A stretch of DNA of 45,170 nt from positions 1 to 45,170 of the IMG/VR virus record IMGVR_UViG_3300037316_000073. One strand, given 5' to 3'. The translations under genes and the position numbers were made by a program. Positions within the stretch are counted from its first letter, which is position 1. Each line of letters starts with the position of its first letter. The DNA comes from a virus. Shown here in pieces: positions 1 through 45,170 of the stretch. The notes beneath the pieces are model-generated. The model was not told the DNA's origin. It saw nothing but the letters and a program-made list of their open reading frames with translations, and ran no database searches.

Positions 1-432
1 GGACGCAACCCCGAGACCGGTTGTCGAGAACACGATGCCGAGCGGCGGAAGCAGGTGCGGAGCCAATGTCGCCATCGTGAAGCTAGCAAGGTTGCTAGTT
101 CCGCCGAATGAGCTGTAAAATAGGAACATGCTGCCGCAAACGGTTCCGAGAATGCCCCACAGGAACACCTGAGTGGCATAGAACCAAACACCAGCTAGCC
201 ACTTGCGGACGCGGCGCTTGTGCCATTCTTTCGGATCGGTAGCGTGCTTCCAGGCGACGTAGCCGATCGTTAAGTTTGCCGTGACTGCTATGGCTGCGAT
301 GATCTGCGTGATGTGGGTCACGTCAAACGAATAGATCAGCGTCGCAATGCCTTTTGAGGACAAGTAGAAGACGATAGTTCCGACAAGCAGTGTGATGACG
401 AACCACACATAGAGTGGGGTAAATTTTCCCAT
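1..432 (-). CDS. MotA/TolQ/ExbB-like membrane protein (partial, C-terminus off window)
   Basis: This open frame starts at ATG 432 and is still open at base 1, so only the first 144 residues are seen. Hydrophobic segments lie at about residues 8-27, 36-58 and 84-108, with a fourth beginning near 120. The stretch with LGTVCG (about 95-100) followed by STTGLGVAS (about 135-143) resembles the conserved core of MotA/TolQ/ExbB proton-channel subunits (LGTVxG ... TTxxGL). By family knowledge these form proton-driven inner-membrane channels, but the phage role is unknown. It begins 5 nt after the stop of the HtrA-like protease gene, so the two are surely cotranscribed from the promoter at 1541-1569. 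It could also be an unrelated multi-pass membrane protein, because the diagnostic C-terminal half is missing. Confidence 0.55.
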   Translation of the reverse strand, partial: MGKFTPLYVWFVITLLVGTIVFYLSSKGIATLIYSFDVTHITQIIAAIAVTANLTIGYVAWKHATDPKEWHKRRVRKWLAGVWFYATQVFLWGILGTVCGSMFLFYSSFGGTSNLASFTMATLAPHLLPPLGIVFSTTGLGVAS

Positions 433-437
433 GGTAG

Positions 438-1514
438 CTATTCTTTCTCTTTCGCTTGCGGTTGATGTTCTACTTCAATCGCTTGGATGATTTTGGAGCT
501 GGTATTGCCTGCACCTACGGCTACGTTTACCGTACTTATTTTGTTCTCTTGAGAAAGAACTTTGAGGGTCACACGGTCGCCTGTGTCCAGGACAAAGATG
601 TGATTTGGAAGGTCATCTTCTTCGACGAGCGGGAAAGGCGAATTGGTGAACTTGGTAGAGACTTCGAGAATCCTGTCACCAACCTTAGCCTTACCCTTCA
701 GCACTGAGTCCGGCAGGATTTCCTTAATAAGCATACCAACGCCTTCCGGTGATGGCGTGTACGAGACGCCAAGCCGAGGCCAGACGATTTTCTTGGTGTC
801 CTGATGGAGATCGCGGATGACTTTCTCGACGATTTCACTCGGGATCGCGAACGGAATCGAGCCGCCTTGAACGACTTTGATCATGTTGTTGATGCCGACA
901 ACCTGTCCCGCCATATTGAAGAGAGGACCGCCGCTGTTGCCATTGGTGATACGTAGATCGGACTGCATGTAGTAAACCGGCGACAGCGGCTCTATCTTGC
1001 GATAGGAAGCCGAGAGGTAGCCATGCGTCATTGTCCACGTCAGCTCGACGGGCATGCCGATCGCCCACACTTCGTCGCCCACCTTCAGATCGGAGGCTGG
1101 TGCGAAGCGAAGAATCTTGTACGGTACTTCTTTTCTGAATTTCTGCCAATCGTCCACGCGGAGCTGGGCAACATCCGCCAGCACGTCAGCGCCGACGACC
1201 GTCGCCTGATACCATTTCGTGCTTTTCTTAGTCCTGATGCGCAGCTGGTCTGCCTTCTGCATTCCCTCGATGACGTGCGCGTTGGTCGTGATCATCCCGG
1301 AATCGTCACTGAAAAACCCGGTTCCGACAGCGGTTCCCTGCTGTCCGGTTGCTGGATCAACCGTGCCGCCGGCTTCAATGAAAACGACGCCTTCCATTGT
1401 GCGGTCGACGAGATTGGGGAAGTCATTTCCGAAAATGTAAGAATTTCCGAGGAGCACGAGGAGGGAAACGCAGCTGATAAGCGTTATCAGCAAAGGGCGA
1501 AGCTGGATTTTCAT
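438..1514 (-). CDS. Membrane-anchored HtrA/Deg-type serine protease with PDZ domain
   Basis: The 358-aa product has an N-terminal hydrophobic anchor or signal segment (about residues 5-29), a trypsin-like domain and a C-terminal PDZ-like domain (about 250-340). The catalytic triad is visible: His80 in TNAHVIEG, Asp114 in LADVAQL and Ser194 in GNSGGPL. HtrA proteases degrade or process misfolded envelope proteins in the periplasm, so this product likely acts there, tethered to the inner membrane. I chose ATG 1514 over the upstream ATG 1553 because the promoter -10/-35 (1541-1569) overlaps the upstream codon and a GGAAAGG Shine-Dalgarno lies about 9 nt before 1514. The next gene, 5 nt downstream, is MotA/ExbB-like. 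A DegP-like protease is uncommon in phages. Confidence 0.88.
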   Translation of the reverse strand: MKIQLRPLLITLISCVSLLVLLGNSYIFGNDFPNLVDRTMEGVVFIEAGGTVDPATGQQGTAVGTGFFSDDSGMITTNAHVIEGMQKADQLRIRTKKSTKWYQATVVGADVLADVAQLRVDDWQKFRKEVPYKILRFAPASDLKVGDEVWAIGMPVELTWTMTHGYLSASYRKIEPLSPVYYMQSDLRITNGNSGGPLFNMAGQVVGINNMIKVVQGGSIPFAIPSEIVEKVIRDLHQDTKKIVWPRLGVSYTPSPEGVGMLIKEILPDSVLKGKAKVGDRILEVSTKFTNSPFPLVEEDDLPNHIFVLDTGDRVTLKVLSQENKISTVNVAVGAGNTSSKIIQAIEVEHQPQAKEKE

Positions 1515-1540
1515 AATTTGTGGCCTTTCCGGCTTTTTGG

Positions 1541-1569
1541 ATAATGCTCGCATTAACCTAAATTGTCAA
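1541..1569 (-). promoter_or_regulatory. Promoter for htrA-like operon
   Basis: On the minus strand TTGACA (1564-1569) is followed by 17 nt and CATTAT (1541-1546). The start site would fall near 1534, about 20 nt before ATG 1514. The sequence CGAGCATTAT of this promoter recurs exactly in the promoter before rIIB at 4334-4362. Confidence 0.7.
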
Positions 1570-1621
1570 TCGAAAAATAATGTGAACGAACTCGGGAATT
1601 TTTGGCGGTGTACGATCTCGC

Positions 1622-1650
1622 TTGACAAATCGAAGAAATTGTAGCATGAA
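1622..1650 (+). promoter_or_regulatory. Promoter candidate for rIIA
   Basis: TTGACA at 1622-1627, then 17 nt, then CATGAA at 1645-1650. The AGCAT just before and within the -10 matches the htrA and rIIB promoters. It is divergent from the htrA promoter, and the intervening 50 bp hold no gene. Confidence 0.5.
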
Positions 1651-1679
1651 TCTGGCGAAAGATAGGAAAACAGGTAGAG

Positions 1680-3944
1680 ATGAAAATAGAGACCGCCGAG
1701 AGAGTAGCCGAGTTTGCTGGTTTTCTTGAAGAGAAAAGCTTCACGATAGCAGCAAACGGTAAAGCTTTTCGGGTCCTCATTGATAAACTTTACTCAAACG
1801 TTCATCAAGCTATTGTACGCGAGCTGATGACGAATGCTTGGGATGCGCATGTTTCGGCGGCAAATCTAAAACCTTTCGAAATTCACGTGCCGACAGCGTT
1901 TGAGCCCTTCTTTTCTATTCGTGACTTCGGCTGTGCAATGACTCACTCAGAAGTCATGAACGTCTACTCGACGATATTCGAGTCAACCAAGGATGCTCGT
2001 GACGATCAGGTCGGCGCCTGGGGCCTTGGCTCAAAAACACCTTTCGCCTACACTGACACTTTTGGCGTGCAAGTCTGGCTAGATGACCGCCATAGGGTGT
2101 ATAATGTCTTCATAGATGCGACCGGTGTCCCAAAAATCGCCCTGGCGCTCGACGAAGAGAATGACGGTGCCGCGAACGGCGTTGAGGTATCCTTTCCAGT
2201 CGGTGTCAAAGATGCCGGTCTTTTTCGAACCGCGCTCGAAGTGGTTAGCATTGGCTTCGAAGTCAAGCCAAAATTTTCTGGTTCGCTCAATGTTCTGGAA
2301 TTAGAGAAGCGTCGTCAAGGTGCTGGCTGGTTCACGTTCGTCTATTCCAGTGGACCAACATGGTTGAAAAAGCCGGTTGCTCGGGTCGGCTGCGTCCTCT
2401 ATCCGATCAAGCTGGACGTGGTGTGTGATCTCATAAGAGACAAAGCGACGAAGCCAGAGTGCTGGCAGCTTTTGTCCAGCGTGCATGGTTTTCCGGGCAC
2501 GCCAATGATCCTCGATTTCCCAATTAGCTCGATCGAAGTCACAGCCAATCGTGAAGACTTATACTATTCGGAACGAACTGTCAAGTCTATTGTTGATAGA
2601 TTCGAGACAATCGTTCAGGAAATGAAAGCTGAGTTTTTAGCTAATATCAAGAAAGGCAAGACTCTCTATGAAGTGAATATGGAAGTCCTCGAAGTCTGCG
2701 AGATGTTCGCCGACGTTGCCTCTGGCGTCTCTAGCTATCTCCGTGATTTTGCTCGGCAACAGAGCTTCAAAGGACGAAAGCTTCTTCACAAAATCGTTTT
2801 TCGACATAGATACAAAACGGTTGAGGAAAAGAACGCTGCCGGTGAGGCAGTCATTTATCGAGTTCCGACTCGTTACAATAGCATTCAATTCGTCTACTAT
2901 CTAGGCTCGAAATTCATTCGTCAACCAGGACTGCAATTCTGTGATTCTGAGGAAATGTCTTGGACTCCGCGTGTTACCGACTTCTTCGTTGAGCTGCCGG
3001 GCGAAAAGGGTAAGCGCGTGCCGTACGCTGCTCGCCGCATTCGTCACGAGCGCAACGAAGCCGGCACGACCGTGCGCCACGATCTTATGTGGATCAAGAC
3101 ACCCTCACTCTCGGACCCTCACTTCGTAAAAATGTGGATCGGGCTCGGGCGCCCGCCTTATAAACTGGTCAACGATCTGGTGAGACCGCCGGGCATTCCG
3201 ACCGAGCGCTATATAACCCCGATGCGCATTTATAATTCGAATGCAGATACGTGGGAAAGGTATGACGATTTCGACGTTGAGAATGACGCCGGGTTTTATG
3301 TGATGCTCAACTGCGGGCTTCCGGAGCATATAAAGAGCGTGAAGCTCTGCGATCTGATCGGATTTCTGGAATCAAAGCGCGCGATCCACAATGCCCGTCA
3401 TATCATTGGCATCCCAAAGAGCCGCAAGTCAGTTCTCTCAAAATCCGATCAATGGATTGACATGGTTCCCGTCCTTAAAGCAGCCTACCGCAAAGCGCTC
3501 AACGTGAAGCAGGCAGCGGTCAGTTTCAGTGTTAAAGAGATCACAATCGACAAAGGGGATCAAGGCACGTTAGAAAGATTGAACCGCAAGCTTGGTAGGT
3601 TTGATCCGGCGTCGCCGTTCGTTCAAGCGATTAAAGCCTATGATCGGTTGGGAGCGATTGAGGCGACAGCTGCCGAATTTAAGAGTGCCTGGAATCATCG
3701 ATGGGTGCTTGATTATGAGGAGCGTGCGAAGCTCGACGAAGAATACAACGCGCTCGCCAAAAGTGACCCGGCGCTGGTTTCTGAGATTGGCTCTATCAAG
3801 TCTGCCATCGAAGGTGTTTTTCAAGCCTATCCTTTACTGCAAAAAGTGCCATATCCCGATCAAGATGCTTTGAAAGCACTCGACGACTATATTGTAGCGA
3901 TGGACTGTTTTAGAGGGGCGCTTGCTAGTGGCTTACAAAAATAA
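1680..3944 (+). CDS. rIIA: RIIA-like protein (GHKL-type ATPase fold)
   Basis: The 754-aa product is close in length to T4 RIIA (725 aa). The N-terminal domain shows GHKL ATP-binding boxes: ELMTNAWDAH with Glu48 and Asn52, RDFGCAM around Asp82, and the glycine box GAWGLGSKTPFA at about 112-123. In T4 RIIA acts with RIIB at the membrane and protects against exclusion by resident prophages (lambda Rex) and in lysis timing; the same role is inferred here. The ATG at 1680 follows an AGG about 5 nt upstream and lies 30 nt after a promoter candidate. The C-terminal half matches no domain I can name. The partner rIIB follows, but an HNH homing endonuclease gene is wedged between them. Confidence 0.88.
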   Translation: MKIETAERVAEFAGFLEEKSFTIAANGKAFRVLIDKLYSNVHQAIVRELMTNAWDAHVSAANLKPFEIHVPTAFEPFFSIRDFGCAMTHSEVMNVYSTIFESTKDARDDQVGAWGLGSKTPFAYTDTFGVQVWLDDRHRVYNVFIDATGVPKIALALDEENDGAANGVEVSFPVGVKDAGLFRTALEVVSIGFEVKPKFSGSLNVLELEKRRQGAGWFTFVYSSGPTWLKKPVARVGCVLYPIKLDVVCDLIRDKATKPECWQLLSSVHGFPGTPMILDFPISSIEVTANREDLYYSERTVKSIVDRFETIVQEMKAEFLANIKKGKTLYEVNMEVLEVCEMFADVASGVSSYLRDFARQQSFKGRKLLHKIVFRHRYKTVEEKNAAGEAVIYRVPTRYNSIQFVYYLGSKFIRQPGLQFCDSEEMSWTPRVTDFFVELPGEKGKRVPYAARRIRHERNEAGTTVRHDLMWIKTPSLSDPHFVKMWIGLGRPPYKLVNDLVRPPGIPTERYITPMRIYNSNADTWERYDDFDVENDAGFYVMLNCGLPEHIKSVKLCDLIGFLESKRAIHNARHIIGIPKSRKSVLSKSDQWIDMVPVLKAAYRKALNVKQAAVSFSVKEITIDKGDQGTLERLNRKLGRFDPASPFVQAIKAYDRLGAIEATAAEFKSAWNHRWVLDYEERAKLDEEYNALAKSDPALVSEIGSIKSAIEGVFQAYPLLQKVPYPDQDALKALDDYIVAMDCFRGALASGLQK

Positions 3945-4413
3945 AGATGATGACAAAAAATGGAGAGAAGCTAACGAGGATCATCTAAAGCAATATAAAA
4001 GAGACTACTACAGACGGAAGTATGGAAAAAATCGTGAAAAAATGTGTCCTAAACCTAAAAGACGCACAGATCACTTGAAGAGATACGGTATCACTATAAA
4101 TGAGTGGGAGAAGATGTTTGAAAAACAGGGTAAAATATGTGCTCTGTGTGGATCAGATGTCCCTGCCAAACACTCAAATCGATGGAATACGGATCATGAT
4201 CACGATACAGGGATAATTAGAGGAATTATTTGTTGCAGTTGTAACAATGGATTAGGTCTATTCAAGGATGATCCAGTGCTACTGCGCAAGGCCGCCAACT
4301 ATATAGAACTAAGCAAACCTCTTAATTTTTTACTTGACAATCGGAAAAAACCCGAGCATTATGCCGAAACTCAAACCATAGAGACGGACAGCAATGAGCA
4401 CGATCCCGCATAG
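3928..4413 (+). CDS. Endonuclease VII/HNH-type homing endonuclease 1
   Basis: The product is about 161 aa. The N-terminal third is very basic. It is followed by a zinc-binding nuclease core with CALCG, DHDHDTGIIRG and CCSCNNGLG, the pattern of the recombination endonuclease VII family (two CxxC pairs around a DHDHxTG motif). Free-standing members act as homing endonucleases that cut phage relatives lacking the gene. The likely start is GTG 3928, within the last codons of rIIA, with GAGGGG about 10 nt upstream; TTG 3922 is an alternative. The gene is visibly more A+T-rich than its neighbours, as expected for a mobile insert between rIIA and rIIB. A promoter for rIIB lies in its 3' end. Confidence 0.85.
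   Translation: MAYKNKDDDKKWREANEDHLKQYKRDYYRRKYGKNREKMCPKPKRRTDHLKRYGITINEWEKMFEKQGKICALCGSDVPAKHSNRWNTDHDHDTGIIRGIICCSCNNGLGLFKDDPVLLRKAANYIELSKPLNFLLDNRKKPEHYAETQTIETDSNEHDPA
4334..4362 (+). promoter_or_regulatory. Promoter for rIIB inside the HNH gene 3' end
   Basis: TTGACA at 4334-4339, 17 nt, CATTAT at 4357-4362. It shares the exact CGAGCATTAT block with the htrA promoter. The predicted start near 4369 leaves a 25-nt leader before rIIB ATG 4394. This lets rIIB be expressed despite the inserted endonuclease gene. Confidence 0.65.
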
Positions 4414-5422
4414 CATTACCGCCAATTCGATCTCGGTTCTGATCGATTATCGGATGCGCGTCATTCCGAAGTCGTCTGTGAACTTCGATGCAATTCGAGC
4501 CGAACTCGGCAAGGGCGAGAAGGCGGATATCGGCAAGCTCAAGTCGCTGGTTGACATTCCATCGTTCATCGCTCGGGTCACGGCTGGACGTATTCGCGTC
4601 TCCGACGACGAAGTGTATTTCAAGTCGGAAAAAGTCAACAGCTACGCGGCTCAGCGTCTTTTGGAGCACCTGAGAGACGGTGATTCGATCGAACCGCTTG
4701 CCAAGCTGCTCGACAAGCTGATGGACAATCCGAACCCGGCACTCCGCAACGATCTGTGGCTGTGGATCGAACAAGCCAATCTGCCGATTGCCGGTGACGG
4801 TGATATCTTGGCCTTCAAAAAGGTCGATCCGGAATATAAGTCGTTCCACAAGAACACCGATGGCACGTACCACGTTCATCGTGTCGGAACACGCGTTCAC
4901 ATGCCACGTGAGCATTGTGACCCGAACCGTCATTCGGTTTGTTCGACCGGGCTGCACTTCTGTTCATATGGCTATCTGCACACGTATGAAGGAACCAGCG
5001 GGCACGTCGTTATCGTGAAAATCAACCCACGTGACATTACCGCGATTCCGTCTGACGCCTCCGATCAAAAGGGACGCTGCTGTCTCTATGAAGTGGTCCA
5101 GGAAATCGACCAGGAGGAAGCTAAGCAGTTTTTCAGGGGTAACGTCGTCTCGCACGTCGGCACTTATGACGAGCCAGAGCCCGACGAACCGCCGGTGGAT
5201 TGGGACGATCATGAAGGCGGCTACGAGATCGGCGAGGGAGCTGCCGAGCCAGAGGCTGTGGTCAATGCCAGTGATGACGGATTCACGATCGTCATCGGCA
5301 GCAAGCGCGTCAGCCGCCAGCACCTGAATGATACCGTCGCCAGTCTCGGACAGCGCGGCGCCGCCAAGAAGCTCGGCATACCACGCACGTCGCTTCAGGA
5401 CGCACTCAAGCGCATGAAGTGA
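4394..5422 (+). CDS. rIIB: RIIB-like protein with C-terminal helix-turn-helix
   Basis: The 342-aa product carries the RIIB signature in its middle: AFKKVDPEYKSFHKN, GTRVHMPREHCD, CSTGLHFCSYGYLHTYEG and KINPRDITAIPSD. T4 RIIB (about 312 aa) works with RIIA in prophage-exclusion resistance and lysis control. After an acidic linker (about residues 255-285) the last 40 residues look like a Fis- or transposase-type helix-turn-helix (GQRGAAKKLGIPRTSLQDAL), suggesting nucleic-acid contact. It overlaps the end of the HNH gene by 20 nt and has its own promoter upstream. The next small gene starts in its stop codon (ATGA). Confidence 0.88.
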   Translation: MSTIPHSITANSISVLIDYRMRVIPKSSVNFDAIRAELGKGEKADIGKLKSLVDIPSFIARVTAGRIRVSDDEVYFKSEKVNSYAAQRLLEHLRDGDSIEPLAKLLDKLMDNPNPALRNDLWLWIEQANLPIAGDGDILAFKKVDPEYKSFHKNTDGTYHVHRVGTRVHMPREHCDPNRHSVCSTGLHFCSYGYLHTYEGTSGHVVIVKINPRDITAIPSDASDQKGRCCLYEVVQEIDQEEAKQFFRGNVVSHVGTYDEPEPDEPPVDWDDHEGGYEIGEGAAEPEAVVNASDDGFTIVIGSKRVSRQHLNDTVASLGQRGAAKKLGIPRTSLQDALKRMK

Positions 5423-5664
5423 TGAAGATGGTGGTTCAGCCAATCGATCAGCTTCGCACGCTGCAACAGTCCGCAGCAACGCGTGCTGAGAAACTTCGCG
5501 CCGAATCGGCACGCGCAAGCTGTGAAGCGCAGATCGCCGAAGCGGAGAGAAACGCCTATCGCGAGGCAATCAGCTTGCTTGAAGAGAAAGCGAAGCAACC
5601 GGTTTTACGAACTGCACCTGAAACCTTGGAGGCGCTTGGCGCCAAGACATTCCACGACAGATAG
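5422..5664 (+). CDS. Small coiled-coil protein
   Basis: This 80-aa protein starts in the rIIB stop (ATGA). Residues about 8-55 are rich in Ala, Glu, Arg and Gln with heptad-like spacing, suggesting one alpha-helical coiled coil. I do not recognise a family. The tight translational coupling with rIIB is the main argument that it is real. Confidence 0.6.
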   Translation: MKMVVQPIDQLRTLQQSAATRAEKLRAESARASCEAQIAEAERNAYREAISLLEEKAKQPVLRTAPETLEALGAKTFHDR

Positions 5665-5708
5665 CAACCTCGCCAGTACCCGGCTGGCTAAAAACAAGAA
5701 GAAAATGC

Positions 5709-6086
5709 ATGCCGGTAATTTACAAACGTTCAATCACTGTCAAGGACCTGAATGACAATCCGGATACGCTGTTTTTATTCTGCGAGAATGCGGAATATTC
5801 CGGCGACGATGAAGGACTCGCTAAATTCAGAGGCGAAGAAAACGCCGTTGGCATTCGCTTAAAGTACCGTTCAGGGAATAAGCGCTCCGCTCACATCTCT
5901 TGCGAGTCTAGCTTCGAAGGGTTCGCCTTCTTAGACGAAGATTTAGAGCCCGTCTTAGAGCACGCCAAAGCTGGCGGCACTGTTGTCATCCCGTCTCATG
6001 GTTTCGTTCCCTCGCGTCTCTGCGAGGACGTGAAGGCGTATCTGCTTGAGAAGTTAGAGGAGATGGAAGACGATGGTGACGAATAA
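5709..6086 (+). CDS. Conserved phage protein, DUF7831-like
   Basis: The 125-aa acidic protein contains LFLFCENAEYSGDDEGLAKF followed by RGEENAVGIRLKYR. This resembles a motif of many phage proteins (VFGDNxxRxGxGGxA..RGxxNAxGIPTK, DUF7831 from memory) but with the core glycines partly replaced, so the assignment is tentative and the function unknown. The C-terminus is strongly acidic. The next gene starts 14 nt inside its end, which supports translational coupling. Confidence 0.6.
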   Translation: MPVIYKRSITVKDLNDNPDTLFLFCENAEYSGDDEGLAKFRGEENAVGIRLKYRSGNKRSAHISCESSFEGFAFLDEDLEPVLEHAKAGGTVVIPSHGFVPSRLCEDVKAYLLEKLEEMEDDGDE

Positions 6087-6432
6087 ACCTTTTACTCACG
6101 ATTTTTGTCCTGAAGGGCGTGATGAATTCGCGGAGTATCTTGCCAGAAATGTGGATAAAGAGGGCTTTGCAATAGCACTGGCATTGTTGCATGTCGCGGC
6201 GGTGGCGGAAGAGTTGCCGGGTGCCATAAAAGAGCTTGGATATATGTCCGGTCTTTTAGACCAAGACAAAAACACGTTCGAAGTGATTGGCGATAAGCTC
6301 GGCGAGATTGCTGAGGCAATGGGCCTGCATCGCGTAAATAGCGTTGCCGATGCCGGCAACGATATTCGTATAGGGCTTGACGGAGTTGCTGATGCAATTA
6401 GCAGTCTTACATCGGCAGTGGAAAGCAAATGA
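6073..6432 (+). CDS. Hypothetical helical protein
   Basis: The 119-aa product overlaps its neighbours at both ends (start inside the previous gene, stop overlapping the next start). The body looks all-alpha, and its C-terminal half has a regular hydrophobic pattern as in oligomerising helices. No motif or cysteine pair identifies a function. Confidence 0.6.
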   Translation: MVTNKPFTHDFCPEGRDEFAEYLARNVDKEGFAIALALLHVAAVAEELPGAIKELGYMSGLLDQDKNTFEVIGDKLGEIAEAMGLHRVNSVADAGNDIRIGLDGVADAISSLTSAVESK

Positions 6433-6929
6433 TGACAAACCCGGATGACACTCTTCGAAATCGTATTGCTGCTCTTCATGACGCACTCCATTTCGATGGA
6501 ATAAGAGATAGAGCGAGAAGAATATACGAGAACCGTGTCTGGTTTAACTTAAACGAGTTACGAAAAGAAGCTGCGCTTTCTTTTGCAGAGAGCCGTGGCT
6601 GGAAATTATCAAAAGCCTCTTTCTCGTTCAGACAATTACGTGAAGGAAAATTCAGGCCAAATAGTGATGATTGGCGCTCAGACTTGCATTACAACGAACC
6701 AGGAGCGTCGGCTCCCGATCATTGTGAATATTTTCGCAAGCCAAAGTGCGAGGGCGGTAGGTTCATTATGCCGGCAGCTATCGTCAGCCATCCCTATGGA
6801 CCACCTGACGCTAATGTCCGTTTTTTCGAAGGAAATGGTTTCATCGCCGAACTACTTCCCTGGTCATGGTACTATCCACAAGGAACGTGTGCTATTGTGG
6901 TCACGATGAATGAAGATCGAGCTGCTTGA
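6429..6929 (+). CDS. Hypothetical protein
   Basis: The 166-aa product starts at ATG 6429 or 6432, overlapping the previous stop. It has a basic N-terminal half and a Trp/Tyr-rich C-terminal third (LPWSWYYPQ). No recognisable domain is seen. It overlaps the helicase start by 20 nt, so it belongs to the same transcription unit. Confidence 0.6.
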   Translation: MMTNPDDTLRNRIAALHDALHFDGIRDRARRIYENRVWFNLNELRKEAALSFAESRGWKLSKASFSFRQLREGKFRPNSDDWRSDLHYNEPGASAPDHCEYFRKPKCEGGRFIMPAAIVSHPYGPPDANVRFFEGNGFIAELLPWSWYYPQGTCAIVVTMNEDRAA

Positions 6930-8713
6930 CGGCGGCATTTACGCCGCGACGATCGCCTTCCAGCAACGACTGCGCTTTCGAGCTGACGGCTGGCTTTGGA
7001 ATCCAGACCTAAAAAAGTGGACGACCAAGGATAGGACGAAAGTCATCCCTTGGCTTCCATTCTGCGTCGGGCGCGCGCGTGAAGTTCTCGACGATCAGAT
7101 AGAGCACGAGCGCGTCAGGATGGCGCCTAGTTTCGCTGCGGACGCCGATATCGACATACCGGTGCCCGTAGCCTTTCATATACGGGACAGAAAACCGTTT
7201 GAGTATCATCCTTTTCAAAAAGCGGGAATCAAATTCATTCACGAGCACAAGGATACCCTGCTCGCCGATCCTCCTGGGCTCGGTAAAACCATTCAGGCGA
7301 TCGGCGCCTCAAACTTGGACGCATCAATCCGTCGCGTGCTTATTATCTGCCCGGCTTTCATGAAAATCCATTGGGAGCGTACCTGGACGGATTGGGACGT
7401 TAAACACTTATCGGTCGGCATCGCCCGAACGCACTCATACCAGAAGGATCGAGTTATTCATCGGGAGCATGTTTGGCCGAATAGCGACGTTGTGATTATC
7501 AACCCGGAGCTGTTGGAGGCGTTTGACGAACATACCAAGGCGCTCGAATGGGACTTGATGGTTATCGATGAATGGCACCTTGGATTCCCAACCGGCAAAT
7601 CAAAGCGCTTCAAGTCAGTCTTCGGCGGACGTTACACCAAACCCAAAAAGAAAGAAAAAGCCGAAGCCGGTGACGATGGACTTCCGTCCGATACGGGCGA
7701 AGAAGCGCCTGTTTCTAACCGGGACTCCCCTCACGGCGAGGCCGATTCAGCTGTGGTCGCTGTGTGAGAAGGTCGATCCGCGCGGGCTCGGACGCAGCTG
7801 GAAGAGTTTCATCTATCGCTACTGCGGCGCCCATCATGACGGGTTCGGCATTGACACTCGCGGCGCGACCAATCTGGATGAACTACAGTACAAACTGAGA
7901 ACATCCTTCATGATTCGCCGTGACAAAAAGGAAGTCATGGGAGAGCTGCCGCCGAAGTCGCGTCAAGTTATCGTGATGCCGGACGATGGCATTCAGAAAA
8001 AGGTCGAAAACGAGCTGTCGGCGGTTCGCGGGCTGGTTTCGCTCTACGAGAATTTAGTCGGGCTAGCGCCAGCAGAGTCGATCGAACAAACCGATAATCG
8101 CTTCTGGCAGGCAGTGGCAACGGTTCATGGGCGCTTCATCGACGCCAGCTTGCAGCTCTCGCAGGATTACAGTCTCGCCTTCGAGGAGCTGTCGAAGGCG
8201 CGCAAGGAGCTAGCTTTAGCTAAAGTTCCGCTCGCAATCCAGTACATCAACAACCTAATGGAATCGGGCGAAAAGGTCATCGTTTTCTGCCACCATACGG
8301 TCGTCGCTGAGGCGTTAAAATCACACTATCCTCAGTGTGCTTATATCACCGGCAAAGTCCCTACGCAGAAGCGCCAGGGGCAGGTAGACCGCTTCCAGGA
8401 CGATCCGAGCTGCAACCCAATGATCGGCAACATCGACGCTGCCGGCGTTGGATTCACGATGACAGCGGCGTCCCACGTCGTCTTCGTTGAACTGGTGTTC
8501 AACCCGTCAAATATGGAGCAAGCCGAAGACCGTGCATGGCGCGACGGGCAAGAGAACGCTGTGCTTGTTCATTTTCTCGTGGTGGATCACTCTTTCGATG
8601 CTCGAAATATCACGATTCTAGAAGAAAAAGCTGAGGTTTTAGAACAAGTTCTGGATTCCAACAAGTATCGTAGCTTAAGCTTTCTTGCGGATATGCTAGC
8701 CGAGAATCGTTAG
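6910..8713 (+). pseudogene. SNF2-type helicase, split by a frameshift
   Basis: Two frames together encode one superfamily 2 helicase. The first (6910-7767) has an N-terminal HARP-like segment, the Q region (YHPFQKAGIKF), Walker A (ADPPGLGKT) and motif II (VIDEWH). The second (usable from about 7640 to 8713) continues with motif III (LFLTGTPL), then VIVFCHH and the motif V/VI region ending AEDRAWRDGQ. Family members (SMARCAL1-like, phage DEAD/SNF2) are ATP-driven DNA translocases. The frames meet in an A-rich run at about 7639-7660; removing one A there gives a continuous protein of about 600 aa. It may be a sequencing or assembly error, a real mutation, or +1 frameshifting; the second half could also start at ATG 7676. 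It overlaps the previous gene by 20 nt. Confidence 0.8.
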
Positions 8714-8730
8714 AAAAATTTGCTAAAAAC

Positions 8731-8759
8731 TTGACTCTTTCCGTTAACCGTGCTACGTA
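8731..8759 (+). promoter_or_regulatory. Promoter for the HD-phosphohydrolase operon
   Basis: TTGACT at 8731-8736, 17 nt, TACGTA at 8754-8759, with an extended TGC before the -10. TGCTACG recurs with the same spacing at 14336-14342. It lies in the gap after the helicase and overrides a possible GTG start at 8750. Confidence 0.6.
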
Positions 8760-8791
8760 GAGAAATCATTTTCTACGGAAGCAGCTTTTCC

Positions 8792-9406
8792 ATGTTGAAT
8801 ATCACAGTCACCACATGCTCTCGGATGATCGATCTGGATGATTATCGTGTAGGGGATGTGATCATTGACGATATCGCAAATTCGTTGTCGAAACAATGTC
8901 GCTACAACGGCAACATACCGGGCAAAGCCATATACAGCGTGGCAGAGCACGCGCCGTACGTAGCTCGTCTAGCCAAGCTCTACATCCTTCAGCACGAAGC
9001 GCCGTTCATCGAACAGTGGAGCAATGACGACAAGGCAATGTGCTGCCTTGGCGCCGTCTGTCATGACAATCCGGAGTACATTACTGGCGATATCACCCGT
9101 CCGATCAAGCGTCATATCTCCAACTTCAGAGAGATTGAAGCTGTGATTACGCCAATCATGGAGAAGGCTTTCGGGATAGAACTGACTGACGAAATGCATG
9201 CAGTCATCAAACGTGCCGACGACGTTATGGCTGATATCGAGATGCGCTATTTCTTTCCCTGGAAGGTAATGGGCAAGGCGCCATCCGAATATCGTCTGAC
9301 AGATTTTTCCGGCGTGAGCAAGCCGGGTCTACCACCAAGCAAAGCGAAGAGGTTATTCATGGTTGCGTTCAATAAGGCGATTGCCGGGAAGTGGACGGAA
9401 CTATGA
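8792..9406 (+). CDS. HD-domain phosphohydrolase (YfbR-like 5'-deoxynucleotidase)
   Basis: The 204-aa protein shows the HD-domain metal ligands: His in YSVAEHAPYVA, the His-Asp pair in AVCHDNPEYITGDITRP, and a later Asp in IKRADDVMADIEMRYF. This arrangement matches YfbR-type phosphohydrolases that remove phosphate from deoxynucleoside monophosphates. A role in adjusting the dNTP pool fits the surrounding nucleotide genes. I prefer ATG 8792 because a promoter overlaps the upstream GTG 8750; ATG 8825 is another option. The methyltransferase gene starts in its stop (ATGA). Confidence 0.8.
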   Translation: MLNITVTTCSRMIDLDDYRVGDVIIDDIANSLSKQCRYNGNIPGKAIYSVAEHAPYVARLAKLYILQHEAPFIEQWSNDDKAMCCLGAVCHDNPEYITGDITRPIKRHISNFREIEAVITPIMEKAFGIELTDEMHAVIKRADDVMADIEMRYFFPWKVMGKAPSEYRLTDFSGVSKPGLPPSKAKRLFMVAFNKAIAGKWTEL

Positions 9407-10077
9407 ACCTGGAAGAATTTAACGAGTATCGTCGAACGCTGAATGTTTCCGATCCTGCCGTAATTAACCTTGGCTACGAAAAGATCGCTCGTGATCTGTA
9501 TCCAAGTCCGGAGTGGATTGGATATTCGCTCTTAAACGCGAAGGTTATCCCAAAGAACTACGTGATATGGGAGCCGGCGGCTGGTAATGGTGTACTAGCA
9601 AATGCTGCCAGAGAAAGTGGCTATGACGTAGTATCTTCAGATATTCATCCCAATTGGGTTGTCAACGATTTCACTTTCGATTTTCTAAAACTAAAAACCG
9701 GAGAAATACCATACGGCAAGCTGCAAAACTGCAATCGACTGGCTATTTGGACAAACCCACCGTTCGGAGATCGCTGCAAGCTTGCTGAGAAGTTTATCGA
9801 GCACGCGATAGAGCTGACCGAGCCGATGCTTGGCATGGTCGTAATGCTCGGGCGCAGTGACTTCGACTTCGCTCGTAGCCGCAGGCATCTGTTCGGGGAG
9901 AGCCCGATATTTGCTGGTCGCTTGAACATGTCAAAGCGTCCACGTTGGATTGCCGGCACCACCGGAGCACCACGTTTTAACTACTCTTGGTATTTTTGGG
10001 ATTGGCAGAAAAACCCGAAAGAAAACCCGATTGTTTTGTACGACTACTACAATGGGAAAGATGACGATGACGATTGA
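9403..10077 (+). CDS. DNA N6-adenine methyltransferase-like protein
   Basis: The 224-aa product has an AdoMet-binding motif I (WEPAAGNGVLA, about residues 47-57) and a catalytic motif IV (TNPPFG, about 120-125), in the order seen in gamma-type N6-adenine methyltransferases. These methylate adenine in DNA, which in phages commonly shields the genome from restriction. No clear target-recognition domain is visible, so the specificity cannot be guessed. ATG 9403 overlaps the preceding stop. The C-terminus ends in a run of aspartates, which may partly be a by-product of overlap with the next start region. Confidence 0.78.
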   Translation: MNLEEFNEYRRTLNVSDPAVINLGYEKIARDLYPSPEWIGYSLLNAKVIPKNYVIWEPAAGNGVLANAARESGYDVVSSDIHPNWVVNDFTFDFLKLKTGEIPYGKLQNCNRLAIWTNPPFGDRCKLAEKFIEHAIELTEPMLGMVVMLGRSDFDFARSRRHLFGESPIFAGRLNMSKRPRWIAGTTGAPRFNYSWYFWDWQKNPKENPIVLYDYYNGKDDDDD

Positions 10078-11668
10078 GAAAAAGCCATACAAGGATTATA
10101 CCTTGTTCGAACTGATTGAGCTTGAAGAAGAGCTTGGTAGCGAGCGTCAAGTCTGCAAATTCTTGGAGTGTCCGCGTTCGTCGTTTCAGAACCACATAGC
10201 TGAACTCAAGGCGGAGGCTTTCAAGGATCGACCGCAGAAGGCAGCTGTTCGCATCGATCCACTGAAGACCGGAGTTAAGCGCTTCATCTTTACATCAGCC
10301 CAAGACTCAACCAACGTCTTCAAGCCGTTCCTTATCAATCTCCTCGCCTACGCCGACTATTGGGACGCGGACCTTCGCATCGGTGGCTTCACTTACAACA
10401 AGAAGCTGTTCGAGGATCACTCGAAATACCACGCCTATTTCGTCGAAGAAGTTCGTCCATATCTCTGCAACGATCGACTAGAGATTGGTCCAAATCTCGT
10501 ATTTCTCGGCGAGATGAACACTCTTCCGACTGCCGTGTCTCCGCTGAGTGGTCTTGAGGGCTATACCCAAAATCGCTCGGGTATCTTCCCGCATGCCAAG
10601 GTCCAGATGCAATCGATCGGGACGATAAAAGGGCAACGTCCGAAGACACTGGTTACGACAGGTTGCGTGACGCTGCCAAACTATGTGCCTAAGAAGGCGG
10701 GTATCAAGGCTGAGTTTCATCATATCCAAGGCGCCGTGTTTGTCGAGCTGATGCCGAACGGTGATCCTTTCATGCGTCACCTGATGGCAGATCACAATGG
10801 CAACTTCCAGGATTTAGACTGGCGCATGGACGATGGTGAGATCAGCTTCGGAAATCCAGTCGAAGCAATCACTCATGGTGACATTCATTGGGAGAATATG
10901 GATCGTACCACCGCCGGGCTTGTTTGGTTTAACGAGAAGGACACACTGGTCGACGTGTTGAAGCCACGCTTTCAGATTTTCCACGACACACTCGACTTCG
11001 ACAATCGCAGTCATCATCGTATTAAGGACTCGCATCATTTGTTCAAGATGCATGTTCGTGGTGACGATTCGATCGAAGAGAATATGATAGGTATCGGTGA
11101 TTTCCTTCTACAAACCTCGCGCGACTTCTCTCATTCGGTTGTTATTGAATCCAACCACGATCGTCATTATCTCAACTGGCTCAAGACGGCAGATTTTCGT
11201 CTTGATCCGGCGAATGCTCAATTGTTCCTTTGGGCTACGCTTGAGTGCTATAAGGCAATCGAAGCCGGCAATGATAAGTTCTCGATCTTCGAACACACTG
11301 TTCGTGAATATGGTCCGGAGTTGCTAAAGGATAAAGTGGAATTCGTTCGCGAGGACGGTTCCTTCGTCATCTGTGAGACGCCCGATCGCGCTGGTATCGA
11401 GAATGGTTTACACGGGCATCTCGGAGTCAACGGCTCGAAGGGCTCGGTAAAGGCTCTCACCAAGATCGGGCCTCGCACGAATAGCGCTCACACGCACTCG
11501 CCAACGATCATTGACGGCGCCTATTGTGCCGGCACTTATTCGAAACTCGATCTGGAATGGAACCGTGGGCCTAGCTCGTGGGCGCACGCCTGCATCGTCA
11601 CTTACCCGAACGGTAAGCGCACGATTGTTCAATTTTGTAACGGGATGTGGCGCGCTCCGCTCGACTAA
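10067..11668 (+). CDS. Calcineurin-like metallophosphoesterase with N-terminal HTH-like segment (T5 A1-like)
   Basis: The product is about 533 aa. The N-terminal 40 residues resemble a helix-turn-helix (ERQVCKFLECPRSSFQNHI). Further on are metal-ligand motifs in phosphoesterase order: HGDIHW (about 270), ESNHDRH (about 363, in place of GNHD) and SAHTHSP (about 473, in place of GHxH). The length and layout remind me of the phage T5 A1 protein, a pre-early factor tied to host DNA degradation and two-step DNA transfer; that link is an inference. I chose ATG 10067 because GGGAAAG sits 6 nt upstream; ATG 10052 and 10061 are in frame. It overlaps the methyltransferase end and is followed after 1 nt by a papain-like gene. 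Confidence 0.7.
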   Translation: MTIEKKPYKDYTLFELIELEEELGSERQVCKFLECPRSSFQNHIAELKAEAFKDRPQKAAVRIDPLKTGVKRFIFTSAQDSTNVFKPFLINLLAYADYWDADLRIGGFTYNKKLFEDHSKYHAYFVEEVRPYLCNDRLEIGPNLVFLGEMNTLPTAVSPLSGLEGYTQNRSGIFPHAKVQMQSIGTIKGQRPKTLVTTGCVTLPNYVPKKAGIKAEFHHIQGAVFVELMPNGDPFMRHLMADHNGNFQDLDWRMDDGEISFGNPVEAITHGDIHWENMDRTTAGLVWFNEKDTLVDVLKPRFQIFHDTLDFDNRSHHRIKDSHHLFKMHVRGDDSIEENMIGIGDFLLQTSRDFSHSVVIESNHDRHYLNWLKTADFRLDPANAQLFLWATLECYKAIEAGNDKFSIFEHTVREYGPELLKDKVEFVREDGSFVICETPDRAGIENGLHGHLGVNGSKGSVKALTKIGPRTNSAHTHSPTIIDGAYCAGTYSKLDLEWNRGPSSWAHACIVTYPNGKRTIVQFCNGMWRAPLD

Positions 11669-11669
11669 T

Positions 11670-12140
11670 ATGATCGCCCTTCAATTCTCAACTCATACAG
11701 GACTAGCATCACTAGCGATCCGCAGCTTCACTAGAGGCTGGGTGACTCATGTTGACTGTGTGCTGCCGGATGGACGCCTATATGGCGCGCGTATGCATGG
11801 AGGCGTCCAGGCACGTTTGCCGGACTATACCAAATTCAAGCAAACAAAAATTCTCTATCTTCAGACGACGCGCGAACAAGAGAACGCCTTTTATAGCTTC
11901 CTGGATGCACAATTAGGTAAGCCGTACGATTGGACGGCGATATTCGCCTTTGTCGTCAATCGTGATTGGCGTGAGGATGATAGCTGGTTTTGCTCCGAGT
12001 TGATCATAGCTGCCTTAGAGTTCGCCAAGATTATTCGCAAGCTTTCAACGTCCTCGAACAGAGTAACACCTGAAATGGGTATGTTCATGATTTCGGCGAT
12101 CTGTATCGATCCGCCCGGTTTTGTGGAAGCAGTCTTTTGA
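11670..12140 (+). CDS. Permuted NlpC/P60 (YiiX-type) cysteine hydrolase
   Basis: The 156-aa product has the circularly permuted papain-like arrangement: an early His in GWVTHVDCVL, then GKPYDWTAIF and the nucleophile Cys in DSWFCSELIIAALE. The YiiX/YaeF family includes peptidases and lipid or peptide amidases. In phages such proteins are seen in both virion and early modules, so the substrate is unclear. ATG 11670 lies 1 nt after the previous stop. The polymerase gene starts at TTG inside its own stop (TTGA). The location in the replication block argues against a plain lysis role. Confidence 0.75.
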   Translation: MIALQFSTHTGLASLAIRSFTRGWVTHVDCVLPDGRLYGARMHGGVQARLPDYTKFKQTKILYLQTTREQENAFYSFLDAQLGKPYDWTAIFAFVVNRDWREDDSWFCSELIIAALEFAKIIRKLSTSSNRVTPEMGMFMISAICIDPPGFVEAVF

Positions 12141-14305
12141 TCAACACCAACTTCGCCTACGATACGCTTGTCTATGATTTGGAATCGGACGGTTTACTAG
12201 ACCGGCTGACGCGTATCCATAGCCTTATCATTCGTCATTATGAGACCGGCGATGTTTATGTGTTCCGCAGAAACAAGACGGAAGATACGATTATAAACGG
12301 CGTGCGCATGCTTGAGCGCGCGAAAGTCCGTGTCGGACATAATGTCATTGCTTTCGACGAAGAAGCCATCAAGCTAGTCTATCCGGATTATAACCCGCAA
12401 GGAAAATTGCGCGACACCCTGCCTATGGTCCGCATGCTGTTTGCCGATCAGAAGGATAAGGATTTTCGTCTATGGGAGCGCAACCAGCTCCCTGGTCAGT
12501 TGATCGGTGCCAATACCCTAAAAGCATGGGGCTATCGCGTTGGGCTTAACAAAGGTGACTATGCCGATGATAAAGCCGCCGAGGCTAAGGAAAAAGGCAT
12601 CACTGATCCTGACGAGATAATTCAATACGTTTGGGGCTCCTGGAATCAGGAGATGGAGGATTACTGTGAGCTTGACGTTGATGTGAATGTTGCATTGTGG
12701 GCGAAGTGTTTGCGCGCGCAATGGCCCGAGCCATCGATTGTATTTCAGCATCAGGCGCACAGCTTGTGGTCGGACGCAGAGAAGAACGGTATATATTTTA
12801 GGAAAGAGGAAGCGGAAAAGCTCGCCGAGGAAATCAAGGTCGAAGCAGAGAAGTTAGGTAAGATCGCGATCGAGCATTATGGGGTTTGGTTCGCGCCTGG
12901 GAAAAAGTACATCGTAGCGCCACTATGGGACGATCCCGGTGGCGTCAACAAGAAGAAAAAATATCCCGAGCCGCGTAAGAAATGGGGCGAGGATTTGTCT
13001 CGCTCGATTTGGGGCGAGATATGCATTCCTAAAAAGTCGCTGAAATTCAAGGACCCGAACCGTGGCGATCGGTTCGAAGGCGCAGCTTTCTGTCCGATTG
13101 TCTATAAGGAGTTCAAACCGACTTCACGCCAGATGATCATTGACCGTTTTACGGTGATCTATAACTGGAAGCCGTTCGAAGACGATTTCACCGAGAAGGG
13201 TAATCCGGAAATCAATGACGAAGTGCTCCGCAACCTGATTGGGAAGATTCCCATGGCTGAGGAGCTGGCGGAAGTCTTCTATCTTAACAAACGACTAGGA
13301 CAGATCGCGACCGGTAAAGAGGCGTGGCTAAAACACGTCGATGCGGAGGGAAAAATTCACCCACGCTTCAACGTCGGCGCAACGTTGTCTGGTCGTGTCG
13401 CGCATTCTAATCCCAACATCGGTCAAGTCCCGCGCGTCGTTAAAGTCGACGTGAAAAACAAGGATGGCTCACTTAACAAAAAGGTTTTAGGACCGGACGG
13501 TAAACCAATTGCCGCCTGCTTTGATGCGAATGGTGAGTTCAAAAAGAAGGTTGTCTTAAAGGGTAGAAAAGGCAAGCACGGCTGGGATTGTCGCCATCTG
13601 TTTTATGTGCCTCCGGAATGGGGCATCATGGTTGGTTGCGATCTAGCCGGTATCGAGCTGCGCTGTCTCGCCAATCTCGCGCAGCCGTTCGACGACGGCG
13701 TGCTGATCGATATCATCCTGAATGGTGACATTCACGCCATCAACCAAGCTGCCGCCGGCCTCGATAATCGCGATCAAGCCAAGACACTGATCTACGCGCT
13801 GATCTATGGTGGCGGAGATCGTAAGCTCGGAGCCATCGTCCAGCCGCTCGCCGACGAAGAGACGCAGCGCAAGCTTGGCGCTGAGATGCGCGCTCGACTG
13901 ATGCTCAACGTGCCGTCGCTGCGCTTCGCCGTTGAGTGGGTGAAGAAACATGCCTCAAAAGGGATTTTACCAGGACTCGACGGTCGTCGTCTGTTCGTCC
14001 GCTCGCCGCACTCGGCGCTCAATTTGAAATTGCAAAGCGACGCGACGCTGATTGCGCAGAAGTGGGGTTTGCTGTGCGAAGAAAGCTTGCTCGATATGGG
14101 CTTGGAGCATTCCTGGAACGGTGACTTTGTATTTCTTATGTGGGTCCATGATGAAATACAGATTGCTCTTCGTCATGGTGTCGATGTTGCAGAAGTTGAG
14201 ACTCGCTTGACCGACGCCGCAGCTAAAGCAGGGCTGTATTTCGGGTACGTTTGCCCGGTCGCGGCTGAAGCAAAGCATGGAGCTGATTGGGCGATCACGC
14301 ACTAG
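12137..14305 (+). CDS. T7-type family A DNA polymerase with 3'-5' exonuclease domain
   Basis: The 722-aa protein aligns by eye along its whole length with T7 gp5 (704 aa). The N-terminal DEDD exonuclease domain has the DxE pair (YDLESDG). Motif A is GCDLAGIELRCLA (about 500), followed by ILNGDIHAINQ, NRDQAKTLIYALIYGGGD, LDGRRLFVRSPHSALN and motif C WVHDEIQIA (about 670). Residues about 250-335 correspond to the T7 thumb insertion that binds thioredoxin (FAPGKKYIVAPL ... EFKPTSRQ). This is the replicative polymerase. Its start is TTG 12137, overlapping the previous stop, with TGGAAGC about 7 nt upstream. A GIY-YIG endonuclease gene follows with its own promoter at the junction. Confidence 0.95.
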   Translation: MINTNFAYDTLVYDLESDGLLDRLTRIHSLIIRHYETGDVYVFRRNKTEDTIINGVRMLERAKVRVGHNVIAFDEEAIKLVYPDYNPQGKLRDTLPMVRMLFADQKDKDFRLWERNQLPGQLIGANTLKAWGYRVGLNKGDYADDKAAEAKEKGITDPDEIIQYVWGSWNQEMEDYCELDVDVNVALWAKCLRAQWPEPSIVFQHQAHSLWSDAEKNGIYFRKEEAEKLAEEIKVEAEKLGKIAIEHYGVWFAPGKKYIVAPLWDDPGGVNKKKKYPEPRKKWGEDLSRSIWGEICIPKKSLKFKDPNRGDRFEGAAFCPIVYKEFKPTSRQMIIDRFTVIYNWKPFEDDFTEKGNPEINDEVLRNLIGKIPMAEELAEVFYLNKRLGQIATGKEAWLKHVDAEGKIHPRFNVGATLSGRVAHSNPNIGQVPRVVKVDVKNKDGSLNKKVLGPDGKPIAACFDANGEFKKKVVLKGRKGKHGWDCRHLFYVPPEWGIMVGCDLAGIELRCLANLAQPFDDGVLIDIILNGDIHAINQAAAGLDNRDQAKTLIYALIYGGGDRKLGAIVQPLADEETQRKLGAEMRARLMLNVPSLRFAVEWVKKHASKGILPGLDGRRLFVRSPHSALNLKLQSDATLIAQKWGLLCEESLLDMGLEHSWNGDFVFLMWVHDEIQIALRHGVDVAEVETRLTDAAAKAGLYFGYVCPVAAEAKHGADWAITH

Positions 14306-14315
14306 CATGTAGTGC

Positions 14316-14344
14316 TTGACAGATTAACCACGATGTGCTACGAC
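14316..14344 (+). promoter_or_regulatory. Promoter at the polymerase/GIY-YIG junction
   Basis: TTGACA at 14316-14321, 17 nt, TACGAC at 14339-14344, with TGC in front of the -10. The predicted start near 14351 would give an almost leaderless message for the GIY-YIG gene at ATG 14354. GCTACGAC is close to the Caulobacter consensus GCTANAWC. Confidence 0.6.
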
Positions 14345-14353
14345 AGACAAATA

Positions 14354-14983
14354 ATGCCGATCACGATTTACGTCATTGAGAACGGTGTCAATGACAAGAA
14401 ATATGTAGGGCAGACTTGCGGACCTGTTGATAACAGGTTCCGACAGCATTGCACTAAAAATGGCTGCACAGCCATCTATCGAGCTATCACAAAGCACGGT
14501 AGAGAACAATTTTCGATCCGTACGCTTTTCGTCTGTCCAGACGATCAAGCGTATGCAGACGAGATGGAGTGTTGCGCGATCAAGGTATTCGGAACGACGG
14601 TCCCGAATGGTTACAATCTTCAAGAAGGTGGATCGAATGGAAAGCACTCCATAAAGACAAAGGAGAAAATGTCAGCTACCGCAATGGGACATGAGGTTTC
14701 AATTGAAACGAGAGCAAAATTAGCATCTGCTAATATTGGAAATAAACATGCTCTTGGATTCAAGCCATCAACTGAAACTAGAGCTAAAATGGCGGCAGCT
14801 CAGAGAGGTAATAAAAATCAACTTGGACTAAAACGATCGCCAGAGACTTTGATAAAGATGGCAGCAGCTCAACGAGACAAGAAGTGTTCAGCTGCCACAG
14901 CCGCTAAAATATCAGCATCACTGGTTAACTACCACAAAAACAAGAAAAAGAAGACAACAAACGATGCGCGTACTTACATTTGA
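14354..14983 (+). CDS. GIY-YIG homing endonuclease 1 with NUMOD3-like repeats
   Basis: The 209-aa product opens with the GIY-YIG nuclease core (IYVIENGVNDKKYVGQT, then FRQHC and an Arg-containing helix) and continues with three or more copies of a DNA-binding repeat (SIETRAKLASANIGNKH, STETRAKMAAAQRGNKN, SPETLIKMAAAQR), the NUMOD3 pattern. Such enzymes cut one strand or both at a homing site in related phages. The gene lies between the polymerase and the 3'-5' exonuclease and overlaps the start of the latter by 20 nt. The A-rich 3' half contrasts with the neighbours. A second paralogue lies at 15587. Confidence 0.9.
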   Translation: MPITIYVIENGVNDKKYVGQTCGPVDNRFRQHCTKNGCTAIYRAITKHGREQFSIRTLFVCPDDQAYADEMECCAIKVFGTTVPNGYNLQEGGSNGKHSIKTKEKMSATAMGHEVSIETRAKLASANIGNKHALGFKPSTETRAKMAAAQRGNKNQLGLKRSPETLIKMAAAQRDKKCSAATAAKISASLVNYHKNKKKKTTNDARTYI

Positions 14984-15584
14984 CTGTGAGACTACAGGGT
15001 TGGAAGTTAACACTAATAACCTTTTAGCAGAAACTAACGATTATCCCTTATCCATCGCCGCGTTTCTGTATGATATGGATAAGATTGGTGAGACCTTCGA
15101 GCTAATGAAGGTTGAGCCAGATAGCATGCTTGCGTGCTATTTCAATTATGGGATCGACAACAAACCCGATGCACAGCGCATCAATGGAATAACGAGAGAG
15201 AAGCTAGATACGTTTGGCCTGTCGCCGCATGAAATCCTGCCTCTCTTCGCTGAATTCCTGGACAAGGCCGATCGCATAGTTGGACACAACGTCAAGTATG
15301 ACGCCGACATAATGCGCATCGCTTTTGCGCGCGCCGGATGGGAAGGAGACCCGTTCGAAGGACGTGATCTATACTGCACGTGCCGCGAGGCACGCACAGT
15401 TTGCAAAATACCAAAGTATCGCATGGATCATGCTGAAGATTGGAAGCTCCCGAAACTGATCGAGGCTTACAAGTTTTTCTTTGGTGATGGTTTCAATGGC
15501 GCGCACGGCGCCGTCAATGACACGAAAGCAGCGTTTGACGTGTATCTCGCGCTGCAAGGCAAGAAAGCAAAGGTTCAAGGTTAG
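14964..15584 (+). CDS. DnaQ-like 3'-5' exonuclease (DEDDh)
   Basis: The 206-aa protein shows ExoI DxE (TFDCETTGLE), ExoII (GHNVKYDADIM) and ExoIII with His and Asp (AHGAVNDTKAA). These are the metal-binding acidic residues of DEDDh exonucleases such as the DnaQ/epsilon proofreading subunit. It may proofread for the polymerase (which has its own exonuclease domain) or trim nucleic acids during replication. It lies between two GIY-YIG genes. Its start overlaps the first, and the second begins 2 nt after its stop. Confidence 0.9.
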   Translation: MRVLTFDCETTGLEVNTNNLLAETNDYPLSIAAFLYDMDKIGETFELMKVEPDSMLACYFNYGIDNKPDAQRINGITREKLDTFGLSPHEILPLFAEFLDKADRIVGHNVKYDADIMRIAFARAGWEGDPFEGRDLYCTCREARTVCKIPKYRMDHAEDWKLPKLIEAYKFFFGDGFNGAHGAVNDTKAAFDVYLALQGKKAKVQG

Positions 15585-15586
15585 TG

Positions 15587-16081
15587 ATGCCGATTACAGT
15601 TTACATGATCGAGAATACCGTCAACGATAAGAAGTACATAGGGCAAACCTGTGATACTATAAAGAAGAGATTTGCCGATCATTGTAAGCCAAGTCAAAAT
15701 GCTGTCATTGCTGATGCTGTGCGTAAATATGGTAGGGATAGTTTTTCGATCTGTGCGCTCTTTGTTTGTCCAGATGACCATGACTACGCCAATCAAATGG
15801 AGCGTCGTGCGATTGAAATTTACGGAACGTTAGCACCAAATGGCTACAATCTCATGGATGGCGGTTCATTAAACGGAAGACATTCCGAGGAAACTATCTT
15901 GAAAATGAAGGAGGCTAGAAAGACAAATCGGCCTAATTATAGACATTCCGATAAAACCAAGCAGAAAATGTCGGAGACCAGAAAAGGTAAGCCTAATGGC
16001 TTGCTAGGGTACAAGCATAGAGAAGATTCTAAGCAAAAAATGTCAGAGTCTCAGAAGAGAAGACATCAGAATGTCGCTTGA
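15587..16081 (+). CDS. GIY-YIG homing endonuclease 2
   Basis: The 164-aa protein has the GIY-YIG core (VYMIENTVNDKKYIGQT; FADHC; YGTLAPNGYN) and two or three C-terminal repeats (HSEETILKMKEAR, HSDKTKQKMSETRKGKPNG, HREDSKQKMSESQ). It is a clear paralogue of the gene at 14354, differing mainly in the number of DNA-binding repeats. It starts at ATG 15587 (GTG 15584 also possible) and ends 10 nt inside the Cas4-like nuclease gene. By family knowledge it is a site-specific homing nuclease. Confidence 0.88.
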   Translation: MPITVYMIENTVNDKKYIGQTCDTIKKRFADHCKPSQNAVIADAVRKYGRDSFSICALFVCPDDHDYANQMERRAIEIYGTLAPNGYNLMDGGSLNGRHSEETILKMKEARKTNRPNYRHSDKTKQKMSETRKGKPNGLLGYKHREDSKQKMSESQKRRHQNVA

Positions 16082-17159
16082 TTTTGAATCCATCTTTCAC
16101 AACTACGTTCAAGCTAATAAGCGCGTCTTCTCTCATGATCGAAGCAAAACGCTCGGTGCTTCGGAAACCTTTAGCTGTCTACGCCGTTCTTGGTTTACTA
16201 AATTTGGCGAAGCTGCTGGTTTCATTCAGGATGAAGATGAAGCTGAGCGCTCTTGGGGGGCTATGGAGCGTGGTAACGTAATTGAGAATGCTTTCGTAGT
16301 TCCTGCCTTTCGACATTCTGATCTTGAGCTGCTTTATGCTGGCGAAGAACAGGAAACATTAGTTGATGGCTTGAACTCGGCAACGCTGGACGGACTGATC
16401 ACAGGCTTAAAATCTGACGCGCTGAAGAAATACGGTATCAATGATATTGAGTCTGACTGTATTGTGTTGGAGATAAAGTCGATTGATCCGCGCGTCTCTC
16501 TTGATGAAGAGAAAGCAGTTCACCATGGACAGGCGCAAGTCCAATTAGGCATCGTTCGAGCCTTAACTGAATTCAAGCCAGTATATGCCGTCATTATTTA
16601 CGTGGATGCCTCATTTCTCGACGTTATCTATCCTTTCGTCGTCAAGTACGATCCACTTAAATACAAGGCAGGTAAGACAAGAGCCCGCATTCTATTCGAG
16701 GAAGTTGGCGCCGATGGTTATCCCGGCGACATTCACCCGGAAGGCAAGCTCTCAGACGAGTGTCGCTACTGCCCCTGGTTCGGCGCGTGCTCGGCTGTCA
16801 CCAAGAATCTAATCCCAACGGAAGATGATTCTAAAAATCTCGACAGTGAGACGATTTCTCAAATGGAGGGGTTGATCTTTGAGCAAAGAAATGCTAAGAG
16901 ACTAGAAGAAGATGCGCACGAAGTTAATGAGTCTGTGAAGCAGCGCATCAAAGACATGCTAGTCGCTAACAGCACGAAGCGTATGCGCTCCCTGCCTAAG
17001 AAGAAAGGGAGCAACGAACCTACTTGGTCTGTTTCTTGGTCGTCGCTCGACGGTAAAGAGACGCTAGACAAAGATGCAGCCAAGGCCGCCGGCATTGACT
17101 TGCAGAAGTACATGAAGTCCGGCAACCCGTACGATCGTTTGACGATCACAACAAAGTAA
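16071..17159 (+). CDS. Cas4/RecB-like PD-(D/E)XK nuclease with Fe-S-type cysteines
   Basis: The 362-aa protein has a cysteine near the N-terminus (SETFSCLRRSWF), a nuclease core (CIVLEIKSID, the D/E-x-K element) and a C-terminal cysteine cluster (DECRYCPWFGACS). This layout matches Cas4/AddB-type exonucleases whose cysteines hold a 4Fe-4S cluster. Such phage enzymes process DNA ends in recombination or replication. The C-terminal 100 residues are a charged helical extension. It is followed after 18 nt, with a strong GAAGGAAAG Shine-Dalgarno, by the candidate ssDNA-binding protein, a common pairing. Confidence 0.82.
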   Translation: MSLDFESIFHNYVQANKRVFSHDRSKTLGASETFSCLRRSWFTKFGEAAGFIQDEDEAERSWGAMERGNVIENAFVVPAFRHSDLELLYAGEEQETLVDGLNSATLDGLITGLKSDALKKYGINDIESDCIVLEIKSIDPRVSLDEEKAVHHGQAQVQLGIVRALTEFKPVYAVIIYVDASFLDVIYPFVVKYDPLKYKAGKTRARILFEEVGADGYPGDIHPEGKLSDECRYCPWFGACSAVTKNLIPTEDDSKNLDSETISQMEGLIFEQRNAKRLEEDAHEVNESVKQRIKDMLVANSTKRMRSLPKKKGSNEPTWSVSWSSLDGKETLDKDAAKAAGIDLQKYMKSGNPYDRLTITTK

Positions 17160-17177
17160 CCCGAAGGAAAGATATCA

Positions 17178-18116
17178 ATGGGAACCGCACTCACTACTGC
17201 AAAGAGCACGGCAGTCGCCACGACAGGCGACAATCCGTGGCTCGCAGCCGCTGCCGATTCGAACAGCTTTGACGGTACTTTCGTCAAGTTCAACGGTAAT
17301 ACCGGCGAATACACGAAGGGCCAAGATGGTACGGAGATTCCTGCTGGAACTCGTGTCGCCATCAACATGGCTGGTGTGCATCACGGCTACATCTGTTGGG
17401 TTGAAGGTGAAGTCGTCGATCGAGCCACCGTTCTGGTCGAAGCTCCCGGCGGCGGCATCAGTAACAAGCCGGACAAGAATGGTCTGGCGGATCATGGTCC
17501 GTACGAGAAGCATGACGACGGCACGCAGGACGGCTGGTCGGAACATCATCAGATTCCGATGGCTGACGAAGAGGGCGAGAAGCTGATGCTTCAGGCGTCG
17601 TCCAAGAGCGCTGTCCGCAACGTCAAGGTCTTCTACCTGGAATACGGTAAGAAGCGCTCGCAGCACGTCGACGACGATGGCAACTTCATGATTCCAGTTG
17701 TCGAGCTGGAAGTGAAGACCTTCGTTTCGAAGGCCAATCCGCGTGCCGGAAAGAAGTACGCTCCGGTACTCAAGATCGTTGATTGGGTTTCTCCGACAGC
17801 TCTTGCCGACATCTTCGACGATGACGGAACTGGCGAGGAAGACAATCCGGAGAACTACGCGGCGAGCGCCCAAGCGGCGGCGCCGGCAGAGAAGAAGAAG
17901 CGTGCTCCGCGCGCGGCGAAGCCCGACCCGGAGCCGGAAGCAACTGGACCAGCGCCTGCTGAGGCGATCGGACAAGCGCCAGTGGTTGAAGAGGCGCCAC
18001 CGCCCGCCGAGAAGAAGCACGGCTTCGGAACGCCGGCAGTGGATCAAACGACCAAAGCAGCTGCCAATGCGGCAGCGGCTGCGGGTGCCGAAGGTCGACG
18101 CGCCAAGCGTTTCTAA
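17178..18116 (+). CDS. Candidate phage ssDNA-binding protein with Ala/Pro-rich tail
   Basis: The 312-aa product has a compact N-terminal domain (about 1-210) that begins with NPWLAAAADS and contains FVKFNGNTGEYTKG, then VVELEVKTFVSKANPRAG and PVLKIVDWVSP. This architecture is shared by conserved phage proteins found beside PD-(D/E)XK nucleases. From about residue 215 it becomes an acidic, then Lys/Ala/Pro-rich low-complexity tail ending EGRRAKRF. The position and disordered tail suggest an ssDNA-binding or replication accessory protein, but I see no decisive OB-fold motif. A strong hairpin follows the stop. Confidence 0.6.
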   Translation: MGTALTTAKSTAVATTGDNPWLAAAADSNSFDGTFVKFNGNTGEYTKGQDGTEIPAGTRVAINMAGVHHGYICWVEGEVVDRATVLVEAPGGGISNKPDKNGLADHGPYEKHDDGTQDGWSEHHQIPMADEEGEKLMLQASSKSAVRNVKVFYLEYGKKRSQHVDDDGNFMIPVVELEVKTFVSKANPRAGKKYAPVLKIVDWVSPTALADIFDDDGTGEEDNPENYAASAQAAAPAEKKKRAPRAAKPDPEPEATGPAPAEAIGQAPVVEEAPPPAEKKHGFGTPAVDQTTKAAANAAAAAGAEGRRAKRF

Positions 18117-18129
18117 GGCAACCCCGACA

Positions 18130-18161
18130 CTATCCGCCAGCGCGCTAACGCTGGCGGATAG
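18130..18161 (+). terminator. 13-bp perfect hairpin, likely terminator or mRNA end
   Basis: Bases 18130-18142 pair perfectly with 18149-18161 across a 6-nt loop (CGCTAA). A short pyrimidine stretch (ACCCTTTCTC) follows rather than a clean T-run, so termination may be partial, or the hairpin may protect an upstream mRNA 3' end. It sits 14 nt after the stop of the abundant-looking 17178 gene. Confidence 0.55.
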
Positions 18162-18191
18162 ACCCTTTCTCGCCAACCAAAAGGTGACTAT

Positions 18192-18581
18192 ATGACCAAC
18201 GTTAATCTCCGCAAAAATCTCGAAGCGGCTCGCGCCATCATCGACAAAGAAGTCAATGGTCAGCTTAACATGTGGGGCGACTCCAGCGAGCGCTCTGACT
18301 CGACTGAAGGTCAGCTTTTCTTTGCTGGTCTAGCACAGCTCATGGCGCTCGAAACCAAGCAAGCTGCCGGACATTGGCCTGCCATGGTTCCGGCAATCTA
18401 TCCGGAGGGTTGGAGCGGTTTCCGCGACTATGGCAGCGACATTGCCAATCTGGCAGTCGGCATCGCGTTCCTGACGAATGAGATGGCGCGCAAAATTGGC
18501 CTCGGCGAAGATACCTATCGTCGTCCACGCGACAGCTCCGATACGCCGTACGCTGATCCGCAGCCGGCAGCTTTCGAATGA
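18192..18581 (+). CDS. Conserved phage hypothetical protein
   Basis: The 129-aa product starts after a strong AAAAGGTGA ribosome-binding site, just past the 13-bp hairpin. The sequence is mixed alpha with several Trp and Gly residues (GHWPAMVPAIYPEGWSGF) and no catalytic motif I can name. It overlaps the next gene by 4 nt (ATGA). Confidence 0.65.
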   Translation: MTNVNLRKNLEAARAIIDKEVNGQLNMWGDSSERSDSTEGQLFFAGLAQLMALETKQAAGHWPAMVPAIYPEGWSGFRDYGSDIANLAVGIAFLTNEMARKIGLGEDTYRRPRDSSDTPYADPQPAAFE

Positions 18582-19042
18582 GCGAGGACAACAAGCCGCG
18601 CGTCGTTTGCCTTTGCGGCTCGACGCGCTTCCAGGACGCGTTCGATATTCTGAACGCCCACTTGTCGCTGCAAGGGGATATCGTCATTAGCTGTGGTTTA
18701 TTCGGTCATACTGACGAGCCGCAGGGTGCGAAGTTTCTGACTTCGGACGGTAACTCGTGCAAGGAGAAGACTGCGCTCGACGAACTGCACAAGCGCAAGA
18801 TCGATCTTTGCGACTGCATCTACATCGTCAATTTCGGTGGGTATGTCGGAGACTCAACGAAGAATGAAATATCGTATGCCATCAAACATAACAAGGGCAT
18901 CTATTTCATGTTTCCGCCGTCCGACGAAACGCTTTGCATTGTCCGTGACGCGCGTAATGACAGGTTCGCCAACAGCAAAGCCGGTCAGGAACTGCAAGCG
19001 TCTTACGACGCGGAGAAGAATAATGCTACCCACACTGTCTGA
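18578..19042 (+). CDS. Nucleoside 2-deoxyribosyltransferase-like protein
   Basis: The 154-aa product begins VVCLCGSTRFQDAF and contains GLFGHTDEP, LDELHKRKIDLCDCIYIVN, and GGYVGDSTKNEISYA. These are features of the deoxyribosyltransferase-like fold seen in many phage and plasmid proteins. Family members exchange or cleave the base of deoxynucleosides. Together with ThyX, dUTPase, the HD enzyme and the DUF5664 enzyme it probably belongs to nucleotide salvage. The next gene (helicase) overlaps its last 20 nt. Confidence 0.78.
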   Translation: MSEDNKPRVVCLCGSTRFQDAFDILNAHLSLQGDIVISCGLFGHTDEPQGAKFLTSDGNSCKEKTALDELHKRKIDLCDCIYIVNFGGYVGDSTKNEISYAIKHNKGIYFMFPPSDETLCIVRDARNDRFANSKAGQELQASYDAEKNNATHTV

Positions 19043-20333
19043 ACATCAGATGGGAGCAATCAACGGCGTTAAGGACTGGTACAAGGACGATCCGCTAAAG
19101 CGACACTTCTATCTCGGAGGTTTTGCTGGAACCGGTAAAAGCACCTTACTACCAGTTTTGATTGACGCCCTTGATATCGATCCGTCTGACATCGCATTCA
19201 TGGCGCCAACCGGTAAGGCGGCACGCGTCATGCGTACGAAGCTGAAAGAGGCGGACGTGTCTGCGGATTGCAAGACGATCCACTCGTCGATTTATCTGCC
19301 GTCCAGCCAAAAAGCTGACGTGTTGGAAAAGCAGAAGCTCGCGCTCGAAATGCAGATTGATTCTTACGGGCTCACTCAAGGCACGCAAGCACCCGACGAT
19401 CTTCTCTACAAGCTTCAGGTTTTGAATGCCGAACTCGACGAAGCTTATATCGAGAATGAGGGACCGAGATTCTTTCTGAACATCGAAAGTCCGGTGTTCA
19501 ATCGCAAGCTTATCATCTGTGACGAAGCGTCTATGGTCGGAGCCCGCATTGCGGATGATCTATATAAGATGGGCGTGCCGCTGGTCGCGATCGGCGATCC
19601 TGGTCAGTTACCGCCTGTCAAGGACGACGCAGGACTCACCGATCGCGATCCAGATTACTTCCTGACGGAAATCCACCGTCAAGCCGCTGACAATCCGATC
19701 ATTTGGCTTTCGAAACTGGCACGTGACGGAAAAGACATTCCAGTCGGAAACTATGGCGACGCGGTTCGTGTCGTAAGACGCCGCGATGACGATTTGACGT
19801 TCAATCCGGAAGTTAATGTCCAGATCATTGTCGGGACGCATAAAAAGCGCTGGCGTGTCAATGAAGGCGTTCGCAACATGATGGGGTATAAGTCGTCTGG
19901 TCCGTGCGCTGGCGAGCCGCTGCTTGTTTGTAAAAACTCTCGAAATACCCCGTCGCTCATAAATGGTTTGCCGGTGCTGTGTGTCGAAGATGTTGGCGAT
20001 CTAACTCCCGGCATCGCTACATTTCCACTTCGCATTCAAGAAGAAGAAGGTGGGACTATCCGTTGGGTTCAAGCCTGCCAGGGTATTTTCGAGGAAACCT
20101 TCCTGAAGCAGAAGGACGGTTTTTCCTGTGACATTCAAGCTGCCTACAAGGCGAAGAAGTTTGCCGAGCACATCGATTGGGGCTGGTGTCTTACTTGCCA
20201 CAAGGCGCAAGGGAGCCAGTGGGATGCTGTCGTTTTGCATGATGAAAGCTCTTGTTTTCGAGAAGACGCGCGTAAATGGCTCTATACTGGAATAACTCGG
20301 GCCGCAGAAAAATTGATGATTGTTTACCCGTGA
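19023..20333 (+). CDS. RecD/Dda-type superfamily 1 DNA helicase
   Basis: The 436-aa protein has the complete SF1B set: Walker A GGFAGTGKST (about 30-39), motif Ia AFMAPTGKAARVM, motif II ICDEASMV, motif III GDPGQLPPV, motif IV region EIHRQAADNP, motif V TCHKAQGSQWD and motif VI LYTGITRAAEK. Relatives such as T4 Dda are 5'-3' helicases used in replication start and recombination. ATG 19023 lies within the end of the upstream gene. The following HNH endonuclease starts at GTG in the stop codon (GTGA). Confidence 0.92.
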   Translation: MLPTLSEHQMGAINGVKDWYKDDPLKRHFYLGGFAGTGKSTLLPVLIDALDIDPSDIAFMAPTGKAARVMRTKLKEADVSADCKTIHSSIYLPSSQKADVLEKQKLALEMQIDSYGLTQGTQAPDDLLYKLQVLNAELDEAYIENEGPRFFLNIESPVFNRKLIICDEASMVGARIADDLYKMGVPLVAIGDPGQLPPVKDDAGLTDRDPDYFLTEIHRQAADNPIIWLSKLARDGKDIPVGNYGDAVRVVRRRDDDLTFNPEVNVQIIVGTHKKRWRVNEGVRNMMGYKSSGPCAGEPLLVCKNSRNTPSLINGLPVLCVEDVGDLTPGIATFPLRIQEEEGGTIRWVQACQGIFEETFLKQKDGFSCDIQAAYKAKKFAEHIDWGWCLTCHKAQGSQWDAVVLHDESSCFREDARKWLYTGITRAAEKLMIVYP

Positions 20334-20797
20334 CGACTTATTCCAAAGATAGAACGAAAGAGGAAATACGAACCCTGAAACGTGAAAAGCAGCGAGAGTA
20401 TCGTTCGAGACCAGAAATTCAAGAACGACAAGCTCGCTATTTGGAGCTACACAGGGACGAGAAAATAAAGTACGATAAAGATCGACAAGCCAAGCCGGAA
20501 ATAAAAGAAAGGCGATTCGATCTTCAGAAAAGACAAATGTACGGGATAACTGCCGAAGAGTATAAAGCTAAGCTTGTGCAGCAGAACTACGTTTGTGAAA
20601 GTTGTAAGAAGCCAGAGGAGCGTATTGATTATCGTAGCGGTAAACCGTTTAGTCTAGCGGTTGATCACAATCACTATACTGGTGAAGTGAGAGGACTTCT
20701 CTGTACTAAATGCAACATCTCGCTAGGATTGGTCGATGATAAACCAGAAATTCTGGTTAAATATCTTGCAAAATATAACGGAAAGATGTATCCATGA
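20330..20797 (+). CDS. Endonuclease VII/HNH-type homing endonuclease 2
   Basis: The 155-aa product has a highly charged basic N-terminal half and a zinc-nuclease core: CESCKKPEE, VDHNHYTGEVRGLLC and CTKCNISLG. It belongs to the same family as the genes at 3928, 27335 and 28863. The GTG start at 20330 overlaps the stop of the helicase gene by 4 nt, so it can be translated by re-initiation. The next gene again starts in its stop (ATGA). Confidence 0.85.
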   Translation: MTTYSKDRTKEEIRTLKREKQREYRSRPEIQERQARYLELHRDEKIKYDKDRQAKPEIKERRFDLQKRQMYGITAEEYKAKLVQQNYVCESCKKPEERIDYRSGKPFSLAVDHNHYTGEVRGLLCTKCNISLGLVDDKPEILVKYLAKYNGKMYP

Positions 20798-21009
20798 TCA
20801 AGTTCAAATTATTCACTTGCAGGGAAGACGAGCTTGACGGCGAAGTCAATAACTGGTTGGGAACTCTTCGTAAGAATTTCTCGATCATCTCAACTAACCT
20901 GTTCATGTTACGCCGCGAAAGCGGAGGCTTGGGTGGCGCAGCTGGCGGCGGCGGCGGCGGTACGTATGTAAGTTATACCGTCATGTATTTCGAAAGGAAT
21001 GGCTCATGA
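20794..21009 (+). CDS. Small glycine-rich hypothetical protein
   Basis: This 71-aa protein has a normal N-terminal half, then a near-pure Gly/Ala stretch of about 16 residues, then YVSYTVMYFERNGS. It is coupled by 4-nt overlaps on both sides. No known family is recognised. The glycine run suggests a flexible linker between two short beta-prone segments. Confidence 0.55.
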   Translation: MIKFKLFTCREDELDGEVNNWLGTLRKNFSIISTNLFMLRRESGGLGGAAGGGGGGTYVSYTVMYFERNGS

Positions 21010-21191
21010 GTGATCAATTTGCTATCCGCATGTTCAATAACTTCACGCCAGTCGATGCTTGGCTCGATCAAGTTAGGGTGAAGCTGACGCCGGAAGAGTA
21101 CGAAGAGTTTGATCGGCTCATGCGCGAGGCGAGCGAGAAAACTCAGATGGATCACTTCGAGCTGATTGATGATGCGAAAGAACCTGGATAA
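21006..21191 (+). CDS. Small hypothetical protein
   Basis: This 61-aa acidic, helical protein starts at ATG overlapping the previous stop (ATGA) and ends inside the next gene. No motif is recognised. Confidence 0.55.
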   Translation: MSDQFAIRMFNNFTPVDAWLDQVRVKLTPEEYEEFDRLMREASEKTQMDHFELIDDAKEPG

Positions 21192-21366
21192 ACTGCCGGT
21201 TCTAGCTGGTTTGATTGTTACGTTTACTGTGATGAATGTTGGTGCTGTAGAAACACCAAATCCACCGTTCACTGCTTTTAACGTTACTTGGATGGCAGGG
21301 ACCCTGATTTCCGCTCTGCTGTTTATTCACTTCGGTATGCGGGCGATCAAAGAATGGGAAATCTAA
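21169..21366 (+). CDS. Small two-TM membrane protein
   Basis: The product of about 65 aa has hydrophobic segments at about residues 10-27 and 41-60 and a short charged tail, so it should be an inner-membrane protein. It starts at ATG 21169 or 21172, inside the upstream gene. Its TAA overlaps the ATG of the next gene (TAATG). The function is unknown. Confidence 0.6.
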   Translation: MMRKNLDKLPVLAGLIVTFTVMNVGAVETPNPPFTAFNVTWMAGTLISALLFIHFGMRAIKEWEI

Positions 21367-21977
21367 TGCACGACTCCCCTCGAATGATGGAAATGTTTCG
21401 CATGTTCAATGAAGCAACGGAAAGAAAAGCCGATAAGCCTTTGGGAACCAATCCGAAGGATCGCATCGGTAGTACAAAGGTGTCGATCACTAAATTGCCA
21501 GCTGCCGGCGTTATTCACGGCGCGCATGCCATGGTAGACGGCGCCGAGAAGTACGGTCCTTTCAACTGGCGCGATAACAAAGTTATTGCATCTATCTATG
21601 TTGATGCTGCAATACGTCACTTGCTTAACTGGTTCGAGGGACAAGAGTTGGCTACTGATTCCGAGGTTCATCATCTTGGGCACGCTATCGCTTGTTGTGC
21701 TATTCTTCTTGACGCGCAAGAGACTGGCAATCTGGTCGACGATCGTCCTGTGTGCGGTGATCCCGATGTTGCCGATCGTATCCTGAATCGTTTGGCTGCG
21801 ATTATCAAGCGTCGCAAGGAAGCCAAGACAGTCACCATGAATTTCAAGCCAAACGATCTTGAACTGCCGATCGCAAATCCTCCGATGAAAGGTCCGGTGA
21901 TCGACGCCTTAGCGAGTGGTTTCGTCGGTGCCAGCGTAAGTCCACTCGCTCTGATTGGGAATGGCAATGCCAAGTGA
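21366..21977 (+). CDS. dATP/dGTP diphosphohydrolase-like (DUF5664) protein
   Basis: The 203-aa protein contains GTNPKDRIGSTKVSITKLPA, HGAHAMVDGAEKYGPFNWRD, AAIRHLLNWFEGQE and the metal-ligand-like HHLGHAIACCAILLDA. These are characteristic of the DUF5664 family, annotated from memory as dATP/dGTP (pyro)phosphohydrolase. It would hydrolyse purine dNTPs and so shape the pool used by the phage polymerase. ATG 21366 overlaps the preceding stop, and GGGAAA lies just upstream. The C-terminal 50 residues after the conserved domain are low in motifs. Confidence 0.78.
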   Translation: MHDSPRMMEMFRMFNEATERKADKPLGTNPKDRIGSTKVSITKLPAAGVIHGAHAMVDGAEKYGPFNWRDNKVIASIYVDAAIRHLLNWFEGQELATDSEVHHLGHAIACCAILLDAQETGNLVDDRPVCGDPDVADRILNRLAAIIKRRKEAKTVTMNFKPNDLELPIANPPMKGPVIDALASGFVGASVSPLALIGNGNAK

Positions 21978-22254
21978 ATTCAAAAGTCGCGATTACCCAT
22001 TCGGTCGCGAAGGCGTTGATACTTTGATCGTGTGTCATCACGAAGGACACATGCATCAGGTCATAAAAGCCTTTGGCATGAAGGCTAAATATGTCACCTG
22101 GGGCGCAGCCTTAATGGGCTCGCGTTTCAATACAATCATTGTTTTCAGACCGTCAAGTACCGATTCCAAAGTTGAAAATGAAGCAAAAGAACGCTGGTTT
22201 CAAGAGAGCGTCCGTTGTCGACTAGCCAAAGATGGTGAGTTGTATATAGTATGA
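21961..22254 (+). CDS. Hypothetical protein
   Basis: This product of about 97 aa starts at ATG 21961 or 21967 inside the previous gene and ends with a 4-nt overlap with thyX. It has one predicted beta-strand/turn region (DTLIVCHHEGHMHQV) with three closely spaced histidines. I recognise no family. Confidence 0.55.
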   Translation: MAMPSEFKSRDYPFGREGVDTLIVCHHEGHMHQVIKAFGMKAKYVTWGAALMGSRFNTIIVFRPSSTDSKVENEAKERWFQESVRCRLAKDGELYIV

Positions 22255-23186
22255 CAATCGAATCCAAAATCATCTTGGACTCAATCGGACCTGAAGGGCA
22301 ACGTCTTACCACTTTTCAGCTCAAGTATCCTCGCTTTGTCCACGCCGACTTTATGACGCATCGCGTCTTCTCGCGCAATGCATCATCTTCGCGCGCGACG
22401 CCGGTGTCACGCACCATTCGTGATATCCGTGCCGATCCGGCAATTCCGATGGTTTGGGCGGCAAACCAGAAGGGTATGCAGGGTGGCGACGAGCTGCCAC
22501 GCTGGAAGCGCGCACTTTGTCGAGCTGGCTGGCTCGGCGGTATGTATGTGATGACTTCGATAGCCGGTGTGCTAGCGAAGCTCGGGCTGCACAAGCAGTA
22601 TGTCAATCGCTTGACAGAACCTTGGGTTAATATCAGCGTCGTCGTTACGAGTACGCAGTGGAAAAACTTCGTCAAGCTTCGCGCGCACGAAGCTGCGATG
22701 CCAGAACTTCAGGTTTTAGGCTCATACATTCGTCGTGATCTAACGGCGTCCGACCCGCAGATTTTGGATCACGATCAGTGGCATCTGCCTTACGTCGACA
22801 TATCGTGCGACAAAATGAGTTTGGGAGCTGCCATACTATCGGGAGAGATCAGTCTCGATCAAATGGGAGCTGATCTAACCTCCGGGTTAATCAAGCTCTC
22901 GGCGGCACGTTGCGCTCGTGTTTCGTATCTAACGCACGACAAGAAAAACCCAAAAGTTGTCGACGACATAAAACTCTACGAGCGCCTTACCGGTGGTGAT
23001 CCTATCCACGCTTCACCAACGGAACACCAAGCCAAACCCGACTACCTGAATAACCTTTTTGGGTGGGCCTGCCCGCACTATCACGGCAATCTCCCAGGTT
23101 GGCAGCAGCATCGCAAATTCCTGGTCGGGGAAGATGCGGAAATCGAACGTCCAAAAAGAAAGTATGAGGACAATTATGGGAACTAA
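22251..23186 (+). CDS. thyX: Flavin-dependent thymidylate synthase ThyX
   Basis: The 311-aa product shows the ThyX signature region THRVFSRNASSSRA (about 37-50), related to RHRxxSxNxxSxR, plus downstream KLSAARCARVSY, another ThyX hallmark. ThyX makes dTMP from dUMP using FAD, NADPH and methylenetetrahydrofolate. It is longer than the typical 220-250 aa, as is common in phages. It is coupled to its neighbours by short overlaps and works with NrdJ and dUTPase in the thymidylate supply. Confidence 0.92.
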   Translation: MTIESKIILDSIGPEGQRLTTFQLKYPRFVHADFMTHRVFSRNASSSRATPVSRTIRDIRADPAIPMVWAANQKGMQGGDELPRWKRALCRAGWLGGMYVMTSIAGVLAKLGLHKQYVNRLTEPWVNISVVVTSTQWKNFVKLRAHEAAMPELQVLGSYIRRDLTASDPQILDHDQWHLPYVDISCDKMSLGAAILSGEISLDQMGADLTSGLIKLSAARCARVSYLTHDKKNPKVVDDIKLYERLTGGDPIHASPTEHQAKPDYLNNLFGWACPHYHGNLPGWQQHRKFLVGEDAEIERPKRKYEDNYGN

Positions 23187-23442
23187 GGCAACGATCACTC
23201 TGTTCGAGACCGAACAAGAGGACAACAAAATCATCGAGTCGATGACGATCGACTACGAAGTCGATAAGGACGCGGACGGCAATGTTATTCTTCGCTCCAA
23301 CGTCATCGGCATATCTCGCGTCATCTTTGAGCTGTTCAAGTTTGGCATCCTGGATCGCATGACGGCGGCGTTCATCCCGGCACCGAAACCGCCCGAGCCT
23401 GTCACGGCAACTGACGAAGTGCAGCCCGATAATGTCAGTTAG
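23176..23442 (+). CDS. Small hypothetical protein
   Basis: The product of about 88 aa starts at ATG 23176, with AGGA 8 nt upstream, and overlaps the end of thyX. It has a regular beta-like N-terminal part (ATITLFETEQEDNKIIESM), a short hydrophobic helix and a Pro-rich end. The next gene starts inside its C-terminus. No function is recognised. Confidence 0.55.
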   Translation: MGTKATITLFETEQEDNKIIESMTIDYEVDKDADGNVILRSNVIGISRVIFELFKFGILDRMTAAFIPAPKPPEPVTATDEVQPDNVS

Positions 23443-24145
23443 CTTTATCATCCCGGCGCACAACGAAGAGCACTTACTACCGACGTGTTTGCAGTCGATC
23501 TTTTCCGAAATCAAGAGGACCGAGCTGCAACACACCGAAGTCATTGTCGTTGACAACGGCAGCACGGACCACACTGCGGACATGGCACGTGCTTTCGGCG
23601 CGACGGTTATCTCCTGCGCTGAAAAGGGCTTAACCAAGGCGAAGCAGGCCGGGCATAACGCTGCGACGAATCAGTTTGAGGCGTATATCGACGCCGATAA
23701 CATACTTCCGACCGGCTGGCTGACCACTGCTTTGAAAGCCTTCAACGATCCCGCCGTCGTTGGGGCTTCTGGACCGCTGGTTTTCTATGATCTGCCCGAG
23801 TGGCATCGAAAGCTCACGCGCGTCTGGTACGGGATTGCCGATCCACTGAACAGCCTTATGGGACGTTGGCTACAAGGTGGCAACTATATTGTCCGTAAGC
23901 GTGCCATAGACAAGATTGGCGGGTATGATACGTCGATTGATTTTTATGGCGAGGATACTGCTATCGCCAAGCGTCTATCGCGTGTCGGAAAGATCAAGTT
24001 CCTGCCTGGACTTCGCATCCTATCGTCCGGTCGTCGACTGGAACATCAAGGTATTTTCAACACCGGAATGCACTACGCGCTGAACTACTTTTCCGTAACA
24101 TTGTTCGGAAAGCCGGTGACGAAGAGCCACGAGGATTACCGTTGA
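23432..24145 (+). CDS. Family 2 glycosyltransferase
   Basis: The 237-aa product has a GT-A fold: SFIIPAHNEE at the start, VVDNGSTD (nucleotide-sugar binding), AYIDADN (the DxD-like metal site), GGNYIVRKRAIDKIGGYD and FYGEDTAIAKRL. GT2 enzymes transfer a sugar to lipid, protein or polysaccharide acceptors. No membrane segment is obvious. The phage enzyme might alter the host envelope or glycosylate a phage component. It is translationally coupled (TTGA) to an LpxH-like phosphoesterase, so the two probably act together. Confidence 0.88.
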   Translation: MSVSFIIPAHNEEHLLPTCLQSIFSEIKRTELQHTEVIVVDNGSTDHTADMARAFGATVISCAEKGLTKAKQAGHNAATNQFEAYIDADNILPTGWLTTALKAFNDPAVVGASGPLVFYDLPEWHRKLTRVWYGIADPLNSLMGRWLQGGNYIVRKRAIDKIGGYDTSIDFYGEDTAIAKRLSRVGKIKFLPGLRILSSGRRLEHQGIFNTGMHYALNYFSVTLFGKPVTKSHEDYR

Positions 24146-24813
24146 AATATCGTACGCTCTTTCTTTCCGACTTTCATCTCGGAACGCAATGGTGTCGGAA
24201 GTTTGATCTGCTCAGCTTTCTCGACGAGAATACGGCTGACCGCTATTATCTCGTTGGCGATATTATTGACGAATGGGCGCGCAATTATAAGTCCAACTGG
24301 TATTGGGATTATTGGTGCGACGAGATCATGAAGAAGTTCACTGATCCGAAACGCGATGTAATCTATCTGCCGGGTAATCACGATCAGTACGGTATTCCTC
24401 TGACGCTGTTTCCGAACGTTCACATATCGAGTTCATATCGACATGTTACCGCAAACGGGAAATGTTTTCTTGTAACGCACGGACACCAGGAGGATATATC
24501 GGTCGTATCGATGTCCTGGATGAAGTCGCTTGGATTACTCAAGCTCGCCAATCCTCGCGTAGATGGCAGCTCGAACAAAATCATGAACATGTTCGATGAT
24601 CGAGCGAAGAACAGGCTTATCAAAAAGGCGATCAATTTAGGACTAGACGGCATAATTTGCGGGCATACTCACCAGCCAATGATGGAGTACGTCAAGCGCG
24701 GGGAAACCATCATCACGTACATCAATTGTGGCGATTGGATCAGGAATTGCACGGCGATAGCCGAGAACTTTGACGGCAGCTTTGAAATTTTACATGGGAA
24801 CGGGGATAAATGA
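24142..24813 (+). CDS. LpxH-like metallophosphoesterase (UDP-diacylglucosamine diphosphatase family)
   Basis: The 223-aa product contains all five calcineurin-like motifs: SDFHLG, GDIIDEW, GNHDQYG, THGHQED and GHTHQPM. The spacing and the DFHLG opening match the UDP-2,3-diacylglucosamine diphosphatase (LpxH) branch, which acts in lipid A synthesis at the inner membrane. Whether it uses that substrate here is unknown. It starts at TTG 24142, overlapping the glycosyltransferase stop, with GAGG about 8 nt upstream. The pairing suggests envelope or nucleotide-sugar chemistry. Confidence 0.85.
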   Translation: MKYRTLFLSDFHLGTQWCRKFDLLSFLDENTADRYYLVGDIIDEWARNYKSNWYWDYWCDEIMKKFTDPKRDVIYLPGNHDQYGIPLTLFPNVHISSSYRHVTANGKCFLVTHGHQEDISVVSMSWMKSLGLLKLANPRVDGSSNKIMNMFDDRAKNRLIKKAINLGLDGIICGHTHQPMMEYVKRGETIITYINCGDWIRNCTAIAENFDGSFEILHGNGDK

Positions 24814-25133
24814 CGCAGAACAATAAACCAACAAAAGAAGTGCTGGAAAAGCATCGCGAGATCAGAACAAGAGAGTGGATAGCAAGATGTTTTGGTGTGA
24901 GCATTTCAACTGTACGCAGATGGGTTCAGAGTTACAACCTACAGCGTCGTCGTCGTGACATGCCCAAGCCATTGGCAATGCGCACAGACTTCGATTCTGG
25001 AATTACGATAGTTGAAAAAGCTAAACGAATTCTAGGAGTTAGACTTTGCGAACGTAGGGAAGGCTACTTCTTGGATGGACGCCCGTGCAATATCAACGAT
25101 GTGCTGAAGGCGGCAAATATAGTCGAAAAATAA
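24810..25133 (+). CDS. Small HTH DNA-binding protein
   Basis: The 107-aa basic protein has a helix-turn-helix at about residues 20-45 (TREWIARCFGVSISTVRRWV) followed by an Arg-rich stretch (QRRRRDMPKP). It resembles the HTH of transposase-type or small phage regulators. It is the last gene before a promoter and terminator region and nrdJ, so it could be a local regulator, but no operator can be shown. It overlaps the previous gene by 4 nt. Confidence 0.65.
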   Translation: MTQNNKPTKEVLEKHREIRTREWIARCFGVSISTVRRWVQSYNLQRRRRDMPKPLAMRTDFDSGITIVEKAKRILGVRLCERREGYFLDGRPCNINDVLKAANIVEK

Positions 25134-25157
25134 CTTTGGCCCTTTTTGCCTTTTCAC

Positions 25158-25186
25158 TTGCCAAGTCGGGCTCGCGGAGGTACACT
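25158..25186 (+). promoter_or_regulatory. Promoter candidate upstream of nrdJ
   Basis: TTGCCA at 25158-25163, 17 nt, TACACT at 25181-25186. The predicted start near 25193 lies 20 nt before a terminator hairpin and about 78 nt before nrdJ. Confidence 0.5.
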
Positions 25187-25209
25187 GCACTTTCAAAATT
25201 GGAACCCTA

Positions 25210-25278
25210 ATGTACGCCGTGCGCAGCACGTTTTGCGCACGGCGTTTTTTATTGTCAAAAAGGCACTACAATGGCTAA
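25210..25278 (+). CDS. Possible leader peptide overlapping the nrdJ attenuator
   Basis: A 22-codon frame begins at ATG 25210, with GGA about 7 nt upstream. It runs straight through the terminator hairpin and stops at TAA 25276-25278, inside the start of nrdJ. The peptide is Arg/Lys-rich. A ribosome on it would keep the hairpin from forming. It may be chance, since 22 codons is short. Confidence 0.3.
   Translation: MYAVRSTFCARRFLLSKRHYNG
25214..25250 (+). terminator. Intrinsic terminator/attenuator 5' of nrdJ
   Basis: Bases 25214-25224 pair with 25235-25245 (11 bp, nearly all G-C) across a 10-nt loop and are followed by six T residues. It is a textbook Rho-independent terminator. It lies downstream of a promoter candidate and only 20 nt before the nrdJ start. 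Confidence 0.85.
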
Positions 25279-27328
25279 TCGATCTGTATCCGCGCAAGTG
25301 GTAGAAGCAAGAACTTACCTCCGTCCTCTTGACACTGACGGAAAGATTTTTGAGACACATGAGCAGCATTTCGATCGCATGATCGAACATCAGAAGCATC
25401 TCTGGCAGAGAGCTAAGGGAGGCATGATTCGTAATCCTGATGGCTCTTGGAAAATTACGCCATTGGATTTAGCTGAAGAGGCTGAATTAGCTGAGCTTCG
25501 TGCGTTGTTAGCGGAATATAAGATACGTCTTGCTGGTCGAACTCACTGGATGGGCAACGTTCCTACTGTGTGGAAACGTGAGATTTCCAATTTTAACTGT
25601 TCAGCTCAGACACTTAAGCGTCCAGCGGATTTCGTTGATGCCTTCTGGTTGCTTCTCAATGGCTGCGGCTACGGCGGACGCCCTGAAGTTCGAAAAGGCT
25701 ATATTACAGGTTTTGGGCAGCACATCGACGAAATCGTGTCTATTCCTTCAACTAATGGGCGCACCGGAGGAAACTCAAAGAACGAAGAGCACTACGATCA
25801 AGAGACAGGCGTCTGGACGATCAAGGTAGGTGACAGCGCCGAAGCCTGGGCAAAGCTCATGGGCAAACTTTTGTCGAAGAAGATACCGGCGAAGAAGTTG
25901 GTCCTGGACTTCAGCGAGCTTCGTGGAGCTGGCTATCGTCTGAAAGGCTACGGATGGTTATGTTGTGGGGATCGCCCACTTTGGAGTGCATTGGAAAAGA
26001 TTTGTGGCATTCTCAATGTTAACGTCCGTCAAAAGCTTACTGAAATTGATCTGATTGATATTCTCAATCTTCTCGGAACCGTCCTGTCGACGCGCCGCGC
26101 AGCTGAAATCACTGTCGTGGACTACCACAATCCGATCGCGCACGATTTCGCCGAGATGAAGAAGAACTACTACCCGGATCGGTATTGGCGCGGCCAGTCA
26201 AACAACACTCTTGGATTTTGGCACAAGCCGACTCGCTTCGAGCTGGAAGGTGTCTTCAATCTAATGATGAACGCTGGTGGTTCCGAGCCCGGTTTCTATA
26301 ACTTTGAAGCTGCAAATCGACGCACGCAGAATTCAGCTCTTCCATATTTTTGTGACATGACCAATCCGTGCGGCGAAATCTTGCTGAACGGCGACGGTAC
26401 TCTCTGCAATCTCGTTGAGACAATCGTCTGTCATTTCAACGGAGATTTCTCTGGACTTTTGCGCGCTCATTATCTCGTAGCTCGCGCTAATTATAGGCAA
26501 ACTTGTGTCGTTCTCGAAGATGGCATTCTTCAGCCGGCATGGGAGGATAACCAGAAGCTACTTAGACTGTGTGGCGTTGGGCTGGATGGCGTTACCGCCT
26601 GGGAAGGTGACGGTAACGTGGACATGGTTCGTGGATTGCGTCTCGCTGCTAACGTAGGCGCCAACACAATGGCGGACGAACTTGGCATGAATCGCGCGGC
26701 GCTGGTGACATGCATCAAGCCAAGCGGCACGGCATCGAAAACATGTGGCTACGTCAATCAAGAGGTCCCAGCCGGCTTGCATAAGCCATTGGCGAAGTAC
26801 ATCTTCAACAACGTAGCTTTTACGATTTCCGATCCGTTAGTTGCTAAGTTGAAGGCAGCTGGTTATAAATGGTTTAAGCATCCGTCTGATCCGAACGCGG
26901 TCGTGATTACGCTGCCGGTGCGCTACGACAATATTGAGTTTTCCACCACCGAAGAAGGATTCGAAGTGAATCTCGAAAGTGCTCTGACACAGCTCGATCG
27001 CTACAAATTCTATCAAGACAATTATACCGATCACAACAGCAGCTGCACGATTTCCTATTCGCCGGACGAAGTTCCGTCGATAATCAGCTGGTTGCTACAA
27101 AATTGGGATACGTACGTCGGCGTATCGTTCTTGTACCGCGTGAACCCTCTCATGACTGCGGCTGATCTTGGGCACCCTTACCTGCCGATGACTCCAGCCA
27201 AGAAAGAAGAGTGGGAAGCATATCAGGCTTCGCTTGGTCCGGTATCGTTCGATAATAAGGACACCAACGCTTTCCTAGAGATCACTGATCAAGAAGACTG
27301 CGCTGGCGGCGTGTGTCCTATTAGGTAA
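25271..27328 (+). CDS. nrdJ: Class II (adenosylcobalamin-dependent) ribonucleotide reductase
   Basis: The 685-aa product resembles monomeric RTPR of Lactobacillus leichmannii (739 aa). It has NFNCSAQ with the first redox Cys, FSELRGAGYRLKG, GSEPGFYNFEAAN, the radical-site NPCGEILL, CNLVETIV, IKPSGTASKTCGY and the C-terminal redox pair CAGGVCPIR. It reduces ribonucleoside triphosphates to dNTPs using vitamin B12 and a thiol donor, without oxygen. The AAAAAGG ribosome-binding site is 7 nt upstream. A phage thioredoxin at 29326 could reduce its C-terminal cysteines. No cobalamin riboswitch is visible in the 140-nt leader. Confidence 0.93.
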   Translation: MANRSVSAQVVEARTYLRPLDTDGKIFETHEQHFDRMIEHQKHLWQRAKGGMIRNPDGSWKITPLDLAEEAELAELRALLAEYKIRLAGRTHWMGNVPTVWKREISNFNCSAQTLKRPADFVDAFWLLLNGCGYGGRPEVRKGYITGFGQHIDEIVSIPSTNGRTGGNSKNEEHYDQETGVWTIKVGDSAEAWAKLMGKLLSKKIPAKKLVLDFSELRGAGYRLKGYGWLCCGDRPLWSALEKICGILNVNVRQKLTEIDLIDILNLLGTVLSTRRAAEITVVDYHNPIAHDFAEMKKNYYPDRYWRGQSNNTLGFWHKPTRFELEGVFNLMMNAGGSEPGFYNFEAANRRTQNSALPYFCDMTNPCGEILLNGDGTLCNLVETIVCHFNGDFSGLLRAHYLVARANYRQTCVVLEDGILQPAWEDNQKLLRLCGVGLDGVTAWEGDGNVDMVRGLRLAANVGANTMADELGMNRAALVTCIKPSGTASKTCGYVNQEVPAGLHKPLAKYIFNNVAFTISDPLVAKLKAAGYKWFKHPSDPNAVVITLPVRYDNIEFSTTEEGFEVNLESALTQLDRYKFYQDNYTDHNSSCTISYSPDEVPSIISWLLQNWDTYVGVSFLYRVNPLMTAADLGHPYLPMTPAKKEEWEAYQASLGPVSFDNKDTNAFLEITDQEDCAGGVCPIR

Positions 27329-27334
27329 GACAGG

Positions 27335-27865
27335 ATGCCATACAGTGACCCGATAAAAGCTGCTGAGTACGACAGACAGTATCGCCTAAAAAGAAGAAAA
27401 AGCGATCCTGAATTCGCTAAGAGGCAGAGAGGATATTGTAAAAAATGGAGTGCCGCAAATCGAGCACGTGAATCAGCCAGGAGCAAACGATACAGGCAGG
27501 ATAATATTGAAAAAATGCGTGAGTATGAAAATCAACGCAGCGTGCAACGTAGAGCAAAAAACCCGGAGCGTCAAAAAGCTGCAAATAGACGCTCACTTTT
27601 GAAAAAATATGGATTGTCGGCGTTAGACTACACTTGCATGCTGACTGAACAGAATTTTGTCTGTAAAAGCTGTGGTGAACCAGAAGTCGGACTTGACGCC
27701 TATGGTAATATGCGTCCTTTATCGGTTGATCACGATCATGTGACTGGCGAGGTTCGCGGGCTTCTATGCAACGGATGTAATCGCGCTCTCGGCTTCATAA
27801 ATGATTCATCTGAAAAGCTAAAAAAATTGATCAGCTATCTTGACTCCGCTAGAAAAATTTGCTAG
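27335..27865 (+). CDS. Endonuclease VII/HNH-type homing endonuclease 3
   Basis: The 176-aa product has a basic N-terminal half rich in Lys, Arg and Gln, then LTEQNFVCKSCGEPE, VDHDHVTGEVRGLLC and CNGCNRALGF. It is the largest of the four endonuclease VII-like proteins here and closest to the one at 20330. It begins 6 nt after the nrdJ stop, a classical site for homing-nuclease insertion next to ribonucleotide reductase genes. Confidence 0.86.
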   Translation: MPYSDPIKAAEYDRQYRLKRRKSDPEFAKRQRGYCKKWSAANRARESARSKRYRQDNIEKMREYENQRSVQRRAKNPERQKAANRRSLLKKYGLSALDYTCMLTEQNFVCKSCGEPEVGLDAYGNMRPLSVDHDHVTGEVRGLLCNGCNRALGFINDSSEKLKKLISYLDSARKIC

Positions 27866-27873
27866 GTAAGTAA

Positions 27874-27997
27874 GGTCATTGCAGCAAAGACATGCAGGTG
27901 GAAAAGCTGCCAGCCGTAAGAGCGGTTCTATCGGAATTCTGTTCGCAGTAACCCGTGCTCTTGTGTCGTCGGAGCGACACGTGAATGACCGTCATTC
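27874..27997 (+). ncRNA. Candidate structured RNA between HNH3 and dut
   Basis: The 174-nt gap can fold as a four-branched structure. A 7-bp closing stem (GGTCATT 27874-27880 with AATGACC 27984-27990) encloses three hairpins: GCAGC 27881-27885 with GCTGC 27906-27910; TAAGAGC-GGTT near 27917 with AACC..GTGCTCTTG to 27963; and GTGTCG 27963-27968 with CGACAC 27975-27980. The strand GAATGAC 27983-27989 can instead pair with GTCATTC at 27991-27997, a switch-like alternative. I recognise no Rfam family, and it is not a tRNA. A small frame (ATG 27891, 19 codons) also fits in the region. Confidence 0.35.
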
Positions 27998-28039
27998 CCT
28001 AAAGGCGAAGCCTGCTTTACTCTAATTCTAGGAACCAAA

Positions 28040-28486
28040 ATGAGAGTCAAATGGAACGATCTTCGTCTCCCGGAGCATCGCACGGAATCGCCCTTCTTTA
28101 TCGGTAGTGTCGAAGCGATCGGAGTTGATCTTCGCGCTTACATCCCTGGTCGTGACATGACGATCGCAAAAGGTGATCGCGTAGCAGTCCCAACTGGCTT
28201 CGCCATCGCGGTCCCGGTTGGCTACTACGGACGTGTCGCGCCGCGCTCGGGGCTTGCACTGAAAAATGGCATCGACGTGCTCGCTGGAGTCGTCGATAGC
28301 GATTATCGCGGGGAGCTGAAGATCATCTTGATAAATCACGGCGCCGAACCATTTGTGATTCACAATGGCGACCGTATTGCTCAGCTTGTGATGGAAGAAG
28401 CCGAGTGTTGGACGCCGGTCGAAGCATATGGTCTGTCGGACACCGCGCGTGGCGAAAAAGGCTACGGCTCAAGCGGAGTCAAGTAA
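28040..28486 (+). CDS. dut: Trimeric dUTPase
   Basis: The 148-aa product shows the five dUTPase motifs in order: GVDLRAYI (1), APRSGLALKNG (2), GVVDSDYRGELKIILIN (3), NGDRIAQLV (4) and RGEKGYGSSG (5). It splits dUTP into dUMP and pyrophosphate, which keeps uracil out of DNA and supplies dUMP to ThyX. The length is standard. It has an AGGA ribosome-binding site about 10 nt upstream and follows a structured untranslated gap. Confidence 0.95.
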   Translation: MRVKWNDLRLPEHRTESPFFIGSVEAIGVDLRAYIPGRDMTIAKGDRVAVPTGFAIAVPVGYYGRVAPRSGLALKNGIDVLAGVVDSDYRGELKIILINHGAEPFVIHNGDRIAQLVMEEAECWTPVEAYGLSDTARGEKGYGSSGVK

Positions 28487-28489
28487 AAG

Positions 28490-28894
28490 GTGTCATACAT
28501 CGTGTCAAAACAAGGTTTCTTGTCCGACAACGAGATTGTCGACGATATAGTCCGTTGTATCGAAGGTGATCCGAAAAGTCTATCCGATTGGCTTACTTGT
28601 CCGTTTGAAGACTTGATCATGCTTCATCATGGAACCGGCACGCACATCCGCAATTACTACAAGATGTGGGCGGAAGAGAATCCGTTCAGCAACATCGATC
28701 CGCCAGCGAATACTGCGGGTATCGTAGATCATCCAGACTTCCCCGACCAAAGGTCTCAGCGTTGCATAGAGCGCGTGTGGCAGATGATTCATCGAAAGCA
28801 TGGAATCGGTCCAGGCACGAAAAAGGAACCTATTGACGTTGCTGAATTCGTTAAGCAGTTCGATGACGAAAAAGTATCCATCTCAAACTCCTGA
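28490..28894 (+). CDS. Conserved phage protein, DUF6794-like
   Basis: The product of about 134 aa has CPFEDLIMLHHGTGTHIRNY followed by YKMWAEENPF. This resembles the LHxGxGxxIRNxxxLW pattern of a widespread phage/bacterial domain (DUF6794 from memory) of unknown function. The start is probably GTG 28490, 3 nt after dut; GTG 28502 is an alternative. The next homing endonuclease starts inside its 3' end. Confidence 0.6.
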   Translation: MSYIVSKQGFLSDNEIVDDIVRCIEGDPKSLSDWLTCPFEDLIMLHHGTGTHIRNYYKMWAEENPFSNIDPPANTAGIVDHPDFPDQRSQRCIERVWQMIHRKHGIGPGTKKEPIDVAEFVKQFDDEKVSISNS

Positions 28895-29342
28895 AAAATG
28901 GAAACAATATAATCAACGTTGGCAAGCTAAGAATCCTGATAAAGCTAGGTGTCTTAAGAAAGCTGCCTCCGATAGATTTCGTGAGAGAAATCCTCATTAC
29001 CAAAAAGAGTGGGTAAATAAGAACAAGGATAAAGTTCTACGAAGTAGAGAACGCGGAAGGATAAGAAAAGCTTTGAGGCGCCGTTGGAAGAAATATGGAT
29101 TGACGCCAGAACAGTTTAACATAAAGAACGAAACACAAACCGGTCTTTGTATGTTATGTAATGAACTGAATCAAAATGGTAGAGATTTATGCGTCGATCA
29201 CGACCACGAAACGGGTAATGTTAGAGACCTTCTCTGTACTAGATGCAACCGTGGTCTAGGTATGTTTAAGGATTCTCCTGAGCTGCTAGAAAAGGCTGCG
29301 GCTTACATTAGAGGACACAAAGAGAATGTATCAGATTCCTAA
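28863..29342 (+). CDS. Endonuclease VII/HNH-type homing endonuclease 4
   Basis: The 159-aa product has a very basic N-terminal 90 residues (many Lys and Arg, WQAKNPDKARCLKKAA) and a C-terminal core: GLCMLCNELNQ, VDHDHETGNVRDLLC and CTRCNRGLGMFKD. It overlaps the preceding gene by 32 nt and the thioredoxin gene by 17 nt, a sign of insertion with minimal loss of neighbouring coding sequence. It is visibly more A+T-rich than its surroundings. Confidence 0.86.
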   Translation: MTKKYPSQTPEKWKQYNQRWQAKNPDKARCLKKAASDRFRERNPHYQKEWVNKNKDKVLRSRERGRIRKALRRRWKKYGLTPEQFNIKNETQTGLCMLCNELNQNGRDLCVDHDHETGNVRDLLCTRCNRGLGMFKDSPELLEKAAAYIRGHKENVSDS

Positions 29343-29604
29343 AAAAGGTGAACTGTTGCTTGTATTTACGGCTCCCTGGTGCGGCCCTTGCAAGCATTTT
29401 GGACCGGTGCTTGAAAAAGTGTGCGAACTCGGAAATTTACCAATTTCTAAAATACAAGTTGACGACGATCCGGAATTCTGTCATAACCAGAACGTCAGAT
29501 CGGTGCCAACGATCCGTCTCGTTAGAAATGGCGAGGTTGTCGGGACAGCGATCGGAGCAATGAGCGAAGGCCAGTTGAAGGATTGGCTGAACGAACATTC
29601 ATGA
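29326..29604 (+). CDS. Thioredoxin
   Basis: The 92-aa protein has the active site TAPWCGPCKHFGP (redox CGPC at about residues 19-22) and the conserved cis-Pro segment VRSVPTIRLVRNG. It is somewhat short for a thioredoxin (105-110 aa) but has the core fold. It most likely reduces NrdJ. Because the phage polymerase has a T7-like thumb insertion, it might also serve as a polymerase processivity partner, which is an inference. It overlaps the preceding endonuclease gene. Confidence 0.9.
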   Translation: MYQIPKKGELLLVFTAPWCGPCKHFGPVLEKVCELGNLPISKIQVDDDPEFCHNQNVRSVPTIRLVRNGEVVGTAIGAMSEGQLKDWLNEHS

Positions 29605-29614
29605 AAGGAGTCAA

Positions 29615-29902
29615 ATGATTTCACTTGAGGACTTTGTGAAGCAAAATGGCTTGGAGCTGCAACGGTCAAGCCCGATCACTGCGCGGTCATACGTGACCTC
29701 GCCAGGACTACCCTGCGAGCGAGTCGACGAGTATCATTGGGCACGAAAGCTTAATGGCTCGAAGTACGATCAACGAGTTTACGTGTTCATGTACCATGAC
29801 GGATCGTTCTCTACCTCGCTCGGGATCGACTTCATACACCGACTATTGCCCGACAAGCCGACGCTGAAGGCTTTCGTCGAAGCGATGAGTCCGGAGCGGT
29901 AA
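29615..29902 (+). CDS. Hypothetical protein
   Basis: The 95-aa product follows a strong GAAAGGAGTC ribosome-binding site 10 nt after the thioredoxin stop. It is rich in Tyr and charged residues (SKYDQRVYVFMYHDGSF) and may form a small beta-sheet domain. No family is recognised. Confidence 0.6.
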   Translation: MISLEDFVKQNGLELQRSSPITARSYVTSPGLPCERVDEYHWARKLNGSKYDQRVYVFMYHDGSFSTSLGIDFIHRLLPDKPTLKAFVEAMSPER

Positions 29903-29903
29903 C

Positions 29904-30425
29904 TTGCGCGATAACCAGCGCTCCAAACTCTACGGGGCTCAAGCGGTGCTTGAGCCTTACAAGGACCCGCTGCCGACCGTCGCCGCCGTTGAGGACTATG
30001 TTCGACGGGTATGGCAGTCGAAGGTGCTTAAACGAACCTACTTGCGCGCTATGCTGCGCGCAAGTGAACCACGGGTCCGTGATGGACGCGGAACCAGGAT
30101 CGCAAGAGGCGGACCTAATTCGATCAACATACCGCTTTGGGCGCGGAACACACGAGTTGTCTTGCACGAGCTGGCACACACGATCATCGCACGGGAATAT
30201 CCGGCTAGGGAACCGGCGCCGCATGGTTGGGAGTATTGTGCGGTCTACCTGAAGCTCGTGCAGACTATGATGGGAACGGAAGCAGCGGCGGCGCTCAAGG
30301 CTAGCATGCGGGCTGAAAGGGTCCGCTTCACAGAGCCACGCAAACGTGCTCCAATGAGTGCGGAACGGAAGCAAGAGCTGCGAGCGCAGCTCGTGCGGGC
30401 GCGAGAGGCTAAGTTAAGTGTCTGA
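29904..30425 (+). CDS. TIGR04338-type metallohydrolase (HExxH)
   Basis: The 173-aa product starts RDNQRSKLYGAQ and contains VRDGRGTRIARGG, NIPLWARNTRVVLHELAHTI, the zinc motif HELAH, and HGWEYCAVYLKLVQTMMG. This series matches the TIGR04338 metallohydrolase family, best known to me from actinobacteria and their phages. The substrate is unknown; a peptidase role is possible. The start is TTG 29904, with CGGAG about 8 nt upstream, 1 nt after the previous stop. The basic C-terminal 40 residues are helical. It overlaps the next gene by 8 nt. Confidence 0.78.
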   Translation: MRDNQRSKLYGAQAVLEPYKDPLPTVAAVEDYVRRVWQSKVLKRTYLRAMLRASEPRVRDGRGTRIARGGPNSINIPLWARNTRVVLHELAHTIIAREYPAREPAPHGWEYCAVYLKLVQTMMGTEAAAALKASMRAERVRFTEPRKRAPMSAERKQELRAQLVRAREAKLSV

Positions 30426-30612
30426 CAAGCTCCTGCTGACCGGCGCGTTCGTGGCAGCAATGTTGCTTTATTTACTGTCCACGAACAGCTGGTTGGTGAG
30501 CTGGATCATACCGCCGGACGATCCGCCGCCAGAAGGATGCGCCTTCCTGCATCTGGACTGGACAGCGGAAAAAGGCAACTATTGGGTTTGCGACAAGTGG
30601 GACGATAAGTGA
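30418..30612 (+). CDS. Small single-TM protein with acidic/Cys C-terminus
   Basis: The 64-aa protein starts at GTG 30418 inside the previous gene. One membrane segment (about residues 4-31) is followed by a Pro-rich stretch (IPPDDPPPEGC) and a Trp/Cys-containing tail. It is likely an inner-membrane protein with the tail outside the cytoplasm. The function is unknown. Confidence 0.6.
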   Translation: MSDKLLLTGAFVAAMLLYLLSTNSWLVSWIIPPDDPPPEGCAFLHLDWTAEKGNYWVCDKWDDK

Positions 30613-30692
30613 CGACGGCGATAATCATTCTGTCAACTTGTGCGGTTGTATGGCTAATTTTCAGGTTTGGCTTTGAGGATGGATTTTTGTGA
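30609..30692 (+). CDS. 27-aa membrane microprotein
   Basis: A GTG start overlaps the previous stop (GTGA). The product is 27 aa, almost all one hydrophobic helix (AIIILSTCAVVWLIF) plus a short acidic end. Its stop overlaps the GTG of the next small gene. The chain of GTGA junctions on both sides is the evidence that it is translated. Confidence 0.5.
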   Translation: MTTAIIILSTCAVVWLIFRFGFEDGFL

Positions 30693-30868
30693 GCGAGTTC
30701 TACACGATCCACCAAGCGGTGTACGATAACCACAAGCCGCCGCCGCCGGCTTACATCTATCGAGCAACCGACTCACCGAACTTTGGTGTGCGCGAGTTTG
30801 AGCAAGTCGCCAAGTGCGCGACACGAAGTGAAGCGGAAGCCTGGGTTAAAGAACATGAGAAAAAGTGA
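30689..30868 (+). CDS. 59-aa hypothetical protein
   Basis: The gene starts at GTG 30689 in the stop of the microprotein gene and ends inside the MazG-like gene. The product has a central poly-proline (KPPPPAYIYR) and a C-terminal segment typical of small phage proteins that carry an AxAWVKEHE helix. No family is recognised. Confidence 0.5.
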   Translation: MSEFYTIHQAVYDNHKPPPPAYIYRATDSPNFGVREFEQVAKCATRSEAEAWVKEHEKK

Positions 30869-31193
30869 ATATCTCCTACTCAAGCTCGCGGAAGAATGCG
30901 ACGAAGTAGGACAGCGCTGCTCGAAACAAATCACTTTCGGACCAGACGAAATCCAGCCTGGACACGAAGAGAATAATCTTCAGCGCCTCCGATATGAAGT
31001 CAACGACGTGCTCGCGATGGTCTCGATACTTGGCCTGATGCCGGATGCCATCACGATCGCCGCAGCTGTCGAGCGCCGGAAGGTGAGACTGGAAAAGTAT
31101 TGGATCAAGTCGACCGAGCGCGGTCATACCGATCCAGAACCGGAATTTGACGCAGCTACACTCGCCTGGATGAACGATGACAATCGGGGTTGA
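30855..31193 (+). CDS. MazG-like nucleotide pyrophosphohydrolase-type protein
   Basis: The 112-aa product contains LLLKLAEECDEVGQRCSKQI and NNLQRLRYEVNDVLAMVSIL. The EExxE-like and ExxD-like spacing on two helices is typical of all-alpha NTP pyrophosphohydrolases (MazG-like). These hydrolyse (d)NTPs to monophosphates and pyrophosphate; in phages they are thought to clean nucleotide pools or adjust (p)ppGpp. The start at ATG 30855 overlaps the upstream 59-aa gene by 14 nt. Confidence 0.65.
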   Translation: MRKSEYLLLKLAEECDEVGQRCSKQITFGPDEIQPGHEENNLQRLRYEVNDVLAMVSILGLMPDAITIAAAVERRKVRLEKYWIKSTERGHTDPEPEFDAATLAWMNDDNRG

Positions 31194-31566
31194 AGTTCTC
31201 GGGCGCGACATGCGCCTCTATCTCCTGGTCCGTCGCGACCTGAAAATGCCAGCCGGGAAGCTCGCGGCAATGGCAGGGCACGCATTCGTCGATTGTGCTG
31301 TCAAGTATGCGAGCGGATCGGAAGTACATCAAAGTGTTTTCAACGGATACCAAAGAGACGGACAAACTAAGATCGTCTTGGGAGTCGCTGATCTCAATCA
31401 GCTGTTACGCCTTCGTGACGCTGCCGCTGCAAATTTTATCTGCACAAGCACAGTATTGGATGAAGGCAGGACAGTGTTTCCAGCCCACACCATCCCAGTC
31501 TGTGCAGTCGGTCTCTGTAGGCGAGAAGACTTACCCTTGGAGTTCGAAACATTGGGACTCTACTGA
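31177..31566 (+). CDS. PTH2-type peptidyl-tRNA hydrolase domain protein
   Basis: The 129-aa product has LYLLVRRDLKMPAGKLAAMAGHAFVD, QTKIVLGVADLNQLLRLRDAA and VLDEGRTVFPAHTIPVCAVG. These correspond to the PTH2 family (archaeal/eukaryotic-type peptidyl-tRNA hydrolase), with the conserved Lys, His and Asp of the active site and the D-x-GRT segment. PTH2 frees tRNA from stalled peptidyl-tRNA. Most bacteria use the unrelated Pth1, so a PTH2 in a phage is noteworthy. The start overlaps the MazG-like gene. Confidence 0.8.
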   Translation: MTIGVEVLGRDMRLYLLVRRDLKMPAGKLAAMAGHAFVDCAVKYASGSEVHQSVFNGYQRDGQTKIVLGVADLNQLLRLRDAAAANFICTSTVLDEGRTVFPAHTIPVCAVGLCRREDLPLEFETLGLY

Positions 31567-31751
31567 TGACGACGAAAACGATCGACTATTTACCCGTACT
31601 CGATCCGAGTGACGGGAGCATCCAGCTCTACGACATCTACGTAAAGGGTTTATGGATAGGATCGCGGCGACTGCTTAGGTATTGTGAGGAAGAAGTAAGA
31701 TGCTACGCAATAAGACAAAAACGCCCTTCGACAAAGAAGCGGCAGAAATAG
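31566..31751 (+). CDS. Small hypothetical protein
   Basis: The 61-aa product starts at ATG 31566, overlapping the previous stop (TGATG). Its end is strongly basic (RQKRPSTKKRQK). The first half (YLPVLDPSDGSIQLYDIYVKG) could be a small beta-hairpin. No family is recognised. Confidence 0.5.
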   Translation: MTTKTIDYLPVLDPSDGSIQLYDIYVKGLWIGSRRLLRYCEEEVRCYAIRQKRPSTKKRQK

Positions 31752-31918
31752 GCGTTCCGGTAATCCCACCATTATCGCCGCCGCACAAGTTTCCGAACGA
31801 TCCGAATCCGGTTATGGCGATCTGTGGGAAATGTGGCCTGCACATCCTTCGGGTCATGGGCTATTGCTGCATGAGCCCTAACTGCCCGACAGGTCTCGGC
31901 AGCGGCTTTACAATATGA
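31700..31918 (+). CDS. Small zinc-ribbon-like protein
   Basis: The 72-aa product has a Pro-rich middle (VPVIPPLSPPHKFP) and two cysteine pairs (AICGKCGLHI and YCCMSPNCPTG), which suggest a zinc ribbon at about residues 40-65. It overlaps its neighbours at both ends. The role is unknown, possibly nucleic-acid or protein binding. Confidence 0.6.
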   Translation: MLRNKTKTPFDKEAAEIGVPVIPPLSPPHKFPNDPNPVMAICGKCGLHILRVMGYCCMSPNCPTGLGSGFTI

Positions 31919-32367
31919 CGACGAAGAAGAAACCTAGCAAAATCATTTGGGGTGAGCGCACCATATTCCCAATGTTCTACGGCTTCTGTCCGAACAAGGA
32001 AGCCTGGGACAAGGAGGTACGCGAACACATCAGTTCGCCTCTGTCGCCGGAATATCCGACCGATAGTTACGGAATGACGACACACATTACGAATAAATTC
32101 GATCACAGTAAGCAACTGTGCATCGTTACAATGAATGATCGTGTTGACACGCAATATCTCAATGACGCGGTAAGCGTGATTCTGCACGAGTCGATGCACG
32201 TTTGGCAGTGCATGATAGCTCAAGTTCGCGAGTTTGATCCTGGTCTCGAAGTGGAGGCTTACGCGGTTCAGCACATCTTCGACAACCTGTTTTCCGGCTA
32301 TCTCGAAACTCGTCGCTGCCCTATAAGGGTAGGACCGGTTTTGCCTTCTCAACACAATCCGTTTTAG
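31915..32367 (+). CDS. HExxH-containing phage protein
   Basis: The 150-aa product contains the zincin-like HESMHVWQ followed by EVEAYAVQHIFDNLF, where a Glu could be the third metal ligand. It may be a small metallopeptidase-like protein; similar proteins occur in many phage early regions and the substrate is unknown. It is the last gene of the plus-strand block and meets the minus-strand late operon stop-to-stop with a 4-nt overlap. A terminator hairpin lies at 32366. Confidence 0.65.
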   Translation: MTTKKKPSKIIWGERTIFPMFYGFCPNKEAWDKEVREHISSPLSPEYPTDSYGMTTHITNKFDHSKQLCIVTMNDRVDTQYLNDAVSVILHESMHVWQCMIAQVREFDPGLEVEAYAVQHIFDNLFSGYLETRRCPIRVGPVLPSQHNPF

Positions 32368-32489
32368 CGCTTCAACTTGCGCTTTTTAGTTTTCGACGCA
32401 CTGGTGTCGACGATTTTGACGTTAGCGTATCGAGACAGGCGCTTACGCCCGCCTCGATTTATCTTGGAGATGCTGATCTTGATCGGCAT
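32364..32489 (-). CDS. Very basic 41-aa protein (candidate disruptin 2)
   Basis: The minus-strand frame starts at ATG 32489, directly after the stop of the previous gene (TAAATG), and encodes 41 aa with 9 Lys and 6 Arg against one Asp (net about +14). It has no membrane segment. It is the last gene of the late operon, after endolysin, holin and a second cationic minigene. An amphipathic cationic peptide that disrupts the outer membrane is one hypothesis; DNA or RNA binding is another. Confidence 0.5.
   Translation of the reverse strand: MPIKISISKINRGGRKRLSRYANVKIVDTSASKTKKRKLKR
32366..32388 (+). terminator. Likely terminator of the plus-strand block
   Basis: AGCGC (32366-32370) pairs with GCGCT (32379-32383) across an 8-nt loop and is followed by TTTTTAGTTTT. 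The stem is only 5 bp, so strength is uncertain, but the position just after the last plus-strand stop fits. Confidence 0.5.
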
Positions 32490-32636
32490 TTAGTACATCG
32501 CGATAGGCGCTTTTTGTGGCGCCAATCCCTTCTTCGGCTTCTTCGACTTGAGTTTGAGTTTGCGAGGGTTCTTCTTCTTCGCCTTCTGGCTCATGCCCAT
32601 GCGTGTCTTGGACGCCTCCATGGAAGTGAGTGCCAT
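32490..32636 (-). CDS. Very basic 48-aa protein (candidate disruptin 1)
   Basis: The minus-strand frame starts at ATG 32636, at the end of the holin gene. The 48 residues hold 13 Lys and 2 Arg against one Glu (net about +14), concentrated in the middle (KAKKKNPRKLKLKSKKPKKG). There is no signal peptide or membrane helix. It is coupled to the next cationic gene. Its placement in a lysis cassette without a visible spanin suggests an outer-membrane disruptor like phage phiKT disruptin; a nucleic-acid-binding role is the main alternative. Confidence 0.5.
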   Translation of the reverse strand: MALTSMEASKTRMGMSQKAKKKNPRKLKLKSKKPKKGLAPQKAPIAMY

Positions 32637-33068
32637 TTATGCTCCCTTCGCGATCGACGTGCCGGCGGGAGCAATTCCGGATACGACCGGCGCACCAACC
32701 ACCTTGACAGCGGGAGTACCGACTGGGGCGAGCCCATTCGCGATACGTCCGTACAATGCCCAACCGGCGGTGACAACTGCCGTGACTCCGGCAAGCATCA
32801 TCACTTGATCGCCGATTGACCAGCCGTAGATGCCTGTCGCAATACCGACGATCAAAGCACCGGTAGAGCCCTGGACGACGCGGCTCGTGTGCAGCGGCTC
32901 CAAATTCATCTGATTGACGGCGACCGGATCGGTAGCAACTGCTGTGCTAACGTCAGTTAAGACTGCGCTAACAACGTCCGGCGAGATGATGCCAGACTTT
33001 ACGAGAGCTGACGAGATCAGCGGACCAAGAAAGTTCTTGATCATCTGAAAAATGAGACTGAAATCCAT
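32637..33068 (-). CDS. Holin-like membrane protein
   Basis: The 143-aa product has two hydrophobic segments (about residues 69-85 and 90-107) and an extended Ala/Gly/Pro/Val C-terminal tail. The LHTSRVVQGSTGALIVGIA context is typical of phage holins that follow an endolysin gene. It should form inner-membrane lesions that release or trigger the endolysin. The start at ATG 33068 has GGAG 9 nt upstream. It lies 14 nt after the endolysin gene, within the late operon. Confidence 0.72.
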   Translation of the reverse strand: MDFSLIFQMIKNFLGPLISSALVKSGIISPDVVSAVLTDVSTAVATDPVAVNQMNLEPLHTSRVVQGSTGALIVGIATGIYGWSIGDQVMMLAGVTAVVTAGWALYGRIANGLAPVGTPAVKVVGAPVVSGIAPAGTSIAKGA

Positions 33069-33082
33069 TGTAGTTACTCCAT

Positions 33083-33838
33083 TTAGTTCCCACGGAACTT
33101 ATTGATGATCCAGATGATGAAAGACGCAAACCAGTCTGGACCGGGTGCTGGCGTTGGCGTTGGAATGGGTAGAACTGGGATCGGCACCGGAAGCGGCACA
33201 GGGACCGGTAGAGGCACCGGAAGCGGTATCGGCAGCGGCGGGACGGGAACTGGCTCTGGCGCGGCTGCTAGAGCCTTCTGCATAGCTGCGTAGATCGTCT
33301 CGGCGTAGCCGGCAATAAGCGTCTCCTGGTCCGTGCCGTTCACTTCGTGGCGAGCATCGATCCAGTCGAAGAGCACGCCTTCGACGAGATAGCGAGACAG
33401 AGGACCAGCTGCCGGCGCAAACAGACCCTTGATCATGCCCATGACCAGAATCTTTGCTGCGACCACCAAGTCGAGTGCCAGTTCGGGATGATTGACCAAA
33501 TCCAAGCCCAAGAGCTTGCCCATGGTTACGTAGTTGTACTTCCAGGTGAGCTGAACCAGTCCGCGACCGTAGTATGCCTTGCCGGTAACGGGATCGATAA
33601 CACCATAAGGGTGTCCGCGTCCGAGACCGTATTCCGCGATAGCCGCCATCGTATGAGCGGACTCGTGGAAGGCAGTCGCCAGGATGTAGGACTGTTGTTC
33701 GTGGTCGAAGTCAGTCTCACGCGCGCACTCAGCGAGAATTGCGTTGAATCCGTCGACTTGTCCTTGTGACAGGTGTCCGCCGAAGAGATTGCTGCGAATC
33801 TCCGTGAAGAAGACCTGCATATTCATTGTCGTTGTCAT
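33083..33838 (-). CDS. GH19-like endolysin with polyproline linker and C-terminal hydrophobic helix
   Basis: The 251-aa product has an N-terminal lysozyme/chitinase (GH19-like) domain: AFHESAHTMAAIAEYG with the catalytic Glu59, and AYYGRGLVQLTWKYNY (about 88-103). It cleaves peptidoglycan. From about 195 to 234 it becomes a repeated Pro-Val/Leu/Ile linker, then ends with an aromatic/hydrophobic helix (DWFASFIIWIINKFRGN). This tail is unusual for an endolysin. No signal peptide is present. AAAGGAACG precedes the start. Holin follows downstream. Confidence 0.88.
   Translation of the reverse strand: MTTTMNMQVFFTEIRSNLFGGHLSQGQVDGFNAILAECARETDFDHEQQSYILATAFHESAHTMAAIAEYGLGRGHPYGVIDPVTGKAYYGRGLVQLTWKYNYVTMGKLLGLDLVNHPELALDLVVAAKILVMGMIKGLFAPAAGPLSRYLVEGVLFDWIDARHEVNGTDQETLIAGYAETIYAAMQKALAAAPEPVPVPPLPIPLPVPLPVPVPLPVPIPVLPIPTPTPAPGPDWFASFIIWIINKFRGN
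33140..33260. repeat. Short direct repeats coding the endolysin Pro-Val linker
   Basis: The plus strand repeats units such as ACCGG(A/T)AG(C/A)GG and close variants. On the coding strand these encode the repeated Pro-Val/Leu/Ile linker. Slippage-prone repeats like this can change linker length between isolates. Confidence 0.7.
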
Positions 33839-33848
33839 TTTCGTTCCT

Positions 33849-36203
33849 TTAGATTATCAGCTGCGTGCCGTGATTGACTGAATCATCCCAATACGTGATC
33901 AGACCGTATGGGACGCCACCAGCGCCACCAGCGCTAGTCGAGTAAACACCAACACCAACACTCTCAATAGTGCTCAACCAGCCCGTGTGATCGACTACAG
34001 CATTCTGTATCCAGTTTTTACCATCAAGTGACCATGAAAAGGTTAACTGGTAAGTTGCTGCTACATACACTGCTTTGAGCCAAACAGGACCGCCGAAATA
34101 CGGGTTATAAGTAACACCAGCATGAAAGGATGTTGCGGTAGTCCATTCGGCACTTGCGATAAAGTATCCGTTCTCGTAAAGCAGACCGTAAGTGTAAAAT
34201 CCAGCGCTGGATGTTTGTCGAAAAATCATAGCAACAAGCATGTCATTTTCGTAGATAGTTGGTTCAATACGACAAATGAATGTGTCATTACCACCAGTTA
34301 TTGGTTTATACCATCCCTGTAGTATTGAGCCGTTAGCGGCGCAGGTTATTCCCATACCGACACCGGCATAATCTGTTAGCGTTGCAGTGTTGAACGCGGT
34401 TGGGAAGAACGAAGCCGATGGTGGTTTGATTTCCGGAACGTTGTAACTAGGTCCCGCCGGAGTGTAGAATTCCAGCGCGGTTTCACCGGCATTAACGCGA
34501 ACTGCCTTCAGAGTTCCACCAGCGTAAGAACCTGGAACATCCGACAAACCAGTGAATGCTGTAACCGGAGCAGCTGGCGCACCTGCGTCCCACACAGCGC
34601 CGCAAACCATCGCGCCGTCACCGTTAGATGACGAACCGTTCGAAGCCGTCTCCACATGTGAGCCGGCGACCAAACTTGTTTTATGAGCGGATGACCACTC
34701 AGCGCCATTGAAGTCATCTACTGAAACGTCGAGTGAAGCAGAAGACCATGTAGTTCCACCCATAGTATTAAGTATATAACCAGCGGCATAAAGTGCGGCA
34801 CCGTCCGTAGTGTAGGTCAGGGCATTGTCTGCAATGCTAGTTTGCCCTGAGCCAGTCGTTTCTTTATGTGCAATGCTTGACGGGGTTTCGTTAGCGTAGT
34901 TCTGGATCAGATACACATAGACGGAGTAAACTGAATTGTGCGTCGTGGCGCTTGGCGTCATTGTAATGTCGTAAGTACCAGCCGGCATCGCATGTGTGGC
35001 AATGATCTGAACTAGCTGCGATGTGTTGACGTTTAATTGCAGGTTAGCCGCTTGAGAGCCGAAGTGTACACTGGCTGCGGTTATAGCCGAAGTACCAGAA
35101 AGTCCTGTGATTAGTGCAACCAGAAGACCAGAACTGCTAGTTGTGAAATTACCAAAATCGAACGGCGAAGCGAACGAACCATCATCGACCACAAAATGTC
35201 CGATGTAGGTAACAGTGGTAGGTATGTTAGGAGGAGAATAGAATTCTAAACCAGTGCCGCCGGCATTGACGCGAACCGTTTTCAATCCAGCACCGGAATA
35301 CGAACCCGGAACGTCCGATAGACCGGTGAATGTTGACGAGCCACCGACCGAATCGACTTCGACTTCCAAATCCCAAGTATCTGTGCCAACCTTACGGAGA
35401 CGACCAACTTGATTCTGCCAATCATACACGAGATCGTCAGGTGTGTTGATTGTTACGCCGCCAGTTGCAACAATGGTTAGGACGCCAGCTCCGATTTGTT
35501 CGATCCAAATCACGTCGCCGATATTGAACGCAACCGAAGAGTTGAGCGGCACAGTTAGATTTTGCGCCGATCCGCTGTTCATTCTGATCATCTTACCAGC
35601 GTCAGTCAGAACAAAGGTGTAGTCACCAGTCTGAGTATTGAAAGTGACGTAGCCTGGATTCTGAAATTCCAACCCGGTTTCCGCCGGGTTGACGCGAACC
35701 GCCTTGCCAGCTTGACCGGCGTAGCTCGTCGGAACGTCATCAAGGAGAACGAAGGCGCCGGCACCGCTTTGGGTGCTAACCACAATGCGAGCAAGACCCG
35801 CCGTGCCAACAGTGAACGTCCAGGTCGTACCGTCTGCAATCGTGATGCCACCGCTGCCTGTGTCGACCACCGAAATCAGCGGACTACCGCTCGCGGTCGT
35901 ATCATAAATGTAGATATAGCGGAAGTTAGCAATGTCACCACCGCTCGCCGTCCAGCTAAAATCGGCAGAACTAAAAATGTAGACGCCCGCAACTGCCGAC
36001 GAGTAGGTCATACCGGTCAAAGCAACGCCGCCAGCCGTATAACCGTTTCCAGCCGCTACATCAGTGACACTAGCGATAAGAACCTGCGTAGCAAGATTCG
36101 GTACTGTATTCGATAAGATGGCTTTGAAACCATCTGTCGAAAAATCGATCAAGCTAGCACCAAGTTCGCCAGCTACGGCATTGAATACCTGAAAGGAAGC
36201 CAT
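33849..36203 (-). CDS. Large tail fibre/decoration protein with repeated modules
   Basis: The 784-aa structural protein has an N-terminal domain (1-130) related to the 142-aa protein at 37965. Three copies of a motif (SDVPGSY..LK.VRVN..ET.LEF) lie at about 155, 290 and 550. Between the last two sits a roughly 210-residue domain (about 330-540) nearly duplicated in the neighbouring 568-aa protein. The C-terminal 200 residues look like a concanavalin-like binding domain (GYFIASAEWTTA, YQLTFSWSLDGKNW). Such modular proteins form receptor-binding fibres or capsid/tail decorations. It is the last structural gene before the lysis genes. Confidence 0.78.
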   Translation of the reverse strand: MASFQVFNAVAGELGASLIDFSTDGFKAILSNTVPNLATQVLIASVTDVAAGNGYTAGGVALTGMTYSSAVAGVYIFSSADFSWTASGGDIANFRYIYIYDTTASGSPLISVVDTGSGGITIADGTTWTFTVGTAGLARIVVSTQSGAGAFVLLDDVPTSYAGQAGKAVRVNPAETGLEFQNPGYVTFNTQTGDYTFVLTDAGKMIRMNSGSAQNLTVPLNSSVAFNIGDVIWIEQIGAGVLTIVATGGVTINTPDDLVYDWQNQVGRLRKVGTDTWDLEVEVDSVGGSSTFTGLSDVPGSYSGAGLKTVRVNAGGTGLEFYSPPNIPTTVTYIGHFVVDDGSFASPFDFGNFTTSSSGLLVALITGLSGTSAITAASVHFGSQAANLQLNVNTSQLVQIIATHAMPAGTYDITMTPSATTHNSVYSVYVYLIQNYANETPSSIAHKETTGSGQTSIADNALTYTTDGAALYAAGYILNTMGGTTWSSASLDVSVDDFNGAEWSSAHKTSLVAGSHVETASNGSSSNGDGAMVCGAVWDAGAPAAPVTAFTGLSDVPGSYAGGTLKAVRVNAGETALEFYTPAGPSYNVPEIKPPSASFFPTAFNTATLTDYAGVGMGITCAANGSILQGWYKPITGGNDTFICRIEPTIYENDMLVAMIFRQTSSAGFYTYGLLYENGYFIASAEWTTATSFHAGVTYNPYFGGPVWLKAVYVAATYQLTFSWSLDGKNWIQNAVVDHTGWLSTIESVGVGVYSTSAGGAGGVPYGLITYWDDSVNHGTQLII
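34585..35215 (-). repeat. Duplicated fibre domain, copy A (in 784-aa protein)
   Basis: This coding segment of about 630 nt specifies the roughly 210-residue domain shared with 36770-37405. Protein similarity is obvious through the whole length; DNA identity is lower, so the duplication is old or the copies came from different phages. Confidence 0.7.
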
Positions 36204-36214
36204 GTTTTGTACCG

Positions 36215-37921
36215 TTAAAAGCGGGTGATAATTTGAGTCGCTTCGTTAGCATTTTTTGGCGCCGCACGAACATTTGCCAGCGCCAGTATTTGAATCTGTG
36301 AAAGTTGAGCTTTCGTTTGTCCGGTGACAAGAAGTTGGACGAATTCTTGTGTCATCCTAGTCTTTCTTGAACCTTGTGTCAAGACCAAAATTTGCTCTTG
36401 GGTCAATTGAGCTGCAAGAATGCTCATTCCTGCGATAGATTCGGTAGCATTCTTCTCATGAAACACTAGAGTTGCGTTGGCTCCGTTATCAATATGCCCA
36501 GCGAGATCAATGGCGCCGAAGCCAGTGAATGTAACCGAGGCAACTGCGCCTCGATCGGAAGCAGAATCGGATTCGGTTGCTCCTTTGCCTGTAAATACAA
36601 TGGAAGCATTCAGTCCAGCACTAAAAAGACCTACAATATCGTGGGCTACTTGACCAGTGTAGCTGATCGTACCGTGTAGAACTGAGTCCTGAAAACCTAA
36701 AGTATCGGTTGCGGCTTCTCCGGTGTAGGTAATAGACGCATTGGCGCCACTGTCGGATGTTCCACTGATCGCAGCATCCCACACGGCGCCAAGCATCGCC
36801 GCACCACCGCCATTCGTGGACGAAAACGTAGCTGTCTCGACGTGCGAGCCAGCAGTTAGACCGTTTATATCAGCTGATGACCATTTGACGCCATTGAAGT
36901 CGGTTACGTTGGCGTCTACAAAGGCCGATGACCATGAAGTCGCTCCAAATCCACTACTCATGTAGGCAGCGCAGGCATGGATCGCACCACCGCCTGTCGT
37001 GTAGGTTAAGGCGTTGTTTGCAAGGCTCGTCATGCCCGAGCCCGACGTATAGATGTGCGCGATGCTAGAAGGAATCTCGGAACTATAACCAGTGATCAGA
37101 TATACATAGGCGGAGTAGATACCTCGACTGTTGGTATTAAAATTGAGGGTAATATCATACGTACCCGCCGCCATAACGTAGGTGCCGATGATGCTGACGA
37201 TTAACCCACCGAAGATATCATCGAGTTGGATATTTGCTACCTGGGTCCCATACTTCAAATTGAGCAAAGGATCAGACGCACCGTTCAGTGCGCCGGTGAT
37301 CAATGTGACCAGAAGTCCACCACCTGTCGGAACGGTAAAATTGCCGAAGTCATAGGTAGGGATATAGCTGCCGCTATCAATGGTAGTTTCACCAAGGTAG
37401 TTGATTATAAGCCCAGGCGGTTGGGTACCCTCAACCCACAGCATCCAAGCGGAGCTAGTCGAAGAACCACTCCAAGTGACATCCGGCGTCGTGTTCCCAG
37501 GACTACCGGTTTCATAGTAGCCAACGCTGCTAGAGCTGCCTACACCAGTCGCATCGTCAATCTTCATCGTACAGTCGCTGTTCGGATTCTGGAACAGGAC
37601 TACGTAAAAGATAGTACCCCTTGTAATCGTCGGGGTAGTTGTTAGAGGAATCAGAAAGGTCGTGTCTGTCGCTGCTACGATACCATCTGAAAACCCAACT
37701 TCATTGGACTGCGCAAGCGGCGTGGTTGGAGTGCTAGAGTTGCCGGCATAAAGGGCAACTCGATATTTAGAAGTGTTCGAGGCATTGATGGCATTGACAC
37801 GGATGCCAACGTGATCGGCGACGAAGGTTTGATTAGCAGTTATCTGGCGCGCAATAGCGTGCCCACCACCAATCGAGTTGTTGCCTACTGGCGTGCCTTT
37901 GCCAAGAACGACCGCGACCAT
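36215..37921 (-). CDS. Fibre/decoration protein sharing a domain with the 784-aa protein
   Basis: The 568-aa product has an N-terminal jelly-roll-like region (1-170, with HVGIRVNAIN and SKYRVALYAGN). Residues about 175-385 match the 784-aa protein domain (DFGNFT, MAAGTYDITL, SSIAH, WSSADINGLTAGSHVETA, AVWDA). After this come five 20-25-residue repeats of the type GANASITYTGEAATD, then a Gln-rich helical C-terminus (QLTQEQILVLTQGS). AAGGAAATC precedes ATG 37921. It is probably a surface-exposed virion protein, perhaps immunoglobulin-like. Confidence 0.72.
   Translation of the reverse strand: MVAVVLGKGTPVGNNSIGGGHAIARQITANQTFVADHVGIRVNAINASNTSKYRVALYAGNSSTPTTPLAQSNEVGFSDGIVAATDTTFLIPLTTTPTITRGTIFYVVLFQNPNSDCTMKIDDATGVGSSSSVGYYETGSPGNTTPDVTWSGSSTSSAWMLWVEGTQPPGLIINYLGETTIDSGSYIPTYDFGNFTVPTGGGLLVTLITGALNGASDPLLNLKYGTQVANIQLDDIFGGLIVSIIGTYVMAAGTYDITLNFNTNSRGIYSAYVYLITGYSSEIPSSIAHIYTSGSGMTSLANNALTYTTGGGAIHACAAYMSSGFGATSWSSAFVDANVTDFNGVKWSSADINGLTAGSHVETATFSSTNGGGAAMLGAVWDAAISGTSDSGANASITYTGEAATDTLGFQDSVLHGTISYTGQVAHDIVGLFSAGLNASIVFTGKGATESDSASDRGAVASVTFTGFGAIDLAGHIDNGANATLVFHEKNATESIAGMSILAAQLTQEQILVLTQGSRKTRMTQEFVQLLVTGQTKAQLSQIQILALANVRAAPKNANEATQIITRF
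36770..37405 (-). repeat. Duplicated fibre domain, copy B (in 568-aa protein)
   Basis: This is the second copy of the domain at 34585-35215. Shared blocks include DFGNFT, AGTYDIT, YSAYVYLI/YSVYVYLI, PSSIAH and AGSHVETA. The extra repeats after it (GANASITYTG type) are only in this protein. Confidence 0.7.
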
Positions 37922-37964
37922 CAGATTTCCTTATGCGCTATCCCGTATAATCGGGCTTTATACG

Positions 37965-38393
37965 TTATGGCGTATAAGAGGCTTGGAAGTGTCCGCTGGC
38001 ACTAACGATCAGCGTGTAGGTCGCGCCATTGACAAGTACCAAGCCTGAGCCACGATCGTAGTAACCGATCAGGTCGCCGCTGGTGCTGTCATAGACGACA
38101 ATGTAGCGGAACGAATCGAATGATGCGCCGCTCGCGGTCCAGGTAGCATTTGCCGTGGTGAACTGCCAGATACCACTGCCGGCGCCTGTCTCTGCCCAAG
38201 TCACCGAACCAGGAACATCGACAGCATAGCCGCCGGTTCCGCTGATCTGTGTGATATCGCCGATAACTTCGTTGCCGGTCTGCGACGGAGCCGTGTTCGT
38301 CAAAGCCACCGAGATCGTATCAGCGCTGATATTCTCTTTCTTCAAGCCCAAGTTCTTGACGAACTTGTCGAATAGATGGAATGTTATGGTCAT
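37965..38393 (-). CDS. Small virion/fibre-associated protein
   Basis: The 142-aa product is a stand-alone version of the N-terminal domain of the 784-aa protein. It shares the order of TISVALTNTAPSQ, GGYAVDVPG, TANATWTASGASFDSFRYIV and YDRGSGLVLVNGATYTL. The domain is found widely in phage structural modules and is probably a beta-sandwich attachment or decoration unit. It starts at ATG 38393 with AAGGA upstream. The stop codon lies in a small inverted repeat (near 37960). Confidence 0.7.
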   Translation of the reverse strand: MTITFHLFDKFVKNLGLKKENISADTISVALTNTAPSQTGNEVIGDITQISGTGGYAVDVPGSVTWAETGAGSGIWQFTTANATWTASGASFDSFRYIVVYDSTSGDLIGYYDRGSGLVLVNGATYTLIVSASGHFQASYTP

Positions 38394-38411
38394 TTTTCTT
38401 TTTCCTTGTTG

Positions 38412-39470
38412 TTAGACAGTGCGCTCTATGCCGACTTGCAGCGCATTGATGTCGGCAGGTGTCCAAGCCGCGCTGGTTGCTGGATTCAATACGAAGATTT
38501 CGCTGGTATGAACAAAATCTGAACTAAGATTTTGCGCAGCGCCGTTGGTCGTTGTGGCACCTGACACTTGTTTTGTTCGAACTGTTACAGTTCCAGCATC
38601 GACTTTTTTGGCACAGAGTACGATAGAAATTGCATCAATGCTTTCAGGCGTATAGGCCAAATCAGCGAGACCATACAGACTGTAGAGACTAGCTGAATCT
38701 GCCTCAATATAACTGGTAGCATCCGCAAGATCGTCATTGATCAAATTCCAGCCAGTCGCTCCTGTGCTGAATGTCCAAGCAGCTGTTGCCGTATCAGCGG
38801 TTGGCATCAATGCAATGACGCGACGATCGCCGATACGCGTATCGGCGGAATCACCAAGCACATAGAGATCATCGAAAGCCCAAACGTCGCCGTTGACGCT
38901 TGAAGCACCAATACCGACCACTGTAATGGTCGCCGCAGTTTGTGATTTTGTGTTCTGCGCCGTAAGGCTCAAGGCATTGATTCCGTCAATATATATGTCA
39001 ACAGTTCCAGTCGATCCGTCAACCTTTACCTTGACTTCAATGAAGTACACACGGTTGGCGGCGAGATTGATCGATGATGTGCCGATAACCGTGCCAGAAA
39101 AAACGTTAGCACTCGCGCCAACTTTATATTGCAGAGCACCAATAGAGTTGATTTCAACCCAACCTTGATCGCCAGCTCCATTTCCAAACAAGCAAAGAAT
39201 GTTGCTGTAGGATAAGCCGCCATGAGTAAAACTCACCGGGCATTCGAAGCGAAAAGCTAGAAGAGCCGTAGTCGACGATCCACCGATACTGCGACGAGCT
39301 ACGTTAGCATTGTACTTAGCATAGTTGATCGCACGTCCAGTTCCATCCAAGATGCCAGGAACAAAGGTGATGCCAGAGGTATCTGTGACTGTCCAGACAT
39401 TCGAAACCGAGCCGTCGCCAGTTACGGCAGAAGCGTAGTGATCGAAACCATCGATTAGGCAAATAGCCAT
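38412..39470 (-). CDS. LamG/concanavalin-like structural protein
   Basis: The 352-aa product opens ICLIDGFDHYASA, a start common to phage proteins with a concanavalin/LamG-type beta-sandwich. It continues with AFRFECPVSF, VYFIEVKVKVDGSTGTVDIYIDG and WAFDDLYVLGD, typical strands of that fold. It probably binds carbohydrate or another virion surface. Its ATG overlaps the stop of the upstream gene (TAATG), so it is cotranslated with the 244-aa protein. Confidence 0.72.
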   Translation of the reverse strand: MAICLIDGFDHYASAVTGDGSVSNVWTVTDTSGITFVPGILDGTGRAINYAKYNANVARRSIGGSSTTALLAFRFECPVSFTHGGLSYSNILCLFGNGAGDQGWVEINSIGALQYKVGASANVFSGTVIGTSSINLAANRVYFIEVKVKVDGSTGTVDIYIDGINALSLTAQNTKSQTAATITVVGIGASSVNGDVWAFDDLYVLGDSADTRIGDRRVIALMPTADTATAAWTFSTGATGWNLINDDLADATSYIEADSASLYSLYGLADLAYTPESIDAISIVLCAKKVDAGTVTVRTKQVSGATTTNGAAQNLSSDFVHTSEIFVLNPATSAAWTPADINALQVGIERTV

Positions 39471-40204
39471 TATCTTAATCCTACAACAGTTACGTCGACA
39501 TCAGCCAAAGTTGCATCAGCCGAAGCTGGTCCAATGATCGTCAGCTCGTCGCCGGGAACGAATGAGGCACCACCAGCCAGAGTCCAGGTCGGAACGCCGC
39601 CGGTGCTGAACACCAAAGTTCCGATCGTCGCCCCATTCTTCTTGATCAAGAGCGTTGCGGTCGCGGTCGGATTCGTCAGACAGCTCGCCTGAGACAGTGC
39701 AGCGTTGACAGCGACGGTCACGTTGCGCGCAAACTTGTAGGCGAGGACAATGCAGGCGTTCGTCAAAACACCGCGCCAGAGGCCCCCCAGGTCGACCGGA
39801 GAGCCACCCGTGGTGAAGTTGAAGAGCACGTTAAGGTCGGTTCCGTCCGAATAGATCATGGCGCCGCCGCCGGGCGTCAGGGTGACAGTCAAACCGCTCA
39901 AGCCGGTGACGACCACGTTGTAAGTGACGCTCTTGTTGAGCACCGCAAACACGCGTTGACAAGGATTCCCGACAGTAAGTGCGAGAGGAACCACTAGATT
40001 CTGATTAGCAAGCTGCCCCGAGCACTTGAAAATGAAGTTTCTCGTATAGGCTGTATTGGTAAGCGTTACATCTCCGCCAGACATGTCAACAGGCAGCGTG
40101 ACTTGAGTAGCTAGCTCAACCGCCAAATCTGCATTATTGATAGTGATTTCCTTGTTGTTCTGGTTTTGCGTAACCGGAACAATGCCTAAATTTGCAGAAG
40201 CCAT
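39470..40204 (-). CDS. Hypothetical structural protein
   Basis: The 244-aa protein starts at ATG 40204, with TAGGAAA close upstream (preferred over ATG 40219). It is rich in Thr, Val, Asn and Gly, as in virion beta proteins, and has a short motif (NFIFKCSGQLANQNLVVPL and GDGTDLNVLF-like) seen in phage fibre-associated proteins. It lies downstream of the tail-tip gene. The function is unresolved. Confidence 0.65.
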   Translation of the reverse strand: MASANLGIVPVTQNQNNKEITINNADLAVELATQVTLPVDMSGGDVTLTNTAYTRNFIFKCSGQLANQNLVVPLALTVGNPCQRVFAVLNKSVTYNVVVTGLSGLTVTLTPGGGAMIYSDGTDLNVLFNFTTGGSPVDLGGLWRGVLTNACIVLAYKFARNVTVAVNAALSQASCLTNPTATATLLIKKNGATIGTLVFSTGGVPTWTLAGGASFVPGDELTIIGPASADATLADVDVTVVGLR

Positions 40205-40257
40205 TTGATTTCCTACCACTTCTAAGCTAAAAAGTCAAGATAAACTACAACAGTTCA

Positions 40258-43200
40258 TTAGTAAGCGATGTCGATCGTCTTGATGACGCCCTCGCCACGA
40301 CCAATGAGCACATCATCAGAGATTTGATAGACAGCAAGAGTCATGGTTGGCGTTGCCAAGTCCTTGACCCATATCGTCAAAGCGATATCATCGATATAGA
40401 CGGAACCAGAGTGCGGCATGTTGATAATCGGACGAATAGTGCGAGTGAGAGCAGGAATAGGAACGATCATCTCGCGATGAGTCATCGTACCAGTGCCGTT
40501 ATCAATATGTTGCTGTACGCCTATGACAGTGCTTATGAGGGCTGACGAGCCATCATAGAATGCCACGTCCATAGCAGAAGTTGCCGCCGCGTCCGTTACG
40601 CCACCATCCTGGTACCAAGAGAGCAGGCACTTCGCGTTGCCGGCGTCGATCGCCGTATCGAGGCCGGCAGCGACCGCGACGTTCTGGTAAGCGAGAGCTG
40701 GCGAAGCCGCATTCGAGAAGCTGAGCAGACCGCTATTGACTATTCCATTGGTGGCGTAAATAGCTCCCGCAGAAGCCGTCCAGTCAGTCGTGTATAACTC
40801 GGCGCCAGGGTTCAAGAGCGGCTGTATGTAGCTCTTGTGCGGAAAGATATCGGCCAAGAAGCTCGTTTCCGTGTAGTTCACCGTCTCGGCACCAGCGACC
40901 GTCAACGTCTTCGCAACTAGCCCGGTGTGCTGATCGTAGATGTCTACCTCGAAGTTTTCGGTTGGGAACTCCAAAGGCACAATACCGCTGCCATCGAGCA
41001 AAGGAGCGTCAAGTTTGGTTCGACGAGCCCAAGAGATGATAAAATGATCCGTATCGAAAACGACCGAATAATCAGCTGGACTCCACGGCTTACGTGAAGT
41101 CGTGTTAATGTTTAGTGTTTGTGTAGAGCTGATAAGGTTTTGACTACTATTTTTAGCGAAAAATATGGCTTGTTTACCTAAATCAGACTCAGAAATAGTC
41201 TGAAGTTGAGGCATGGTTGGTTGCTGCACTGCGATAAAATAACAGCCTGATTTGTGATTCCCCATATTGTGTTCAGTGTCTCGACGACCACGAACGATGC
41301 CGGTTAAGAGCAATGAGCCACCACCTAAGTCGGTAACATTCTTGTATTGTATAACTTCCCACGAACCTTTATTACCGATAAGTGCCGTGTTGAGACCGGA
41401 AAGAAGATCGTCGTCAGTCGCCGAGACGAAAGCCGAACTTATTGTTGGGTCTACAAGTTGAATTGAAATTGTAGCGTTTTCGTCAGTGAAATTCTCCATT
41501 CCTGTATCAATTATTTTGGATTGAACGAACCCGACAGCGGCACCACGATTAACTGAGCCAAATATAGACGCAGGACTATTATCCACACCATAATAAAAGT
41601 TTGCCGAAGTCCAATTACTGCCATAGCCAACCAGATAAACAGCAAGCGCGGAGGTTCCAGGATCATCCATTATAGATAGAATGGCAGAATCAATGACAAT
41701 CGTTTCGACCACTTGTGGACCAGCTATTCCTGGACCTGGACCTGGACCTGGAGGAATGTCCTCAATGCTTGGCAAGGTGACATTATCCGACCCGAGTGCC
41801 GTACCACCCAATGAAAGACTGTAATCATCGTTTATCGTTGATTCGTAGAGCGCCATCAAATACGTGATGCCATTGACATTTAGCGAAATAGCGTCAGTTG
41901 GCTCCAAAAGCAAGAACTCGAAACCAGTGCGGAAGGTTGCTGTCAGACGCTGCGTCTCTAAAACATACAGCGCCTTGTAGACCTTATCAAACGCATCGCT
42001 TGGTAACATGATGATCGGAATCGTGTAACTGTTCTGAAGGTTATCCTTTTCGAGCGAAAACGGAAAAACAGTTCGTTTAGCAACTACGGTAGATGCTTGA
42101 AAATCATTAGTGAAGTCAAAGAAGGTCAATGAAATTGAGGTAGGCGTTACCGAATCTGGTTGCAAATCTACCAGAAGTGCTTCCTGATCTGTAACAGTTT
42201 CTCCTCCACTCGTACTTCCACCAGCGGAAGGAGCGATATTGTCGATTGTAAGATTAGCCTTTATGTCCAAAGCGTCGCCAGTTGGCGTTCGAACAAATTT
42301 TATCAGCTGCTCGGACTCGAAATACTGAAAATTGAAGATAATGCCGAGAGTCTGTATGGCTTGAAATATGTCAGTTTGTACATCAATCAAACAGCCAATG
42401 ATCAAATCATCAATGGAAGGCGACACGTATATCTGATCAGGTGTGTAACCGGCGCTGAGCGCTAACCAACGAAGAAGGCTAGCTAGTGGGACACGAACGT
42501 TGAGGATGCCATCTACATACATCAATCCGGCACTGACAACACCGCCACCGACCGATGGGCGACAAACGAAATAACCACCAGCAGGGGCAAACGGCTGAGA
42601 ACCGTCAGCTCCACCACTATCAAAAGTAAATGTGTTAGGTATAGCTGCTTCGTTTGTAGCAAAATCAGCACTATATGTGACATAGGAGCTTAATTCATAG
42701 GTACGATAGCTACCATCTTGTGTGTTAACAATGACACAGCTTGCTGCTCCACTTTCATAACCATACATACCTACTTCCCATTTACTGTCTTGGTGTCCGG
42801 TCTCGAAGGCGGGAACAGTTATTGAGGGAACTATTACATCGTACACTTTAGTTAAGACTGGAAAAATACCGTTGATTCCATAGGGAGTAGGTACAATAAC
42901 GTATCTAACCAAGTGCTGTTTCAAAGCGGCATCCGTATAGAAGCAAAGCATTTCCCTTGCAGCTTTATTCCAAACGAGTTTTTGAATACCCGAACCAGCT
43001 GAGAACGTGTCAAAAAGAACAGGAATAGTAACCGCTCCATAGCGGTTCAGTGAAAAATAACCTAATGCATCAAAGTTTGGATCGATTGTAGCCCAATACG
43101 CAACATATATACTGTTTCCGATGCCACAATAAGCACTAAAACCGTAAGTCTCGGTAAAAGATTGAAATCCAAAAAGCTGTGTAGTTCCAGGAGTGGTGTT

Positions 43201-44826
43201 ATTAGTGTAAACTTCATCAAAAAGTGCAAATGCTGAAATATTACCAGGAAAGCTTCCAGTTGTAAACCAAAAATTGCGTAGCTGTGTGGAGCCATTTCCA
43301 TAAGTTACCGCTGGAATGATAGTACCGTCAGGGCCGATCGCAAAACAAAAAATGTCGTTAAAAATCGTGGTAACAAACGCAAAATAACCAGTACCTGATG
43401 CGGAACCCATCATTAAACTGGTTCCATTCCATGTGGACATTCCAAAACGTATTCTTGTCGGAAAAGATATTAAGTCCGGATTGCGAACGGTAGGAAACGC
43501 AAGTGAAACTGTACCAAGACGACTGGTGATGCGACCTGTATTTGGATTTATCGTAATCATCTGAACGTTGTTGGCGGTCCCGCCATAAGTGGTGAAGATA
43601 ACTCCGCTTGGTTCATGTACTTCCCAAATCCATAGATAATTTACCAGAGCTTCAGGAATCGGTGTACCGTTCTCGTCACAGATCGTAAGACAGACGACTT
43701 CCTTCAAACCAGTTATATCGTAGACACGCAGCGTAACAAAACCACCACCATCCAAAGAAGTAAAATAAGCACGCTGACGTGACCAATCAACAGTGATTGG
43801 TTTCATATTTGGAAGCGCATAGCTCACGCCGGTGGCTCCGGTAAGCGTTGGAGTTTTCCAAGAACCACTAATAAGATCAGCGCTGACAGCAATTGAGTTC
43901 CCAGCAACACCGCTTAAGCGTGCTGTAATATCCATCGTTCCAGCAGCAAGCCCTGGTGCCGCCGATACACCCACGTTCTGTATGGTTCCGACACCATAGG
44001 TTCCAGCACCATCGTTTCCCGAGTTATTTATTGCAGCAATCAGATTGTTGAATGTTCCACTAATGTTTGTGCCGATCTTGACCTTGTTAGGCGCGTCTGA
44101 ATTACCACTAACTAGCGTGTAAATTTGCCCATCAATTGTTACAGTGTTTCCGTCGTCTGGAATCACATCCATAGACAAAGTATCTACAGCCGACACACCG
44201 CTCTCAGCAAACGGTACAAAATAGTCAACGGGAGCATTTATGTCGACCAGATCGGCACGAAGTTGTGGAATGCTGCGCAGATTGTATTGCGCCATGTTGA
44301 ATTTTTTGAAAACTACGTAAATCATTCCACGCATAGGCGGCGTCAAATCGGCGCCATTTGCCTTCACGATAGTTTCATCTGGCATCTGTGTTTCAGTGCC
44401 AGTGTAGATCGTGAAATCGAGATTGGGCGAAAGAGCGAACCCACCGGGCGTCGTACGATCAAAAATAAGTTGTCCGGCTGTACCGTCCGAGCTGAGCGTT
44501 GTGGAAGCTTCTATCCAGAGACGCGCGATCTGAACCTCAGAAATTTCATCCTGCGGCACACCTGGATAGCCAAAAGCTACAGCAAAATCGCAAGTGTCAG
44601 CAACATTTCCAGATGAATCTGCCGTTACATTGAAGTTACCTGACCAGACTACGCAGCCAAAGATTGCTCGACGACCATATGAAATTGGAATATTGATTGG
44701 CGTAGCCGAACCAATATTCATAACCTGTGGGTTTGTAGGGTCCGACACTGTTCCAGTATCCAGAACATAGCCGGGCAATGTTCCAGGAGTAGTAGAACTA
44801 GGTATTGGAAATCCGCCAGTGGACAT
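40258..44826 (-). CDS. Tail-tip/host-specificity protein (GTA gp15-like)
   Basis: The 1522-aa product has the flanking parts of alphaproteobacterial tail-tip proteins. The N-terminal part (1-200) has NIPISYGRRAIFGCVVWSG. The 730-950 region has LLRWLALSAGY, DIFQAIQTLGIIFNFQYFES and IKFVRTPTG, a tail_3-like domain. The 1280-1370 region has HFIISWARRTKLD, PTENFEVDIYDQHTG and a fibronectin-like end. A small beta module (DGNTVTIDGQIYTLVSG, about 225-305) and an insertion of about 390 residues (about 340-730, propeller-like strands) lie between. Tail-tip proteins contact the receptor and open the tail. ATG 44826 overlaps the DUF2163 stop (TAATG), with CAGG 8 nt upstream. Confidence 0.83.
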   Translation of the reverse strand: MSTGGFPIPSSTTPGTLPGYVLDTGTVSDPTNPQVMNIGSATPINIPISYGRRAIFGCVVWSGNFNVTADSSGNVADTCDFAVAFGYPGVPQDEISEVQIARLWIEASTTLSSDGTAGQLIFDRTTPGGFALSPNLDFTIYTGTETQMPDETIVKANGADLTPPMRGMIYVVFKKFNMAQYNLRSIPQLRADLVDINAPVDYFVPFAESGVSAVDTLSMDVIPDDGNTVTIDGQIYTLVSGNSDAPNKVKIGTNISGTFNNLIAAINNSGNDGAGTYGVGTIQNVGVSAAPGLAAGTMDITARLSGVAGNSIAVSADLISGSWKTPTLTGATGVSYALPNMKPITVDWSRQRAYFTSLDGGGFVTLRVYDITGLKEVVCLTICDENGTPIPEALVNYLWIWEVHEPSGVIFTTYGGTANNVQMITINPNTGRITSRLGTVSLAFPTVRNPDLISFPTRIRFGMSTWNGTSLMMGSASGTGYFAFVTTIFNDIFCFAIGPDGTIIPAVTYGNGSTQLRNFWFTTGSFPGNISAFALFDEVYTNNTTPGTTQLFGFQSFTETYGFSAYCGIGNSIYVAYWATIDPNFDALGYFSLNRYGAVTIPVLFDTFSAGSGIQKLVWNKAAREMLCFYTDAALKQHLVRYVIVPTPYGINGIFPVLTKVYDVIVPSITVPAFETGHQDSKWEVGMYGYESGAASCVIVNTQDGSYRTYELSSYVTYSADFATNEAAIPNTFTFDSGGADGSQPFAPAGGYFVCRPSVGGGVVSAGLMYVDGILNVRVPLASLLRWLALSAGYTPDQIYVSPSIDDLIIGCLIDVQTDIFQAIQTLGIIFNFQYFESEQLIKFVRTPTGDALDIKANLTIDNIAPSAGGSTSGGETVTDQEALLVDLQPDSVTPTSISLTFFDFTNDFQASTVVAKRTVFPFSLEKDNLQNSYTIPIIMLPSDAFDKVYKALYVLETQRLTATFRTGFEFLLLEPTDAISLNVNGITYLMALYESTINDDYSLSLGGTALGSDNVTLPSIEDIPPGPGPGPGIAGPQVVETIVIDSAILSIMDDPGTSALAVYLVGYGSNWTSANFYYGVDNSPASIFGSVNRGAAVGFVQSKIIDTGMENFTDENATISIQLVDPTISSAFVSATDDDLLSGLNTALIGNKGSWEVIQYKNVTDLGGGSLLLTGIVRGRRDTEHNMGNHKSGCYFIAVQQPTMPQLQTISESDLGKQAIFFAKNSSQNLISSTQTLNINTTSRKPWSPADYSVVFDTDHFIISWARRTKLDAPLLDGSGIVPLEFPTENFEVDIYDQHTGLVAKTLTVAGAETVNYTETSFLADIFPHKSYIQPLLNPGAELYTTDWTASAGAIYATNGIVNSGLLSFSNAASPALAYQNVAVAAGLDTAIDAGNAKCLLSWYQDGGVTDAAATSAMDVAFYDGSSALISTVIGVQQHIDNGTGTMTHREMIVPIPALTRTIRPIINMPHSGSVYIDDIALTIWVKDLATPTMTLAVYQISDDVLIGRGEGVIKTIDIAY

Positions 44827-45152
44827 TATAAACCTGATTGAATTTGAGGAGTGAACGGTTCGCCGCGAAAGTGAATTACGTTGTTGAATTTGTGAAAGCA
44901 CTGCTTGATTGTCTTATCACAACCTGGATATATGACACCGGTATCTCCTGTAGCAAGCTTGAAAGGAGTAGGAACGAACGTTTGAATTTGCTTGATTTTT
45001 TGAGTGTTGTTGGCAACAGTCATTACAACATTTTTGTTGAACCCGCTTGTAAATTGTAGGACGCCATATGCGTACCATTTGTCGGGTTGATCAGACAATT
45101 CTAAGGTTGTGAACTTTTGAATGGTCTGATCACCCCGACAAATGGTACGCAT
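44826..45152 (-). CDS. DUF2163/BR0599-like tail protein (C-terminal part, N-terminus missing)
   Basis: The last 90 residues match the C-terminal domain of DUF2163/BR0599-type phage tail proteins (GTA gp13 neighbourhood): WYAYGVLQFTSG, GDTGVIYPGCDKTIKQC and HKFNNVIHFRGEPFTP, with two cysteines kept. These proteins sit at the tail tip. The natural N-terminus is absent: the frame runs into a 47-bp inverted repeat ending at base 45170, so the first 20-25 residues seen are probably an artefact of that fold-back. The downstream tail-tip gene overlaps its stop. Confidence 0.75.
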   Translation of the reverse strand: MRTICRGDQTIQKFTTLELSDQPDKWYAYGVLQFTSGFNKNVVMTVANNTQKIKQIQTFVPTPFKLATGDTGVIYPGCDKTIKQCFHKFNNVIHFRGEPFTPQIQSGL

Positions 45153-45170
45153 ATGGCGTCCTACAATTTA
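45050..45170. repeat. 47-bp inverted repeat at the window end
   Basis: Bases 45050-45096 are the reverse complement of 45124-45170 with one mismatch at 45087. A 27-nt spacer separates the arms. The right arm ends exactly at the last base. It lies inside the DUF2163 coding region and looks like a chimeric fold-back at a contig end, though a hairpin structure is not excluded. Confidence 0.95.

Follow-up and report, generated by a model that had tools for sequence, protein, structure and literature searches.

Two coupled polybasic minigenes in the spanin slot of a phage GH19 lysis cassette

Gene order of the lysis cassette and its surroundings

The window, by which the whole virus record of 45,170 bases is meant, harbors a lysis cassette in which a GH19 endolysin, a putative holin, minigene 1 and minigene 2 follow each other in leftward direction (Table 1). 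It had originally been predicted that a pair of tandem frames (48 and 41 aa), each with a net charge of about +14, without membrane helix and coupled by TAAATG, lies directly after the holin. This was confirmed in the sequence and by the ORF map, with a net charge of +14 for each and a 143-aa membrane protein in the place of the holin. The minigenes are located on the minus strand, however, and abut instead of overlapping as had been described. At the junctions the order is putative holin-TAA-ATG-minigene 1-TAA-ATG-minigene 2, and since stop and start codons are contiguous, the three ORFs share one common frame with a single TAA between neighbors. Minigene 1 has a good Shine-Dalgarno sequence (GAAGGGAG). 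The distances from the endolysin stop to the starts of the minigenes are 447 and 594 nt, and the stop of minigene 2 overlaps that of the last gene of a converging + operon, TTAG being common to both.

Table 1. Features of the lysis cassette and its converging neighbor (window positions), and the phage phiKT gene used for comparison (positions in its own record).
Feature	Position	Strand	Basis
Last gene of converging + operon, 150 aa, PHROG 882 (unknown function)	31915..32367	+	ORF, PHROG match
Minigene 2, 41-aa polybasic peptide, final gene of leftward operon	32364..32489	-	ORF, codon choice
Terminator-like hairpin and U-tract of converging + operon	32366..32393	+	pattern scan, folding -7.9 kcal/mol
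Minigene 1, 48-aa polybasic peptide	32490..32636	-	ORF, Shine-Dalgarno, codon choice
Putative holin, 143-aa hydrophobic membrane protein	32637..33068	-	ORF, hydrophobic segments
GH19 endolysin, X-Pro rod, hydrophobic C-terminal tail DWFASFIIWIINKFRGN	33083..33838	-	PF00182, PHROG 181, alignment
phiKT gp28 (NC_019520)	37102-37272		PHROG 35982

The endolysin matched PF00182, the GH19 catalytic domain, above cut-off as well as PHROG 181, and its residues E59 and E69 are invariant in an alignment of six homologs. The 143-aa protein had been called a holin, which agrees with its position and hydrophobicity, but no family identifies it: Pfam and NCBIfam gave no match, and the best PHROG match (E=0.0068) was to a family of unknown function. 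Only its position and hydrophobicity thus mark it as a holin, and it is referred to as putative. A 66-aa orphan ORF with two TM segments amid the nucleotide-metabolism genes (21166-21366, +) is a possible candidate for a second holin or an antiholin.

The + half of the window encodes rIIA/rIIB homologs, a DNA polymerase, helicases, ribonucleotide reductase, thymidylate synthase and a T5 A1-type DNA-transfer protein, while the - half contains tail genes followed by the lysis cassette, the tail-lysis operon running leftward. The rIIA and rIIB homologs (1680-3944 and 4394-5422, +) have an endonuclease VII-like gene between them. Four endonuclease VII-like HNH genes of a single family are dispersed in the + operon (3922-4413, 20276-20797, 27335-27865 and 28800-29342, +). 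Two GIY-YIG homing endonucleases adjoin the polymerase and its exonuclease. Two overlapping frames (6910-7767 and 7568-8713, +) together encode a helicase (PHROG 62), and their matches cover adjoining stretches of the profile (positions 682-834 and 833-1139), which suggests a frameshift, either real or from sequencing.

The record is without terminal repeats, and its left end truncates an ORF for a multi-TM membrane protein, beside which a trypsin-like serine protease (PF13365) is encoded (438-1553, -). Genes for terminase, portal, head/capsid and tape-measure proteins were not recognized within the 45 kb, which indicates that much of the genome probably lies outside the record. Relatives of the tail proteins belong mostly to phages of Caulobacter, Brevundimonas, Erythrobacter, Rhodobacterales and rhizobia, and the best matches of the DNA-transfer protein mainly to Caulobacter phages. 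Judged from the hosts of these relatives, an alphaproteobacterial and thus Gram-negative host is likely.

Coding signal of the minigenes and the search for relatives

A cationic ORF may be no more than the frame shadow of an acidic gene. A further explanation is that the basic peptides are by-products of DNA features, and that one or both would be non-functional. Codons 33-41 of minigene 2 lie opposite the terminator-like hairpin and U-tract, and because of this half of the charge of the peptide is encoded opposite the hairpin (residues 32-41, net +7). Terminator-like sites were about as many in the pattern scan as expected by chance, and the assignment of this one is supported mainly by its place at the very end of the + operon. 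Residues 1-31 still carry a net charge of +7. Minigene 1 is overlain by an acidic competing frame (32443-32763), and a viral locus offers an example of such a shadow, as the cationic ORF L110:2936-3052 is the frame shadow of an acidic gene (2905-3663).

Synonymous codon choice, scored with a model trained on the window's own genes, favored both basic frames. The 48 aa frame reached +0.116 and the 41 aa frame +0.154 bits/codon, which places them at the 57th and 72nd percentile among pieces of real genes; 4.6% and 2.2% of wrong-frame pieces, respectively, exceeded these scores. The acidic frame over minigene 1 scored -0.011 bits/codon. While comparable cationic ORFs with an ATG start turned up singly about once per simulated 45-kb window, a coupled cationic pair was obtained in 0/200 simulated windows. 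Together with the Shine-Dalgarno sequence of minigene 1, these results make an origin as by-products quite unlikely, and both minigenes are probably real genes.

Family searches of both minigenes (PHROG, Pfam, NCBIfam) gave no match, and neither did tblastn searches of the minigenes and the putative holin against 50,697 phage records. Viral contigs were scanned for close relatives of minigene 1, of the endolysin and of the putative holin, and bacterial genomes for those of the putative holin, likewise with negative results, as were searches of viral contigs with degenerate DNA patterns derived from a part of each minigene. When the 352-aa tail protein served as query, 80 distant loci were obtained, none of them with this cassette. 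Relatives found with the A1-type DNA-transfer protein were at most 50% identical, and among 35 contigs with this protein that were checked, only contig G011 encodes a comparable full-length endolysin.

The pair was also sought beside the lysis genes of relatives, as the original prediction had suggested. Altogether 80 loci with a GH19 endolysin on viral contigs, 5 in phage records and 41 in bacterial genomes were examined, and a counterpart was found in none of these 85 viral/phage and 41 bacterial loci. In L110, L111 and L128, a cationic ORF close to the endolysin at first resembled a relative but was rejected: in L110, the locus checked, it is the shadow described above, and L111 and L128 have near-identical peptides. 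R-rich matches in GC-rich genomes were rejected as well, being probable shadows too. The shadow in L110 calls for caution in screens that choose disruptin candidates by charge and position.

The spanin slot and the properties of the peptides

About 13% of surveyed phages (91/677) were without identifiable spanin (PMC6139136). The cassette had been described as having none visible, and indeed no lipobox ORF was detected in it, while three ORFs with a weak lipobox pattern in other parts of the window are not spanin-like; the record is incomplete, however, so that 'spanin-less' is unproven. A simple scan of 77 distinct viral and phage GH19 loci detected an i-/o-spanin pair in 26, the distance from the endolysin stop to the o-spanin start being 136-971 nt; a few of these pairs may be false positives, and the one in L088 is doubtful. 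For the other 51 loci no pair was detected, meaning that spanin absence is common or the scan insensitive. With respect to distance from the endolysin, the minigenes are in the slot where relatives hold their spanins. Contig G011 (L258), the most comparable one, which shares the DNA-transfer protein and the GH19 endolysin with the window, has endolysin, i-spanin and o-spanin in consecutive order as an ordinary pair, and in Rhizobium phage RHph_TM3_3_3 (L089) the pair lies further downstream of the endolysin. Like the minigenes, the genes of these two-component spanins are small, coupled and similarly distant from the endolysin. Spanins are recognized by a lipobox lipoprotein and/or an inner-membrane segment, whereas neither minigene encodes a transmembrane segment, a lipobox, a coiled coil or a signal sequence.

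For the opening of the outer membrane by spanin-less phages there is one well-characterized answer, gp28 of phage phiKT, the archetype disruptin. The minigene products resemble gp28 in being small and cationic, in lacking a signal sequence and in being encoded in a lysis cassette beside endolysin and holin, though phiKT has one such gene and the window two. Gene position, charge and the missing spanin had led to the proposal of a disruptin-like pair, perhaps with two components. Once the holin has opened the inner membrane and the endolysin has cut the wall, the pair would bind LPS and, taking over from a spanin, destabilize the outer membrane. The placement in the spanin slot of relatives and the lack of a lipobox gene in the cassette speak for this proposal. 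The disruptin helix is described as amphipathic and LL-37-like (PMC12819732), and phiKT is listed as spanin-less (PMC6139136).

The composition of the peptides differs from that of gp28. Minigene 1 encodes 13 K, 2 R and 1 E and minigene 2 9 K, 6 R and 1 D, and only 23% and 27% of their residues, respectively, are VILMFWY; both contain prolines and are of low hydrophobicity. Gp28 has a charge of +7, is 45% hydrophobic and amphipathic, whereas the minigene products have few large hydrophobic residues and are not amphipathic. LL-37 served as a yardstick in the comparison of amphipathicity. The amphipathicity of gp28 was reached by 27/2000 shuffles, while the maximal helical moments of minigenes 1 and 2 were matched by 601/2000 and 409/2000 shuffles and are thus not above chance. 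AlphaFold2 without alignment gave low-confidence models (pLDDT 67-68), in which minigene 1 forms a non-amphipathic helix at residues 5-22 (moment 0.11) followed by coil and minigene 2 a strand-helix-strand arrangement with a basic tail. For the 41-aa peptide, no structural match was obtained in a search with its low-confidence model.

Minigene 1 showed no similarity to gp28. Minigene 2 was identical at 11/25 positions (pairwise E=0.04), a marginal similarity that was reached by 1.3-3% of shuffles. As gp28 itself is almost an orphan, with relatives only in phiKT and PGT2, the lack of homology is not decisive, and the missing amphipathicity weighs more heavily as a mismatch. Position and charge fit the original prediction, but an amphipathic helix, significant similarity to gp28 and counterparts in related cassettes are lacking, and the genome is incomplete. 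No spanin was found in the window and no DNA-binding homology, yet nothing specific to disruptins was found either. Overall the evidence points weakly to a disruptin, and we regard this explanation of the minigenes as rather doubtful.

A reading that we consider somewhat more likely is that both ORFs are real late genes, translationally coupled and the last of the leftward tail-lysis operon, whose small, largely disordered and polybasic products, being without signal or membrane anchor, would act by electrostatic binding to a polyanion. We infer a cytoplasmic location, with nucleic acid as the more likely partner and LPS or another part of the envelope as the less likely one. We assign this explanation a probability of about 0.4. 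It is consistent with the coding signal in both frames and the absence of such a pair from the simulations, with a charge of +14 on each of two peptides whose amphipathicity is no better than that of shuffles, and with the folds of the low-confidence models. The incompleteness of the record and the ordinary spanin pair beside the GH19 endolysin of G011 fit it as well. Rupture of the outer membrane would most likely be left to another agent, be it a spanin from the missing part of the genome, the endolysin described below, or both. Against it, a role in lysis is suggested by the location of the minigenes within the lysis operon, where relatives have their spanin genes, and profile and database searches revealed no homology of the minigenes to nucleic-acid-binding proteins.

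Rod and tail of the endolysin and a possible role in opening the outer membrane

The endolysin itself contains an element that the original prediction had missed as a rival for activity on the outer membrane. Behind its catalytic domain, roughly 42 residues form an X-Pro rod, and the protein ends in DWFASFIIWIINKFRGN, rod and tail together comprising approximately residues 190-251. The rod gave a weak TonB match in NCBIfam. A Pro-rich linker followed by a short aromatic or hydrophobic, basic-ended tail is also present in Corticibacterium L262, Mesorhizobium L263/L096, L097, L151 and L162, and this arrangement is seen repeatedly among related GH19 endolysins, most of them rhizobial; a rod-less version of the tail (GGFWAALGRFLLALIKGGKK) is common in rhizobial cassettes. 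The free energy of the tail at the membrane interface is favorable, and it is plausible that rod and tail form a membrane-active element.

Outer-membrane-active endolysins with C-terminal amphipathic helices have been published (PMC11929351; PMC6139136), and it was suggested that such enzymes may serve spanin-less phages (PMC6139136). The hydrophobic, basic-ended segment at the C-terminus of the window's endolysin is similar to the helices of these Gram-negative endolysins (PMC11929351), but the enzyme differs from this kind in its GH19 domain, its long X-Pro rod and a tail that is hydrophobic more than amphipathic, and its activity is predicted. The endolysin itself could open the outer membrane, with the rod spanning the periplasm and the tail inserting into this membrane, while the minigenes would be accessory or unrelated. 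The recurrence of the layout would suit such a mechanism; with a charge of only +1 to +2, however, the hydrophobic tail may only anchor the enzyme to the inner membrane. That tails replace spanins was rejected, as a spanin pair was detected in 8/28 tailed and 18/49 untailed loci (p=0.62), which is no association. Opening of the outer membrane by the endolysin is considered unlikely.

It is conceivable that both elements act together. The phage, probably of an alphaproteobacterial host, would then be spanin-less and combine a polycationic, non-amphipathic pair that displaces charges on LPS with the rod-and-tail endolysin, as a two-component disruptin chemically unlike gp28. We judge this combination very unlikely.

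With its coupled polybasic peptides encoded in the spanin slot, the GH19 cassette offers a concrete and cheaply testable candidate for an outer-membrane breaker. The recurrent module of Pro-rod and hydrophobic tail in alphaproteobacterial GH19 endolysins is a second and broader candidate for outer-membrane opening. If the pair and the endolysin module both fail, this would mean that disruptins are not predictable from charge and position alone.
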